A stretch of 56,569 nucleotides of DNA from Peptococcaceae bacterium (GTDB lineage: Bacteria > Bacillota > Desulfitobacteriia > Desulfitobacteriales > Syntrophobotulaceae). The DNA is taken from positions 1 to 56,569 of the forward strand of contig DUML01000036.1 in NCBI GenBank assembly GCA_012839895.1, written 5' to 3'. The notes under the pieces are model-generated. The model searched no databases. It was not told where the DNA came from and worked only from the letters and a program-made list of their open reading frames with translations. Positions 1 to 56,569 of the stretch are shown one piece after another. Both the position numbers and the translations under genes were made by a program. The number at the start of each line of letters is the position of its first letter. The stretch's first letter is position 1.

Positions 1-23
1 AATTTCGGTTAGTATTAGAGTAG

Positions 24-90
24 ACCATCGGTAAACACTCCTTCTTGGTTTGCTCTTCACTTACCAATTTCGGAGTTACCGATGGTTTTT
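24..90 (+). terminator. Long-loop hairpin followed by T-rich run
   Basis: The 11-base arm at 24-34 (ACCATCGGTAA) is the exact reverse complement of 76-86, and a T-rich tract follows. The loop is about 41 bases, long for an intrinsic terminator, so this may end an upstream gene outside the window or be a structured leader element. Confidence 0.4.
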
Positions 91-133
91 CCTTTTACTT
101 TTGCGAACTTAATTGTACTTCATCTAATATTAT

Positions 134-183
134 AATATACTTAAATATATAGAGATTATGAATAATATTATTTTAAGTATATT
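134..183. repeat. 12-bp perfect inverted repeat upstream of the first gene
   Basis: AATATACTTAAA at 134-145 is matched by its exact reverse complement TTTAAGTATATT at 172-183, with a 26-base AT-rich spacer. It lies in the promoter region of the gene starting at 246 and could be an operator or only AT-rich secondary structure. Confidence 0.35.
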
Positions 184-245
184 GAGAATTACCGGTATCT
201 GCTTACGGATTACATAGGCCCAAATGAGCAGGGGTTTGGTGAATA

Positions 246-923
246 ATGGTGCAAGGAAATAAACTTAAGCTTTTTTTTGCTTCGGTTATAGGATTAATTG
301 TTTTAATTATGATTTATTACGGAGCTCAAAAAGTATCGGCGATTTCTCTAAAAGAATTAGTGACATATACTCCGGAATCTCTCTTTTCTGCTGCTCTTCT
401 CCTTTGGGGAATGTATTGTTTAAAAGGGATAACAATGGTCATTCCTCACAAACTTTTGTTTATGTTTGCCGGGATTATTTTTCCTCCGGGGGTGGCTATT
501 GTTGTAACTTATGGCGGCCTTTATCTCGAGATGACAATCGGTTTTTTGCTTGGAAAACGTTTGGGCAGGAATAAAATCGAAGCTTTGGCAGCCAAGTATA
601 AACGAGCGCAAATAATTCTCGGTTTTAGCAGGGATAATAGTATTCTCAGTTCTTTTCTCGTAAGATTTATTCCAATCTTGCCCACAGAGCTATCCAGTAT
701 GTTTATGGGGGCCATAAAAATTAAATATTTTCCATATATAATCGGAACATTCTTAGGTATTACCCCTGGTATGCTGCCTGTGGTCATGATGGGCGAGGCG
801 TTGGCCAATCCTTTCTCAATTGAATTTCTAATACCATTAGTTCTAAGTATAGCCATTGCAATTATTTCGGTGTTCTATTACGAAAAAAAGATCAAAAAAG
901 GAGTGGAACAAAGGGATTTATGA
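246..923 (+). CDS. VTT-domain (TVP38/TMEM64, DedA-like) membrane protein
   Basis: This is a 225-residue integral membrane protein with hydrophobic segments near 8-26, 45-62, 66-100 and 160-210. The middle carries the VTT pattern: an F-AG-FPP re-entrant-like segment at about 73-81, a G-rich stretch, then R-F-P-LP-E at 140-148 followed by the conserved G and GITPG at 171-175. VTT-family proteins are linked to lipid scrambling or transport and membrane homeostasis, but the substrate here is unknown. Its stop overlaps the ATG of the next gene (ATGA at 920-923), so it is translationally coupled to a glycosyltransferase, with a cardiolipin synthase just downstream. That suggests an envelope-lipid operon. 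Confidence 0.75.
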   Translation: MVQGNKLKLFFASVIGLIVLIMIYYGAQKVSAISLKELVTYTPESLFSAALLLWGMYCLKGITMVIPHKLLFMFAGIIFPPGVAIVVTYGGLYLEMTIGFLLGKRLGRNKIEALAAKYKRAQIILGFSRDNSILSSFLVRFIPILPTELSSMFMGAIKIKYFPYIIGTFLGITPGMLPVVMMGEALANPFSIEFLIPLVLSIAIAIISVFYYEKKIKKGVEQRDL

Positions 924-1732
924 ATATTCTTGTAACCTTAAATTCCAATTATATTAAACCTTTAAAAGTAATGCTAAAATCTCTTTTTTTTAATAACCCG
1001 GAGGAGAAGTTCTCTATTTATTTACTGCACTCCAGTTTAAAAGAGGAAGAGTTGGCCGATTTGGAGCAATATATTTTTAGGCAGGGGCAGGAACTAAAGA
1101 TAGTGACAATAAATGATACTTATTTTCAAGACGCTCCGGTTCTTCTGCATTACAGCAAAGAGATGTATTACCGCCTCTTGGCATTTAAGTTTTTGCCTTC
1201 AGAGCTTGACCGAATATTATACTTAGATCCGGATATTTTGGTGATTAATCCCATTAGGGAACTATATTACCAAGATTTGGATGGTTATTTGTATGCAGCT
1301 GCTTATCACGATTTATTAACTATCAAGGAAATTAATAAACTTCGTTTGAAGCCCTATGAAATAGAAGCTTATTATAATTCCGGGGTATTGCTGATGAACC
1401 TCGATCTCCAAAGGCAGGTTATTTCTGAGCAAGCTATTTTTGATTTTGTCAAGCAAAATAAAAAGGTCAAACTGCTTTTGCCGGATCAAGATATTATTAA
1501 CGCTTTATATGCCAAACAGATTAAAGCTTTGGATGAAAAATTATATAATTATGATGCGAGGCACTATTCTTACTATAAATTAATTAGCAACGGCGAATGT
1601 GATATGGATTATGTAATTTACAATACAGTTATACTTCATTTTTGCGGCAAGAAAAAACCGTGGCTAAAAGGATATAGCGGGAAATTCCACTCCTTGTATA
1701 AGCATTATGAAAAGCTAGCATCCAATGAATAA
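920..1732 (+). CDS. Glycosyltransferase family 8 protein
   Basis: At 270 residues this has the full GT8 layout (retaining GT-A fold). The N-terminal strand is MNILVTLNSNY, the metal-binding DxD motif is DPD at 103-105 within ILYLDPDILV, YNSGVLLMNL lies at 152-161, and the C-terminal HFCGKKKPW corresponds to the family's H-x-x-G-x-x-KPW sugar-nucleotide loop. There is no signal peptide or membrane span, so it acts on the cytoplasmic face. GT8 enzymes transfer glucose or galactose to lipopolysaccharide, glycogenin or teichoic-acid type acceptors; the acceptor is not evident. It starts inside the stop codon of the VTT gene and is 33 bases from the cardiolipin synthase gene. Confidence 0.85.
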   Translation: MNILVTLNSNYIKPLKVMLKSLFFNNPEEKFSIYLLHSSLKEEELADLEQYIFRQGQELKIVTINDTYFQDAPVLLHYSKEMYYRLLAFKFLPSELDRILYLDPDILVINPIRELYYQDLDGYLYAAAYHDLLTIKEINKLRLKPYEIEAYYNSGVLLMNLDLQRQVISEQAIFDFVKQNKKVKLLLPDQDIINALYAKQIKALDEKLYNYDARHYSYYKLISNGECDMDYVIYNTVILHFCGKKKPWLKGYSGKFHSLYKHYEKLASNE

Positions 1733-1765
1733 AATGAAAATTCCCGGAAGTCAATTGCTAGATAT

Positions 1766-3364
1766 GTGGATGATGACATGAAAAAGAGAGAATATTTAAA
1801 TAGGGAATATCTGAATATAGGATTAAATAACCGATTTGTAATCATAATTATTGCCTTGACCCTTCAGCTCTTGGCTTTTATAGGCGTCATCCTCAGATTT
1901 TACAAGTATTTTGCTTTCTTTTATGCCGGAAGTATAATTGTTAGCTTATTAGCAGTATTATTTATACTTAACAACAGGAGTAATCCGGTCTATAAAATTG
2001 CTTGGATTATTCCTATTCTCATTTTCCCGATCTTTGGCGGATTGTTTTATATTTTCTTTGGGGTTAATAGGCTAAGTAAAAGGAAAAAGCACAGTATGAG
2101 ATTTATCTCTGAAAAGACCCAGGATACTATTCATCCCCGTCCGGAAATAGTAGCAGAGATAGAAAGCCTAAACAACAATGCCGGTAACCAATCCAGGTAT
2201 ATTCAAAATTATTCTTATTATCCTCCTTACCGGAATACTTATTGTGAATACTTGCCCAGCGGCGAACAAACATTTGCCAAGCTGAAGGAAGAACTCCAAA
2301 AAGCCCGGCATTATATTTTTTTAGAATACTTTATTATCGAAGAAGGGATTATGTGGAACAGCATTTTGGAGATCTTAATTGCTAAGGTTAAGGAGGGCGT
2401 AGAGGTTCGGGTTATTTACGATGATTTGGGCTGTTTAGTTAAACTGCCTTATAATTATAGTCATAAGTTAGAGGAGCTGGGTATCAAGTGCGCCGTTTTT
2501 AACCCAGTTATTCCTGTTTTGTCCCCCCACCATAATAACCGGGATCACCGCAAAATTGCAATTATTGACGGACAAACGGCTTTTACCGGGGGCGTAAATC
2601 TGGCTGATGAATATATTAATGCTAAAGAAAAATATGGTCATTGGAAAGATTCAGCGATTATGCTTAAAGGAGAGGCTGCCTGGAGTCTGACAGTTATGTT
2701 TCTGACTATGTGGGGGTACCTTAAGGGTATAGATGAAGACTACAAGCAATTCAAGATACCTCCAGGGCAGTTCAAAGAGAAGGAAAAGGATGTGCTTAAA
2801 GGAGGAGACAGTAAACTTGGTTTTGTCCAGCCATTTGCCGACAGCCCTTTAGATAACGAACCGGTGGGTGAAACCATTTATTTTAACCTAATTAATAAAG
2901 CACAAAAGTATGTTTACATTACAACTCCCTATTTGATAATTAATAATGAAATTATTACAGCCTTAACCACAGCCGCTAAAAGCGGAGTGGATGTCCGGAT
3001 TATTACTCCTTATATACCCGATAAATGGTATGTACATGCGGTTACCCGCTCTTATTATAAAATTCTTTTAGAAGAGGGTATTAGGATCTATGAATATACT
3101 CCCGGCTTTATTCATTCCAAGACTTTTGTGGCCGACCATGAATATGGGGTAGTAGGAACCATTAATATGGATTATCGCAGTCTTTTTTTACATTTTGAAT
3201 GTGGCGTTTGGTTGTACGGGTGTGGGGTAATTAAAGATATGTATAATGATTTTATTAATACTTTAGAAAAATGTCAGGAGATTACACTGCAAGATCTCCA
3301 AAGAATCCACTGGTATAAAAAGCTGCTGGGGTTTATTTTGCGAATTTTTGCGCCTCTGATGTAA
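1766..3364 (+). CDS. cls: Cardiolipin synthase (two-HKD phospholipase D family)
   Basis: This 532-residue protein has two N-terminal membrane segments (about 24-46 and 52-100) followed by two phospholipase D catalytic motifs, HRKIAIIDG...GGVN near residue 262 and HSKTFVADH...GTINMDYRS near 450. Bacterial ClsA-type enzymes condense two phosphatidylglycerols into cardiolipin plus glycerol at the membrane. The GTG at 1766 is taken as the start; an ATG four codons later (1778) is equally possible because neither has a strong Shine-Dalgarno. It ends the envelope operon begun at 246. A second cls-like gene lies at 46709-48169 on the other strand. Confidence 0.9.
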   Translation: MDDDMKKREYLNREYLNIGLNNRFVIIIIALTLQLLAFIGVILRFYKYFAFFYAGSIIVSLLAVLFILNNRSNPVYKIAWIIPILIFPIFGGLFYIFFGVNRLSKRKKHSMRFISEKTQDTIHPRPEIVAEIESLNNNAGNQSRYIQNYSYYPPYRNTYCEYLPSGEQTFAKLKEELQKARHYIFLEYFIIEEGIMWNSILEILIAKVKEGVEVRVIYDDLGCLVKLPYNYSHKLEELGIKCAVFNPVIPVLSPHHNNRDHRKIAIIDGQTAFTGGVNLADEYINAKEKYGHWKDSAIMLKGEAAWSLTVMFLTMWGYLKGIDEDYKQFKIPPGQFKEKEKDVLKGGDSKLGFVQPFADSPLDNEPVGETIYFNLINKAQKYVYITTPYLIINNEIITALTTAAKSGVDVRIITPYIPDKWYVHAVTRSYYKILLEEGIRIYEYTPGFIHSKTFVADHEYGVVGTINMDYRSLFLHFECGVWLYGCGVIKDMYNDFINTLEKCQEITLQDLQRIHWYKKLLGFILRIFAPLM

Positions 3365-3577
3365 GCATCACAAAAATATTGGATATAGTGAGAATATTGT
3401 TTTTTTGAAAGTGTATTTTTGAAAGTATTATAGAGTTAGATTTTAATGCCTAAATATTTAGATATTAAAATTGAATTTTTACTTGTAATATTCAAGGTTT
3501 TCTAGTATAAATAAATACGTTGTGAATAGATAAACATTCTTCCTTTATTAAATTTTAGAAAGAGATTGTAAGAAACG

Positions 3578-4390
3578 ATGCATTTATTAGAAATAATGGC
3601 TAATGTGATAGACCTCGATGTAGTAGAATGGAAAGTAATTGTCTTTGTCTGTTTCTTTGTTTTTTTGGCGGGACTCATTGATTCCATTGCCGGAGGGGGC
3701 GGGCTCATATCACTGCCGGCTTATATTGCCTCCGGCCTTCCTGTTCATATGGCCTTAGGATGCAACAAATTCTCTTCGGCTTTGGGTACTGTTATCTCTT
3801 CATTGCGCTTCTGGCGAAATAAAAAGGTTCACTTGAAAACAGTTGTTATTTCAATTATTTGTGCCTTAATCGGCTCAGCAGCCGGAGCGAGGGTAGTTCT
3901 CTTTGTGGATGATTATATATTCAGAATTATTCTCCTTGTCATTATTCCGGTTGTGGCAGCCTTTGTGTTTCTGAAAAAAGATTTCGGCACAATCAACCAA
4001 GTTAAGAGCCTAAGCCAGAAAAGGTTGGTGATTGTCTCGGCCTTAATTGGGTTGGGAATAGGTTTCTATGACGGTTTTTTAGGTCCCGGGACAGGCACTT
4101 TTTTAATTTTCAGTTATGCTTTGCTTTTGCGTTTTGATTTGATTACAGCCTCAGGCAATGCCAAGTTAGTCAATCTTGCCTCCAACCTGGGAGCTTTGAT
4201 TATGTTTTTAATCCATGGGCAAGTCTATTTTGCTTTAGCTGTTCCCGCAACTTTCTTTGGAATTGTGGGCAATTTTATTGGTTCCGGCCTGGCTTTGCGA
4301 AAAGGCAGTAAAGTTATAAGGCCTGTATTTCTTATAGCTTTGGCTTTGCTTGTTATTAGTTTGATATTAAGTTTAATCAATAAAGCTTAA
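3578..4390 (+). CDS. TSUP-family (TauE/SafE-like) sulfite/anion exporter
   Basis: This is a 270-residue hydrophobic protein with about eight membrane spans and the internal duplication of the TSUP family. The first half has DSIAGGGGLISLPA (about 35-48) and GCNKFSSALGT (61-71); the second half repeats this as GFYDGFLGPGTGTFLIF (about 161-177) and GNAKLVNLASN. Family members export sulfite, sulfoacetate or other organosulfur anions, but the substrate cannot be read from sequence. The ATG at 3578 follows a purine-rich AGAAAGAG stretch. It stands alone, 213 bases after cls. Confidence 0.85.
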   Translation: MHLLEIMANVIDLDVVEWKVIVFVCFFVFLAGLIDSIAGGGGLISLPAYIASGLPVHMALGCNKFSSALGTVISSLRFWRNKKVHLKTVVISIICALIGSAAGARVVLFVDDYIFRIILLVIIPVVAAFVFLKKDFGTINQVKSLSQKRLVIVSALIGLGIGFYDGFLGPGTGTFLIFSYALLLRFDLITASGNAKLVNLASNLGALIMFLIHGQVYFALAVPATFFGIVGNFIGSGLALRKGSKVIRPVFLIALALLVISLILSLINKA

Positions 4391-4450
4391 AATTTTGTAA
4401 CTTAACTTGCTTGGCTACCTACCAGGTATTCTGATAAGGAGTAAATTAAG

Positions 4451-4525
4451 GTGCTAATAGACACACAAATCCCTGATTTTAAACTAAGATTTGCTGAGAG
4501 GGAAGATGTTTCCTTAATTGCCTAA
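4451..4525 (+). pseudogene. Relic of a GNAT acetyltransferase N-terminus
   Basis: A ribosome binding site (AAGGAG at 4436-4441) and a GTG at 4451 open a 24-codon reading frame ending at TAA 4523-4525. The peptide contains FKLRFAEREDVSLIA, which closely resembles the first strand and helix of GNAT N-acetyltransferases. Nothing after the stop in any frame continues the domain. It appears to be the stump of a deleted gene just before the start of the next gene. Confidence 0.4.
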
Positions 4526-4550
4526 GGTAAATAATGGGGGAGGGGTTATT

Positions 4551-5480
4551 TTGTCCAAAGACAAGTTCTTGACTCTAGCGCTTCTGGCGGTCTTATTTCT
4601 GAATTTTTTTCTGGTAACACAGATTAATGAGCTCAAAAATCGACTGGAGAACTTAAATTATAACTACCAAAATCTCCAGTCGAGTTTTCATTCCCTTACC
4701 GAGGATGTTAATCATAGTTTAGAGCGTTTTACCAGAGAACAAAGCTGGATTACCCCTGTGCAAATAAATGAAGATAAATCCAGGGTGGATTCTGAAAAGG
4801 CCCTTGTAGTATTAAACTGGCAAATTAAGGACTTTATAGAAGGATCGGAAATAGTCCTGCACTATCGTAATACGGACTCCGAAGAATTCCGAACAATTGC
4901 GGCGGAAAGTTCAAATACCGGCTTCTTTGAGGCCAGTTTACCGCTGGAAATGAAGGCAGAGCCTTCTTGGGAGATAAACGTTTCCATTAGCGGAAAAAAA
5001 CGGCAAGCAGAAGGAGCGGCGGAAATAATTCCGGAAAAAACAGTTGAAAGGATATCGACTAAAGAACGTGACGCGGAGCAAGCTCTGCAATGCTATGTCA
5101 GTATGAAGACCAAAGGCCAGGTAAAAAGCAGCGAGCTATCTTATTTGAATTATTCTTATTTGGCCCATAAGAATTATGAATCTGTCCATGGACACGTTCG
5201 CATTGACGGAAGTAAGCACTACATCCAATTGACTGGAATGGGTATAGGAAGTAATGCCATAAAATCAATATATGCTGAGTTTTATAGCGGACAAAAGCTT
5301 ATAGACAAAAAAGAAATCCCTGCCCAGGATGTCCAAATCAAATCTAACATGCCTAAACCGGAAGGAGGAGAAATTAACCATTATAGCTTAGAATACGACT
5401 CCGGTTCCGAGAAAATAACCGGTATTATTCTTGAAGTCACCTATAGTAGCGGGGATAGTTTTAGTAAAGAAATAGTTTAG
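4551..5480 (+). CDS. Membrane-anchored coiled-coil protein, unknown function
   Basis: I do not recognise the family. The TTG at 4551 is chosen because GGGGGAGGGG sits just upstream; an earlier in-frame TTG at 4518 overlaps the GNAT relic and has no such site. The 309-residue product has one N-terminal membrane span (about 6-22), a heptad-like coiled coil (about 24-65) and a polar, probably extracytoplasmic C-terminal part predicted to be beta-rich. There are no cysteines suggesting metal or disulfide chemistry apart from one. A strong terminator follows at 5541. A role as a cell-surface or stress-sensing protein is only a guess. Confidence 0.6.
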   Translation: MSKDKFLTLALLAVLFLNFFLVTQINELKNRLENLNYNYQNLQSSFHSLTEDVNHSLERFTREQSWITPVQINEDKSRVDSEKALVVLNWQIKDFIEGSEIVLHYRNTDSEEFRTIAAESSNTGFFEASLPLEMKAEPSWEINVSISGKKRQAEGAAEIIPEKTVERISTKERDAEQALQCYVSMKTKGQVKSSELSYLNYSYLAHKNYESVHGHVRIDGSKHYIQLTGMGIGSNAIKSIYAEFYSGQKLIDKKEIPAQDVQIKSNMPKPEGGEINHYSLEYDSGSEKITGIILEVTYSSGDSFSKEIV

Positions 5481-5540
5481 TAAATACTGCAATATTGGAA
5501 GCAAACAACAATGGTTCAGATCATGAAAGGCAAATAATGA

Positions 5541-5578
5541 GCGTAACCATAAAAGAATGCACTTGGTTACGCTTTTAT
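5541..5578 (+). terminator. Rho-independent terminator
   Basis: GCGTAACCA at 5541-5549 pairs with TGGTTACGC at 5564-5572 and is followed by TTTTATT. It ends the transcript of the gene at 4551-5480. Confidence 0.75.
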
Positions 5579-5631
5579 TAATTGGCGTTGGTGATATTTT
5601 TTGGGAATTTGTAAAATTAAAAAATACTCGT

Positions 5632-5781
5632 TTATAAAAAATATTCGGGGAGATAATCGCTGGCAGTGCATTTAAAATTGTCTAAGGGATCTGACTTATG
5701 CAACGGCCATTCACGTTGGTTGAGAAGAATTTTAGAAAGCCATAAGGGGACTTCATCAATAGTATTTGTTATTCCTTGCAT
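5632..5781 (-). CDS. Small hypothetical protein (49 aa)
   Basis: On the minus strand, ATG at 5781 is preceded by AGGAGAG with a normal spacer and opens a 49-codon frame ending at TAA (5632-5634). The peptide starts MQGITNTIDEVPLWLSKILL and is acidic at its end (SDYLPEYFL). I recognise no domain. It lies downstream of, and on the same strand as, the ferritin-like gene, separated by 128 bases. The good ribosome binding site and lack of a competing gene favour it being real, but it could also be a fragment. Confidence 0.45.
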   Translation of the reverse strand: MQGITNTIDEVPLWLSKILLNQREWPLHKSDPLDNFKCTASDYLPEYFL

Positions 5782-5909
5782 TATTGTTTCTCTCCTGATT
5801 TTTGAAACTAGGATATAGAAGTGAACTACTCTTATTTTTCCTAAGAGATTAGAGGAATAAACATATTTTTTTCTTAGTTTTTAGATGGTTTTTCATAATA
5901 AAAATTGAG

Positions 5910-6449
5910 TTACTTCCGGATACAGAATTTAATCAGAGCTTCATTAAATAAACGGATATGAACCTGTTCATCCAGAATTATGCGGCGAAGGATAGCTTGG
6001 ATGTAAGGGTCGGCGATAGCCCGGATATGCATCTGGTATCCTTCAATCGCTTTATATTCGGCATCAAGATCCGCTTTAAGCTGTTCGCAGAGATAGCTTC
6101 CATAATGTATATACTCCCCAGACCAAAAACAACCGGAAGTGCTATAGGAACCACGAATAACCGGGTTGCCTCCCAATTTTTTAATTAATTCCGCCAGGAT
6201 TTCCATATGCAGCATTTCGGTAATAGAGACGTTTTCCATAAGTTCGCCCAAACTTTTATCCACATCTTTAAAAAAGAAGTGATGATAAAGGTATTGGTTA
6301 ATAGCAGTGAATTCACTCACAACTCCGGCATAATCATCCATTAATAGTTCAGCGTAATGCATATTGGGCTCTAAAACTTTTATTTCCGGATAGGGAGAAG
6401 GATCGGAGAAACCAGGTCTTTTATGCAGTTGGTAATCAGGTTTACTCAT
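5910..6449 (-). CDS. Ferritin-like di-metal protein
   Basis: This 179-residue protein is a predicted four-helix bundle with ferritin-like metal ligands: E in the first helix (VVSEFTAINQY), ELLHMEIL-type E-x-x-H in ITEMLHMEIL, E in AEYKAIEGYQ, and E-x-x-H again in LDEQVHIRLF. Such proteins bind Fe or Mn and act in oxidative-stress defence or metal storage, but the exact activity is unknown. The N-terminal 35 residues are an extension before the bundle. The ribosome binding site is excellent (AGGAGG eight bases before ATG). It may share a transcript with the small ORF at 5632-5781. Confidence 0.75.
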   Translation of the reverse strand: MSKPDYQLHKRPGFSDPSPYPEIKVLEPNMHYAELLMDDYAGVVSEFTAINQYLYHHFFFKDVDKSLGELMENVSITEMLHMEILAELIKKLGGNPVIRGSYSTSGCFWSGEYIHYGSYLCEQLKADLDAEYKAIEGYQMHIRAIADPYIQAILRRIILDEQVHIRLFNEALIKFCIRK

Positions 6450-6552
6450 CTAGATAACCTCCTGTAATAAGTTACTAATATACTTTATTTACTTGGAGGC
6501 AAATTGATGAGTAATAATGAGCAATTGATCTAGGTTTGGCAGCGTAAACACT

Positions 6553-7266
6553 TTAGACCAGTTCATTTATAAGCCCTAATAAACAGAGTGTAACCAGCAT
6601 GCCGAAGGGAGCAAGAAACTGGCCGACTGTGCTGATCAGGCTGATCTCAGGCAGCAAGCCTGTAAATAAAGTAACCCCTATAGAGGCTCCAAAGTACCGG
6701 CTCAGTTGGATCAAACCGCTTAAAACAGTGCGGTCTTCACTGCTAACCGTGTTCTGGGAATTAATGAGGAAAGTGGCCATAACCCCTCCAGTGCACAGTT
6801 CTACTAAGATAGTAGAAATACTAAAGAAGGTCAGATTTTTGCTGAATATGGTTAGAAACATAACAGTAGCTCCAGTCAGGAGCATACCCCAGAGAAGATT
6901 AGTAAAATGCCGGAATTGGTATTTGCCTACCAGACGGCTGCAGCTGAGTAAGCCTGCGGATATCCCAATCATAAAGAAAAGCAGAAGCTTGCTTTCATCC
7001 AGTTGAAAGCCATGCTTACCCAGAATTATTCCGCATAAAGGCAGGACAGCCACCAGGCCGTACATTATTGCTCCCGCCAGGATGGCACTGACAAGAGAGC
7101 TGCGGATAATTTTAGTCTTCAAAAATTCGATTTTTATAAGCGGATTGGGGTGTTTTCTTTCGATTAGGAACAATATTATGGCACAAGCAACAGCGGCCAG
7201 CATTAACAGGGTGCCGGTGCTATTCCAATAAAAGCCTTTGCTTAGCAGATTGGAAAAACCGGGTTT
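6553..7266 (-). pseudogene. MFS drug exporter (DHA2/EmrB-like), C-terminal half only
   Basis: The open frame gives only the last 6-7 membrane spans of a 14-spanner of the EmrB/QacA type, with the characteristic loop ERKHPNPLIKIEFLK and the later SRYFGASIGVTLFTG helix. Upstream, the frame stays open for 21 codons before the ATG at 7203 (reading GFSNLLSKGFYWNSTGTLL), showing that the ATG is internal to the original gene. At about 7250-7266 the homology switches abruptly to a PEP-synthase-like fragment. The N-terminal half, including the substrate and proton-coupling motifs, is missing, so it is not expected to transport. Confidence 0.75.
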
Positions 7267-8020
7267 TCAAATTCCCTTACCAGTTGAGGCGATTTTCGGA
7301 CCAGATCGGCCAGATAGCCAATGAGAAGTCCCATTTCAGTAGTAATATTGCCTTCCAGTCCTTTAACGATAAGATCGACATGCCAGCTAGTACCTAGAAG
7401 CTTTTGCGCCAATTTTTCGAGGGCTTTATAGCTGATTAAAGCCGGAGCAAGCTTTGGGAGGAGAACTTTAAAATCAGGAGTAAAGCATGCAGCTTTTAGC
7501 AGGGCGTGCAGTCTTTCTGTTCCGGGATTAGCCTTATTAATGTCTGCAGCGGCTTTATTTACCCTTTGCTCAATATAGTTGTCCAGAAAGGCAAGGGTAC
7601 CCTCCGGGTCCCTATAAATGAGTTTTTAAGCGCATTAATAAATATCGGCTTCATGAACTTTCTTAAGTTTTTAGTGGAGGTTTTCTGCCTTTGGATTTCA
7701 CTTACAAAGCCAGGCCTGTTAATTAGTTCACTTAAAGCGGCCGCCATCAAAGCGTCGGCATTTCGTAAAACTAATGGAAACATTTTGCGGAATATTTTAT
7801 GTTGCAAAAGGGGGCTTAAATCGATATAAATTCTGCCTGCCGCAGATTTCATATATTTATAATCTTCAGCGCTGCGGGCACCTTGATCAAAGTTGGCAAT
7901 TATTCTCAGCATATCTATTCCCAGGGGGGATATAGGATTGGTCATGACTTGAATATGATTAAAGGAGAGATAGACATGCAAAGCCTCATCTTGTGGAAGG
8001 GGTTGGGGCAGTGGAAAGAG
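7242..8020 (-). pseudogene. PEP-synthase / rifampin-phosphotransferase-like fragment, frameshifted
   Basis: Two adjoining minus-strand frames together encode the central part of a phosphoenolpyruvate-synthase-like protein. The first contains LHVYLSFNHIQVMTNP and GRIYIDLSPLLQHKIF; the second, after a shift near 7615-7619, contains RDPEGTLAFLDNYIEQ and GNITTEMGLLIG. Restoring one T in the run at that point (F-Y-R-D-P) rejoins them. Both the N-terminal ATP-grasp region and the C-terminal phosphohistidine and PEP-binding domains are absent. The fragment is fused to TetR sequence at about 8010-8020 and to MFS sequence at about 7250. Confidence 0.65.
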
Positions 8021-8395
8021 TCTTCATCCGGAATTGTAGATATATTTCTGCCAATTCTTTTTCCTCGGTGATAATGGTGGTGAGAAAATCCAGAAACCTG
8101 GATAATTTTGCTTCTATTCCCGGGATGTCTTTAAGGCTGTCAAAAAACTCTTGCCCGTGTTCGGCAATGTAATTTTGAAAGTAGCCTACTAAAATCTCTT
8201 CCTTATCCGGAAAGTAATTGTAGAGTGTACCTTTGGCTATATCAGTCTTATTGGCAATTTCCTCCATAGATGTGTTTAGAAAGCCTTTTTCCCGGAAAAG
8301 ATTTATTGCGCAGGATATTATTTTGTTAGTCAAGAGCCGCTTTGCTTTCGATCCTGGATTCTTTGCTTTGCTTACTTATACTCATTTGGTTTTAA
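7986..8395 (-). pseudogene. TetR-family regulator, N-terminal half, broken
   Basis: The frame from 8333 carries a typical TetR helix-turn-helix (TSMEEIANKTDIAKGTLYNYF) but ends after about 115 codons, where normal members have about 190-200 residues. The likely original start is ATG at 8395, giving MSISKQSKESRIESKAAL, but a one-base frame difference near 8331-8335 separates it from the helix-turn-helix frame; otherwise translation must use an unsupported TTG at 8333. The last dozen residues are out-of-frame reading of the PEP-synthase fragment. The ligand-binding domain is therefore lost. Confidence 0.65.
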
Positions 8396-8533
8396 GGTTG
8401 ATGCTTTTAAATAACGATATAGACAGCTTTTGTGACCGAGTGACACTGAGAGAACACTGGGATTATTTGCCTTTAGAAGTTTTATGTAATATTATGGAAC
8501 CAGATCACCCATATTGGAGACGGAGGGTCGACA

Positions 8534-8896
8534 ATGTTTAAAACTTTGCTGGCAATATTAGTGGTTATTCTTGTTTTCTTTATTGCTTTTAAAGTTTTTA
8601 AGTCAATTGTCAAAGGGATTATAATACTCCTTGTAATAGTGCTGGCCATTATGCTTTTCAATTCTGTGTCTAACAGTACTTTTTCCTTACAAAAAATAAA
8701 AGCTTTCATTCCACCCCAACTGGAGCAGCAGGGTATTGAAAGAGAGATAAACAAAATAGCAGAAAAAATTAAAGGATTTGATACTGCTCAAGTTGAAAAA
8801 TACATAGAAAACATTCAATCCGAACTGGAAAAGCGGGGCTTAAGCATAGAGAGCGTTAAAAAGGTTTTGGATAGATCCGCAGAAAAGGAGTTGTAA
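8534..8896 (+). CDS. Small membrane protein with coiled-coil tail
   Basis: This is a 120-residue protein of unrecognised family. Two closely spaced hydrophobic helices (about 2-22 and 27-47) are followed by a charged, helical tail (about 60-120) with heptad-like spacing. The ribosome binding site (GGAGGG) is clear. The gene ends four bases before the start of the aldo/keto reductase, so the two are probably co-transcribed and translationally coupled. No catalytic motif is visible. Confidence 0.65.
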   Translation: MFKTLLAILVVILVFFIAFKVFKSIVKGIIILLVIVLAIMLFNSVSNSTFSLQKIKAFIPPQLEQQGIEREINKIAEKIKGFDTAQVEKYIENIQSELEKRGLSIESVKKVLDRSAEKEL

Positions 8897-8899
8897 TTT

Positions 8900-10099
8900 A
8901 TGCTCTATCGTGAAATGGGGAAAACAGGTGATAAGCTTTCAATTTTGGGCTATGGCTGTATGCGTTTTCCCAAAAAAGACAGGAAAATTGATGAGCCTAG
9001 GACGGAAAGGCAAATCATCTCGGCTATTGAAAAAGGAGTAAATTACTTTGACACAGCTTATGTCTACAAAGGAAGTGAGGTTGTACTGGGGAAAATTTTG
9101 GCTAAGGGTTACCGGACCAGAGTTAAGATTGCCACAAAATTGCCCTTATTTATGGTCCATTCTCAGAAAAGTATGGAAGCTATCTTGGATGCCCAATTAC
9201 AAAGGCTGCAAACCGATCATATCGACTATTACCTGATACACTGTCTAAACAGTATGGAAGGCTGGCAGAGACTGAAAGCGATTGGGGTAGAAGAATTTCT
9301 TTTTAAAGCCCAACAAGCGGGAAAAATTAACCATATTGGTTTCTCTTACCATGGGGACAGCAGCCAGTTTAAAACGATCGTGGATGATTATCCTTGGGAA
9401 TTTTGCCAGATCCAGTTTAACTATATGGATGAAAATACTCAGGCCGGCTTAGAAGGTCTTAAATACGCAGGAGCCAAAGGGCTGGGAGTTGTCATTATGG
9501 AGCCCCTTCGGGGAGGGCTTTTAGCCAGAAAGATGCCGCCTCAAATTCAGGCAATCTGGGATCAGGCGGAAACTAAAAGAACTCCTGCCGAATGGGCGTT
9601 GCGCTGGATTTGGAACCACCCAGAAGTGACTGTTGCCTTGTCCGGTATGAATGAAGAAGCTCATATTGAGGAGAATATCAGGATAGCCGGCAACTCTTAT
9701 CCAAATTCCCTTTCAGCGAGGGAACTGGAAAGTGTTGCCAAAGTCAAGGAACTGCTGACCGGGATGTTGAGAATAGGATGTACGGCTTGCGGCTATTGTT
9801 TGCCTTGCCCAGCAGGAGTAAATATTCCCATGTGTTTTGCTTATTATAACGAAAAACATTTATTTCAGACTCGGTCTCCGCAGGTCCAATACCTGGGCAT
9901 GTTAGGGGGAATGGATGGGGGAACTCCCGCTTATGCTTCACTCTGCCGGCAATGCAGCCGGTGCGAGAAACATTGCCCCCAGCAGTTGCCTATTCGCCGG
10001 CTTTTGAAGGAAGTTGCCAAAGACATGGAGCATTTTTATTTTAAGCCTGCCGTCAGGTTGGTTCAGCGCTATTATAAGTTGCGGAAAGGATTGGCTTGA
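8900..10099 (+). CDS. Aldo/keto reductase with C-terminal 4Fe-4S motifs
   Basis: At 399 residues this is longer than classical aldo/keto reductases. Residues 1-290 form the TIM barrel, with GYGCMRFP, the catalytic D-x-x-x-Y (FDTAYVYKGSE, about 50-60), K in KIATKLP and H in DYYLIHCLN. The C-terminal 100 residues carry CTACGYCLPCPAGVNIP and CRQCSRCEKHCP, ferredoxin-like cysteine clusters that would hold one or two 4Fe-4S centres. This FeS-containing branch is common in anaerobes and implies electron exchange with ferredoxin-type partners besides NAD(P)H. Physiological substrates are not known. Confidence 0.85.
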   Translation: MLYREMGKTGDKLSILGYGCMRFPKKDRKIDEPRTERQIISAIEKGVNYFDTAYVYKGSEVVLGKILAKGYRTRVKIATKLPLFMVHSQKSMEAILDAQLQRLQTDHIDYYLIHCLNSMEGWQRLKAIGVEEFLFKAQQAGKINHIGFSYHGDSSQFKTIVDDYPWEFCQIQFNYMDENTQAGLEGLKYAGAKGLGVVIMEPLRGGLLARKMPPQIQAIWDQAETKRTPAEWALRWIWNHPEVTVALSGMNEEAHIEENIRIAGNSYPNSLSARELESVAKVKELLTGMLRIGCTACGYCLPCPAGVNIPMCFAYYNEKHLFQTRSPQVQYLGMLGGMDGGTPAYASLCRQCSRCEKHCPQQLPIRRLLKEVAKDMEHFYFKPAVRLVQRYYKLRKGLA

Positions 10100-10170
10100 T
10101 TTTTTATTTATTTTGTACAAAAATATTTTTCGGGGAGAATTAATTTTGATACGACTGGAGGTACTTTAAG

Positions 10171-11319
10171 GTGAAATTCAGTAACAAATCTTTAATGAAC
10201 TATACTTTAATTATTTTTTTAACATGCCTAATAGCTGCAGTGGTAGTTTTAGCCGGTGGTTATGATATTACCATTACTAAGCCTTCGCCTGTGCAAGCGG
10301 CTCAAAACCAGGATTCAGCTACGAGTGGAGCCAGTGCTTTTTTAGGTCCAGATACTATCGAAAATATTGTTAAGAAAACAAGCCCGGCTGTAGTTAAAAT
10401 CGAGACTGAGGTACAAACCAAACAGCAATATAATCCTTTTTTTGATGATCCTTTCTTTAGAGAATTTTTTGGCGACCAGTTTAGAAGCCAACCTGAAACA
10501 AGACAGGGATTAGGCTCAGGTTTTATTATTTCTAAAGATGGTTATATTGTAACCAATAATCATGTGATCGATCAGGCTTCCAAAATAAAAGTCTACTTAT
10601 CCAGTCGAAAAGAACCATATGAAGCGAAATTAATCGGCTCAGACGCTCAACTTGACTTAGCGGTCATCAAAATAAATGCCGGCAATAACCTTCCTTTCTT
10701 AGAGTTTGGCGATACCAACAAGCTTGAAGTCGGTAGCTGGGTAATAGCAATCGGTAACCCTTACGGGCTAGATCATACGGTTACAGTTGGGGTTATTAGT
10801 GCCAAGGGTAGGCCAATAACTATTGATGGCAATGAATTTAAAGATCTTCTCCAAACTGATGCTTCTATTAACCCTGGCAACAGCGGTGGACCATTAATTA
10901 ATCTTAACGGGGAAGTTATCGGAATTAATACTGCTATTAATGCTCAAGCTCAGGGGATCGGTTTTGCCATTCCCAGTTCAACAGTTACTCAGGTTCTAGA
11001 TCAACTTATTAATGAAGGTAAGGTAATTAGGCCTTGGTTAGGTGTTATAATGCAACCCGTCACTAAAGAACTTGCCGAGTATTTTGGGCTGGATAAACCT
11101 GAGGGCGTATTAATTAGTTCTGTTATAGAAGATTCCCCTGCTCATAAAGCCGGTTTGAGAAGAGGTGACATTATCCTCGAATTTAATAAAACCAAAGTAA
11201 ATGATCCCGAAAAACTTAAAGAAGAGGTTGCAAAGACCAAAGTTGGGGATAAGGCCGTACTGCTCGTATTCAGAGATGGGAATACCGTTTATGTAACAGT
11301 GAAAATAGAGGCAAGATAG
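10171..11319 (+). CDS. htrA: HtrA/DegP-like serine protease with PDZ domain
   Basis: This 382-residue protein starts with GTG at 10171 behind CTGGAGG. It has an N-terminal membrane anchor or signal segment (about 10-31), a trypsin-like domain with the triad H131 (TNNHVID), D162 (LDLAVIK) and S238 (GNSGGP), and one C-terminal PDZ domain (about 285-378). HtrA proteases degrade misfolded proteins outside the cytoplasm under envelope stress. A good terminator follows at 11426, so it appears to be monocistronic. Confidence 0.92.
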   Translation: MKFSNKSLMNYTLIIFLTCLIAAVVVLAGGYDITITKPSPVQAAQNQDSATSGASAFLGPDTIENIVKKTSPAVVKIETEVQTKQQYNPFFDDPFFREFFGDQFRSQPETRQGLGSGFIISKDGYIVTNNHVIDQASKIKVYLSSRKEPYEAKLIGSDAQLDLAVIKINAGNNLPFLEFGDTNKLEVGSWVIAIGNPYGLDHTVTVGVISAKGRPITIDGNEFKDLLQTDASINPGNSGGPLINLNGEVIGINTAINAQAQGIGFAIPSSTVTQVLDQLINEGKVIRPWLGVIMQPVTKELAEYFGLDKPEGVLISSVIEDSPAHKAGLRRGDIILEFNKTKVNDPEKLKEEVAKTKVGDKAVLLVFRDGNTVYVTVKIEAR

Positions 11320-11425
11320 AAAAAAAGATTCTCTATAAGTCATACTGTAATTTAGTTGTACTGTCCTAGATAAGGAATTTTGAGTGTTCTTAAACAGAGC
11401 ACCGAATATACCGAAGATGTATTAA

Positions 11426-11461
11426 GCCTGTTGACAAAGTAGCTGTCTACAGGCATTTTTG
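11426..11461 (+). terminator. Terminator after htrA
   Basis: GCCTGT at 11426-11431 pairs with ACAGGC at 11449-11454. The stem extends inwards (GACA/TGTC) past one T-T mismatch, and a T-run follows at 11456-11460. Confidence 0.7.
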
Positions 11462-11627
11462 TAATTTTGGAATTGGCACCCCTATCGAACAACCTTTTTA
11501 CACTTATAAATAATAGGAGAATAAAAATTTCCTTAGGTTAAAATAATAATACCTCAATGTGGAAGAAATTCCAAATATAAACTAATATTCGACAAAATTA
11601 TTACTTACTTTCTTTTTCGATATTTTC

Positions 11628-11636
11628 TGCTATAAT
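11628..11636 (+). promoter_or_regulatory. Extended -10 promoter for the NSS transporter
   Basis: TGCTATAAT at 11628-11636 matches the extended -10 consensus TGnTATAAT exactly, and the start codon lies 54 bases downstream. There is no convincing -35 box, as expected for extended -10 promoters. Confidence 0.55.
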
Positions 11637-11689
11637 CTATAGTATAAAACTTTTAATAAATAATTTGTGTACTAAGAAAGGAGTTAAAA

Positions 11690-13039
11690 ATGGAAAAATC
11701 AAAAGGACGTGAACAATGGGGTTCAAAACTGGCTTTCATTTTGGCCGCAGCCGGATCTGCCATTGGTCTGGGCAACATCTGGCGCTTCCCTTATCTGGCA
11801 GGGGAAAATGGCGGTGCCGCATTTTTATTTATTTATTTAGCCTGTATTCTGATTATTGGTTATCCTCTAATGAATACGGAATTTGCCATTGGACGTGCCA
11901 GCCGCAAAAATCCTATCGGTGCTTTTAAGGCCTTAGCTCCCAATACCCCTTGGTGGCTAGTTGGAGCCTTGGCTGTGTTGACTCCCTTTATTATTCTTTC
12001 CTACTATTCTGTAGTAGCCGGTTGGGCAGTAGCTTATATTTTCAAATGCCTTGCTGGCTTAGCTCCTACTGCGGATTATACTCAAATGTTCGTCGGTCAT
12101 ATTACTGATGTTTGGGGGCCTATTATTTGGCATTTCATCTTTATGGCATTAACCATCGTTACCATTGCCGCCGGAGTTGTAGGCGGTATCCAAAAAGTTG
12201 CCAAAGCACTTATGCCTTTATTATTTTTGATTCTGATTGTTCTAGTTGTAAGAGGGATTACTTTACCCGGGTCAGGTGAAGGCCTTTCCTTCTACCTCAA
12301 ACCGGATTTCAGCAAAGTGGACGGAGGTACCTTCCTTGATGCCGTTGGCCAGGCTTTCTTCAGCTTGAGCCTTGGGATGGGAGCCATGATCACCTATGGT
12401 AGCTATTTGAGCAAAAAAGAAAGCATCACCAGCAGCACGGGCTGGGTTGTTGGTTTGGATACTTTGGCTGCTTTCTTGGCCGGATTTGCTATTTTCCCAG
12501 CTGTGTTTGTTTATGGTTTCAGCCCTAGCTCAGGTGCAGGTCTTGCTTTCATGACCCTACCTGCAGTATTTGCCAATATGCCTGCCGGATCTATTTTTGG
12601 CGCTCTGTTCTTCCTGCTTTTAAGCATAGCCGCTCTCACTTCGGCGATATCACTTTTAGAAGTAGTTGCTTCCTGGGTTATCGACGAAAAAGGCTGGACC
12701 AGGAAAAAGGCCGCTCTAATTCTTGGTGCTTTAATCTTTGTAGTTGGCCTACCCAGCACATTAGGTTATAGTGTAATGGGCAACATTAAACCCCTTGGCC
12801 TTGATATCCTGGATTTTTATGATTTTGTTTCTAATGCCATATTCTTGCCCCTTGGTGGTATACTGACCGCTATATTTGCAGCTTTCGTCTGGAAGACGAA
12901 GAATGCTCTGCAAGAAATTAATGAGCCTAAAGGAGTATTCTCCTTCGGCAATTGGTATACTATTTTAGTCGGCGTAATTATTCCTGTTGTTGTTGGTATA
13001 ATACTGATTGCCGGTTTGTATAAGCAATTTGCAGGATAA
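11690..13039 (+). CDS. Sodium-dependent NSS-family (SNF) amino acid transporter
   Basis: This 449-residue, 11-12-span transporter belongs to the neurotransmitter:sodium symporter family. The signature GSAIGLGNIWRFPYLAGENG in span 1 includes the unwound Na+/substrate region, and spans 6-8 show SFFSLSLGMGAMITYGSY and the Na+-site SAISLLE-type helix. Bacterial members import amino acids such as tryptophan, tyrosine or branched-chain residues with Na+; substrate here is not determinable. AAAGGAG precedes the ATG, and the gene has its own promoter and terminator. Confidence 0.92.
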   Translation: MEKSKGREQWGSKLAFILAAAGSAIGLGNIWRFPYLAGENGGAAFLFIYLACILIIGYPLMNTEFAIGRASRKNPIGAFKALAPNTPWWLVGALAVLTPFIILSYYSVVAGWAVAYIFKCLAGLAPTADYTQMFVGHITDVWGPIIWHFIFMALTIVTIAAGVVGGIQKVAKALMPLLFLILIVLVVRGITLPGSGEGLSFYLKPDFSKVDGGTFLDAVGQAFFSLSLGMGAMITYGSYLSKKESITSSTGWVVGLDTLAAFLAGFAIFPAVFVYGFSPSSGAGLAFMTLPAVFANMPAGSIFGALFFLLLSIAALTSAISLLEVVASWVIDEKGWTRKKAALILGALIFVVGLPSTLGYSVMGNIKPLGLDILDFYDFVSNAIFLPLGGILTAIFAAFVWKTKNALQEINEPKGVFSFGNWYTILVGVIIPVVVGIILIAGLYKQFAG

Positions 13040-13102
13040 GCCAAACCCCAAAGAAAGTTTAAGACCAATTTTTTTAGGTTTTTAGAACCTGCATACAGCA
13101 AT

Positions 13103-13142
13103 AAACCGTTTTTGCCTTAAAGAAGCGAAAACGGTTTTTTCA
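13103..13142. terminator. Terminator between NSS gene and lgt
   Basis: AAACCGTTTTTGC at about 13103-13115 pairs with GCGAAAACGGTT at 13125-13136 and is followed by TTTTC. On the other strand AAAAAACCGTTTTCGC has only a short T tract, but it could still help end the convergent lgt transcript. Confidence 0.7.
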
Positions 13143-13226
13143 TTATGATGAGTAATATATGCTAAGGATTTCAGTGAAAACAACCTAAAATTATGTAGAA
13201 ATTTTCTAAGGAAAGAATAAAGTTGA

Positions 13227-14012
13227 TTATTGTTTGCCGGAAAAAGGTTTTTGTCGTCTTATCATTTTATTATATATAAATATGGAGGCAATGATAATCC
13301 CTATAACGCTGACAACCTGAGCGACTCGCAGTGGTCCAAGCATTAGGCTGTCAGTTCTTAAGCTTTCGATAAAAAAGCGGCCCAGAGAGTAAAGTAGCAA
13401 ATAAAACATAGCTACAATCCCGTCAGGCAGCGTTTGGCGACTAAGGAGCCAGAGAAGGAAAAGGAAAATCAGGATGTTCCATAAAGATTCGTAAAGAAAA
13501 GTAGGGTGGTAATACAAGCCGTCAATGTACATCCCTTTCTGGATAAAAGCAGGGAATTTGCTGATAAATTCTGGGGAAACAGGGCCGCCGTGAGCTTCCT
13601 GATTAAAGAAATTTCCCCATCTGCCAATAGCTTGCCCCAGTATTAGGCTGGGTGCGATAATATCGGCTATGCCCCAAAGTTTTAAGTCTTTATGGCGGCG
13701 AATATACCAGTATCCGGCCAGAAATCCGCCAATGATACCGCCATGAATTGCTAAGCCCCCGTGCCAGACAGCCGGGATTTCCGAAGGATTGGCTCCGTAA
13801 TATCCCCAATTGAAAATAACATAGTAAAGCCGGGCTCCAATAATTGCACTTGGGATAATTAGCAGGACTAGATTAGTAAACTTATCAGGGTCTAGGTGGC
13901 GTTTGGCGGCATGATAATTGGCAAGGATTATTCCCACGCCGAATGCTAAAGCTATTAGTAGGCTGTACCAGTAAATAGGCTTAGGCCCAAGATAAAAGGC
14001 TATTGGATTCAA
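13227..14012 (-). CDS. lgt: Prolipoprotein diacylglyceryl transferase
   Basis: This 261-residue, seven-span membrane enzyme transfers diacylglycerol from phosphatidylglycerol to the lipobox cysteine of prelipoproteins. It contains the family hallmark HGGLAIHGGIIGG and the Lgt signature GRWGNFFNQEAHGGP with the essential Arg and Asn, plus the conserved H-P-T-x-L-Y-E-S motif. The start is TTG at 14012 with AGGAGG ten bases upstream. It is a single gene, convergent with the NSS transporter. Confidence 0.95.
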   Translation of the reverse strand: MNPIAFYLGPKPIYWYSLLIALAFGVGIILANYHAAKRHLDPDKFTNLVLLIIPSAIIGARLYYVIFNWGYYGANPSEIPAVWHGGLAIHGGIIGGFLAGYWYIRRHKDLKLWGIADIIAPSLILGQAIGRWGNFFNQEAHGGPVSPEFISKFPAFIQKGMYIDGLYYHPTFLYESLWNILIFLFLLWLLSRQTLPDGIVAMFYLLLYSLGRFFIESLRTDSLMLGPLRVAQVVSVIGIIIASIFIYNKMIRRQKPFSGKQ

Positions 14013-14306
14013 AGAATATATATCCTCCTGTTACTGATTACTGAAATAATTATAGCAGATTTATGGCAAGTGTTTAAATCTTTCCTGAAATGGCTATGTT
14101 TAATATAAGCCGATTGCCCGGTGTTTTTCCTTTGATTATACTAATACTTAATACCAATACTTGATTTGACTACAAAAATTAAGCTTGGCAAGAGCCTAAC
14201 AAGATACCGCGAATTAATTGCCAGAAAATAGTTTAATTAATTATTTTACTATTAAAATTAAATTGTTTATTCTAATCTTTTATCATTTGCTAAGGAGGAA
14301 GTGTTT

Positions 14307-14669
14307 ATGAAATTCTGTTGGGTTACATTGAGAGTAAAAAATCTGGAAGAATCTTTAAGGTTTTACCGGGAAATAGTAGGTCTAGAAGTGGACAGAAGGT
14401 TCGTTGCCGGGCCGGGTACAGAGATTGCTTTTATCGGTAAAGGTGAAACCAAAATTGAGTTGATTTGTAATGAAGCTAATAATGACGTCTCAATAGGGCA
14501 GGATATTTCTTTAGGATTTGAAGTTAAATCAGTTGATGAAATGATGGCTTTTATTAAAGAAAAAGGTCTCACTGTACACAGCGGTCCTTTTGAACCAAAT
14601 CCCCACGTTAAGTTCTTTTTTGTGCAGGATCCCAATGGCTTAAAAATTCAATTTGTGGAGAATAGATAG
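14307..14669 (+). CDS. VOC-superfamily (glyoxalase/bleomycin-resistance-like) protein
   Basis: This protein of 120 residues contains two beta-alpha-beta-beta-beta modules typical of the vicinal oxygen chelate fold, with VTLRVKNLEESLRFYREIVGL at the start and FFVQDPNGLKIQFVE at the end. ATG at 14307 is chosen because AAGGAGG (14292-14298) is eight bases upstream; the GTG at 14301 is too close. The substrate is unknown: isomerases, dioxygenases and resistance proteins all share this fold. Its stop is followed four bases later by the stop of the convergent rsgA. Confidence 0.8.
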   Translation: MKFCWVTLRVKNLEESLRFYREIVGLEVDRRFVAGPGTEIAFIGKGETKIELICNEANNDVSIGQDISLGFEVKSVDEMMAFIKEKGLTVHSGPFEPNPHVKFFFVQDPNGLKIQFVENR

Positions 14670-14673
14670 GCGG

Positions 14674-15750
14674 TTATCTCTTATTCTTATTCTTGATGTG
14701 CCGTATAGCTTGTTTCATTTCCGCCTTGCCTCCGAACATTTTTTTTATTTTTTCCTGTTCGAGTTGACGGAAATTTAAATTCGCATAGCCAATTTCTTTT
14801 TGCAGTTTCTTGAAGTTTTCTAAACGTTTTGGCGATAATTTTCCTTCTTCGATAGCCTTTTTTACTGCACAGCCGGGCTCTGCGGTATGAGAACAGTCCT
14901 TGTACTTGCAGTTTAAGGCTAATTCTTCAATGTCTGTAAATGATTTGGACAAATTACCGGATTCAAGCTGTAGTTCCCGCATACCGGGGGTGTCGATGAC
15001 AATTCCGCCTCCAGGCAGGAGAAGCAGCTGGCGATGGGTCGTGGTATGCCGTCCTTTGTCATCTTTACGTATTTCTCCAGTTGCTAGCACATTCTGACCC
15101 ATTAGCAGGTTAATAAGTGTTGATTTACCAACGCCGGAAGAGCCAATAAAAGCGACAGTTTTGCCTGGGGTAATAAAGGTACATATATCTCTGTAACCAT
15201 TTTCTTCCATACTGGAGCAGACGACAACATCTGTACCAAAACATACGGAAGAGACCTCTTGAAGCTTGAAGTCAATATTCTTGCATAAATCAGCCTTAGT
15301 TAGGACTATTACTGGTTTAGCCATACTCTCCCAGGCAATTGTCAGGTAGCGCTCCAACCTGCGCAAATTAAAATCTGTATTTAGAGATATACAAATAAAG
15401 ACAAGGTCAATATTTACTGCTATTATCTGGACATCATTGGCTTTACCCGCGGCTTTGCGCGCAAATACGCTCTTACGTTCCAGGATATGCTTAATTACTG
15501 CTTTTCCATTTTGGTCATCTTCTCTGTCGATTAGAACCCAATCACCGACAGCAGGAAAATCCGAGCTGTTTTGAGCGCTAAAAGCAACCTTGCCGGAAAC
15601 ACTTGCCTGCAGTTCTCCTTGTTCTCCTATTAATTTATATATATTGTGATGCTGCTCTGCAACTCTGGCTAAATACAGTCCTTTATATTGTGCCGCTTCT
15701 TGAATAAACCGGCTGCTTAAACCGTATTTTTGTAAATTATGATAATTCAT
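14674..15750 (-). CDS. rsgA: Ribosome small-subunit GTPase RsgA
   Basis: This 358-residue, circularly permuted GTPase assists late 30S maturation. The N-terminal OB fold (about 40-100) precedes the GTPase motifs in permuted order: G4 TKAD at 151-154, G5 CSS at 178-180, G1 GSSGVGKS at 203-210, switch region GRHTTTHR and G3 DTPG at 253-256. A C-terminal zinc finger follows with CKYKDCSHTAEPGC. GGGAGG lies just upstream of ATG 15750. Confidence 0.95.
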   Translation of the reverse strand: MNYHNLQKYGLSSRFIQEAAQYKGLYLARVAEQHHNIYKLIGEQGELQASVSGKVAFSAQNSSDFPAVGDWVLIDREDDQNGKAVIKHILERKSVFARKAAGKANDVQIIAVNIDLVFICISLNTDFNLRRLERYLTIAWESMAKPVIVLTKADLCKNIDFKLQEVSSVCFGTDVVVCSSMEENGYRDICTFITPGKTVAFIGSSGVGKSTLINLLMGQNVLATGEIRKDDKGRHTTTHRQLLLLPGGGIVIDTPGMRELQLESGNLSKSFTDIEELALNCKYKDCSHTAEPGCAVKKAIEEGKLSPKRLENFKKLQKEIGYANLNFRQLEQEKIKKMFGGKAEMKQAIRHIKNKNKR

Positions 15751-15813
15751 TATATCCTCCCAAGATTTTCTATCGCCTGTGCGCCGATAAAGGTCTGGGA
15801 AGGGAAATAATAC

Positions 15814-16161
15814 TTATTTATCTCCTTCTGCGGGAACAATGCAAATGAAGGAGAGGCTTTCCTTGGTATTATTGCTGAATTGGTGCAGTTTTCCCCCGGG
15901 TATATAAGCAAAAGAACCTTGCGAGATTTCGTATTCCTGATCGTCTAAATATAAGGTTCCGTTGCCGTCGGTAATGTAATTAATGTGAGGCCAAGGATGG
16001 GTATGTCTGGGGGTAAATCCACCTGCCTCCAGGGTAAAAAGCCGCATTGTCCAGCCTTCCCAGCCTTCCTTTGGTGATACCAAGACTTTTTTTAGGGCAT
16101 CTTTTACTTCTGATCCCTGTACAGGGATTCCGGCAATATCATTAATATGTCCGACAATCAT
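15814..16161 (-). CDS. Cupin-domain protein
   Basis: This 115-residue single-domain cupin has motif 1 (G-x5-HxH...: GGFTPRHTHPWPHINYI, with three histidines and E in the fold) and motif 2 (PGGKLHQFSN), giving a likely metal site. Cupins of this size are isomerases, dioxygenases or sensors, and no specific role can be assigned. AGAAGGAG precedes the ATG. It is upstream of rsgA on the same strand with a 63-base gap and may be co-transcribed. Confidence 0.8.
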   Translation of the reverse strand: MIVGHINDIAGIPVQGSEVKDALKKVLVSPKEGWEGWTMRLFTLEAGGFTPRHTHPWPHINYITDGNGTLYLDDQEYEISQGSFAYIPGGKLHQFSNNTKESLSFICIVPAEGDK

Positions 16162-16342
16162 TTCTCACCACTCCTTCTGGCATACAACTAAATTTTTTGA
16201 ACCTAACGGGAACAGGTTTTTATAATAATGATTATACCTTGTTTTTTATGTGGATTCTAATCAAATTTTAATTTAGGATTAAGAGTTGCTTAATTTTCCC
16301 TGGATAGAATAAAACCAAATTAAAGGATTGGAGTTGAGATAA

Positions 16343-16891
16343 TTGGGTATTAGTCTGGAATTAATCGATGAAATGCGGAAACGCACCAACTGCAGTTATC
16401 AAGAAGCCAAAGAACTTTTGGAAAAGCATAATGGCGATCTTATTGAGGCCATTGTGGAATTTGAAAAGAAGCAAGGCGGCAATTCCAAGAGCAAGAAAAA
16501 TGGTGATGCCTCTGGTTTCGGTAGAAAGGTTAAACAGTTAATTGAAAAGGGTTTTGTGACCAGATTTAAGATTGAAAAGGATCAAAACACTATCTTAAAT
16601 ATTCCGGTAAACGTTCTGCTACTTGTTGTATTAGTTACAATGCCGTTCTTTTGGCTATATGTGATTCTCTTTGTAGTCCTGTATTTCATGGGTTATAAGA
16701 TAAGGATTAGAAAAGAAGCAGGGGAAGAGGTTGACATTAACGAGCTTGTAGATGATTTTGGCAGTAAAGTACGGACTGCTGCTGACAAAATGAAAGAAAA
16801 GCCCGCTTCCGATGTGCAAGCCACAGCCAATAAAGATGCCAATAAAGATAATGAAAAGAAAGATGATGTTAACGAAATAATTGTTGAATAA
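16343..16891 (+). CDS. UBA-like / DUF4342-type membrane-associated protein
   Basis: The 182-residue product begins with a UBA/EF-Ts-like helical module (LIDEMRKRTNCSYQEAKELL...GDLIEAIVEF, about 5-42), then a basic linker, a segment matching DUF4342 with one long hydrophobic helix pair (about 90-120), and a charged, low-complexity tail. The start is TTG at 16343 behind AAGGATTGGAG. Function is unknown. The EF-Ts-like N-terminus suggests protein or RNA contact, but that is inference from fold resemblance. Confidence 0.65.
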   Translation: MGISLELIDEMRKRTNCSYQEAKELLEKHNGDLIEAIVEFEKKQGGNSKSKKNGDASGFGRKVKQLIEKGFVTRFKIEKDQNTILNIPVNVLLLVVLVTMPFFWLYVILFVVLYFMGYKIRIRKEAGEEVDINELVDDFGSKVRTAADKMKEKPASDVQATANKDANKDNEKKDDVNEIIVE

Positions 16892-16938
16892 GGAAACAAT
16901 ATCTATTTCAGCAAGCAAAATATCAATTAATTCCCAGC

Positions 16939-16969
16939 AAATGAACCTGGGTTGTTCCCAGGTTCATTT
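16939..16969. terminator. Perfect 13-bp hairpin between genes
   Basis: AAATGAACCTGGG at 16939-16951 is the exact reverse complement of 16957-16969 with a 5-base loop. The stem is strong but lacks a T-run, so termination is likely but not certain. Confidence 0.55.
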
Positions 16970-17027
16970 CCGCTTATAATGAAACTGGTATTCCACTTGG
17001 CAATTTTTACAAAGAGTGGAGGTTAGG

Positions 17028-17714
17028 ATGCAAGAGAAAATTTTAGTAATTGAAGACGAGACAAAAATAGCTAGGTTTTTAGAGCTGGAATTAAACCATG
17101 AAGGTTATATGGTGGAAATAGCTCATGACGGCAGGGAAGGCTATGAAAAGGCTAAGGCCGAAAATTTTGATTTAATCATTCTTGATTTAATGCTTCCTGG
17201 CCTAAGTGGCATTGAAGTCTGCCGAAGATTAAGACGGGAATCCGATGTAGCAATAATTATGCTTACGGCCAAAGATGATATTATGGATAAGGTTATGGGG
17301 CTGGACAGCGGGGCCGATGATTATGTGACCAAACCATTTGCGATTGAAGAATTGCTGGCCAGGATAAGGGTTGTTTTAAAAAGAAAAGGTAAAAAAGAAT
17401 TACACAGCCATATCCTGCGGGCTGGGGATCTCACCTTGTTTAAAGATGAATACCGGGTTACATATAAGGATGAGGAAATATCCCTCTCCAAAAAAGAATT
17501 TGAACTCTTAAAATACTTAATGGAGAACAAAGGAATAGTTTTGACCAGAGAAAAGATTCTTGATCATGTTTGGGGATACGACTATTTCGGAGATACTAAT
17601 GTGACTGATGTTTATATCAGATATCTTCGTAACAAAATAGACCAAAAATTTGCTGTGCAATTTATTCATACTATCCGAGGGGTAGGCTACATGTTTAAAG
17701 AAAATGAAAAATAA
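17028..17714 (+). CDS. OmpR/PhoB-family response regulator
   Basis: At 228 residues this comprises a receiver domain with the acidic pocket E9-D10, phospho-acceptor D53 (LIILDLMLPG), the T in MLTAKDD and K in VTKPF, followed by a winged-helix DNA-binding domain (about 130-225) with the typical C-terminus VTDVYIRYLRNKID...IRGVGYMF. ATG 17028 is preferred because GGAGG is six bases upstream; GTG 17016 would overlap that site. It overlaps the histidine kinase gene by 11 bases and is its cognate regulator. Target genes are unknown. Confidence 0.92.
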   Translation: MQEKILVIEDETKIARFLELELNHEGYMVEIAHDGREGYEKAKAENFDLIILDLMLPGLSGIEVCRRLRRESDVAIIMLTAKDDIMDKVMGLDSGADDYVTKPFAIEELLARIRVVLKRKGKKELHSHILRAGDLTLFKDEYRVTYKDEEISLSKKEFELLKYLMENKGIVLTREKILDHVWGYDYFGDTNVTDVYIRYLRNKIDQKFAVQFIHTIRGVGYMFKENEK

Positions 17715-19146
17715 AAATGTCAAGAGAAAAAAAAGTTTTGCCCGGCTACTCTGCTGGCCGGTAGATTTGGTCAAAGCCCTGGCGAAAATCATATCGGAGA
17801 AACTGGAGTTTTCAATCCGCTTTCGTTTGTCTCTAAGTTATCTGAGACTGTTTTTTAAAGCAATGCTTGGGGCAGGCTTAGGCGTAATCCTAGTATTTGG
17901 CTTTTTAAAAGTCTACAATGCTGTTACGGATGATTATGAGTTGCTCCGTACTACTTTGCCCCTAGCGCAAGTTGATCGTATTACTGCAGAGAAGTTTTCT
18001 GCCGAATACGGTCTCCCATTTATTATATATGATCAGAACCAGAAGCCCCTTCTGGAATCGAGACCTGGCTTGGCGAATTACGGTTATAAAAGGGTAATTG
18101 ATGTAGTAAGAACAGAAGACAATTTTTACTTGACTATTAACAGAAGTATTGTTTATTCCGGCCTTCCGGCCAGATTGGTAATTTACTCCGACCTTAAAGA
18201 AGAATTTGCTGAAGTTTTATTCCTTGCCAAGATAATATTAATTGTATTTGCCATCATTAGTTTGTACTCCTCTATAGCCATTGCTTTTTTGGGGCGCGGT
18301 TTTTTCCAGCCTTTAAAAGAGATGACCCAGACAGTTAAGGATATTTCGGAACGGAATTTAAATTTGCGTCTCAATGTCAGTGGCTCCAAGAATGAGCTTA
18401 AAGAATTGGCCTTGACCTTCAACGAAATGATGAACCGGATAGAGGATTATTACAACAGGCAAAAACAGTTTGTATCGGATGCCTCTCATGAACTAAGGAC
18501 ACCTATTGCTGTTATTCAAGGTTATGGAGAGTTGCTTGATCGCTGGGGAAAGAATGACCCGGCTGTTTTACAGGAATCAATCGATGCCATTAAAAATGAA
18601 GCCAAGAATATGCAAGAACTTATCGATAAGCTTTTATTTTTGGCTCGCCATGATAAAGACAGTTTCATTTACCAAAAAGAAGAATTTAGCCTGACCGAAA
18701 TGCTGCAGGATATTGTTAGGGAGACCCAGCTCATCGACAATACTCACCAAATCGTAGCCAATATCCACAAAGAAGAAGCAATCTTTGCCGACAAAAACAT
18801 GATTAAGCAGGCGATTAGAATCTTTATTGACAATGCTTTAAAATACACCCCGCCAGGCGGGGAAATTATCATCAGTTTGGATAGTGAAGATGAGTATTGT
18901 ACCGTCAGCATCAAGGATACGGGGCCTGGTATGTCCAAGGAAGAACTTGAGCATATTTTCGATAGGTTTTACAGAGCGCAACTCGCCAGAACACAAGTTA
19001 AGGGTGGTCATGGCTTAGGGTTGGCTATCGCGAAAATAATTATTACCGGACATGGCGGAAAAATAAAGGTTCGCAGCAAAGTCGGAATGGGTTCAGAGTT
19101 TATTATTCTTTTGAAAAAACATCATTTAGATGGTTCCAAAAAATAA
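17704..19146 (+). CDS. Sensor histidine kinase
   Basis: This 480-residue membrane kinase has two spans (about 52-71 and 171-196) flanking an extracytoplasmic sensor domain of roughly 100 residues, a HAMP linker (about 195-248), a HisKA domain with phospho-acceptor H262 in SDASHELRTPIAV, and an HATPase_c domain with N (FIDNALKYTPPGG), G1 (KDTGPGMS), F (IFDRFYR) and G2 (GHGLGLAI) boxes. The sensed signal is unknown. It is translationally coupled to the response regulator. Confidence 0.93.
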   Translation: MKNKNVKRKKSFARLLCWPVDLVKALAKIISEKLEFSIRFRLSLSYLRLFFKAMLGAGLGVILVFGFLKVYNAVTDDYELLRTTLPLAQVDRITAEKFSAEYGLPFIIYDQNQKPLLESRPGLANYGYKRVIDVVRTEDNFYLTINRSIVYSGLPARLVIYSDLKEEFAEVLFLAKIILIVFAIISLYSSIAIAFLGRGFFQPLKEMTQTVKDISERNLNLRLNVSGSKNELKELALTFNEMMNRIEDYYNRQKQFVSDASHELRTPIAVIQGYGELLDRWGKNDPAVLQESIDAIKNEAKNMQELIDKLLFLARHDKDSFIYQKEEFSLTEMLQDIVRETQLIDNTHQIVANIHKEEAIFADKNMIKQAIRIFIDNALKYTPPGGEIIISLDSEDEYCTVSIKDTGPGMSKEELEHIFDRFYRAQLARTQVKGGHGLGLAIAKIIITGHGGKIKVRSKVGMGSEFIILLKKHHLDGSKK

Positions 19147-19364
19147 TCTAGAAATTTCTCAAATGTCAATCTTGAAATTTAAACATTAATTTTTTGCATT
19201 ACATAATTTACAGATCTACAAAGTGGTTTAATGTGCAACTAACCCAATAAATAAGTTATTTGGAAATAATAACCAAGTAGATAAAGCAAGTAAATTCTAT
19301 TATTTTGGGTAGATTATATACTAAACAAATAATTTAAGCCTAATAGCAAAGGAGAAATGATAAA

Positions 19365-19649
19365 ATGGATGGAATGAGTATTATTAGTTGGATCATCTTA
19401 GGCGGGATTGCCGGCTGGATTGCCAGCAAATTTACCGGCAATGATGCCAGGATGGGTGTTGGTCTGAATATACTTGTAGGAATTATAGGTGCTTTTCTCG
19501 GAGGCTGGATAGTTAGCCTATTTGGAGTACGAGGTGTGAGCGGATTTAATATTTGGAGTCTATTAGTAGCCATTCTCGGAGCCGTAATCCTTCTACTGTT
19601 AATTAATGCTGTGTTCGGAAATAGACGGCAAGGCACACCCAATGTCTGA
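19365..19649 (+). CDS. GlsB/YeaQ/YmgE-family small membrane protein
   Basis: This is a 94-residue protein with three hydrophobic helices and the family pattern SWIILGGIAGWIASKFTG...GIIGAFLGGWIVSLFG. The family (transglycosylase-associated protein) is general-stress associated and its molecular role is unclear. AAAGGAG is followed by ATG at 19365. The gene is monocistronic with a strong terminator at 19712. Confidence 0.85.
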   Translation: MDGMSIISWIILGGIAGWIASKFTGNDARMGVGLNILVGIIGAFLGGWIVSLFGVRGVSGFNIWSLLVAILGAVILLLLINAVFGNRRQGTPNV

Positions 19650-19711
19650 AAAAGCTTTCAAAATAAATAAATGGTCCCTGTTTATTAATCAGTAATTATT
19701 TATTTCAGCAG

Positions 19712-19757
19712 TAGCTGTCTATTTGAAAGGATCATTTCAATAGACAGCTATTTATTT
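19712..19757 (+). terminator. Terminator after GlsB-like gene
   Basis: TAGCTGTCTA at 19712-19721 pairs with TAGACAGCTA at 19741-19750 and the stem continues inwards (TGAAA/TTTCA). A TTTATTTT tract follows. Confidence 0.75.
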
Positions 19758-19878
19758 TCCTAAATAAAATTATGACTCGGATTTAACATTAAGACTTGAA
19801 TTTTAGCTGGAAATAATTTTATATTAATATGAGTATCGGTTGTACCAAGAAAGATTTGCGGCAAAACGAGGAGAGAAA

Positions 19879-20727
19879 ATGAGAAGAAGTGATGGTAGGC
19901 CTCTAAAATCTATTCGACCATTTATGAAAATTATCCCTTTTATAATGACCCGGCGCAGCGATGCCCAGATTTTTGCCAAACAGATTATTGTTATGGATAA
20001 AATAGATGCCTATCTTAAAGAAAAAAGGCAGCAGGAACATAACATTAACTATTTGCATTTGTTTATTGCTATCTATGTTCGTGTTATTGCCGAAAGGCCC
20101 CAGTTAAACCGTTTTGTGATGAGTAACAAGCTCTATGCCCGTAATGGAATATATGTTTCCATGGCCGTAAAAAGGCTGCTTAAGGACGAAGGAGAAGAAA
20201 CGACAGTTAAATTTAGTTTTAAAGGACACGAGGATATTTTTGAAATAGCTAAAATCATTAATTCAACTTTAGCAGAAAGCACAAGTGCCAATAATTCCAG
20301 TGATGTGGACAAAATTGCCGCTAGGATTATGGCCTTGCCGTATTTGATAAAAAAGGTACTAATTGGAACTCTAAAAGGCTTGGATAAACTAAATATGCTG
20401 CCACGCTTTATAATTGAAGCCAGCCCTTTTCATACCACATTGTTCTTTACTTATTTAAAGTCCATTAAACTGGATTATATTTACCATCATCTATATGATT
20501 TCGGAACTACAGGTTTATTTGTTTCTTTAGGCAAAGTAAAGAAGATGCCTGTAGTCGAGAATAATACCGTTGTTGTCAAAGACTGCTGCGAAATTGGTTA
20601 TACAATTGATGAACGAATTTGCGATGGCTTATATTTCGCCAATTCTTTAAAGCTTGTTAAAAAGTATTTAAATAACCCCTATCTGCTGGAAACAAAGTTA
20701 GATAAGGTAGAGGCTGATGTAGAATAA
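19879..20727 (+). CDS. Stand-alone E2-like (2-oxo acid dehydrogenase acyltransferase) protein
   Basis: The 282-residue product matches the catalytic domain of dihydrolipoamide acyltransferases (chloramphenicol-acetyltransferase fold) but has no lipoyl or E1/E3-binding domains and no neighbouring dehydrogenase genes. The C-terminal active-site motif, normally D-H-R-x-x-D-G, reads DERICDG at 244-250, so the general-base histidine is replaced by glutamate. ATG 19879 is used because GAGGAG precedes it; TTG 19840 lacks a site. Activity on acyl-CoA may be lost or altered. It may be an acyltransferase of unknown substrate or a structural relative. Confidence 0.7.
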   Translation: MRRSDGRPLKSIRPFMKIIPFIMTRRSDAQIFAKQIIVMDKIDAYLKEKRQQEHNINYLHLFIAIYVRVIAERPQLNRFVMSNKLYARNGIYVSMAVKRLLKDEGEETTVKFSFKGHEDIFEIAKIINSTLAESTSANNSSDVDKIAARIMALPYLIKKVLIGTLKGLDKLNMLPRFIIEASPFHTTLFFTYLKSIKLDYIYHHLYDFGTTGLFVSLGKVKKMPVVENNTVVVKDCCEIGYTIDERICDGLYFANSLKLVKKYLNNPYLLETKLDKVEADVE

Positions 20728-20773
20728 TTTAGCTGATTTGCTAATTTGAGTTACGGATAAGGTAAGCTTTCTT

Positions 20774-20826
20774 GATTTGCGGCGAATTGCAACGCTGCTT
20801 GCAAATCTTTGATGGCAATTTTTTTA
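20774..20826 (+). terminator. Overlapping alternative hairpins after E2-like gene
   Basis: GATTTGC at 20774-20780 pairs with GCAAATC at 20801-20807. AATTGC at 20785-20790 pairs with GCAATT at 20815-20820, which runs into seven Ts. The second is a plausible terminator, and the two stems are mutually exclusive. Confidence 0.5.
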
Positions 20827-21025
20827 TCCCATTGGAGTAGACCCAATACTTAATACTAATACTAAAGTAGCCCGAAAGCTAAAAATTATTCTTAAATTCA
20901 CCATGGACATAGGGACCTTGTAGGAAGTGAGTTCCTGCAAAACAAAAAAAGTATATTATAATAAAGATATTCTAACAATTAGTTTTATAAAGTTATAAAA
21001 GTTTATAATTTAAAGGAGACTTAAG

Positions 21026-21910
21026 ATGAATGATTACTTGGTAAAGAGCTTGGCTTTTGACGGTCAGGTCCGAGCTTATGCTGTTTTAACCACTCACACG
21101 GTTAGCGAAGCCCAGCACAAACATTCTACTTGGCCGACGGCGTCAGCAGCTTTAGGGCGGGCTTTGACAGCTGGACTTATGTTAGGAGCGATGCTTAAAG
21201 GTGAAGAAAAACTGACAATTAAAATAGAAGGCGGAGGTCCCTTAGGGGCCATCCTGGTAGATGTTGACGCAAAAGGTGAAGTGCGAGGTTATGTAACTAA
21301 TCCCCAGACGCATTTGCCTTTAAACGAGCAAGGGAAATTGGACGTTAGCGGAGCAGTTGGTAAAAATGGTACACTCTCAGTTGTCAAAGATCTCGGGATG
21401 AAGGGCTATTTTACCGGTCAGATTCCGCTTGTTTCAGGGGAAATCGCTGAAGATTTTACTTACTATCTGGCTAAATCTGAACAGATTCCATCAGCGGTCA
21501 GCTTGGGGGTTTTAGTTAATCCTGACAATTCCATTCAAGCTGCCGGAGGCTTTATGATTCAAATGCTGCCTGGCGCTACCGACGAAGTTATTACCCGCAT
21601 TGAGGAGCGTTTAAAAACTATTCCTCCGGTTTCCACATTGATTCAACAAGGAATGATTCCAGAAGTAATATTGCAACAAGTTCTTGGCGAGAATAATGTT
21701 CAAATCATTGACAAAATGTCCGTCTGTTTTAAGTGCCGATGTTCGAAAGAAAGAATTTCCAGCGCTCTTCTCAGCCTTGGCAAAAAAGATTTGGAAGAAA
21801 TAATGGAAACTGAGGGCCAGGCCGAAGCCATCTGCCATTTCTGTAATGAAAAATACTTATTTTCCAAGGAAGAATTGGCAAAGTTAATTGACGAAGCTCA
21901 AGAGGATTAG
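21026..21910 (+). CDS. hslO: Redox-regulated chaperone Hsp33
   Basis: This 294-residue homologue of Hsp33 is a holdase activated by oxidation. The N-terminal folding domain starts with [18 protein letters not shown], and the C-terminal redox switch has the zinc-binding cysteines CRC (in CFKCRCS, about 235-240) and CxxC (CHFC, about 270-273). AAAGGAG precedes the ATG. It sits in front of two acyltransferase-like genes on the same strand with small gaps. Confidence 0.95.
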
Positions 21911-21977
21911 CTTTGATTACCTTTTAACTATGCGAAGAGGAGCCAGCTAGCAAAGAATTAGGATAACAGGTGAAAAT

Positions 21978-22877
21978 ATGATAAATTTCAAGAAAATAGA
22001 AATCAAAGATAAAAGTTGGATGCAACCTTTAATTACTGCCGGCAACTTGCCTGGTTGCCATCAAAATTTTACAAATATTTTTGCTTGGGGAGAAGTTTAT
22101 GACTATCATGTAGCCCGTGTCGGGGACCGCTTGGTGGTCAAGGGTTATCTGGAGAATGTAGGTTATTATTATTTGTATCCTACGGGTTCCGGGGACATCA
22201 AGCCGGTTATTGAGGCCATGCTGCAAGATGCTGCCGATAATGGGCATGATTTCAGGCTTTTTGGGTTAACCCCTGACAATATTGCTGTTTTAGACAGTCT
22301 GTTTCCCGGCAGATTTACTTACCAAGCAATACGGGACAGCTTTGACTATGTTTACCTGCTGGACAAGCTTGTCACCTTATCCGGCAATAAGCTTCATGCT
22401 AAGCGCAACCATATTAATAAATTTAAGCAGAATAACTCCTGGAGTTTTGAGTTAATCTCTAAAGACAATCTGGACGAATGTTGGGAAATGAACATTGAGT
22501 GGTGTAAAGAGCACGATTGCAATGATGATGACCTATTAAAAAAAGAAAAATGTGCTGTTCGCCGCTGTTTTGATAATTATTTTGAACTTGGTTTGGAAGG
22601 TGGGCTCCTTCGCTTAGATGGCAAAGTAATTGCATTTACCATGGGTGATAAGCTTAATTCTGATACCTACGACATTCATATCGAGAAAGCTTTTGGGAAA
22701 ATACAGGGTGCTTACCAGATGATTAACCGGGAATTTGCTGCCTATATACAAGAAACCCACCCTGAAATTGTATATGTTAACAGGGAGGAAGATATGGGAT
22801 ATGAGGGATTGAGAAAAGCTAAGCTTTCTTATCAGCCGGTTAGACTGGAAGAAAAATATGCAGCCTGGCAGAAGTGA
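21978..22877 (+). CDS. DUF2156 (phosphatidylglycerol lysyltransferase C-terminal-like) protein
   Basis: The 299-residue protein resembles the soluble acyltransferase-fold domain of MprF-type aminoacyl-phosphatidylglycerol synthases (DUF2156), with landmarks KRNHINKFKQNN, a mid-protein D-x-Y-D-I-H-I-E-K segment and the C-terminal VNREEDMGYEGLRKAK. It has no membrane spans. By family it could transfer an aminoacyl or acyl group, but substrates are unknown. It is followed directly by a GNAT gene and the pair may act together. Confidence 0.75.
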   Translation: MINFKKIEIKDKSWMQPLITAGNLPGCHQNFTNIFAWGEVYDYHVARVGDRLVVKGYLENVGYYYLYPTGSGDIKPVIEAMLQDAADNGHDFRLFGLTPDNIAVLDSLFPGRFTYQAIRDSFDYVYLLDKLVTLSGNKLHAKRNHINKFKQNNSWSFELISKDNLDECWEMNIEWCKEHDCNDDDLLKKEKCAVRRCFDNYFELGLEGGLLRLDGKVIAFTMGDKLNSDTYDIHIEKAFGKIQGAYQMINREFAAYIQETHPEIVYVNREEDMGYEGLRKAKLSYQPVRLEEKYAAWQK

Positions 22878-22891
22878 GACACGAGGTTAAG

Positions 22892-23803
22892 ATGATTGAG
22901 ATCCGGTTAGCCCAAAAAGGTGAGATAGCACCTCAAAAAGAAATTTGGAAACTTTGTTTCGCAGACAGTGCTGAATATATAAATTTATTCTATGATTACA
23001 GGTATGAAGAGGGAGAAACTTTATTATTACTGCAGGACGGCAATATTGTGTCCATGCTTACCATGCGGCCGGTAACACTCGTCAATTCGTCAGGAGCCGG
23101 TGTTTCTTCTGTAATGCTTTATGCCCTTGCAACTCATCCCAAGTTCCGGCATAAAGGTTTAATGACACAGTTAATGGATTTTTGTCATCAAGCCTTGGCA
23201 GAACAGGGGATTTTTTATGCCATTTTAGTTCCTGAGGGCTTAAAACTTGCAAACTTTTACCGTAAATTTGGCTACAGGCATGCTTTTTTTGTGCGGGAAG
23301 CAAAACTCAGCGCTTCTTCTCTGGTTAAATTACCCGGCGGGCATTCAGTTCACGGGTGGATTTCCGCTGCCAGTCCCCAAGAGTATAACCGCCGACGTAA
23401 TGAACTGCTGGAAGGTATAACCTATATTTCTTATCCCGAAGAGGAAATTGCTTATCAGAAAAAGCTGTCCCAACTCTTGAAAGCGGACATTTACGCTATT
23501 GATATTCTTATGGGAAAAAAGGAAATTCAGGGGTGTGCTACGGTTGAAAGGCTTTCGGAAAGGCGAGTATTAATACGGGAAATCTTACTGACTGAAGAGC
23601 ATATTGGTTGGGCAATTAAGCAGCTTGCCCAGCATTTCCCGGCTGAGGAGTATATTATTCGCACTCCGGTTGAGGCAGGAAAGTATTTGGGTGGCACGGT
23701 CAAGCCTTTAGGAATGCTTAAGGTAATTACTGATGCTAAAAGGCAAAATAATGCGGTCTTAAGTTCCGAAAGTTCAGGATATTTGGGGTTGGCTTTTGAT
23801 TAA
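22892..23803 (+). CDS. GNAT N-acetyltransferase (Eis-like N-terminal domain)
   Basis: This 303-residue protein has a GNAT domain in its first 150 residues, with acetyl-CoA binding motif A at LATHPKFRHKGLMTQLM and the C-terminal strand FYRKFGYRHAFF. The second half resembles the sterol-carrier-like part of Eis-type acetyltransferases only loosely. GAGG lies just before ATG 22892; the upstream GTG at 22874, overlapping the DUF2156 stop, has no such site but cannot be excluded. Substrate unknown. Confidence 0.78.
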   Translation: MIEIRLAQKGEIAPQKEIWKLCFADSAEYINLFYDYRYEEGETLLLLQDGNIVSMLTMRPVTLVNSSGAGVSSVMLYALATHPKFRHKGLMTQLMDFCHQALAEQGIFYAILVPEGLKLANFYRKFGYRHAFFVREAKLSASSLVKLPGGHSVHGWISAASPQEYNRRRNELLEGITYISYPEEEIAYQKKLSQLLKADIYAIDILMGKKEIQGCATVERLSERRVLIREILLTEEHIGWAIKQLAQHFPAEEYIIRTPVEAGKYLGGTVKPLGMLKVITDAKRQNNAVLSSESSGYLGLAFD

Positions 23804-23825
23804 CATTGAAAATTGGGAATATTTA

Positions 23826-23938
23826 AATTATTAATTTAAAATTAAAAATTTAAATTATTAACTAAAAACTTAATATTTAAACCATTAATTAAAAACTTAA
23901 TATTTAAATTATTAATTAAGAACTTAATTAAATCATTA
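23826..23938. repeat. AT-rich 27-bp tandem repeats
   Basis: Two 27-base units at 23864-23890 and 23891-23917 differ at only two positions. Degenerate partial copies flank them on both sides. Each unit contains CTTAATATTTAAA-like runs. They end about ten bases before the promoter of the hydrogenase gene and could act as an UP-element or as binding sites for a regulator. Confidence 0.6.
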
Positions 23939-23943
23939 TTCTA

Positions 23944-23952
23944 TGCTATAAT
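23944..23952 (+). promoter_or_regulatory. Extended -10 promoter of the hydrogenase gene
   Basis: TGCTATAAT at 23944-23952 is identical to the extended -10 of the NSS gene. The hydrogenase ATG is 48 bases downstream, with AAAGGAG in between. Confidence 0.55.
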
Positions 23953-24000
23953 TTTGGCGGTTAAAAATTTACTTGACCTAAATAAAAGGAGCATAGAATA

Positions 24001-27000
24001 ATGAAATATTTCACAAATCGAGTTAATGTAACTGTTAATGACCGCGAAATTCAAGTTTACGAGGGTCTTACTATTCTTCAAGCCTTATTGCAAGAAGATA
24101 TACATATCCCTCATCTTTGCTATGATATTCGCTTAGAGCGTTCCAATGGTAATTGTGGTTTATGTGTAGTTGAGTTAGGGGAAGGAAATGAGCAGCGTGA
24201 AGTAAAAGCTTGTCAAACCCCTATTAAAGAGGGCATGGTAATTCGAACCAACAGTTCAAAGTTGGAGCAATACCGCAAGATTCGCTTGGAACAGATTCTC
24301 TCTGACCATAATGCAGACTGTGTTGCCCCTTGTGTTATGAAATGTCCTGCTAATATTGATATCCAGGCTTACCTTCGTCATGCTGGCAATGGTAATTTTG
24401 AAACAGCCATACGCATTATTAAAGAGAAGAATCCTTTTCCCCTCGTATGTGGACGGGTTTGCCCGCATCCGTGTGAGTCTGAATGCCGCCGCCAATTGGC
24501 AGATTCTCCGGTGGCTATTAATTATGTGAAGCGCTTTATAGCCGATTGGGATATAGCTCAAGAGAAACCTTATTTTCCCATTAAAAAGAAAAGCACGGGT
24601 AAAAAAATTGCTATAGTTGGAGCAGGACCTTCGGGATTAACCTGTGCTTACTATAGCGCTATAAATGGACATGATGTTACGGTGTTTGAACGTCATTCCT
24701 ATCCCGGGGGAATGATGCGCTATGGAATACCCGAATATCGCCTGCCCAAAGCTACTCTGGATAAAGAAATCGATCTGATTAGGAAGCTGGGCGTCAAAAT
24801 AATGACGAAGAAAATTCTGGGGACGCACATTTCTTTGGAAGACCTGCATAAAGATTTCGATGCTGTTTATTTGGCCATTGGTTCTTGGCGCGCTACCCCA
24901 CTGCATATTGAAGGTGAAAACTTGCCTGGGGTTTGGCTTGGCATTCAATTCTTGGAACAGGTTGCTAAAGAGGCCGATGTTAAATTGGGAGAAAAAGTAG
25001 TTGTGATTGGTGGAGGAAATACAGCCATTGACTGTGCTCGAACTGCCTTGCGCTTAGGGGCCAAATCGGTGAAGCTTGTTTATCGTAGGACGAAGGAAGA
25101 TATGCCCGCAGAGCCTTATGAAGTGGAAGCAGCATTGGCTGAAGGGGTTGAAATGTATTTTTTGACTGCACCAAGCAGGATAGTATCTGAGAATGGTCAT
25201 AAAATGCTGCATTGTATTAAAATGACTCTTGGGGAACCGGACCGTTCAGGGCGCCGCCGGCCAATCCCTATCGAAGGAAGTGAGTGCGCTTTTGAAGCGG
25301 ATACCATTATTGGGGCTATTGGCCAAAGCACCAATACACGATTTCTTATTCATGACCTCCCGGTGAAGCTCAACAAATGGGGAGATATAGAAATTAACGG
25401 TAAAACATTCCAGACTTCGGAGATGAACATCTTCGCCGGGGGCGATTGTGTCACAGGGCCGGCAACAGTTATCCAGGCTATCGCTGCAGGGCGGCATGCC
25501 GCTGAATCCATAGACAGTTTTTTAATGAAAGGCTATGTTAAGGAACAGCCTATTGACTATAGCTGTAGCCGCGGTTCTTTGGAAGACTTGCCAAAATGGG
25601 AATTTGAAGAAATGCCGAAACTTGAACGGGCTAAAATGCCTGAAATACCTGTTCCGGAGCGCCAGAACAATTTTAAAGAAGTGGAATTAGGGTTAGATGA
25701 ACAAACTGCTCGAGCGGAAGCCCGGCGTTGCCTCAAATGTGGCTGTCGCGCTCGCTACGACTGTGAATTAAGAAAAGAGGCCAGTGCCCACCAAGTTCAA
25801 TTTATCCAGCCGGTTCATAAGCGGCCCTACATTCCCTTAGTAGAAGACCATCCCATTATTGTCCGGGACCATAACAAGTGTATTTCCTGCGGGCGTTGTA
25901 TTGCTGCTTGTGCCGAAGTTGAAGGCCCTGATATCCTTACTTTTTATATGAAGCATGGCCGGCAATTGGTTGGTACCAAAAGAGGACTTCCTTTGGAAAA
26001 GACGGATTGTGTTAGCTGCGGCCAATGTGTTAATGCCTGCCCCTGCGGTGCCTTGGATTACAAAATGGAAATTGGCAAAGTTTTCAGAGCAATTAATAAC
26101 CCTCGGAAAACTGTTGTTGCTTTTGTGGCCCCGGCTGTTCGCAGTGTTGTATCTACGCATTTTAATATTCCTTTTACTGAGGCGGCTCCTTTTATGGCCG
26201 GGCTGCTGAAAAAAATTGGTTTTGATAAAGTTTTTGATTTCTCTTTCGCTGCGGACTTAACAATTATGGAAGAGACTACAGAGTTATTGGGACGGCTAAA
26301 TACTCAAGGGGTTATGCCCCAATTCACTTCCTGTTGCCCAGGTTGGGTAAATTTTGTAGAAAAGCGTTATCCCCAGCTTATCCCGCATCTTTCCAGTTGT
26401 AAATCACCCCAGGCTATGATGGGTGCTACGGTTAAAAATCACTATACTCAATTTGCCGGGATTGCTAAAGAAGATCTTTATGTGGTTTCGATTGTTCCTT
26501 GTATTGCTAAGAAGTACGAGGCTGCCCGCCCTGAATTTGCCCCGGGCGGAATCCGTGATGTGGACGCGGTTCTCACCACCACGGAAATGCTGGCGATGAT
26601 GGCCCAAAAACAAATTAATAAAGAAGATATAGAATTACAAGAATTTGATGCTCCTTATAAAAGGGTTTCGGGTGCCGGGATTTTATTTGGTGTTTCCGGT
26701 GGAGTTGCTGAAGCTGCCTTGAGGATGGCAGTCGAAAAGCTCACAGGCCGGCCCCTGACCACTGATTTAGAATTTGAAGAAGTCAGGGGTTTTCAGGGGC
26801 TTAAAGAAGCTTTGGTAGAGGTTGACAATAGGAAGCTAAATGTTGCAGTTATCAGTGGTCTTCATAATGTTGAGCCAATTATTGAGATGGTATTACAGGG
26901 GGTTGAAGTCGGTTATGATTTAATTGAGGTCATGGCTTGCCCCGGTGGCTGTATTTGCGGCGCAGGGCACCCAGTTCCGGAAAAAATTGATGCCCTGGAA

Positions 27001-27468
27001 AAACGCCAGCAAGTATTGATTAATATTGATAAAACATCTCAGTACCGCAAATCCCAGGAAAACCCTGATATTCTTTGGTTATATAAAGATTTCTACGGCG
27101 AACCTAATTCTAAGCTCGCCCATAGCTTACTCCATACTCACTATAACGCCGTGAATGGCAAGGCAACTACTCCGCCCAGGAAAATGGCTGATTCCGCTTT
27201 TGTAACCCGAGAATTTACAGTTTGCACTTGTGATCAGTGTTCCGAACTGGGAGCGCATGAGCTTTACGATAAAATTGCCTTCAAGATCCAGAAACTTAAA
27301 ATGGATGCTTTTGTCAAAGTTAACACTATTCGCCTGAAAGAAAACCATGCCGGCGCCGGTCAGAGTATCTATGTTACTCTTGATGGGAAACGGATTGAGC
27401 CGACCATTAATAATATTTGTATGTTGATTAAGCGTTCCAATCAAATGGAGGAAATTATTGGAAATTAA
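24001..27468 (+). CDS. Fused NAD(P)H-linked [FeFe]-hydrogenase with GltD-like module
   Basis: At 1155 residues this is a single-chain electron-transfer enzyme. The order is: 2Fe-2S domain (C40, C52, C55, C71), an H/C-rich FeS stretch (H103, C107, C111, C115), a GltD-like segment with four cysteines in VCGRVCPHPCESEC, FAD site GAGPSG near 207, NAD(P)H site GGGNTAID near 338, two 4Fe-4S motifs (CISCGRC near 626, CVSCGQC near 670), then the H-cluster domain with L1 TSCCPGW near 775, L2 VPCIAKKYE near 830 and L3 MACPGGCICGAG near 976. A C-terminal module (CTCDQCSELG) follows. It should couple NAD(P)H and H+/H2. L2 has V instead of the usual Met and L3 has GAG instead of GGG. No maturase genes are nearby. 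Confidence 0.9.
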   Translation: MKYFTNRVNVTVNDREIQVYEGLTILQALLQEDIHIPHLCYDIRLERSNGNCGLCVVELGEGNEQREVKACQTPIKEGMVIRTNSSKLEQYRKIRLEQILSDHNADCVAPCVMKCPANIDIQAYLRHAGNGNFETAIRIIKEKNPFPLVCGRVCPHPCESECRRQLADSPVAINYVKRFIADWDIAQEKPYFPIKKKSTGKKIAIVGAGPSGLTCAYYSAINGHDVTVFERHSYPGGMMRYGIPEYRLPKATLDKEIDLIRKLGVKIMTKKILGTHISLEDLHKDFDAVYLAIGSWRATPLHIEGENLPGVWLGIQFLEQVAKEADVKLGEKVVVIGGGNTAIDCARTALRLGAKSVKLVYRRTKEDMPAEPYEVEAALAEGVEMYFLTAPSRIVSENGHKMLHCIKMTLGEPDRSGRRRPIPIEGSECAFEADTIIGAIGQSTNTRFLIHDLPVKLNKWGDIEINGKTFQTSEMNIFAGGDCVTGPATVIQAIAAGRHAAESIDSFLMKGYVKEQPIDYSCSRGSLEDLPKWEFEEMPKLERAKMPEIPVPERQNNFKEVELGLDEQTARAEARRCLKCGCRARYDCELRKEASAHQVQFIQPVHKRPYIPLVEDHPIIVRDHNKCISCGRCIAACAEVEGPDILTFYMKHGRQLVGTKRGLPLEKTDCVSCGQCVNACPCGALDYKMEIGKVFRAINNPRKTVVAFVAPAVRSVVSTHFNIPFTEAAPFMAGLLKKIGFDKVFDFSFAADLTIMEETTELLGRLNTQGVMPQFTSCCPGWVNFVEKRYPQLIPHLSSCKSPQAMMGATVKNHYTQFAGIAKEDLYVVSIVPCIAKKYEAARPEFAPGGIRDVDAVLTTTEMLAMMAQKQINKEDIELQEFDAPYKRVSGAGILFGVSGGVAEAALRMAVEKLTGRPLTTDLEFEEVRGFQGLKEALVEVDNRKLNVAVISGLHNVEPIIEMVLQGVEVGYDLIEVMACPGGCICGAGHPVPEKIDALEKRQQVLINIDKTSQYRKSQENPDILWLYKDFYGEPNSKLAHSLLHTHYNAVNGKATTPPRKMADSAFVTREFTVCTCDQCSELGAHELYDKIAFKIQKLKMDAFVKVNTIRLKENHAGAGQSIYVTLDGKRIEPTINNICMLIKRSNQMEEIIGN

Positions 27469-27499
27469 AGTGAAATATTTCTGCAAAAAAGCTGGCTTC

Positions 27500-28750
27500 T
27501 TATTGAGCGGCGTTTTTCCCGGCTAAATAGCCTGACGACCAAGCCCACTGCAGGTTAAAACCACCGCACAGGCCGTCAATATCAATAATTTCTCCGGCAA
27601 AAAACAACCCCTGCACAATTTTGGATTCCATAGTGTGGGGGTTGATTTCATCAGTAGAAATTCCCCCGGCTGTGACCTGGGCACTTGGCCAGCTTTTGGT
27701 GCCTCTGATCGGGAAGCGCCAGTCTTGGAGGATGTTGCAGATTTTATCCTGCTCTTTAGAAGAAAGACTTACTGCCGGACGTTTTAGATCCGTAAAACCG
27801 GCCTCCTTTAATAAAACCGGTATCAACCTTTTATTAATCAAGCCCACCAGGCTAAAATCCAGAGGCTTCTGCGGACTCAGAGCAAAACGTTTGCGCAGGA
27901 GCTTAGTAAGTTCTTCCTTAGTGAGCTTGTCAAATATTATTAATTTCAGTACGGCTTCTCGGCCTTTCTGGAGCAGTTCTCCAGCCTTGCGGCTGATTTG
28001 TAAAATAGGAGGGCCAGATACCCCATAATTGGCAAAGAGGATATCCCCGCTGTCTCGAGCCACTATTTTATTGTTATGTAATATTTCGGCGGTACCAACA
28101 AATTTAACGCCGTCTATTTGTTTGAAAAAACCGCCCTCCAGTTTCAGTTGGACAAGGGCAGGAAAGATTGGTGTCAGAGAATGCCCAAGATTTTCTGCCA
28201 GTTCGTAGGCATTGCCGTCTGAACCACTGGCAGGCATAGCTTTACCTCCTGCAGCAAGAATCACGGAATCTCCGCGATACTCAGTACTATTGTCGAGTGT
28301 TACCAGAAATGTATTATCCTTTTTGACAATCTTGCGGACATAGGCTTCACAAATAACCTTAACCCCTGTCTGTTCCAGTTCATACCTTAAGACATCCAAA
28401 ACACTGGAAGCTTGCTCCGACATAGGGAATACCTTGCCTCGTTCTTCAATTTTCGGGGTAATGCCAAGCTCCTCAAAAAAATCTAAGGTTGCTTGAACGT
28501 CAAAATTGGCAAGGGCACTATGAGCAAAGCGGGGATTTTGTCCATGGTAGCAAGAAATATCGGCCGTGATGTTGGAATAATTGCACCTGCCGTTGCCGGT
28601 TGCCAAGATTTTTTTGCCAATACGGGGGTTTCTTTCCAAAATGGTAACCTTGGCTCCTATTCTGGCGGCGGTAATTGCCGCCATCATTCCGGAAGCTCCG
28701 CCTCCGATTACAATTACATGCTTTTGTTTAGCAGGCACTGTTTCGTTCAT
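27500..28750 (-). CDS. YhiN/HI0933-family flavoprotein (BaiN-like)
   Basis: This roughly 416-residue FAD protein has an N-terminal Rossmann motif GGGASGMMAAITAA, the family signature NGRCNYSN, a mid-protein CGGxAMPxSGSDGxAY-type motif (AAGGKAMPASGSDG) and the C-terminal GLFFAGEIIDIDGLCGGFNLQWAWSSG. Members are putative NAD(P)/FAD oxidoreductases; some reduce bile-acid intermediates, but that role cannot be assumed. ATG 28750 is chosen by family length, with AGGGAG directly upstream. The open frame extends to 28849, but the extra residues do not look homologous. It converges with the hydrogenase gene. Confidence 0.85.
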   Translation of the reverse strand: MNETVPAKQKHVIVIGGGASGMMAAITAARIGAKVTILERNPRIGKKILATGNGRCNYSNITADISCYHGQNPRFAHSALANFDVQATLDFFEELGITPKIEERGKVFPMSEQASSVLDVLRYELEQTGVKVICEAYVRKIVKKDNTFLVTLDNSTEYRGDSVILAAGGKAMPASGSDGNAYELAENLGHSLTPIFPALVQLKLEGGFFKQIDGVKFVGTAEILHNNKIVARDSGDILFANYGVSGPPILQISRKAGELLQKGREAVLKLIIFDKLTKEELTKLLRKRFALSPQKPLDFSLVGLINKRLIPVLLKEAGFTDLKRPAVSLSSKEQDKICNILQDWRFPIRGTKSWPSAQVTAGGISTDEINPHTMESKIVQGLFFAGEIIDIDGLCGGFNLQWAWSSGYLAGKNAAQ

Positions 28751-29044
28751 CTCCCTAAAGTAGTAATTTAGGTAACAGTAGACACTCGGACTAATTCCGG
28801 TACTGCCATTCACCAAAAATGTTTTGGGGGTGCAACACTGCCGATGCAAGTCCTGCCAATATTATAGCATAACAATTAGTGCTCAACTTAAACCTAATGC
28901 TCCACGTAAACCGGAGTTGACCTTGTTCTTTTCCGGTGCTAACATTAAAACGATCTATATTTTTAAGATATTATATTTTGATAAAAGGAGTTGAAAAACA
29001 GGAACATAAGCGTTTTTTTACGCTGCTGCTTCCTGGATCAGTTC

Positions 29045-30133
29045 ATGAAAATAGGTTTAGTAGGCTTACCGTCCGTAGGGAAAACCACCCTTTTTAATCT
29101 TTTAACCGGCTCGAATATCGAGGTTACTGGATTTTTTCAAGGTAAAATTGAAGCAAATCAAGGAATTGCAAAAATTCCTGATGAAAGAATTGATTTTTTG
29201 GCTGCAATGTATAAACCCAAGAAGACAACTTACGCGACAATTGAGGTCATTGATGTCCCGGGGCTGGTGAAAGGGTCAAGCGCAGGCAAAGGCGTCGGTA
29301 ATCAATTTTTAGATAATATCCGCAAAGTAGATCTCTTAGTTCACGTCATCCGTGCTTTTGAGAATGAAAATGTCATCCACGAAGAAGGCAAAATTGACCC
29401 TATGCGGGATATTGAGACCATTAACCTGGAATTATTATTCGCTGATTTAGGTGTGATCGAAAACCGGATCGGGCGTATCCAGACTGGGAAAAAGGTTACC
29501 AAAGAAAACCTGGAGGAGTTGGAAGTCCTTAAGAAATGTAAGGAAGGTTTGGAGAATGGCCTCTTAATTCATAATCTAAACCTTTCAGAAAAAGAAAATG
29601 AACTTTTGAAGACTTTTTCCTTCTTCTCCGAGAAACCCATGATTTATGTGGTTAACATGGATGAAAACCAGCTTTTAGCCAATGATTATCCTGCGAAAGA
29701 AGCTCTACTTGCCTTTTCTCAGAAAGTAAATACTCCGGTCATAGAATTATGTATTAAAACTGAGCTGGAAATTAGTCAGCTTGACCCTGAGGATCGTAAA
29801 ATTTTTATGGAAGATTTGGGTATTACGGAGTCAGGAATTGATAAGCTCTCTAAAACAGCTTATGACCATCTGGGGTTGATTTCCTTTTTGACAGCAGGTC
29901 AGGATGAAGTCAGGGCTTGGCCAATCAGAAAAAACACTGCCGCTAAAAAAGCGGCGGGAAAAATTCATTCCGATATTGAAAAAGGGTTTATTCGCGCCGA
30001 AGTATGCAAATTTAACGATCTTAAAGAACTTGGTTCCATGGCTAAAGTTAAGGAAAAAGGTTTATTGGCTTTAGAAGGCAAAGAGTATATAGTGCAAGAC
30101 GGGGATATTATAAATTTCCGGTTCAATGTCTAA
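29045..30133 (+). CDS. ychF: YchF/Obg-family GTPase
   Basis: The 362-residue protein shows G1 GLPSVGKTT (usually GLPNVGKST), G3 DVPGLVKG, the coiled-coil insertion (about 130-190) and the C-terminal TGS domain ending in YIVQDGDIINFRFNV. YchF binds ATP or GTP and associates with ribosomes in stress control. ATG 29045 matches the family start MKIGLVGLP. A TTG at 28991, immediately behind AAAGGAG, gives an 18-residue extension without homology. The substitutions in G1 make this a divergent member. Confidence 0.85.
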   Translation: MKIGLVGLPSVGKTTLFNLLTGSNIEVTGFFQGKIEANQGIAKIPDERIDFLAAMYKPKKTTYATIEVIDVPGLVKGSSAGKGVGNQFLDNIRKVDLLVHVIRAFENENVIHEEGKIDPMRDIETINLELLFADLGVIENRIGRIQTGKKVTKENLEELEVLKKCKEGLENGLLIHNLNLSEKENELLKTFSFFSEKPMIYVVNMDENQLLANDYPAKEALLAFSQKVNTPVIELCIKTELEISQLDPEDRKIFMEDLGITESGIDKLSKTAYDHLGLISFLTAGQDEVRAWPIRKNTAAKKAAGKIHSDIEKGFIRAEVCKFNDLKELGSMAKVKEKGLLALEGKEYIVQDGDIINFRFNV

Positions 30134-30281
30134 AGGTCTTGCTTACTTAATTTTAAGGAAGATAATCCATCTTTAAGCAAATAGAAAATAATTCCTAATC
30201 TTTAATAGTGATATCTTTTAGAATAAAAGTAATATTTTTAAGAATTAAATAGTATAAAAATAGAAAGCCGGAAAAAAAGAG

Positions 30282-30311
30282 AGTCTGTGGTAAAAAACCT
30301 CAGGCTTTTTT
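30282..30311 (+). terminator. Terminator after ychF
   Basis: AGTCTGTGG at 30282-30290 pairs with CCTCAGGCT at 30298-30306 with G-U pairs and one mismatch, and a run of six Ts follows. Confidence 0.65.
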
Positions 30312-30331
30312 GCCAATAGATAACTATCCTA

Positions 30332-30340
30332 TGGTATACT
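30332..30340 (+). promoter_or_regulatory. Extended -10 promoter for the DUF4153 gene
   Basis: TGGTATACT at 30332-30340 fits TGnTATAnT. It lies 59 bases before the ATG at 30399, just after the ychF terminator. Confidence 0.45.
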
Positions 30341-30398
30341 GAGTTAGCAGGTGCTTTTAACCCCGGCGAGACCCAAAAGAATAAGGGAGGAATAATTC

Positions 30399-32204
30399 AT
30401 GAAACGCTGGCGTGAGATGCTCAATTATTTAATTAAAGGAATGTCTAAGGCGATATTTCGTTTTCCCTTCACGGTGATCTGCTTGGCAGGCGCTACCGGG
30501 TTAACTTGGTATATGATTTCCCTCCATACTTCTCCGCCCTTAGTTATTGAGAAGCTGATGTATACCCTTTTAGTCGGTGCCTTTTTGGGGATGGCAGGGC
30601 AGTCTAAAGCAGAAAGATTTGCCTTCTTGAAGAATAAACGGCTGGCAATCTATTTAGTTTCCTTATTCTTAACCCTGGGTTATTTCCTGATTATTTGGCC
30701 GGCACCGGAAGTTAGTTCGGAAATTGTTGTCCGTACCCTGGTAGCTGTTTTCGCCATGCTTTGCGCCGTGCTCTGGGTTCCTTCCTTCAAGAGTCAAACG
30801 GATTTTAATGAAGTGGCATTAATTCACTTTAAAGCGACTTTTACTTCAGTGCTTTATTCCGGGGTTTTAACCGTAGGAATAGCTGCTATTTTAGCTGCTA
30901 TCGACGCCTTATTGTTTAATGTTCACAGTGATGCTTACCAATATACTATTTCTTTCCTCTGGATTATGTTTGCTCCTCTCTATTATTTGTCTCTTTTACC
31001 GAAATTCAATTCCGAAGAAGAAGAGGATCGGCAAGCACTGCAAACAGCCAAAAATTACCCACGCTTCCTGGATATTCTCGTGTCTTATATTGCTATACCA
31101 CTTGTGGCGGTCTACACTTTGGTACTACTTGCATACTTTATAAAAATCTTGGTTACCTTCCATTGGCCTTCCGGGCAGCTTGGACCGATGGTCCTTATCT
31201 ATTCAGCTGCCGGATTAGTGATCTTTGTCCTGGCCAGTTTGCTTCAAAATCGATTTGCCGGTCTCTACTGCAAAATTTTTCCCAAAGTTCTTATCCCGAT
31301 AGTCGTGATGCAATTGATTTCTGTAGGAATCCGTTTAAATGCCTACGGGGTTACCGAATCTCGTTACTATGTCGCTTTGTTTGGCATTTTCTCTATTTTG
31401 ATAGGTTTTATACTCAGTATCAAACCGGTAACCAAGAATGGCTTGATAGCCTTGCTTGCTGCTTTATTTGCCGTTATCTCCATTATTCCGCCGGTTGACG
31501 CATTTACAGTATCCCGTGTAAGTCAAATTGCCAGATTGGAAAATTACTTGCAGGCTGAAGGAATATTAGTTGCTGGCAAACTGACGCCAAAGGCTGATGC
31601 TTCTGAGAAAACGAAAATCGAAACTACAAATATTCTCACTTATTTAGACAGGAGCAGCTCTTTAAAATATATCCAGTGGCTGCCGGAGGATTTTAATATC
31701 TACCGGGATATGGAACTTGTCTTGGGCTTTAAACCAACTTATCCCCAGGATATAGATTGGGAAAGCAAGTTTTTCTACGCCATGATTGATCGTGAAAAGC
31801 CTGTGTTTGTTTCCGGGTATGATCTCAGTGTGAATGTTGATTGGGTAAATTATAGGAATGGAGATGAAGACGGAATCAAAATTTATCCCTTTACCTTGAA
31901 CGGGGAAGAATATAAATTAACGATAAAACAATTATCCGGTATGGAAACCAGAATCGCCGTCCAGGACGCTGTGGGAACTGAACTGATAGGAACCGGGATC
32001 TACGAATTTGCGAAAAAACTTGCTGAGGATAGCACAGGAGCCAAAGAAGCTTTGCCTCCGGAAAAAATGACAATTGAAGTTCTAGAGGACCGTTACCGGT
32101 TGAAAATTGTTTTCCAAAATATTAATCTTACATTCGGTACAGATAGCGATGCCGGAGCTAGTTACTCAGCCTGGGTCCTTTTTGGTGTAGATGAAATAAG
32201 GTAG
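30399..32204 (+). CDS. DUF4153-type polytopic membrane protein
   Basis: This 601-residue protein has about 11-12 hydrophobic spans in its first 375 residues and then a soluble, probably extracytoplasmic domain of about 220 residues rich in charged and aromatic residues. The membrane part, with its mid-membrane FAPLYYLSLLP and a charged loop rich in Glu, resembles DUF4153 proteins found in Firmicutes. Function is unknown; a role in regulated signalling or envelope homeostasis has been suggested only by context for relatives. GGGAGG precedes the ATG. Confidence 0.7.
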   Translation: MKRWREMLNYLIKGMSKAIFRFPFTVICLAGATGLTWYMISLHTSPPLVIEKLMYTLLVGAFLGMAGQSKAERFAFLKNKRLAIYLVSLFLTLGYFLIIWPAPEVSSEIVVRTLVAVFAMLCAVLWVPSFKSQTDFNEVALIHFKATFTSVLYSGVLTVGIAAILAAIDALLFNVHSDAYQYTISFLWIMFAPLYYLSLLPKFNSEEEEDRQALQTAKNYPRFLDILVSYIAIPLVAVYTLVLLAYFIKILVTFHWPSGQLGPMVLIYSAAGLVIFVLASLLQNRFAGLYCKIFPKVLIPIVVMQLISVGIRLNAYGVTESRYYVALFGIFSILIGFILSIKPVTKNGLIALLAALFAVISIIPPVDAFTVSRVSQIARLENYLQAEGILVAGKLTPKADASEKTKIETTNILTYLDRSSSLKYIQWLPEDFNIYRDMELVLGFKPTYPQDIDWESKFFYAMIDREKPVFVSGYDLSVNVDWVNYRNGDEDGIKIYPFTLNGEEYKLTIKQLSGMETRIAVQDAVGTELIGTGIYEFAKKLAEDSTGAKEALPPEKMTIEVLEDRYRLKIVFQNINLTFGTDSDAGASYSAWVLFGVDEIR

Positions 32205-32365
32205 AAATTACCGCCCTGATGTATTCAAGCCTAGAAACAAGTTTTCATGTCCGGAAACATAATATAACACCAGCCTAACTTAAAGCAGCGGAATGGAGTT
32301 ATAAAATAATAAGTTCTTCATAACTTACCTTATGATTGCCTGAATATTTGTACTTGTTTATAGAA

Positions 32366-32416
32366 CCTGTATTTTCTGGTCGGTTTCTCCAGAACAGAAA
32401 TGTACAGGCTTTTTTG
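32366..32416 (+). terminator. Terminator after DUF4153 gene
   Basis: CCTGTA at 32366-32371 pairs with TACAGG at 32403-32408, and an inner stem TTCTGG/CCAGAA strengthens it. CTTTTTTG follows. Confidence 0.7.
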
Positions 32417-32675
32417 TTGTTTCTGTTCTTTTCTTTTAAGAATAAGTTAAGGATTTGACAAAAATAATTGTTGCAATTATACTAATTTAGTAAATTACTA
32501 ATTTACTGAATGAATAATTTGCACATATATTGATACACATATTCAGCAATTACACTTTGGGTTATTTGGCATTTATAAAAGCTAAATAAAAATACTTAGT
32601 CCTGCGGTAATATGTCAAGCGAATGAATTTAAGAATTGGAAATTAGGGATTGGAATTTTGATGAAAAAAGGTAAC
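32417..32675. other. AT-rich non-coding stretch, probably holding the IS right end
   Basis: I see no gene here. The strand of the adjacent transposase places its 3' end at 32676, so the right end of the IS110 element should fall in this stretch. IS110 elements lack the terminal inverted repeats that would mark it. Confidence 0.4.
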
Positions 32676-34002
32676 TCAAACTAAACCCAGTAAACTTAGT
32701 AAAAACTGGATATTACCAAAGGATATTGAGGAGGTGTTTACCTCATCGATCACCTTTCTTTGAGGCGTGTAGACTTGATCGTTGCGTAGCAAAGCATCGA
32801 TCAGACGCACAAGTTTTCTAGCGGTTAAGACGAGTGCCATTTTGTGTTGATGTTTAGGAACTTCACGGTATTTTTTCTGGTAATAGCTTTTAAACTCAGG
32901 TTCGTAATTTTTTACCGAATTGGCAGTCTCAATAAGGTAATAACGAAGATATTGATTACCAGAACGAATACGTTTAGTTTCATCAGCTTCAAAAGTTCCG
33001 GATTGGTGCCTGTGCCAGGTAATACTTAGCTAAAGAAGCTTGATCTTTAAATCTGTTAATATCACCGATTTCAGCAAGTTTTCCGGCAGAATAAACAAGG
33101 CCAATTCCAGGAATAGTCTTTAAAGTATTAGGAATGCCATCCAATAGTTTCTCGATAGCCTTATCCAATTGCTTAATCTGTGCTTTAAGGCTACGGATGG
33201 TCTCAATGGAAGTAGCCAGAAGGATGTCAATAGAATCTTCTACACACTTAGAAAGACGGTAGGAAGATCTGGCAGCATTCTGGATACTCTTGGCGACCTG
33301 CTCAGGGTCAGGGAAACGGTTTTTCCCTTTCTCCCGAAGGAATTCAGCAAGAGAAGAGATATCCATCGAACTAATTTCTTCAATGCTAAATTGTTCAAGA
33401 AAAAGTTCCATTATGGCATTGCCAAACACAGAGCTGTCTACTTCCGAAGTAAAAGCACTGCATTTAAAAAACAAATTATTAAGGAAGTATTGCTTTTCCC
33501 GGACTAAATTGTGAGTAATATGGTAGCGCATCCGAGTTAAACGCTGCAGAGCGATATATTGTTCCTGCATAATCATGGTTAAAGGAAGCCTCCCAAAACG
33601 TAAGCGATCAGCAATGATCCAGGCGTCAATGTCATCGGTTTTATCTAAGTCTGTGTAAGCTTCTTTAAACTTACGAATCAACTTAGCATTGATGGTATAC
33701 ACCTTAGTCTGGCGTTTTTTTAAAGCTTCATCCTCATGAAGGAACATGGCCGGATGCCAGCTGTACACGGAGGTTGATTCCATACCAATCTGAATATCCT
33801 GGCAGGAATACTGATCCGCTAAAGCGATGATTTGAGAGCGTAAAAAGTTAGAACCATGAAGGTTATTTTCGACTGTGAGAGACTTTAGAGTTGCTCCTTC
33901 ATGGTCCATGATACAAACTTTGAGATCTTTAGAACTGACGTCTATAGATAGTTGGGGACTCTGTCCCCAAACCCCTGTCCTCGCCGGAGGGCAGCCGGTC
34001 AT
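32676..34002 (-). pseudogene. IS110-family transposase, frameshifted
   Basis: The open part (32989-34002, 337 codons) has the RuvC-like DEDD domain: D in LSIDVSSKDLKV, E in IGMESTSVYSW, and D/D in DKTDDIDAWIIA. It also has the start of the Tnp_20 domain (TIPGIGLVYSAGKLAEIGDI). After SLAKYY the frame goes off. The continuation QSGTFEADETKRIRSGNQYL...KMALVLTARKLVRLIDALL is present in the next frame down to a TGA at 32676-32678. Compared with the usual spacing before QSG, about eight bases are missing. The Tnp_20 part with its conserved serine is therefore lost from the translated protein. Confidence 0.85.
33952..33970. repeat. Palindrome at the transposase 5' end
   Basis: TTGGGGAC-TCT-GTCCCCAA is a perfect 8-bp inverted repeat with a 3-base loop. 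It falls in the first codons of the longest transposase frame, suggesting that this stretch is non-coding structure and the real start is further in. Confidence 0.5.
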
Positions 34003-34110
34003 ATCTGACCGGAAGACAAAAGGATATTAGGCCAGTCAGATGTCAAGGGTCTCCGGCTTCGCCTCCGATGAACGAGCTTTGCTCGCCCTTGACATCCGGC
34101 CAACGTCAGT
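33990..34110 (-). ncRNA. Candidate IS110 bridge RNA / structured left end
   Basis: Immediately 5' of the transposase, in the place where IS110-group elements encode their bridge RNA, a GC-rich segment contains nested stems. GATGTCAAGGG (34039-34049) pairs with CCCTTGACATC (34086-34096), enclosing CGAGC-TTT-GCTCG (34073-34085) and GGC-TTC-GCC. A separate hairpin CCGGTCA-TATC-TGACCGG lies at 33994-34011. Its base composition differs sharply from the AT-rich surroundings. Transcript boundaries and guide loops cannot be set by eye, and a repeated intergenic palindrome is an alternative. Confidence 0.4.
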
Positions 34111-34173
34111 CAACTCAATTGGAATTTCTATAAGTTTTGTTTTCAAAACATATTATACGAGGAGGATAAGTTA

Positions 34174-34653
34174 ATGAAAATACCAACTACTCTAAAGCAC
34201 AAGCCGGTTATCGTTTCCGAGAATTATGAGAATGTTGACGGGCGGTATGCTTATAATTCGGATGCGAAAGGGCTTTCGTTAGGACTCGCCCAGTGGAATG
34301 ATCGGGGGAAAGTTGAAATCTCAGCTAAAGTATGGAGACATACAGGGGAAAAATGGTCCAGGCAATCGGAAGAACTGCCGCTACACCGGGTGATTGATTT
34401 GGCCATTCTTGTTTGCCGCGCTAAACAGCACTTCAGGGAAGCTTATCGCTATGACAAATTATATGATCCGGCCAATCCCATAATTGACAGAGTAGGCCTG
34501 CAAGGCGATGCCATGACGGTAGCTGTTTGTACGGATAATGAAAAGATCGATGAAGATATTAAACTCTTTGATCAGGTTCTTAGGCAGGATGACGAGTTAA
34601 TCAGTGAACGTTTAAAAACTTTATCCAGAATCCTAAAAGAGATGGGTTATTAG
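34174..34653 (+). CDS. DUF6530-like conserved protein
   Basis: This 159-residue soluble protein has a distinctive central block (DGRYAYNSDAKGLSLGLAQWNDRG followed by SAKVWRHTGEKWSRQSEELP) that I associate with a conserved family of unknown function, DUF6530. The ribosome binding site GAGGAGGA is strong. The start lies just past the IS110 left end, so the element probably inserted directly upstream of this gene's leader. No catalytic motif is evident. Confidence 0.6.
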   Translation: MKIPTTLKHKPVIVSENYENVDGRYAYNSDAKGLSLGLAQWNDRGKVEISAKVWRHTGEKWSRQSEELPLHRVIDLAILVCRAKQHFREAYRYDKLYDPANPIIDRVGLQGDAMTVAVCTDNEKIDEDIKLFDQVLRQDDELISERLKTLSRILKEMGY

Positions 34654-34718
34654 CTATGGCAAAATAGTTTCATTTTGTAAGGTTACGGATTGATTATTTT
34701 TACTGCAAGGTGACAAAT

Positions 34719-35093
34719 ATGGACAGGAAAAAAGAATTAAAAGAACTGTATAAGCAGATGAAACCACCAATGGGCGTTTATGTAATTCGCTCTAATTTTA
34801 GTAAGAAGTGTTTTCTGGAAGCAACGAATAATTTAAAGGGCAGACTAAACAGTACTAAAGTAAAACTGGAAAACAATTTTCACCCAAACAGGGAACTGCA
34901 GAAAGATTGGAATGAACATGGGGAAGGAAGTTTTACCTTTGAAATTCTGGAAGAGCTGGAATATGCCAAAGATGATTCGAAAACGGACTACAGCGATGAT
35001 TTGGCCCTGCTGCATATGGAATGGGAAGAAAAAATGGCTGCCGCAGGATATGAATTCTATAATAAGTCTTTCGGTGCCCGTAAACATGATTAA
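34719..35093 (+). CDS. GIY-YIG-like nuclease-family protein
   Basis: The 124-residue protein matches small GIY-YIG-fold proteins: GVYVIRSNFSKKCFLEATNNLKGRLNS at the N-terminus (a G-V-Y...Y-I variant with the short beta hairpin) and LQKDWNEHGEGSFTFEILEEL. The residues equivalent to the catalytic Tyr and Arg are only partly conserved, so nuclease activity is uncertain. ATG 34719 is chosen over GTG 34710 because AAGGTG is correctly spaced. It may be co-transcribed with the preceding gene. Confidence 0.65.
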   Translation: MDRKKELKELYKQMKPPMGVYVIRSNFSKKCFLEATNNLKGRLNSTKVKLENNFHPNRELQKDWNEHGEGSFTFEILEELEYAKDDSKTDYSDDLALLHMEWEEKMAAAGYEFYNKSFGARKHD

Positions 35094-35285
35094 TGATAGG
35101 TTTTAGATTTTAATGGCGAAAGGAATATTGAATAAAGAAAAAGATTGGTTTCTTAAGTCGAAAATGATAAAATTTAGGTATTTGGAGCAGGAATTTAGAG
35201 GAATTAGTAGAATAACTAAGTATAATAATAATTTGCAATTAGTATCTATTTGCAAATATTATAAGTAATATGAGGAGTTGGCAGG

Positions 35286-35681
35286 ATGTTAGAGTGGAAA
35301 GAGGAATATGCTATTGGGGTACCGCTGATTGATGAGCAGCACCAGAAACTTTTTGAAATTGGCAATAGGCTTTATGAACTGTTAGAGAACTACATTTTAG
35401 ATGATAAGTATGATAAAATTGTGGCTATTATACAGGAATTACGGGAATATACCAAATATCACTTTGCCAGTGAAGAACAGTATATGTTGCAAATTAAATA
35501 TCCCAAGTATTTTAGCCAAAAAGTTGAGCATGACGACTTTATTGCAAAAATTGAAGAAGTAGAGCTTAAAGAAATAGATGAAAACCAAGATCAGTATATC
35601 CGTGATTTACTTGTTTTTGTTTTTAATTGGATTTTGGAGCATATTATCAAGAAGGACAAGCTCATAACTTCTTCCTCCTAG
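35286..35681 (+). CDS. Bacteriohemerythrin
   Basis: This 131-residue four-helix protein has hemerythrin iron ligands: H in IDEQHQKLF (about 19), H in YTKYHFASEEQYM with the downstream E, H in VEHDDF, and H-x4-D in ILEHIIKKD. It binds O2 reversibly at a di-iron site and in anaerobes may supply or scavenge oxygen or sense it. The start is ATG 35286 behind GAGGAG. It stands alone with a terminator at 35747. Confidence 0.85.
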   Translation: MLEWKEEYAIGVPLIDEQHQKLFEIGNRLYELLENYILDDKYDKIVAIIQELREYTKYHFASEEQYMLQIKYPKYFSQKVEHDDFIAKIEEVELKEIDENQDQYIRDLLVFVFNWILEHIIKKDKLITSSS

Positions 35682-35746
35682 GATTCCGGTACCTTAAGAA
35701 ATAACAACAAATTAAGAAAAAAATTTGAATATATTAAATAGAAAGA

Positions 35747-35782
35747 GAAGGGCTGCCTTAAAAATAAGGAAGCTCTTTTTTC
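35747..35782 (+). terminator. Terminator after hemerythrin gene
   Basis: AAGGGCT (35748-35754) pairs with AGCTCTT (35771-35777), with an inner CCTTA/TAAGG stem, followed by a run of Ts. Confidence 0.7.
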
Positions 35783-35948
35783 CTGTTCTAAAATACATAC
35801 TGGTAAAAAACAAGGGGAATACTGGACTCGTAATTTAAAAAAGAAAGATTTATACTAAAGTGGAAACAAAACTGAAAATATAAAGTAGACTAGAAAGAGA
35901 GTCCGATTTAGGCAGCTTAGCTATTATACTTTTTTGGAGGAGGATTTA

Positions 35949-36788
35949 ATGCCGATAAATAGTAATGGATATGAACCGGAAAAGATTGCACAATTTCAAA
36001 CCATTTTACAGGATGTAAAAAGATGGGTAAGAGAAGTAGGGAAAATTCAGAGGGAAAACTTGTGGAAACAAAACCTCCTGATTGAAACTAAATCTTCCGA
36101 AGTGGATTTGGTCACGGAGATTGATAAGCTTTCCGAGGAGTATTTCCTAAAGGCTATCGGTGAGAACTATCCTGAGCACAGCATCCTTTCTGAGGAAGCG
36201 GGAGAAAACGAAAAAACCGGGACACTTTACAGGTGGATCATAGATCCTCTTGACGGGACCACCAATTATGCCCAAGGGCTTCCGATATTTGCGATTTCAG
36301 TAGCTCTTCAGTATCAGCAGGAGACAGTCTTAGGTGTAATTTATGTCCCCATGCTCGATTTGCTTTTTGAGGCTATTAAAGGCCAAAAAGCCTATGTGAA
36401 TGGTAAAAGAATAAAGGTTGGAGCTAAATCCGATTTAAAAGAATGTTTGCTTTCTACCGGCTTCCCTTATGACCAGGCACAAAACCCAGATAATAATACC
36501 AATTATTTTTCTCACTTTGTACCTTTGACGAGAGGAATAAGAAGATTGGGCTCAGCAGCTTACGACCTGGCTAATGTTGCCGCAGGAATCCTGGATGGCC
36601 ATTGGGAATTGAATTTGAATTTATGGGATGTAGCGGCTGGGTTCCTTTTAGTGGAAGAAGCGGGGGGAAAAGTAATTCTTCTTGAAGATAAAAGGGGAGT
36701 TTCTTTTGTGGCCGGCAACTCTGTTGTTGCCGATAAGATTTACCAGGAAATAAGGTCAGTGGATAAAAAAAAACAAATAGTTAGCTAG
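35949..36788 (+). CDS. suhB: Inositol-monophosphatase-family protein
   Basis: At 279 residues, the protein shows the family metal-binding motifs: EVDLVTEIDKLSEE, the E in SILSEEAGE, WIIDPLDGTTNY and the C-terminal WDVAAGFLLVEEAGG. It should hydrolyse inositol-1-phosphate or a related sugar phosphate with Mg2+. ATG 35949 is taken as start with GGAGGA upstream; the TTG at 35934 would overlap that site. A symmetric terminator separates it from the convergent selenoprotein gene. The gene symbol is by family and not proven. Confidence 0.88.
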   Translation: MPINSNGYEPEKIAQFQTILQDVKRWVREVGKIQRENLWKQNLLIETKSSEVDLVTEIDKLSEEYFLKAIGENYPEHSILSEEAGENEKTGTLYRWIIDPLDGTTNYAQGLPIFAISVALQYQQETVLGVIYVPMLDLLFEAIKGQKAYVNGKRIKVGAKSDLKECLLSTGFPYDQAQNPDNNTNYFSHFVPLTRGIRRLGSAAYDLANVAAGILDGHWELNLNLWDVAAGFLLVEEAGGKVILLEDKRGVSFVAGNSVVADKIYQEIRSVDKKKQIVS

Positions 36789-36834
36789 TAGATTGTGATT
36801 TAACGAAATTATAGAAATGGATTATTAAGGCAGT

Positions 36835-36858
36835 AAAAAAAGGCCTTGAGGCCTTTTT
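36835..36858. terminator. Symmetric bidirectional terminator
   Basis: AAAAAAGGCC-TTGA-GGCCTTTTTT is a perfect palindrome with A-run before and T-run after, so it can terminate both convergent transcripts. Its right end touches the stop codon of the minus-strand selenoprotein gene. Confidence 0.85.
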
Positions 36859-37142
36859 TAAAATACGCCTTTGATTTTAAAAGATGGACCAAAAAGAGGA
36901 AGATTGGATTTTAATTCTATTTCTACGCTATCAGAGACTGAGAGTTCTTTATCTATGAATATTTTGACACCTTCATGTTCATATTGATGAAATTTTTCTG
37001 TCGATTCGGGTTCAGCGCTGACCTCAGACCAGAGGTATTTGGCAAAACCGGCTCAAGTACGACAAACAACCTGCTTGATTATTAAATTATTACCTTTCTT
37101 GCGGATAATATCGAGTGTTTTAGCGTTAATAATGAAATTCAA
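36858..37142 (-). CDS. HesB/IscA-like selenoprotein with in-frame TGA (predicted Sec30)
   Basis: Read on the minus strand from TTG 37142 (GGAGGTG at 37150-37156) to TAA at 36858-36860, the frame encodes 94 residues interrupted only by TGA at 37053-37055 (codon 30). The N-terminal part is MNFIINAKTLDIIRKKGNN, and the region around the TGA is VVCRT-U-AGFAKYLW. The C-terminal part, IFIDKELSVSDSVEIELKS followed by LFGPSFKIKG, has the HesB/IscA fold pattern. A family of HesB-like selenoproteins is known in anaerobes, with Sec at the first conserved Cys position, and this matches. A hairpin with the GGUCU loop follows the TGA. The likely role is in sulfur or iron-sulfur chemistry. The alternative is a nonsense-mutated relic. 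Confidence 0.75.
37021..37036 (-). promoter_or_regulatory. Candidate bacterial SECIS apical stem-loop
   Basis: On the minus strand, ACCTC-TGGTCT-GAGGT forms a perfect 5-bp stem whose loop contains GGUCU, the loop sequence of the E. coli fdhF SECIS recognised by SelB. It begins 16 bases after the TGA; the GGUCU lies 22 bases after the TGA, compared with 18 in fdhF as I recall it. GGTT/AACC farther out could extend the stem. Confidence 0.65.
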
Positions 37143-37156
37143 TTTTGTTCACCTCC

Positions 37157-37177
37157 ATATACCCCATATGGGTATAT
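37157..37177. promoter_or_regulatory. CsoR/CstR-type operator palindrome
   Basis: ATATACCC-N5-GGGTATAT at 37157-37177 is a perfect 8-bp inverted repeat with a 5-base spacer, resembling ATACCC...GGGTAT sites bound by CsoR/CstR-family repressors. It abuts the Shine-Dalgarno of the selenoprotein gene (37150-37156). A TATAATA box lies nearby on the minus strand. Confidence 0.45.
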
Positions 37178-37309
37178 TTATATTATATAGTTTCTTGTGC
37201 CAAAATTCAATGGTAAGATTCAAATATCTGGATTTCCATATTTATCAGTGCTAATATTAATTCATATGTAGTACTATTTAGCATCTCAATGTTGTTATTT
37301 GTAAATGTT

Positions 37310-37323
37310 TTCAAACGCTTTCA
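37310..37323. promoter_or_regulatory. Candidate CcpA cre site upstream of degV
   Basis: On the minus strand TGAAAGCGTTTGAA matches the cre consensus TGWAANCGNTNWCA at all but one position. It is about 160 bases upstream of the DegV start and also lies upstream of the divergent selenoprotein gene. Confidence 0.35.
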
Positions 37324-37480
37324 ATAGCAGCAAAGGGATTTTATGCAGCTTGGACAATTATTTAAGGCGGTGAAATTTAAAGCGATATAAAATTTAAAAA
37401 AAATAGGTGACTTAGGATAAGTGAATATTTTCTTTTTGTAAGAATAGTAATTTAGTAACAAATTATAAGGGAGGAGCAAA

Positions 37481-38332
37481 ATGAGAAAGATAAAAATTCT
37501 AACAGACAGTACTTGCGATCTTCCAAAGGATATAATTGAAAAATATGATATTGGAATTATGCCTTTATTTGTCGTTTTTGGTGAGGAGAACTACCGTGAT
37601 GGTGTGGATTTGCAGCCTGAAGGTTTGTTTAAGTTGGTAAAAGAAAAAGGGACTTTGCCTAAGACGGCAGCATTATCACCGTATGATTGTTTAGGTTATT
37701 TTCGAGAGTATATCGACCAGGACATGGATATAATAGCGATAACGATTTCCAGTAAAATTTCTTCAACTTATCAAAATGCCCTTGTTGCCGCTTCCGAGTT
37801 TCCTGAAGGAAGGATCTGGGTAGTCGATTCGCAAAACATTACTGCCGGAGAAGGTATGTTGGCAATAATAGCAGCCAAAATGGCTCAAGAAGGCAAAACC
37901 CCTCAAGAAATTGTAACTAAGCTTGAGGAGATCATTCCGAAAGTTAAAGTACACTTTGTGATTGATACTTTGGAATACCTCTATAAGGGCGGCAGATGCA
38001 GTGCGCTGCAGAATTTATTGGGGACTGCTTTAAAAATCAGGCCAATCATCGGTGTAAAAGATGGCTGTATGCTGGTTGCCGGGAAAACACGGGGGGATAA
38101 AAAGAAAGCCTTGAATCAAATTATTGATTGGGCCCTTCAAGATAAGCAGGAGATAGATTTTAATCAAGTATTTGTTATAAGCTCTTTAGGGGGAGAAGAA
38201 GAGGCGGTGTATATAAAAGACTGCCTTAGTAAAGTTTTAGTTGACACAGAAATAATTGTCGGCTTGGCTGGTTGTGTGATATCTTGTCATTGCGGTGAAA
38301 AAACTACCGGAATTATTTATATTAAAAAATAG
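37481..38332 (+). CDS. DegV-family fatty-acid-binding protein
   Basis: This 283-residue protein has the DegV pattern: TDSTCDLP at residues 8-15, a second block SSKISSTYQNA near 90, DSQNITAGEGML near 116 and LEYLYKGGRCS near 166. DegV proteins bind a single fatty acid and act as FakB-type subunits handing acyl chains to a FakA kinase, which is not encoded here. GGGAGG precedes the ATG. The gene seems monocistronic. Confidence 0.88.
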   Translation: MRKIKILTDSTCDLPKDIIEKYDIGIMPLFVVFGEENYRDGVDLQPEGLFKLVKEKGTLPKTAALSPYDCLGYFREYIDQDMDIIAITISSKISSTYQNALVAASEFPEGRIWVVDSQNITAGEGMLAIIAAKMAQEGKTPQEIVTKLEEIIPKVKVHFVIDTLEYLYKGGRCSALQNLLGTALKIRPIIGVKDGCMLVAGKTRGDKKKALNQIIDWALQDKQEIDFNQVFVISSLGGEEEAVYIKDCLSKVLVDTEIIVGLAGCVISCHCGEKTTGIIYIKK

Positions 38333-38522
38333 ATTATAATTATTTATAACAAATTAGGTCATAATTATTTATAATGAAATAAAAAAACAGAGTTATTATC
38401 AAGTATTTACTGATTTTTCTAAAATTTTTACTTTTCTCCTTTTTGTGGTAAGATATTGACGTTAAATATTTGTTTAAACATTGTAAGGTCTTTGCAGGAA
38501 CTAACTAAATTGGGGGAGAAAA

Positions 38523-40193
38523 ATGGACATTAGTCTAATTTTATTTACTTTTTTCGGTGGTTTGGGTTTATTCCTTTATGGGATCAAGGCCATGTCCGAC
38601 GGGCTTCAGTCAGTAGCCGGTGATAAACTGCGCGTTATCTTAGAAAAGGGGACAAGCTCTCCGATTCGAGGAGTTTTAACGGGCACTTTAGTAACGGCAC
38701 TAATCCAAAGTAGCAGTGGTACCACAGTAATTGTTGTCGGTTTGGTTAATGCCGGGTTACTAACCTTAAGACAGGCCATTGGTGTCATAATGGGATCGAA
38801 TATCGGTACGACAATTACAGCTTATCTAATCGGTTTTAACCTGAAAGACTATGCTCTGCCGATTATTGCCATAGGTGTCTTATTAATCTTTTTTACCAAG
38901 AAAAAGAAATACCATTATATTGGCCAGGTAATATTCGGTTTTGGCCTGCTGTTTTTCGGCATGGAAATCATGGGTCAGGGAATGCAGCCTTTAAGGTCAT
39001 CGGACTTTTTTATTAACTTAATGGTTAATGTTGAAAACAATGCTCTCCTTGGTGTTCTTATCGGAACTATTTTTACCGGTATAGTACAAAGCAGCAGCGC
39101 TACCATTGGTATTCTGCAAGAGCTGGCTAACCAAGGGGCGGTTACTATCAGCCAAGCTATACCTATTCTTTTTGGCATGAATATCGGAACAACTGCCACA
39201 GCCCTTTTGGCTGCTATTGGAACAAGTGTAGCCGCCCGCCGTGCCGCCTTGTCCCATTTCTTGTTTAATGTTCTTGGGACCTTGATTTTCTTGCCATTGT
39301 TTATTAGCGGTTTGTTCTTAATTTTTGTCAAACATTTTACAAATGGCATTTACTTGCTGCTGCCAGGTGTTGAAGGAAATTGGGAATCATTGAACCCCAT
39401 GATGCAAATAGCTCAATTCCATGGCGCTTTTAATATTTCCAATACAATTCTCCTGATTCCTTTTGTATCTGCCTTGGCAGCGCTTGTTACTAAACTAATC
39501 CCTGCGAAGGCTGAAGAAATCGATTTGGCCCCTCGCTACTTGGAACCCAGGCTTTTACATAATCTGCCTGTAGCCTTAAATAACGCCAAACATGAGCTGT
39601 TAAGGATGGGCAACATTGCCTATGATACTCTCAGTAATGCCATAGAATACTTTTTCACCAGGAAAGAGGAAAACCAAAATGCAGCTAGGACTTGCGAAGC
39701 AATAGTGGATAAGCTGCAGAATGAAATAGAAACCTATGTAGTTAAAGCCATATCCGGCAAGAACCTCCCGGATGCTTTATCCCAAAAAAGCCATACCATT
39801 CTGCAAGCAGTCGGAGATATTGAAAGGATGGCGGATCATTCCGACAACATTGTTGAACTTGCCGATTATGCTACTACCCATGGTTTAACTTTCTCTGATA
39901 ATGCTTTGAATGATTTAGAAAAATTGGTTGAGAAAGTCAAAGAGATCATTCTACTTTCTCTGCAAGCCCTTGAAAAAGAAGATAAAAAGCTTGCCAAAGA
40001 AGTTATTGAAAAAGATGATGTAATTGATGAGATTGAAAAAGAACTGCGTAAAGCTCATATTGCCAGAGTAAATGCCCGTACTTGCAGTGGTAACGTTGGG
40101 GCAGTATATCTTGACATCCTTAGTAACTTGGAAAGGATAGGCGATCATTCCGTCAATATTGCCGGTTATGTCATAGGCAATAAAACTGTTTAA
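38523..40193 (+). CDS. Na/Pi cotransporter (NptA-type) with C-terminal PhoU-like domain
   Basis: At 556 residues it has the duplicated transport motif QSSSGTTVIVVGLVNAG (about 60) and QSSSATIGILQEL (about 190), characteristic of the SLC34/NptA family, with 8-9 spans in the first 330 residues. The last 200 residues form PhoU-like helices, with E/D-rich segments (VGDIERMADHSDNIVE and LERIGDHSVNIA) that usually bind metal. It probably imports or exports phosphate with Na+. GGGGGAG precedes the ATG. Confidence 0.92.
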   Translation: MDISLILFTFFGGLGLFLYGIKAMSDGLQSVAGDKLRVILEKGTSSPIRGVLTGTLVTALIQSSSGTTVIVVGLVNAGLLTLRQAIGVIMGSNIGTTITAYLIGFNLKDYALPIIAIGVLLIFFTKKKKYHYIGQVIFGFGLLFFGMEIMGQGMQPLRSSDFFINLMVNVENNALLGVLIGTIFTGIVQSSSATIGILQELANQGAVTISQAIPILFGMNIGTTATALLAAIGTSVAARRAALSHFLFNVLGTLIFLPLFISGLFLIFVKHFTNGIYLLLPGVEGNWESLNPMMQIAQFHGAFNISNTILLIPFVSALAALVTKLIPAKAEEIDLAPRYLEPRLLHNLPVALNNAKHELLRMGNIAYDTLSNAIEYFFTRKEENQNAARTCEAIVDKLQNEIETYVVKAISGKNLPDALSQKSHTILQAVGDIERMADHSDNIVELADYATTHGLTFSDNALNDLEKLVEKVKEIILLSLQALEKEDKKLAKEVIEKDDVIDEIEKELRKAHIARVNARTCSGNVGAVYLDILSNLERIGDHSVNIAGYVIGNKTV

Positions 40194-40284
40194 TTTTTCA
40201 AGGATTGTAGAATAACAAGAAAGATGTTAACATTTTGTCATTTTTTTGTTAATATAAATTTGGAGATTGTATTTTTTGCAAAAC

Positions 40285-40328
40285 AATAATGAGCTCTTAA
40301 CGGGCTCATTATTATTATAATTTTTTTT
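40285..40328 (+). terminator. Terminator after Na/Pi gene
   Basis: AATAATGAGC (40285-40294) pairs with GCTCATTATT (40304-40313), followed after a short AT stretch by eight Ts. Confidence 0.6.
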
Positions 40329-40394
40329 GTTATTAGTTATTTGTGACTTTCTTAAGTAATTACCATTATTACGTATAAATTGAGGAGTATTAAA

Positions 40395-42992
40395 ATGGGT
40401 ACCAAAATAGGCCAAAAGATTATTGTTTGTAGCTTAGTTTTTTATTTTGTTTTTGTTCTTTTCCCGGAGAGAGTTCTCTCTGCGCAAACATTGCCGCCCT
40501 CCTTAAAAGGCATTATAGGTGAAATGACTGCCCAGCCTATGTTTGTCGAACTCGCGGGTCAGGGAGAAGTTCTTCTTCTGCCCACTAAAGCCGGGTTGTA
40601 TTTGGTAAAAGACGGGCAAATTCAAAAGCATTTTTGCCCTGGCCAAGAAGTAATGGCTTTAGCAGTTTTACCCGACCTGGATCGAGACGGCCAAAAGGAT
40701 TTAGTAGTCGGGCTCAAAGAAGAATTGTTGCCTAATGTTCTGGCTTTGAGCAGTGAGAAGGGAACAATAATTTGGCGTTTCTCCCCAGTTAATAAAATAT
40801 ATAAAGAAGGCTATGGCCGGCTTGATTACCAACCGGAGATAACCGGAATTATCTGTTTTCCGGATAGTAATGAGCAAGTTTTGTACCTTTCAGCAGGGTA
40901 TTCATTGTATAAGCTCTCAGTTTTTAATGGTGGAGTACTCTGGGAACACAGGGAGCCTGGAAAAATTATAGCAATTTCAACAGATGCAGATTTAAGCGGT
41001 AAGTCACCTGGGTACATTACTCTTTTCAATGTTCGCGGTGAGGATGTAACCATAGACAGCCAGGCGGGGAAAGAGATAAAGCGCCAACCTGCGGGCCAAT
41101 TTCAGAATATGGCTAAAAATGTGTGGATAACTGACAGTAAAGGGCGAGTTTTGAGAACCGATCTGCCTTCCGAGGTTGCATTGCTTGATAAGGAACTCAC
41201 TACCAAGGTCTGGTCTTTGCCGAAATTCCAAACCAATGGGTATCTAGGTTTGTCAGACGGAAGTAATGATCTTATTTTGCTTTATGCAATGGGGCAGGAT
41301 GCTGGAATTAAAAAACAGGGCTTAATCCAAAAAGTCACTAATCAAGGCGAGTTGATTTGGGAATATGGACTTGAATCATCTTTCCTTGCCGACTATCAGG
41401 GAATGGAACTGATCCAAATTGGAGGGGATTTCAACCAGGATGGGGTTAGCGATATTCTGGGAGCTTTATCTCCAGCCGCAAGCGCTGAAAGCGGTTTACC
41501 GGCCAAAGTAATTGCTATTAGCGGTCATTCTGGCGAAATTATCTGGGAAGGCAATTTAATTCACCCTACTAAAATTTCGGCGCTCATTCCCTACCAGGAC
41601 ATAAATAATGATGGAGTGCCGGAAGTCTTTGTTGGTACTATTAGTAACGCTTATCTACTAGACGGCGCCGAGGGAAAAATAATTAGAGACTGGATTTATT
41701 TTAATTCTCAAAAAGATGGGTATTTTGAACCTACCAAAGGACTGGAGCAAGAGGTGCTTCTTATTCCCGCAGGGGATGTTAATAAGGATAATCTAACTGA
41801 CCTTTTTGTTCTTTCGTCTCTGGAAGTAAGGTTAGGCTTATCCAATAGGGTTGAAGGCTTGGATTTTTATTATAAAGAGTTAACAGTTGCTTCCCAGGGA
41901 GAGTTTAACCTGGAAGAGTCCTTTTCTTTTGATGACCTGAATATGGACGGGATTCCGGAATTGCTGCTGACCCAAGAAATAGGGGAGCAGAAAGTCAAGA
42001 TGATTATTTCCGGAGCAGACGGGGAGCTTATGGTTGAGATTAAAGGTTCGAAACCGATTCTAAAATCAACTGGGGTAGATTTTAACAACAACCAAGTTCT
42101 TGACATTTTAAGTTATCAGGTTAATCCTGACAGGGTCGTGACTTTGCAATTAATCGACGGCCTTGACGGTAAGACAATTTGGACCTCCCCGGGTTTTCCA
42201 GCCGAGGAGGGATTGAATTTTGCTGAAATGTCTCCAAGTTGCTTTGTTGATGATTTAAATGGGGATGGCATGCCTGAATTGGCTATCTTAAAAGCTGCTG
42301 TTTCAGGAAGAGGGCTATTTATCGATATATATGATGTTGCAGGGGGATGGGCGGAGCCTTATAAAACTCTTCAAATACAGGCTGGGGCTTATCCAAAAGT
42401 AAACAGGTCCTGGGTTTGGGGTTTTAATTTAGAAACGGTAGGCCTGTATGCTGAAAAATATCTTGCTGTAACGGGAAGATTAGATGGAAGTGACGTGGGG
42501 TTAAACCTCCTCCTTTACGATTATAAAGAAGAAAAAGTCCTTGGCTTTTACCCTGTCTCTGCCAGGGCTATAGCCGTAAGGGGAGACAGCTTGGTTATAG
42601 AAGATCTGGAAAAAAAGGTTAGTTTTTGGCATTTGCCGGTAGGCCAAGGAGAAATTGAGCTTATTGGTGACTCTAACCGCTCCCCGTTAAGATTTAAATT
42701 AAGAAGTGGCGATACTTTTGCGAGGACTAAAATTTACATAGATAATATACTTGCTTTGGAAACCTTGGCAGACACAGCGGAATTGGAGATTACCTCCGGA
42801 AAACATCTGCTGGGTATTGCTCAATATGATTTACTGGGTGAGCATACCTATCAGAATATACCAGTTGAAATTGCAGCCGGCAATGTGGGTAGGAATATTA
42901 CTACCGTTTTAACAATAGTATTGTTAGGTTTGGTATTTGGTGTTCCAGCCTATTTACGGCAACGTATCAGGGCAGGTGTTAAACGTGGCTAA
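40395..42992 (+). CDS. Secreted FG-GAP/VCBS repeat protein with C-terminal membrane anchor
   Basis: The 865-residue product starts at ATG 40395 (GAGGAG upstream). It has a signal peptide (about 1-30, ending near LSA), then many calcium-binding-type repeats of the form D-x-N/D-x-D-G-x-x-E/D (DLDRDGQKDL, DFNQDGVSDI, DINNDGVPEV, DVNKDNLTDL, DLNMDGIPEL, DLNGDGMPEL). A C-terminal hydrophobic span (ITTVLTIVLLGLVFGVPAYL) is followed by a basic tail, so the bulk is extracytoplasmic. This is an integrin-like beta-propeller. It overlaps an ABC-2 ATPase gene by eight bases, which suggests joint function. Confidence 0.8.
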   Translation: MGTKIGQKIIVCSLVFYFVFVLFPERVLSAQTLPPSLKGIIGEMTAQPMFVELAGQGEVLLLPTKAGLYLVKDGQIQKHFCPGQEVMALAVLPDLDRDGQKDLVVGLKEELLPNVLALSSEKGTIIWRFSPVNKIYKEGYGRLDYQPEITGIICFPDSNEQVLYLSAGYSLYKLSVFNGGVLWEHREPGKIIAISTDADLSGKSPGYITLFNVRGEDVTIDSQAGKEIKRQPAGQFQNMAKNVWITDSKGRVLRTDLPSEVALLDKELTTKVWSLPKFQTNGYLGLSDGSNDLILLYAMGQDAGIKKQGLIQKVTNQGELIWEYGLESSFLADYQGMELIQIGGDFNQDGVSDILGALSPAASAESGLPAKVIAISGHSGEIIWEGNLIHPTKISALIPYQDINNDGVPEVFVGTISNAYLLDGAEGKIIRDWIYFNSQKDGYFEPTKGLEQEVLLIPAGDVNKDNLTDLFVLSSLEVRLGLSNRVEGLDFYYKELTVASQGEFNLEESFSFDDLNMDGIPELLLTQEIGEQKVKMIISGADGELMVEIKGSKPILKSTGVDFNNNQVLDILSYQVNPDRVVTLQLIDGLDGKTIWTSPGFPAEEGLNFAEMSPSCFVDDLNGDGMPELAILKAAVSGRGLFIDIYDVAGGWAEPYKTLQIQAGAYPKVNRSWVWGFNLETVGLYAEKYLAVTGRLDGSDVGLNLLLYDYKEEKVLGFYPVSARAIAVRGDSLVIEDLEKKVSFWHLPVGQGEIELIGDSNRSPLRFKLRSGDTFARTKIYIDNILALETLADTAELEITSGKHLLGIAQYDLLGEHTYQNIPVEIAAGNVGRNITTVLTIVLLGLVFGVPAYLRQRIRAGVKRG

Positions 42993-43917
42993 TTATGCAG
43001 TAAATGTTAATAACTTATATAAGAAATACGGCAATAAAATGGTTCTAAATGATTTTAACTGGAAAGTTCCTGCGGGTGAAATCCATGCTTTAGTAGGAAA
43101 TGCAGGTTCAGGAAAGACTACCTTGCTTAATATTTTGGCTGGAATAATCAGGCCCACCAATGGAAGCTGTAAGATATTTTCCTACCGTTTGGGTAGCTTG
43201 GAAGCTAAAAAAGTTATTGGATATGTTCCGGCTCAACCGGCTTTTTACTCTTCTCTTAATCTAGTGGACTACTTAGTATATATGGGGATGATTTCCGGTT
43301 TGAACCAGACAGTGGCAATATCCCGGGCTAAAACTTTATTGAAAAGAATAGATCTTTATAGTTTTCGTTGGAAAAAACCAGTAGATTTAACCCAGGGTAT
43401 GAAAATAAAAATTGCTCTTGCTCAAAGCCTGCTGGCTGAACCGCTTCTCCTTTTGCTGGATGAACCGGTTAGCGGTTTGGAACCGGTTGCCAAAATGTCC
43501 ATTTTAGAACTGCTTAAGGGCTTGGCTGGAGAAGAAGAAGTTACTGTTGTTATTACTGCCGAACACTGGGCTGATGTTGCAAGTATTGTTGATAAAATCA
43601 CTATTCTGAACCAAGGGCGTGTACTTCTTAGCGCAGATACACCGGTTGTTAAATCGATTTTTGAGCAGGGGGTTTTTGCTCTGGACACAACGGACAATAG
43701 TAAAACATTTGATGTCCTTAAAAGGATGAGTTATCTTCAGCAAATAACCAGGACCAAACAAGGCTCTCTCCTCGTTATAACTGAAGAAATTGAACGCTTT
43801 CGTAAAGATCTTCCCGGTGTTATTTATAAGTTGGATCAAGAGCTTTTGACTTTTGAGCAGATAGAACTTACTGAAGAAAACCTTTCCAATTATCTGTTCA
43901 GACCGGAAGGAGTGTAA
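42985..43917 (+). CDS. ABC-2-type transporter ATP-binding protein
   Basis: At 311 residues this ATPase has Walker A GNAGSGKTT (38-46), Q-loop Q84, a variant signature LTQGM (135-139, usually LSGGQ), Walker B LLLLLDEP with catalytic E160, and H-loop H near 199. A C-terminal extension of about 90 residues follows the nucleotide-binding domain. The GTG at 42985 overlaps the FG-GAP gene; an upstream GTG at 42976 is possible. The permease gene follows four bases after the stop. Confidence 0.88.
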   Translation: MANYAVNVNNLYKKYGNKMVLNDFNWKVPAGEIHALVGNAGSGKTTLLNILAGIIRPTNGSCKIFSYRLGSLEAKKVIGYVPAQPAFYSSLNLVDYLVYMGMISGLNQTVAISRAKTLLKRIDLYSFRWKKPVDLTQGMKIKIALAQSLLAEPLLLLLDEPVSGLEPVAKMSILELLKGLAGEEEVTVVITAEHWADVASIVDKITILNQGRVLLSADTPVVKSIFEQGVFALDTTDNSKTFDVLKRMSYLQQITRTKQGSLLVITEEIERFRKDLPGVIYKLDQELLTFEQIELTEENLSNYLFRPEGV

Positions 43918-43920
43918 ACA

Positions 43921-44781
43921 TTGGGAGCGATTTTTATTGCAACTTTATACAAACTTTTAAATCCACGAAAAGTAATTATCTACCTTCTGGCAGTATCCTT
44001 GGTTTCGGCACTGGCTGCATTGTTAATCAAATATCTTTTTGGAAGTTCCAATTTGCAAGGGCAAATCATTACTTATACCAGTTTTTTTGTAGGTTTGAGT
44101 TTTTTTTGGATTCTAGGTCTTCCCCTGGTTCTTTGGATCTGTTGGCAGGGAGTGGGGCTTATTGCCGGGGAAAAAGAAGAAGGGACACTGCTGTTATTGT
44201 TAAGCAAACCCTTAACCAGAAAGCAAATTCTTTGGGCAAAACTTCTTGCGCTTCTTCTTTCCGCTCCCCTTTTAGGGGAATGTACTCTTTTTTTATCCTT
44301 AATGAGTATGACACTTTTTATTTTTCCGGATGATCAGATTACCTTTATGATTTTGAAATACTTTCCCTATTTAAGCTTGTATTTATTGTTCATTACAGTT
44401 TGTTATTCCATTCTCTCCACCGGCCTCTCAGTTTGGAATAAACCAAGAAAGAAAATAAGGGGAGGCCTTCTTTGTTTAATTTTAATCCTTTATCTTATTC
44501 TCCCGGGATTAAGATTAATTGCCGAGTACATTCTCCATATACCGATTGAATACAGTTGGGGGAATTGGCTTATATATTTTAGTTACTTGGATCTAAATAC
44601 CCATCTTTACACTGTTTTCGCTTATTTTCTAAATTTGGCCGGAAGCGTTTCTCTTTCTCCGGTTTTAGCTATAGAACCTCTACTATCTCCTTTTGTGATT
44701 TTAGTAATTTGGCTGGCTGCTTGTCTTTTATTTTTAAATATAGCCTTAAGATATTTTGATAATTTGGAGATCCTTTCCTAA
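43921..44781 (+). CDS. ABC-2-type transporter permease
   Basis: This 286-residue protein has six hydrophobic spans and the ABC-2 landmark GEKEEGTLLLLLSKPLTRKQILWAKLL in the first cytoplasmic loop. The start is TTG 43921 behind GGAAGGAG. With the ATPase it should form an exporter or mechanotransmission-type complex. The adjoining FG-GAP protein could be a surface partner or substrate. Transported molecule unknown. Confidence 0.85.
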   Translation: MGAIFIATLYKLLNPRKVIIYLLAVSLVSALAALLIKYLFGSSNLQGQIITYTSFFVGLSFFWILGLPLVLWICWQGVGLIAGEKEEGTLLLLLSKPLTRKQILWAKLLALLLSAPLLGECTLFLSLMSMTLFIFPDDQITFMILKYFPYLSLYLLFITVCYSILSTGLSVWNKPRKKIRGGLLCLILILYLILPGLRLIAEYILHIPIEYSWGNWLIYFSYLDLNTHLYTVFAYFLNLAGSVSLSPVLAIEPLLSPFVILVIWLAACLLFLNIALRYFDNLEILS

Positions 44782-44896
44782 AATTCAAGTTTTTTAAATA
44801 CAAGTTTTGTAAAAGATTTTAAAAATTTGGATATTGTCTTAACCGAACTATTTGTAATATAATTTGAGGTAAGTTTGCATTAGAGGGAGTAAAAGG

Positions 44897-45406
44897 ATGG
44901 AGAAAATATTAACAAAATATGATGAATTTTTTCTCAAAACCGCTAAACCAATTATTGAACACGAAGAATATCAAAAAATGAAATATATTCCCCATCATAA
45001 CGGTTCGGTTTTTGAACATTGTGTGAGAGTGGCTTACCTTTCTTATAAGATCGCTCTGTGGTGCCGTCTGGACGTAGTATCTACGATCAGGGGAGCGTTG
45101 TTGCATGATTTTTATCTTTACAAATTTAAAAAAAGAGAGAAAAAAAATCTTTTGGCTGAAGGTTATAGACACTCTCGTAATCATCCTAAGATCGCTAAAG
45201 AAAATGCTTTAAAGTATTTTAATTTAAATGAGAAAGAAATCGATATAATTATTAACCACATGTTTCCGGTGGGCTTACCTAGGTGTTATGAAGCTTGGAT
45301 TACATCCTTTGCCGATAAAGGGTTAGCCCTTTTGGAGTACTCTGTCCGAGCTTGGACATTCGCCTATCTCAAAACAAAAATATCCCTTAAAGCTCGGAGA
45401 CATTAA
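44897..45406 (+). CDS. HD-domain hydrolase
   Basis: The 169-residue protein has the HD metal motif H...HD...D: H in EHCVRVA (about 41), HD in GALLHDFYLY (about 69-70) and the later IINHMFPV. It is a small phosphohydrolase of the YfbR/HDIG type by resemblance, with an unknown nucleotide or phosphoester substrate. It is preceded by an AT-rich promoter region and by GAGGGAG before the ATG. Confidence 0.8.
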   Translation: MEKILTKYDEFFLKTAKPIIEHEEYQKMKYIPHHNGSVFEHCVRVAYLSYKIALWCRLDVVSTIRGALLHDFYLYKFKKREKKNLLAEGYRHSRNHPKIAKENALKYFNLNEKEIDIIINHMFPVGLPRCYEAWITSFADKGLALLEYSVRAWTFAYLKTKISLKARRH

Positions 45407-45427
45407 ATTGCCAATTTATCAGATATT

Positions 45428-45445
45428 AACCGGTTAATCCCGGTT
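45428..45445 (+). terminator. Terminator between HD gene and fur
   Basis: AACCGG at 45428-45433 pairs with CCGGTT at 45440-45445, followed by five further Ts. Confidence 0.65.
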
Positions 45446-45561
45446 TTTTTATTAATTGGTGTTACGGCCAAAGGGTAATTTTTATCAAATTTGTTTAAAA
45501 ACCTAACAGTATATGGTAAAATTAATAAAACGGATTATTTTTTAGGAGCTATATTAAGGTT

Positions 45562-46032
45562 ATGAGTAAGCTGAAAGACTTAAATAAAATGTTGAAAGAA
45601 AGAGGTTATAAATTAACCAATCAAAGGCAACGGGTTTTTGAAGTTGTAAGCGAAAATGAAGGGAACCACCTTAACAGCCTGGAGATATATGAACATGTCC
45701 GCAAAAAATACCCGGATATTGGGGTTGCAACAGTCTATCGTACTTTAGCCTTGCTGGAAGATATGGGATTAATTTATGGCGTTGATTTTGAAGACGGATT
45801 TCGGAGATATGAGCTTGCTAATGACAATGAAGAGCATAGGCATCATCACTTGATATGCATTGAATGCGGCTCAATACGGGAAGTCCAGGAAGATTTGTTA
45901 GGCACAATTGAAGAAGCAATCTCTCACAAACATAACTTTAAAGTAATGAACCACCGGGTGAAGTTTTACGGTTATTGCGCAAAATGCCAGGAAAAAATGG
46001 CTGGGTCAAAACAGGATGAACCAGAATCCTAG
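45562..46032 (+). CDS. fur: Fur-family metal-dependent repressor
   Basis: At 156 residues it has the N-terminal winged helix (KLTNQRQRVFEVV...SLEIYEHVRKKYPDIGVATVYRTLALL) and the C-terminal dimer domain with HRHHHLICIECGSI and YCAKCQ, the two CxxC pairs that hold structural zinc. A Glu rather than Asp lies at the regulatory site after the first CxxC (IREV), which favours an iron-type Fur over a peroxide-sensing PerR. AGGAG precedes the ATG. Confidence 0.85.
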   Translation: MSKLKDLNKMLKERGYKLTNQRQRVFEVVSENEGNHLNSLEIYEHVRKKYPDIGVATVYRTLALLEDMGLIYGVDFEDGFRRYELANDNEEHRHHHLICIECGSIREVQEDLLGTIEEAISHKHNFKVMNHRVKFYGYCAKCQEKMAGSKQDEPES

Positions 46033-46072
46033 GGACTTCTATATACAATTGTTAAATTAAAGATTAAAACCT

Positions 46073-46103
46073 GGGGCCGTTGCATTGGCCCCTTAAAATT
46101 TTA
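46073..46103 (+). terminator. Terminator after fur
   Basis: GGGGCC at 46073-46078 pairs with GGCCCC at 46087-46092 and is followed by TTAAAATTTT. Confidence 0.55.
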
Positions 46104-46235
46104 TAGTATCTTTAATTTTTTGCGTTACTTAGCCAACCGTTAAAGCAGCTAAGCGTTGTGAGCACAGCTTTTACAGCGTTAAACTTGAGCATAGGAAATA
46201 GTTATAAGGTTAAAACTTTTGGAGGAGGCGCAGTT

Positions 46236-46712
46236 ATGATTACCAAGCAGAAAACTAATGCGGTACGAATCATTGAGGCTCAAGGGATAGCATACGAGTT
46301 ATTCGAGTATTCAGTTGAAGACGGCTTGCTTGATGCGGTGTCGGTTGCTCAAAAGACAGGTTTTGATCCGGATCGGGTTTTTAAGACTTTGGTCACTGTT
46401 GGCAAGAAGAGTGGTGTCAATATTTTTGTTATTCCAGGCAATTGTGAGTTAAATTTAAAAAAAGCTGCTGAAGCAGCCGGAGATAAAAATATTGAAATGG
46501 TTAAGTCGAAAGACCTCCTGCCTTTAACCGGATATATTCATGGCGGGTGTTCACCGATTGGCATGAAAAAGGCTTATCCTACCTTTTTGGAAGAAATAGC
46601 TTCAGAATACGATTATATTGTGGTGAGCGCAGGAAAGATCGGGCTTCAGGTTAAACTCAGCCCGTTGGACTTAGTAAACCTTACCGGTGCCAAGTATGCA
46701 GACCTGGTTTAA
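46236..46712 (+). CDS. ybaK: YbaK/EbsC-family aminoacyl-tRNA deacylase
   Basis: At 158 residues the protein matches YbaK: KQKTNAVRIIEAQGI at the N-terminus, RVFKTLVTVGKK with the catalytic K, VIPGNCELNLKKAA, and GGCSPIGMKK plus IVVSAGKIGLQVKLSPLDLV. It deacylates mischarged Cys-tRNA(Pro). ATG 46236 behind GGAGGAGG is chosen over the longer open frame from 46158. Its stop overlaps that of the convergent cls gene by a few bases. Confidence 0.9.
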   Translation: MITKQKTNAVRIIEAQGIAYELFEYSVEDGLLDAVSVAQKTGFDPDRVFKTLVTVGKKSGVNIFVIPGNCELNLKKAAEAAGDKNIEMVKSKDLLPLTGYIHGGCSPIGMKKAYPTFLEEIASEYDYIVVSAGKIGLQVKLSPLDLVNLTGAKYADLV

Positions 46713-48169
46713 AGAATCGGAGTTAATAAGCGGGAGATGGATTCTTTGAACTTAATAATATTGGGCCTTTTTCTATATTTTTCCAGGGTGAGCTCTTCGC
46801 AGAATTGGAGATCCTGCTCAAAGGCATCGTGAAGTTGTTGAGCGACTTTGACATCATAAATAAAGGCATTGACTTCAAAATTTAGTCTAAAACTTCGGAT
46901 ATCGAAATTGGCAGTACCCACAGAGGCAATTTTTTGATCAACAACGATAGATTTGGAGTGTAAAAATCCTTTATTGTAAGTAAAGGCTCTTACTCCGGTA
47001 TTAAGTAAGTCGCCTATGAAAGAATAGGTAGCCCAATAAACAAAAATATGGTCGGGTTTATTAGGGATCATAATTCGTACATCAACCCCTGAAAGAGCAG
47101 CGATCTTCAGGGCTTCTTGGATGCTGTCGTCAGGTACGAAGTAGGGTGTTTGGATATAAATGCATTTTTTTGCCGAATTAATCATTTTAAGATAGCCTTG
47201 TTTAATTTCTTCTTGAGGGGAGTCAGGACCGCTGGAGACAATCTGAATCCCGGAAGTACCCTGGATTTGGGGCTTGGGATAATATTTAGAATCTAGTACT
47301 TCTTCCTGGGAAGCTGACCGCCAATCAAGAAGAAATCTGGTTTGCATATCATGTACAGCAGTTCCGGTTATTTTTAGATGGGTATCTCGCCAATACCCCA
47401 TCTTTTTTTTTAGGCCAAGATATTCATTCCCTACATTGAATCCGCCGATAAAGCCGATCTGACCGTCAATAATAACTAATTTTCGGTGATTGCGATAATT
47501 AAGCCTTAAGTTAATATAACTTAAAATGGAGGGGAAAAACTTTTTTACCTTGCCTCCAGCTTGAAGCAAGGGCTCAAAATCACTGTCATGCAGGCGGTTG
47601 CCAAGGGCGTCTACTAAAAACCTTACTTCGACACCTTCTTGAGCCTTTTCAGTTAGGATTTTCAGCAGTTGTTTACCTAAGGAATCCCTTTTAACTATGA
47701 AGTAAAGGATATGAATATGATCCCGGGCGTTAAGGATACACTCGAATAATTCCTTGAATTTTTCGGTTCCGTCTGTGAATACTTCAACCGTGTTATCCTG
47801 GGAGTAAATGGCCTTGCCTTGGATATGGTGTAAGAGAATCAAGTCTTTATAGTTTTCCATTTCCGGGTCATTAAAGACTACCCTTCCTTCTTGCAGGTCT
47901 TGAATCTCTTTTTTCAGTAAAGAAGCATATAACTGTTGTTTACCGGTTTCCAGCCCGAACATTTTTTTTCGGGTAAGGTTTTGCGAAAAGAGAATATAAA
48001 AAATTGCTCCAACGGCAGGCAGCAAAAAGAGAACAAGAATCCAAACTAAAGTAGAAGTAGGGTTTTTTCTTTCCAAAAAAATGACAGTGAAAGCTAAGAT
48101 GATATTAATGATATAAAGAGCTGTCCCAAGGTGAGAACTAAGGTCCGCAAGGGAGATCATCGGAACCAT
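46709..48169 (-). CDS. cls: Cardiolipin synthase (second copy)
   Basis: This 486-residue protein has two N-terminal membrane spans (about 10-31 and 37-60) and two phospholipase D motifs, HRKLVIIDG...GGFN near 230 and HSKSIVVDQ...GTANFDIRS near 405. It is closer to the usual length (about 480-485) than the copy at 1766-3364. ATG 48169 follows AAGGGGG with short spacing; the next ATG three codons on is possible. Two cls-like genes in one window suggest condition-specific use. Confidence 0.92.
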   Translation of the reverse strand: MVPMISLADLSSHLGTALYIINIILAFTVIFLERKNPTSTLVWILVLFLLPAVGAIFYILFSQNLTRKKMFGLETGKQQLYASLLKKEIQDLQEGRVVFNDPEMENYKDLILLHHIQGKAIYSQDNTVEVFTDGTEKFKELFECILNARDHIHILYFIVKRDSLGKQLLKILTEKAQEGVEVRFLVDALGNRLHDSDFEPLLQAGGKVKKFFPSILSYINLRLNYRNHRKLVIIDGQIGFIGGFNVGNEYLGLKKKMGYWRDTHLKITGTAVHDMQTRFLLDWRSASQEEVLDSKYYPKPQIQGTSGIQIVSSGPDSPQEEIKQGYLKMINSAKKCIYIQTPYFVPDDSIQEALKIAALSGVDVRIMIPNKPDHIFVYWATYSFIGDLLNTGVRAFTYNKGFLHSKSIVVDQKIASVGTANFDIRSFRLNFEVNAFIYDVKVAQQLHDAFEQDLQFCEELTLEKYRKRPNIIKFKESISRLLTPIL

Positions 48170-48364
48170 TACCCCCTTAAGAAGAGGTACTCTTTACCTT
48201 TTGTTTCCTTTATACCAAAAACTAAAGACTCAAGCAATAATATTTACCTAAGTGTATATATTTATTAGTATTTTTCCTTTTTCTGTTTTTTTAACTAATA
48301 TTCATAAAAAAATAGTCATAAAAAGAAAATTTAAGGGAATTGTTATAAATGATTATTACATTAA

Positions 48365-48382
48365 CCGTAATAGATATTACGG
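48365..48382. repeat. Palindrome upstream of the sporulation cluster
   Basis: CCGTAATA-GA-TATTACGG is a perfect 8-bp inverted repeat with a 2-base centre, 38 bases before ATG 48420. It may be an operator or a hairpin. Confidence 0.4.
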
Positions 48383-48419
48383 CTTTTAAGCGATTGGGGC
48401 CAAAGAGGTTGAACTAATA

Positions 48420-49145
48420 ATGAAATTATTGGCTTTAGCACTGGTTATTATTTGCTGGCTTTTTTTAGTTTTTTTGTTAAGCATTTATCTAAAGATTAAT
48501 TATTGTTATCAGGCTTCAGGAAGCAAACTTTCAGTCCAATTAAAAGTTCTCTTTTCCCATTTGAAAATTGAGTTGGATATTCCCCAGGATATGTTAGCAA
48601 ATGGAATTAAAAATGCCTTAAGCAATGTTGTAGAGGATTTCACTGAAAACTTTGAAGGGGATGAACGACCGGAAACTGTAATACACCAAGACCGAGGTGG
48701 AGGGAAAAAAGTAAGGCGCTATAAATTCTTAAAAAACTCATTACGAGAACTTTTAAAACATTATGTTTTTTCTTGGGCTCGTTTTATCTGGGTAAGCAGA
48801 CAACTTATGCGGCTAAAAAGATATTTTTATAAGAAGGTTAAACTTCATTCTTTTCAGGCTGTTGTGGAAATAGGGGGAAAAGATGCCTGTACCACAGGTT
48901 TATTAACAGGTGTTTGCTGGGCTTTTTTCGGACAAATGACAGCCAGGCTTCACCGTACCGTAACTGTATCTCGTAATGAAATCAGTTATAATGTTATTCC
49001 TCATTTCAATGAGGCAACTTTTTTATGCCGGTTGAATTGTATATTAAGCCTTAAAATATGCCATATTATTTTTACAGCCTATAAGTTCCTACTTTTTATC
49101 ATAAAAAACAGGAGGATCAGGAATTATGCAAGAGCATCCGATTGA
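48420..49145 (+). CDS. DUF2953 (YtfI-like) membrane-anchored protein
   Basis: At 241 residues, it has one N-terminal membrane helix (about 3-25) and a soluble domain whose second half, around IGGKDACTTGLLTGVCWAFFG, fits DUF2953. In Bacillus the corresponding ytfI lies beside ytfJ, which encodes a spore protein; the same pair occurs here with a 20-base overlap. Function is unknown. Sporulation-specific expression is inferred from neighbours. Confidence 0.7.
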   Translation: MKLLALALVIICWLFLVFLLSIYLKINYCYQASGSKLSVQLKVLFSHLKIELDIPQDMLANGIKNALSNVVEDFTENFEGDERPETVIHQDRGGGKKVRRYKFLKNSLRELLKHYVFSWARFIWVSRQLMRLKRYFYKKVKLHSFQAVVEIGGKDACTTGLLTGVCWAFFGQMTARLHRTVTVSRNEISYNVIPHFNEATFLCRLNCILSLKICHIIFTAYKFLLFIIKNRRIRNYARASD

Positions 49146-49548
49146 AACTTTGATGAAAACAGCCATGGAAAGTATCCAGAAAATGATAAACGTCAACACT
49201 GTGATCGGCGATCCTGTGGAAACTCCCACCGGTTCAGTTATAATACCTGTTTCTAAAGTATCCTGTGGATTTGCGGCAGGCGGCAGCGAATTCTCGCCGA
49301 TGGAAGGGGAGTCAGGGAATGAAGCTAAGAATGAAGAAGAAGGTTCAAAGATGCCTTTTGGCGGAGGCAGCGGCGGTGGTGTGTCTGTTAAACCGGTTGG
49401 TTTTTTGGTAGTAAGCCAGGATCAGATAAGGCTTCTTCCTGTCGAGGGAAATATGCTTGCTGAACGGCTGATTGATGAAATGCCCAATCTGATTGATAAA
49501 GTTTCTCACTTGATCAATAGACGTAAAAGTTCGCAGGAAATTATTTAG
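49126..49548 (+). CDS. ytfJ: Spore protein YtfJ (GerW family)
   Basis: At 140 residues, this matches YtfJ/GerW: ETLMKTAMESIQKMINVNTVIGDPVETPTG, a Gly-rich loop (FGGGSGGGVSVKP) and VGFLVV...IRLLPVEGN. YtfJ is made in the forespore and needed for normal germination in Bacillus. The ATG lies behind AGGAGG and overlaps the DUF2953 gene. It begins the sporulation block before spmA. Confidence 0.9.
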   Translation: MQEHPIETLMKTAMESIQKMINVNTVIGDPVETPTGSVIIPVSKVSCGFAAGGSEFSPMEGESGNEAKNEEEGSKMPFGGGSGGGVSVKPVGFLVVSQDQIRLLPVEGNMLAERLIDEMPNLIDKVSHLINRRKSSQEII

Positions 49549-49639
49549 ATGAAAGATGCTAATTTCCGAACATAGTTAGACTTCTCGTTATTCTATTCCC
49601 TCTGCTTAAGACATACACTTAGGCAGGGGGATTAGTTAT

Positions 49640-50221
49640 ATGGTAAATATAATATGGCTGATTATGTTGATTTGTGGAATAATAACAGCTGCTGTCAAAG
49701 GTAATATCGAGCAAGTTACCGAATCGGCTCTTAAAGCGGCAGAATTAGGGATTGAAGTTGCTATTCAATTAATGGGCGTTATGAGCCTGTGGATGGGAAT
49801 AATGCATATTGCTGAAAAAGCGGGCCTTATTCAGGCTTTAGCAAAAATAAGCGGGCCTTTAGTCCGGAAGTTGTTTCCGTCTTTAAGGACGGATAGCCCA
49901 GCCTTTGGCCCGATTATAATGAACTTATGTGCCAATATTTTAGGACTTGGTAACGCTGCCACCCCCTTTGGCCTTAAAGCTATGCAGGAGCTCCAAAAGG
50001 AGAACCCTCATCCGGATACGGCAAGTCCGGCTATGATAACTTTTTTGGCTTTGAATACTTCCTGTCTTACGCTAATTCCGGCCTCAATAATTGCAGTTAG
50101 GATGAAGGCAGGTTCTGAGAATCCAACCGAGATTATCGGAACTACTATTTTTGCTACAGGATGTGCCATGGTTGCTGCCGTGATCTTCGATTATCTCTTC
50201 CGAAAGAGGAATAAATTATGA
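49640..50221 (+). CDS. spmA: Spore maturation protein A
   Basis: At 193 residues, this polytopic protein has a nucleoside-recognition/Gate domain. The landmarks are VAIQLMGVMSLWMGIMHIAEKAGL and MNLCANILGLGNAATPFGLKAMQELQ. In Bacillus SpmA and SpmB are required for spore-core dehydration and heat resistance. It is directly coupled to spmB by a 4-base overlap at 50218-50221. Ribosome binding is weakly AGGGGG before ATG 49640. Confidence 0.92.
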   Translation: MVNIIWLIMLICGIITAAVKGNIEQVTESALKAAELGIEVAIQLMGVMSLWMGIMHIAEKAGLIQALAKISGPLVRKLFPSLRTDSPAFGPIIMNLCANILGLGNAATPFGLKAMQELQKENPHPDTASPAMITFLALNTSCLTLIPASIIAVRMKAGSENPTEIIGTTIFATGCAMVAAVIFDYLFRKRNKL

Positions 50222-50757
50222 TGATTATTAGCGAAATAGCCAGATGGGCTATTCCTTTTATCTTATTTACTGTACCTCTCTATGGCTTTTTGCGCCGAGT
50301 ACCTGTCTATGAAACTTTTGTAGAAGGTGCAGAAAATGGCTTCAAAACGGCTGTAAAAATAATTCCCTTTTTAATTGGGATGCTTGTTTCAGTCAGGGTC
50401 TTTGTTGATTCTGGGGCTTTAGACATAGCAGCAGATTTTCTAAGCCCGGTTTTCGAAAGAATGGGTTGGAATTCCGATTTATTATCGATTATTCCTCTAG
50501 CAATAATGAGACCTTTGAGCGGTTCTGGTTCTTTGGGTGTTGCTACCCAGATTATTGACCAATACGGTCCGGACTCATTTCTAGGTAGGCTTGCTTCAAC
50601 CTTGCAGGGCAGTACAGATACTACTTTCTTTGTACTGGCGGTTTACTTCGGTTCGGTAGGGATTAAAAAATGCCGCTATGCGATTAAGGTGGGCCTTTTA
50701 GCTGATATTACCGGCCTAATTGCTTCAATTTGGATTGTATCCCAGGTCTTTTCTTAA
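50218..50757 (+). CDS. spmB: Spore maturation protein B
   Basis: At 179 residues, this is SpmB: VYETFVEGAENGFKTAVKIIPFLIGMLV, IMRPLSGSGSLGVA and LASTLQGSTDTTFFVLAVYFG. It works with SpmA in spore-core dehydration. ATG 50218 lies within the spmA stop, typical of strong coupling. Confidence 0.93.
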   Translation: MMIISEIARWAIPFILFTVPLYGFLRRVPVYETFVEGAENGFKTAVKIIPFLIGMLVSVRVFVDSGALDIAADFLSPVFERMGWNSDLLSIIPLAIMRPLSGSGSLGVATQIIDQYGPDSFLGRLASTLQGSTDTTFFVLAVYFGSVGIKKCRYAIKVGLLADITGLIASIWIVSQVFS

Positions 50758-50893
50758 GTCTTTTCTTAAATACTTATCGGCCCGCGAATCTTTATACCCT
50801 CCTGGGTGCAGTAAAGTTCTAAAATTGATTAATTATAAGAAATTTTGCTACAATTGCTTTAGATATTTTTGTAAAGTAAAATTGGTGGTAGCT

Positions 50894-51661
50894 ATGAATG
50901 AGGCTGGACAGAAGCAGGAAAGACTACAAAAGGCAATAGCCAGGCTGGGAATTGCTTCCCGCCGTCATGCCGAAGAATTAATTCAAAAAGGGCTAGTAAA
51001 GGTCAATGGAGAGATTGTAAGGGAACTTGGCAGGAAAGTAAGTGAGTCCGATTTGATTGAGGTTGGGCGAAACAGTTTTTTGCCTGTTCAAAAGAAGAAT
51101 TTTGTATATATCCTTTTGCATAAGCCGGAGGGAGTGATTTCCAGCGTTACCGACCCTCAAAAAAGGAAGACCGTAATTGACTTAGTACGCCCGAAAATTA
51201 AAGAAAGGGTCTATCCTGTGGGCAGGCTGGATTATGATACCTCGGGAATAATAATTCTCACGAATGACGGTGAACTTACTTATAGGCTTACCCATCCAAG
51301 TTTTGGAGTGGAAAAGAAATACCGCGTATGGCTTAATACAAAAATTAGCCGGGAAGCCTTGCAGACTTTGGAGGAAGGAGTCTTTTTAGAAGACGGGATG
51401 ACTTCACCGGCTAAAATAAACTGTGTAACTAGTATTAAGAAAAAAGGAAAAACCTTTTTTGTCGTAGAAATATCAATTCATGAAGGCAAGAACCGACAGG
51501 TAAGAAGGATGTTCGAGAAGGTAGGCTTTCCGCTTGTTTCTTTGCAAAGAATAGCATTTGGGCCTATAAAACTTGATAATAATTTGCAGCCTGGAGAATT
51601 CCGCTTGCTTAGCAATTCCGAAATAAGTGCTCTAAAAAGAGAAGTAGGTCTTTCTGAGTGA
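50894..51661 (+). CDS. rluB: 23S rRNA pseudouridine synthase RluB-like
   Basis: The 255-residue protein has an S4 RNA-binding domain (RLQKAIARLGIASRRHAEELI), the catalytic Asp in GRLDYDTSGIIILTNDGEL, and EGKNRQVRRMFEKVG. It makes pseudouridine in 23S rRNA. ATG 50894 is used; the open frame extends back to 50720 with spmB out of phase and no homology. Downstream of spmB this order is common in Firmicutes. Confidence 0.9.
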   Translation: MNEAGQKQERLQKAIARLGIASRRHAEELIQKGLVKVNGEIVRELGRKVSESDLIEVGRNSFLPVQKKNFVYILLHKPEGVISSVTDPQKRKTVIDLVRPKIKERVYPVGRLDYDTSGIIILTNDGELTYRLTHPSFGVEKKYRVWLNTKISREALQTLEEGVFLEDGMTSPAKINCVTSIKKKGKTFFVVEISIHEGKNRQVRRMFEKVGFPLVSLQRIAFGPIKLDNNLQPGEFRLLSNSEISALKREVGLSE

Positions 51662-51667
51662 GGGTGA

Positions 51668-52135
51668 ATGAGATTGGTAAAAATAAAAATAAACGATGAG
51701 ACAATTTCCGGTAAGATAAAGTTCCGCTTAAGGCTGGATTTCAGAGCTGAAGAAAAGAGTGGCCGTTTTTTCTTCGGAGGTAAAAGCAGTGAAGTAATGG
51801 CTGAAGCTGTAAGAGAACAACAGATGGGGATCCTAAAAAATGTCCCTCTCCAAGGTTTAACTTTTGAAGATTTTGATGCCAGTATGGATATTTATTTGGT
51901 TAATGAAGGGGATCTGAGCAGGAAAAAAGAGGTAGCCTATGCTCCTTTGCTTGTAACGGTCAGTGCTAATAATTTAGAGGACATTTTCCCTCTGCTTTTG
52001 CGGCCGGAATTTAAAAAAATTGAAGTACTTGAACCGGAAAGTATCACTATTGAACGATTGGAATTAGAGCGGCTCCTTTATTCGCTATATAAAAACTTCA
52101 AGCAAGAACTTAAAAATCTTGCCTTAAGGCCTTAA
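51668..52135 (+). CDS. Hypothetical protein
   Basis: I do not recognise this 155-residue protein. It is soluble, with a beta-rich first half (KIKINDETISGKIKFRLRLDF) and a helical, charged C-terminus ending in LLYSLYKNFKQELKNLALRP. The ATG follows GAGGGTG six bases after the rluB stop, so it is probably in the same transcript. No motif suggests a function. Confidence 0.65.
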   Translation: MRLVKIKINDETISGKIKFRLRLDFRAEEKSGRFFFGGKSSEVMAEAVREQQMGILKNVPLQGLTFEDFDASMDIYLVNEGDLSRKKEVAYAPLLVTVSANNLEDIFPLLLRPEFKKIEVLEPESITIERLELERLLYSLYKNFKQELKNLALRP

Positions 52136-52177
52136 TCTTAATAGAATTTTGCTGGATTAGAAAGGGATGAAGCTAAT

Positions 52178-52882
52178 ATGAAATTAAAACCGGTTAAGAC
52201 CAAGAGGATATATGAAGAAATCGTCGAGCAAATAAGAATGTTAATTTCCGAAGGGCAACTTAAGGCAGGAGACAGGCTACCCTCGGAAAGGGATTTGGCA
52301 GAAAGGTTGCAGGTAAGCAGGGCTTCGGTACGAGAAGCTCTAAGCGCTTTGGAAATGATGGGTCTTTTGGAAATTCGAAGTGGAGAAGGTACATATATTA
52401 AACAAGTCAATATTGACTCTCTTGTAGCACCTTTAGCCTGGGTGCTTTCCATGGAAAAAGATACTGTCTTAGAATTGCTGGAAGTTAGGAAGATCCTGGA
52501 GACTCAAGCCGCAATGTTGGCGGCGGTAAGAGCAGAAGCCGAAGAATTAAACGATATGCGGGAAGCGCTGGAAGAAATGAAAATGGATTTAAAAACAGGG
52601 CGCTTAGGTGATACACCCGATTTAAATTTTCATTATGCTATAGCTAGGGGAACAAAAAATAAAATTCTTATCCGCCTGATGAATGCTATCTCCGATACAA
52701 TGCATCAGACTTTAAAAACCAGCCGCGCTAAACTATATGAAAGCGAAGGAATACCGGAGCGTTTGTATCATGAACATGCTGAAATTTACCAGGCTATTGA
52801 AGCCAGATCTCCCCAAGAAGCCTGTAAGCTCATGCTGGCGCACCTTAGCGGGGTAGAAGAAGAATATTTAAAAGATTTTTAA
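52178..52882 (+). CDS. GntR/FCD-family regulator (first of two)
   Basis: At 234 residues it has a GntR winged helix (YEEIVEQIRMLISEGQLKAGDRLPSERDLAERLQVSRASVREALSALEMMGLLEIRSGEGTYI pattern at about 10-72) and an FCD ligand domain (about 90-230) with metal ligands D and H (LNFHYAIARGTKN, LYHEHAEIYQAI, MLAHL). LldR/PdhR-type members sense lactate or pyruvate. It is 604 bases upstream of lctP on the same strand, with terminator and operators between, so it probably regulates the permease. Confidence 0.85.
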   Translation: MKLKPVKTKRIYEEIVEQIRMLISEGQLKAGDRLPSERDLAERLQVSRASVREALSALEMMGLLEIRSGEGTYIKQVNIDSLVAPLAWVLSMEKDTVLELLEVRKILETQAAMLAAVRAEAEELNDMREALEEMKMDLKTGRLGDTPDLNFHYAIARGTKNKILIRLMNAISDTMHQTLKTSRAKLYESEGIPERLYHEHAEIYQAIEARSPQEACKLMLAHLSGVEEEYLKDF

Positions 52883-52918
52883 ATAAATGATTTCATAAAG
52901 CCAAAAAAGACAATACTC

Positions 52919-52957
52919 TTAACCCGTTTTTCTGGTACAGAACGGGTTTATTTTTTT
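52919..52957 (+). terminator. Terminator after first FCD regulator
   Basis: AACCCGTT at 52921-52928 pairs with AACGGGTT at 52941-52948 and is followed by TATTTTTTT. Confidence 0.75.
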
Positions 52958-53159
52958 ACAGGGAGCTTTGTGAAATAAAATTTTAATCAAAAAAATTTTA
53001 CATAAGAAGACAATATAACGAAAACAGCAAGATAAAATATGTCATAATACGCATAAATATGTCGATAAAGGTAAAAATAAATATAATTTTTGGAATATCG
53101 TGATAGTTAGTACTTTCACAATAGCTGTAAATTTAAGTAATGTTGTTCTACAATAATAA

Positions 53160-53187
53160 TGGTTAGTCCATGTTGATGGTAAGACCA
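53160..53187. promoter_or_regulatory. Two tandem FCD-regulator operator-like sites
   Basis: TGGTAAGACCA at 53177-53187 fits the TGGT-N3-ACCA core known for PdhR/LldR/FadR-type regulators. A near copy, TGGTTAGTCCA, lies at 53160-53170, exactly 17 bases away. They follow a TACAAT -10-like box and so could block transcription of lctP. Confidence 0.6.
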
Positions 53188-53352
53188 CTATAAAAGGTAG
53201 GAGGTGATTTCTTAAAAAATAAACTTAAGGAGGGTGATGGAAAAAGGAAATACTTAAGATTTTTTATTTGGACTAATTATGCATAAAAATTTTGGTACTA
53301 CTAAATGTGAATTTATGCGACAATTATTATATGAACATACATGAACCTGTGA

Positions 53353-53388
53353 ATTAATGCCCATAAATTTCAGAATTTTGGCATTAAT
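53353..53388 (+). promoter_or_regulatory. Hairpin in the lctP leader
   Basis: ATTAATGCC (53353-53361) pairs perfectly with GGCATTAAT (53380-53388). The loop contains a second stem AAATT-TCAG-AATTT. There is no T-run after it, so a stability or attenuation element is more likely than a terminator. Confidence 0.45.
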
Positions 53389-53486
53389 AAAATAATTCTT
53401 AATAAACTAATTCAATGAACTTTTGCAATTAAGGCTAGATAATATTTTACTAATCTGGGAAGGTGCAATAACAAGGAGGGAAACTC

Positions 53487-55340
53487 ATGAGTATTTATAT
53501 GCAAGGTTTTTTGGCCTTGTTCCCGATTTTAATCGTGGCTGTCTTCTTGGTCGGTTTGAAATGGCCGGCGAGTAGAGCAATGCCTCTTTCTTATATTGCC
53601 GTTGTAATTATTGCTTATTTTGTATGGAAACTGCCTGTTATTCAAATTATTGGCGGTACCTTTAACGGTATTGTTGTTTGTATAACCCTGTTGTACATTA
53701 TTTTTGGTTCCATTCTTGTCCTTTACACCATTATGGAAAGCGGCGGCTTGCACCAGATTCGCCAGAGCTTAAGTAGCATAACCACGGACAGACGTATCCA
53801 GGTTATTATTGTAGCTTGGTGTTTCGCCTCCTTCATTGAAGGTTCTTCCGGTTTTGGTACTCCGGCAGCTGTTGGGTGTCCTTTAATGCTCGGACTTGGT
53901 TTCCCGGCATTTGCAGCGGTTATTTCCGGGATGATCATCCAAAGTACTCCGGTATCTTTCGGTGCTGTAGGTACACCGATGCGTGTTGGAGTTGGTACCG
54001 GTTTGGGTCAAGGAACTGACCAGATGGTCAATGAATTTGCCGCTAAAATCGGTTTACCGATTGTTGGCCCGGATGGGGTTTTAGATACTGCTGTTTATGA
54101 TCAATTAATCTGGTTGATTGCCAAGAAAACCTCCATTCTCCACTTCATCGGCGGTATATTGATTCCTTTATTCTTAGTAGCTTTTATGACCCGCTTGTTT
54201 GGTAAGAACAAATCCTATTCGGAAGGACTTGCTGTTTGGCCGTTTGCTATTTATGCGGCTTTCTGTAACGTTATCCCCATGAGGCTCATCAACGAATTTA
54301 TCAGCTATGAGCTTACATCTATGCTTGGTGCTTTAACCGGTCTGGTTCTTGTTACTGCTTCCGCCAGAGCCGGTATTCTGATGCCGAAGAAATCTTGGGA
54401 CTTCATTGATGAAAAAGAATGGGATCCTGAATGGAAGGGTACAATTGAAGTTAAGTACGTAGAAAAACCCGGCGGTATGAGTACCTTAGTGGCTTGGTTG
54501 CCCTACATCTTTGTTGCTGCCCTCATTCTCTTCACCCGTCTTGTTAAACCGGTTACGGTTTTCTTAACCGGCGCGAAAATTAAGTTCCCGACCATCGGCG
54601 GTATTACTCCTACTTGGGATATTCTCTATTCCCCGGGAACAATCTTTATTATCGTTTCTTTACTTACCTTCTTAGTCCACGGTATGAAAGCTGAGGCTTA
54701 TGCCAATGCTTGGAAACGTTCTTTAAAAACCATGCTTGGCGCTGGCTCGGCTCTTATCTTTACCGTGCCTATGGTCCAGGTCTTTATTAACTCTGGTGGC
54801 GGAGCTGCAGGTTTTGACAAAATGCCTTATGTATTGGCAGAAGCTACTTACCAGTTAACCGGTGGCTTATGGCCTATCTTTGCTCCGATTATCGGTGGTC
54901 TCGGCGCATTTATTGCCGGATCCAATACAGTATCCAATATGACCTTCGCTCTCTTCCAGTTTAAGACAGCTCAATTGATTGTTGAAGGTAATCCTGCTTT
55001 AGCTCCCATGTGGGCTGAATGGCCGGTTTGGGTTGTTGCCCTCCAAGCTATCGGTGGTGCTGCCGGTAATATTATTTGTATCCATAACGTTGTTGCTGCA
55101 GCCGCGGTGGTTGGCTTCCTAGGCCGCGAAGGTATTGTTATCCGCAAGACCTTCCTTGTCTTCCTGTATTATGCTCTCATTCCGGGCTCCTTTGGCTATT
55201 CGTACCTCTACTGGCAGTCGAAAGGTTTCTTAAACCTTGGGACAATTATAATTATCCTCTTCTATGCTGCCTTAATCTACGTTCTGGCTACCAATAATGC
55301 TAGGCTGAAAAAGCTGGAAAGCAGTGTAGCAGCGAAGTAA
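53487..55340 (+). CDS. lctP: L-lactate permease
   Basis: The 617-residue, about 13-span protein belongs to the LctP/GlcA family of lactate/glycolate:H+ symporters. Landmarks are FASFIEGSSGFGTPAAVGCPLMLG (about 112-135), the polar linker near 300-340, FIAGSNTVSNMTFALFQF (near 473) and IGGAAGNIICIHNVVAAAAVVGFLG (near 515-540). AAGGAGGG precedes the ATG. The flanking FCD regulators and operator sites suggest control by lactate or a related 2-hydroxyacid. No lactate dehydrogenase genes are inside the window. Confidence 0.93.
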   Translation: MSIYMQGFLALFPILIVAVFLVGLKWPASRAMPLSYIAVVIIAYFVWKLPVIQIIGGTFNGIVVCITLLYIIFGSILVLYTIMESGGLHQIRQSLSSITTDRRIQVIIVAWCFASFIEGSSGFGTPAAVGCPLMLGLGFPAFAAVISGMIIQSTPVSFGAVGTPMRVGVGTGLGQGTDQMVNEFAAKIGLPIVGPDGVLDTAVYDQLIWLIAKKTSILHFIGGILIPLFLVAFMTRLFGKNKSYSEGLAVWPFAIYAAFCNVIPMRLINEFISYELTSMLGALTGLVLVTASARAGILMPKKSWDFIDEKEWDPEWKGTIEVKYVEKPGGMSTLVAWLPYIFVAALILFTRLVKPVTVFLTGAKIKFPTIGGITPTWDILYSPGTIFIIVSLLTFLVHGMKAEAYANAWKRSLKTMLGAGSALIFTVPMVQVFINSGGGAAGFDKMPYVLAEATYQLTGGLWPIFAPIIGGLGAFIAGSNTVSNMTFALFQFKTAQLIVEGNPALAPMWAEWPVWVVALQAIGGAAGNIICIHNVVAAAAVVGFLGREGIVIRKTFLVFLYYALIPGSFGYSYLYWQSKGFLNLGTIIIILFYAALIYVLATNNARLKKLESSVAAK

Positions 55341-55399
55341 GCAACTTAACCTATCAATTTTGTTATATACAAAATCTAAATAAATCTATTAAAATCTTT

Positions 55400-55430
55400 G
55401 TTTGGGAAAGGCTTAAAGCCTTTCCCAAAC
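55400..55430. terminator. Strong hairpin after lctP
   Basis: GTTTGGGAAAGGCT (55400-55413) pairs with AGCCTTTCCCAAAC (55417-55430), 14 bp with a TAA loop. The tail TTCTAAAT is weakly T-rich. Confidence 0.65.
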
Positions 55431-55592
55431 TTCTAAATACCTAGATTTATTTGAGACATAATGTGATTGCTTTATTCATATAACATATAGATAGGGAATC
55501 TTTAAGTTCATTAATTTCAAAAATTATTTACTTTTTAACCGGTAAGAAGTAAAATTATACATAATTCTGGTAATATATAAGGGGTGAGTGCT

Positions 55593-56315
55593 TTGGGACT
55601 ATATGTTAAACCTATCAAAACCAGAAAAAAATATGAGGAAATAGTTGACCAGATAAAGCAGCATATTGAAGAAGGTTATCTTTTACCCGGAGAAAAACTT
55701 CCTTCTGAAAGAGAACTTGTAGCAAGGTTTAAAGTAAGCAGGGCGTCCATCAGGGAAGCCTTTAGTGCCCTGGAAATGATGGGTTTAATTGAGGTCCGTA
55801 CAGGGGAAGGATCATATGTCCGTGCAAAGCCAGAACCCACAAATAATAATTTTACCATAATACACCCAATTGATAAAGCAACATTTCTGGATTTTTTAGA
55901 AGTAAGAAAAATGCTGGAAGTTGAAGCAGTAGGCTATGCAGCTAAACGTGTAACTAAGGATGATTTACAGCAATTGGAGGAAGAACTCAATGGCATGATG
56001 CAAAACATTAATAACCCCGGAACAACCTGGGAAAGACTAAATTATTCTTTTCATTTTGATATTGCTAAAGCAACTAACAATCAATTGGCGGTAAATTTAA
56101 TGGACCAGATTGCTTCTTACTTGGAGAACCAAGTCAGGATTTTTAGCCCTTTACCTTATGTCGAAGAGTATACTCCGGAAATATTACATCAAGAACACTT
56201 GGATATTTATTATGCTTTAAAAGAAAGAAATGCGAATAAAGCTCGTGAAAGTATGTATAATCATTTAACCGGACTGGAAAAAGTGCTTATCAAACAGATT
56301 ACTCAGGCTTCCTAA
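55593..56315 (+). CDS. GntR/FCD-family regulator (second of two)
   Basis: At 240 residues, it is a close paralogue of the regulator at 52178. The helix-turn-helix stretch is alignable throughout (LPSERELVARFKVSRASIRE against LPSERDLAERLQVSRASVRE), followed by an FCD domain with the metal-ligand pattern (YSFHFDIAKATNN, LHQEHLDIYYAL, MYNHL). TTG 55593 is chosen with AAGGGG eight bases upstream; GTG 55584 is an alternative. It lies downstream of lctP with its own upstream region and terminator. Confidence 0.85.
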   Translation: MGLYVKPIKTRKKYEEIVDQIKQHIEEGYLLPGEKLPSERELVARFKVSRASIREAFSALEMMGLIEVRTGEGSYVRAKPEPTNNNFTIIHPIDKATFLDFLEVRKMLEVEAVGYAAKRVTKDDLQQLEEELNGMMQNINNPGTTWERLNYSFHFDIAKATNNQLAVNLMDQIASYLENQVRIFSPLPYVEEYTPEILHQEHLDIYYALKERNANKARESMYNHLTGLEKVLIKQITQAS

Positions 56316-56378
56316 TATCTCCTGCTTTGCTATAAGTGAGGCTCTAATAATTAAGTAAATACACTTGTTTTTCTTGGA

Positions 56379-56409
56379 AAGAGTAGCTATTTTGGCTATT
56401 CTTTTTTTG
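56379..56409 (+). terminator. Terminator after second FCD regulator
   Basis: AAGAGTAGC (56379-56387) pairs with GCTATTCTT (56395-56403) with one G-U pair, followed by a run of Ts. From there to the end of the window I see only AT-rich sequence without a gene. Confidence 0.7.
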
Positions 56410-56569
56410 TCAAATTACTGGATTAAATTATTAATTTCATATTTTTTTATTTTAGACAATTAATTTAAGAAATTAATATGGAAGGTACAACCAAGTCAAA
56501 GATTTTAAAGTGATTCAATTGTTCCTTTTTTTTAGACAAATATTTGAGCTGTCGAGAAGTTGCAATAAA

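What the first reader, a model, noticed from the sequence alone, without database searches (positions are those of the whole stretch)
36858..37142. Hidden HesB-like selenoprotein gene with in-frame TGA
Seen: a minus-strand frame with a good Shine-Dalgarno, TTG start and a stop touching a bidirectional terminator is interrupted only by TGA at codon 30 (37053-37055). Sequence on both sides of the TGA is coherent HesB/IscA-like protein (VVCRT-U-AGFAKYLW ... LFGPSFKIKG). Known: HesB-like selenoproteins occur in anaerobic bacteria. ORF callers would miss or split the gene. Inference: Sec replaces the first conserved Cys of the IscA metal or sulfur site.
Basis: partly seen in the sequence, partly recalled or inferred. 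Interest (0 to 1): 0.88.

Follow-up and report, generated by a model that had tools for sequence, protein, structure and literature searches.

The report
IscA-fold selenoprotein under CsoR-type control

Summary
Confirmed: window 36858-37142 (-) is a genuine TGA-containing gene. The genome has selA, selB, tRNA-Sec(UCA) and selD. The TGA is kept in 17 of 18 homologous genes from several genera, and the protein after it is as conserved as before it. A bSECIS-like hairpin lies 21 nt downstream; its CTC Leu codon is invariant (18/18, against 8-11% background use). Correction: it does not match the HesB selenoprotein family TIGR01911. It passes NF041239, "CC/Se motif family (seleno)protein", listed as a CxxU family in a 2026 review. 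The fold idea is right: the AlphaFold model (pLDDT 94) matches IscA/SufA structures, and Sec30 aligns with IscA Cys35; IscA's C-terminal CxC is missing. New: between the -10 box and the Shine-Dalgarno lies a CsoR type 2 operator-like site (TAC-N9-GTA), present before nine of these genes. In this genome the only other promoter-placed copy found with the TAC/GTA dyad intact precedes a csoR-thioredoxin operon; the csoR-copA and cobalt/nickel csoR genes lack it. Likely role: a Sec-dependent metal or sulfur carrier induced by the CsoR effector (copper or reactive sulfur; unproven). New member of a known family with a new regulatory prediction.

The parts
36858..37142 (-). Selenoprotein gene, 94 residues, TTG start, TAA stop, member of NF041239, predicted IscA/HesB fold
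37053..37055 (-). In-frame TGA, Sec30; Cys27 lies three residues before (C-x-x-U)
37021..37036 (-). bSECIS-like hairpin ACCUC-UGGUCU-GAGGU; loop starts 21 nt after the UGA, G at loop position 2
   Evidence: criteria from PMC13188914
37150..37156 (-). Shine-Dalgarno GGAGGTG
   Evidence: read from sequence
37157..37177 (-). CsoR type 2 operator-like site ATATACCCATATGGGGTATAT (TAC-N9-GTA), 18 of 20 positions of the S. lividans consensus
37182..37187 (-). -10 box TATAAT, 17 nt from the -35 box
   Evidence: read from sequence
37205..37210 (-). -35 box TTGAAT
   Evidence: read from sequence
36835..36859 (.). Bidirectional terminator-like hairpin, shared with the convergent inositol-monophosphatase-like gene
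   Evidence: read from sequence

Best explanation
The gene makes a 94-residue selenoprotein of family NF041239 with a shortened IscA/HesB fold. The UGA at codon 30 is read as Sec by SelB with the help of the hairpin just downstream. Sec30 stands where IscA has its first cluster- or metal-binding cysteine, Cys35. The gene has its own sigma-70-type promoter with a CsoR-type operator over the start point, the same operator that precedes a csoR-thioredoxin operon in this genome and its relatives. Most likely the CsoR protein encoded next to thioredoxin represses both units, and release by its effector (Cu(I) or reactive sulfur species) induces a Sec-based carrier that binds or hands over a soft metal or sulfur, kept reduced by thioredoxin. 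Shown by computation: gene, family, conserved TGA, Sec machinery, fold match, operator match. Inferred: Sec insertion in vivo, CsoR binding, the effector, the biochemical role. My odds for the layers: selenoprotein 0.95, IscA fold 0.9, CsoR-type control 0.8, metal or sulfur carrier 0.4.
For: NF041239 at 42.2-42.9 bits against a cut-off of 40, and matched by all ten aligned homologues. selB 379 bits, selA 574, selD 387 (itself with a TGA), tRNA-Sec with anticodon tca. TGA in 17 of 18 homologous genes; pN/pS 0.53 before and 0.46 after it. CTC at the SECIS Leu codon in 18 of 18, while CTC is 11% of Leu codons elsewhere in these genes and 8% in the window's long ORFs. AlphaFold pLDDT 94.2; the best PDB matches are IscA/SufA/Fe-S biosynthesis proteins. 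Operator 15-19 of 20 before nine genes of this family including this one, reached by 0-1 of 1000 shuffles of each upstream region. Of 16 genome sites within one mismatch of ATACCCNNNNNGGGTAT, this gene has the only exact one; of the 15 inspected, only this gene and csoR-trx have the site outside long ORFs at a promoter with the TAC/GTA dyad intact. csoR-trx operons in nine genomes carry the site (12-17 of 20, always TACCC...GGGTA or near it); csoR-copA genes do not.
Against: Hairpin covariation is not significant (53 of 500 shuffles as high), so SECIS rests on sequence conservation and rule match. Sequence comparison with IscA alone is weak (hhalign probability 0.7%) and Pfam has no hit; the fold match at Z 7.3 is below the level the tool calls safe, though unrelated folds reach only Z 2.1. 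The Desulfosporosinus and Alkalibacter homologues lack the operator, and most of them lack Cys27. The palindrome was spotted by eye before it was scored. No experiment supports binding, effector or function.
Confidence: 0.6

Rival explanations
1. A CxxU thiol/selenol redox enzyme: Cys27 and Sec30 form a selenenylsulfide reduced by thioredoxin; no metal or cluster is bound.
For: C-x-x-U in the own clade; the family is listed as CxxU in PMC13188914; apparent co-regulation with thioredoxin.
Against: Cys27 is absent in most Desulfosporosinus homologues and in Alkalibacter while Sec stays; the fold is that of metal/cluster carriers, not thioredoxin.
Confidence: 0.35
2. A canonical HesB-like selenoprotein of TIGR01911, acting in Fe-S cluster assembly.
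For: Same fold and same Sec column as the genome's two TIGR01911-like genes.
Against: No TIGR01911 hit; motif differs; CxC tail missing; no Fe-S genes recognised among the neighbours.
Confidence: 0.08
3. The TGA is a real stop or the gene is decaying; the downstream frame is not translated.
For: A 29-residue ORF would end there; one tandem paralogue has lost the TGA (TTA) and the Cys, so copies can decay.
Against: TGA and downstream protein conserved in 17 homologous genes over several genera; Sec machinery complete.
Confidence: 0.02
4. The upstream palindrome is an RNA hairpin or another factor's site rather than a CsoR operator.
For: It lies next to the Shine-Dalgarno and could fold in the transcript. 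Rfam found nothing, which excludes only known families.
Against: Matches the published CsoR type 2 consensus with TAC-N9-GTA, and the same kind of site precedes csoR-trx in nine genomes.
Confidence: 0.12

Closest known systems
NF041239 CC/Se motif family (seleno)protein (hypothetical protein predicted in Moorella thermoacetica; PMC13188914 Table 1)
   Same: Score above the curated cut-off; one Sec; CxxU as in the review's entry
   Different: This branch carries an LWS motif coded over the SECIS loop and a CsoR-type operator; the review and NCBI name give no fold or function
TIGR01911 HesB-like selenoprotein
   Same: IscA-type fold, Sec at the first conserved Cys position
   Different: No hit to the model; UAGF instead of UxGP; the genome has two separate TIGR01911-like genes
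IscA/SufA A-type Fe-S carriers (1r94, 2d2a)
   Same: Predicted fold, and alignment of Sec30 with Cys35
   Different: Lacks the C-terminal CxC; Sec instead of Cys; only marginal sequence similarity
CsoR type 2 operators (Streptomyces lividans, PMC3902906)
   Same: TAC-N9-GTA, 18 of 20 consensus positions
   Different: There it controls copper efflux; here csoR-trx and a selenoprotein gene, while the local csoR-copA lacks the site

Membership tests
NF041239 CC/Se motif family | Score above curated cut-off of 40 bits | tested here: met
   42.2 and 42.9 bits with Sec read as Cys; 35.1 bits in the six-frame genome search with the stop read through
NF041239 CC/Se motif family | Cys or Sec at the conserved motif column | tested here: met
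   Sec at the column of the second Cys, with Cys three residues before
TIGR01911 HesB-like selenoprotein | Score above curated cut-off of 66.35 bits | tested here: not met
   No hit at E 1; window gene not among the genome's TIGR01911 matches
Selenoproteins (bacterial) | In-frame TGA conserved in homologues | tested here: met
   17 of 18
Selenoproteins (bacterial) | Genome has selA, selB, selC, selD | tested here: met
Selenoproteins (bacterial) | bSECIS: loop 3-9 nt, stem 4-16 bp, G in first two loop bases, 16-37 nt from UGA | tested here: met
   Loop 6, stem 5, G at position 2, 21 nt; covariation not significant
Selenoproteins (bacterial) | Selenium in the protein | not testable with these tools
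   Needs 75Se labelling or mass spectrometry
IscA/HesB (PF01521) | Fold | tested here: met
   Predicted model only: Foldseek best 2d2a E 3.6e-5; VIA-align 1r94 Z 7.3, 80 residues, 3.1 A
IscA/HesB (PF01521) | Pfam score | tested here: not met
   No PF01521 hit
IscA/HesB (PF01521) | Three ligand Cys (C35, C99, C101 of IscA) | tested here: not met
   Only the first position present, as Sec; protein ends before CxC
CsoR regulon | Type 2 operator at the promoter | tested here: met
   18 of 20
CsoR regulon | Repressor binds and responds to an effector | not testable with these tools
   Needs gel shift and transcript assay

The most novel reading that the evidence does not exclude
A dedicated CsoR paralogue (C-H-C site, in an operon with thioredoxin, distinct from the copper-efflux CsoR) controls a two-unit regulon made of csoR-trx and an IscA-fold selenoprotein, forming a selenium-dependent response to copper or reactive sulfur species in anaerobic Firmicutes.
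Probability: 0.4. Interest if true: 0.65.

Novelty: new member of a known kind. Interest (0 to 1): 0.45.

Why it matters
NF041239 is listed among selenoproteins with no function. A fold, a likely active residue and a specific regulator give it a first testable role: does it handle metal or sulfur under copper or polysulfide stress? In the papers searched I found no selenoprotein described as controlled by a CsoR-family repressor (an open-access library only, so this is weak evidence of novelty).

Tried and rejected
TIGR01911 membership (no hit). Rfam on the window (no hit) and PHROGs (no hit). PDB sequence search with the profile gave only chance matches such as RNase H2 subunit B. Gene neighbours: only a convergent inositol-monophosphatase-like gene is widely shared, uninformative. 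Two Sphingobacterium loci are unrelated long proteins matched by a short peptide. Sec-to-Cys swap in near homologues: none found. Covariation in the SECIS stem: not significant. The second RF01852 hit (C9) is a tRNA-Ser. The looser pattern TACC-N7-GGTA is at chance level in the genome, 36 against 35 in the control, so only the stricter site is used. One further near match (C3:2242, spacer between rplQ- and truA-like genes) is intergenic but breaks the TAC half of the dyad, so it was not counted; one near match (C132) was not inspected.

Full report
Observation. The minus-strand frame 37142-36858 is as described: TTG start 7 nt after GGAGGTG, TGA at codon 30, TAA stop running into a GGCC hairpin. 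ORF listing does not report it because the TGA splits it.

Is the TGA read? The genome (2.84 Mb, 132 contigs, 98.7% complete) has selB (C8, above cut-off), selA (C65), selD (C61, itself with an in-frame TGA) and a tRNA-Sec with anticodon tca on C8. Homologues were found in eight of 25 genomes of the same family, own included, and, by name, in Gracilibacter, Peptococcaceae, Desulfosporosinus, Clostridium simiarum and Alkalibacter mobilis. In a codon alignment of 18 genes, 17 have TGA in the same column, and pN/pS is 0.53 before and 0.46 after it; pS is near saturation, so the ratios are probably too high. The one exception is a tandem paralogue in UBA6116 with TTA in place of TGA and Ile in place of Cys, next to an intact copy.

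SECIS. The RNA after UGA contains ACCUC-UGGUCU-GAGGU, loop starting 21 nt downstream with G at position 2, which meets the published bacterial rules. The stretch codes Leu-Trp-Ser; CTC is used for Leu in 18 of 18 although it is 8-11% of Leu codons. Pair counts show no significant covariation, as expected where the sequence itself hardly varies, so the RNA claim rests on codon-level conservation. The sequences are related, so 18 of 18 is not 18 independent events.

Family. NCBIfam gives NF041239 above its cut-off for this protein and a match in all ten aligned members. TIGR01911 does not match. A 2026 review lists NF041239 as a CxxU selenoprotein family first predicted in Moorella thermoacetica. 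So the gene is a new member of a catalogued family. The genome carries two further TGA genes resembling TIGR01911 with GUGGP motifs, below that model's cut-off in the six-frame search.

Fold. The AlphaFold model from ten sequences has pLDDT 94.2. Foldseek and VIA-align place it with IscA, SufA, DsrR and other A-type carriers, best Z 7.3 over 80 residues, with nothing unrelated above Z 2.1. The alignment to E. coli IscA puts residue 30 on Cys35 (the IscA letters were checked against PDB 1s98). That alignment has a poor score by itself. The CxC tail of IscA is absent.

Control. Upstream lies TTGAAT-N17-TATAAT, then ATATACCCATATGGGGTATAT, then the Shine-Dalgarno. The site matches the CsoR type 2 consensus ATATACCCCTNAGGGGTATAT and its TAC-N9-GTA rule in 18 of 20 positions; eight further homologues score 15-19, and shuffled upstream regions reach that in 0-1 of 1000. 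The TTA paralogue scores 13. Desulfosporosinus and Alkalibacter homologues have no such site.

Regulator. The genome has three DUF156 genes: C117 in front of thioredoxin, C40 in front of copA, C115 in front of cobalt/nickel transport genes (neighbours named by eye). Only C117 has the operator. Of 16 near matches in the genome, 15 were inspected: this gene and csoR-trx are the only ones outside long ORFs with the TAC/GTA dyad intact; a third intergenic one (C3) breaks the dyad. In relatives, csoR-trx operons carry the site and csoR-copA genes do not. C117 keeps the C-H-C residues of copper-sensing CsoR by eye, and no NCBIfam model passes its cut-off for it, so copper and persulfide remain open. 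Co-occurrence is not strict: G002, G006 and G014 have csoR-trx with the site but no NF041239 match.

Mechanism. Established knowledge: A-type carriers bind Fe or Fe-S clusters through Cys35 and the CxC tail; CsoR-family proteins respond to Cu(I), other metals, persulfide or formaldehyde. From this the carrier reading is preferred, because Sec is kept where Cys27 is lost and the fold is a carrier fold; a redox CxxU enzyme is the main rival.

Verdict. Real selenoprotein gene, known family, fold newly suggested here, regulatory link newly predicted.

Noticed in passing
L169:1390-1725 (G000:C94) and L168:1150-1521 (G000:C131): Two further TGA-containing HesB-like genes with GUGGP motifs, resembling TIGR01911; the genome thus has three IscA-fold selenoprotein candidates.
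   Followed up: partly
L047 and L052 (G000:C61:17482-18405): selD itself carries an in-frame TGA, so selenophosphate synthetase is probably a selenoprotein here.
   Followed up: no
L088 about 4518-4871, and L079 (Peptococcaceae UBA6116): Tandem paralogue with TTA instead of TGA, Ile instead of Cys, intact SECIS loop and weakened operator: a copy that seems to be losing its selenium site.
   Followed up: partly
L085, L086, L087, L089, L090, L092: Desulfosporosinus and Alkalibacter homologues keep Sec but lack the CxxU cysteine and the operator.
   Followed up: partly
L142, upstream of csoR-copA (G000:C40): A different palindrome, CCCTCCCC-GTAT-GGGGAGGG, precedes the copper-efflux csoR, suggesting two CsoR paralogues with separate operator types.
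   Followed up: no
window 32989-34002 (-): Transposase-like ORF (IS110 type by eye).
   Followed up: no
window 35286-35681 (+): Hemerythrin-like ORF by eye.
   Followed up: no
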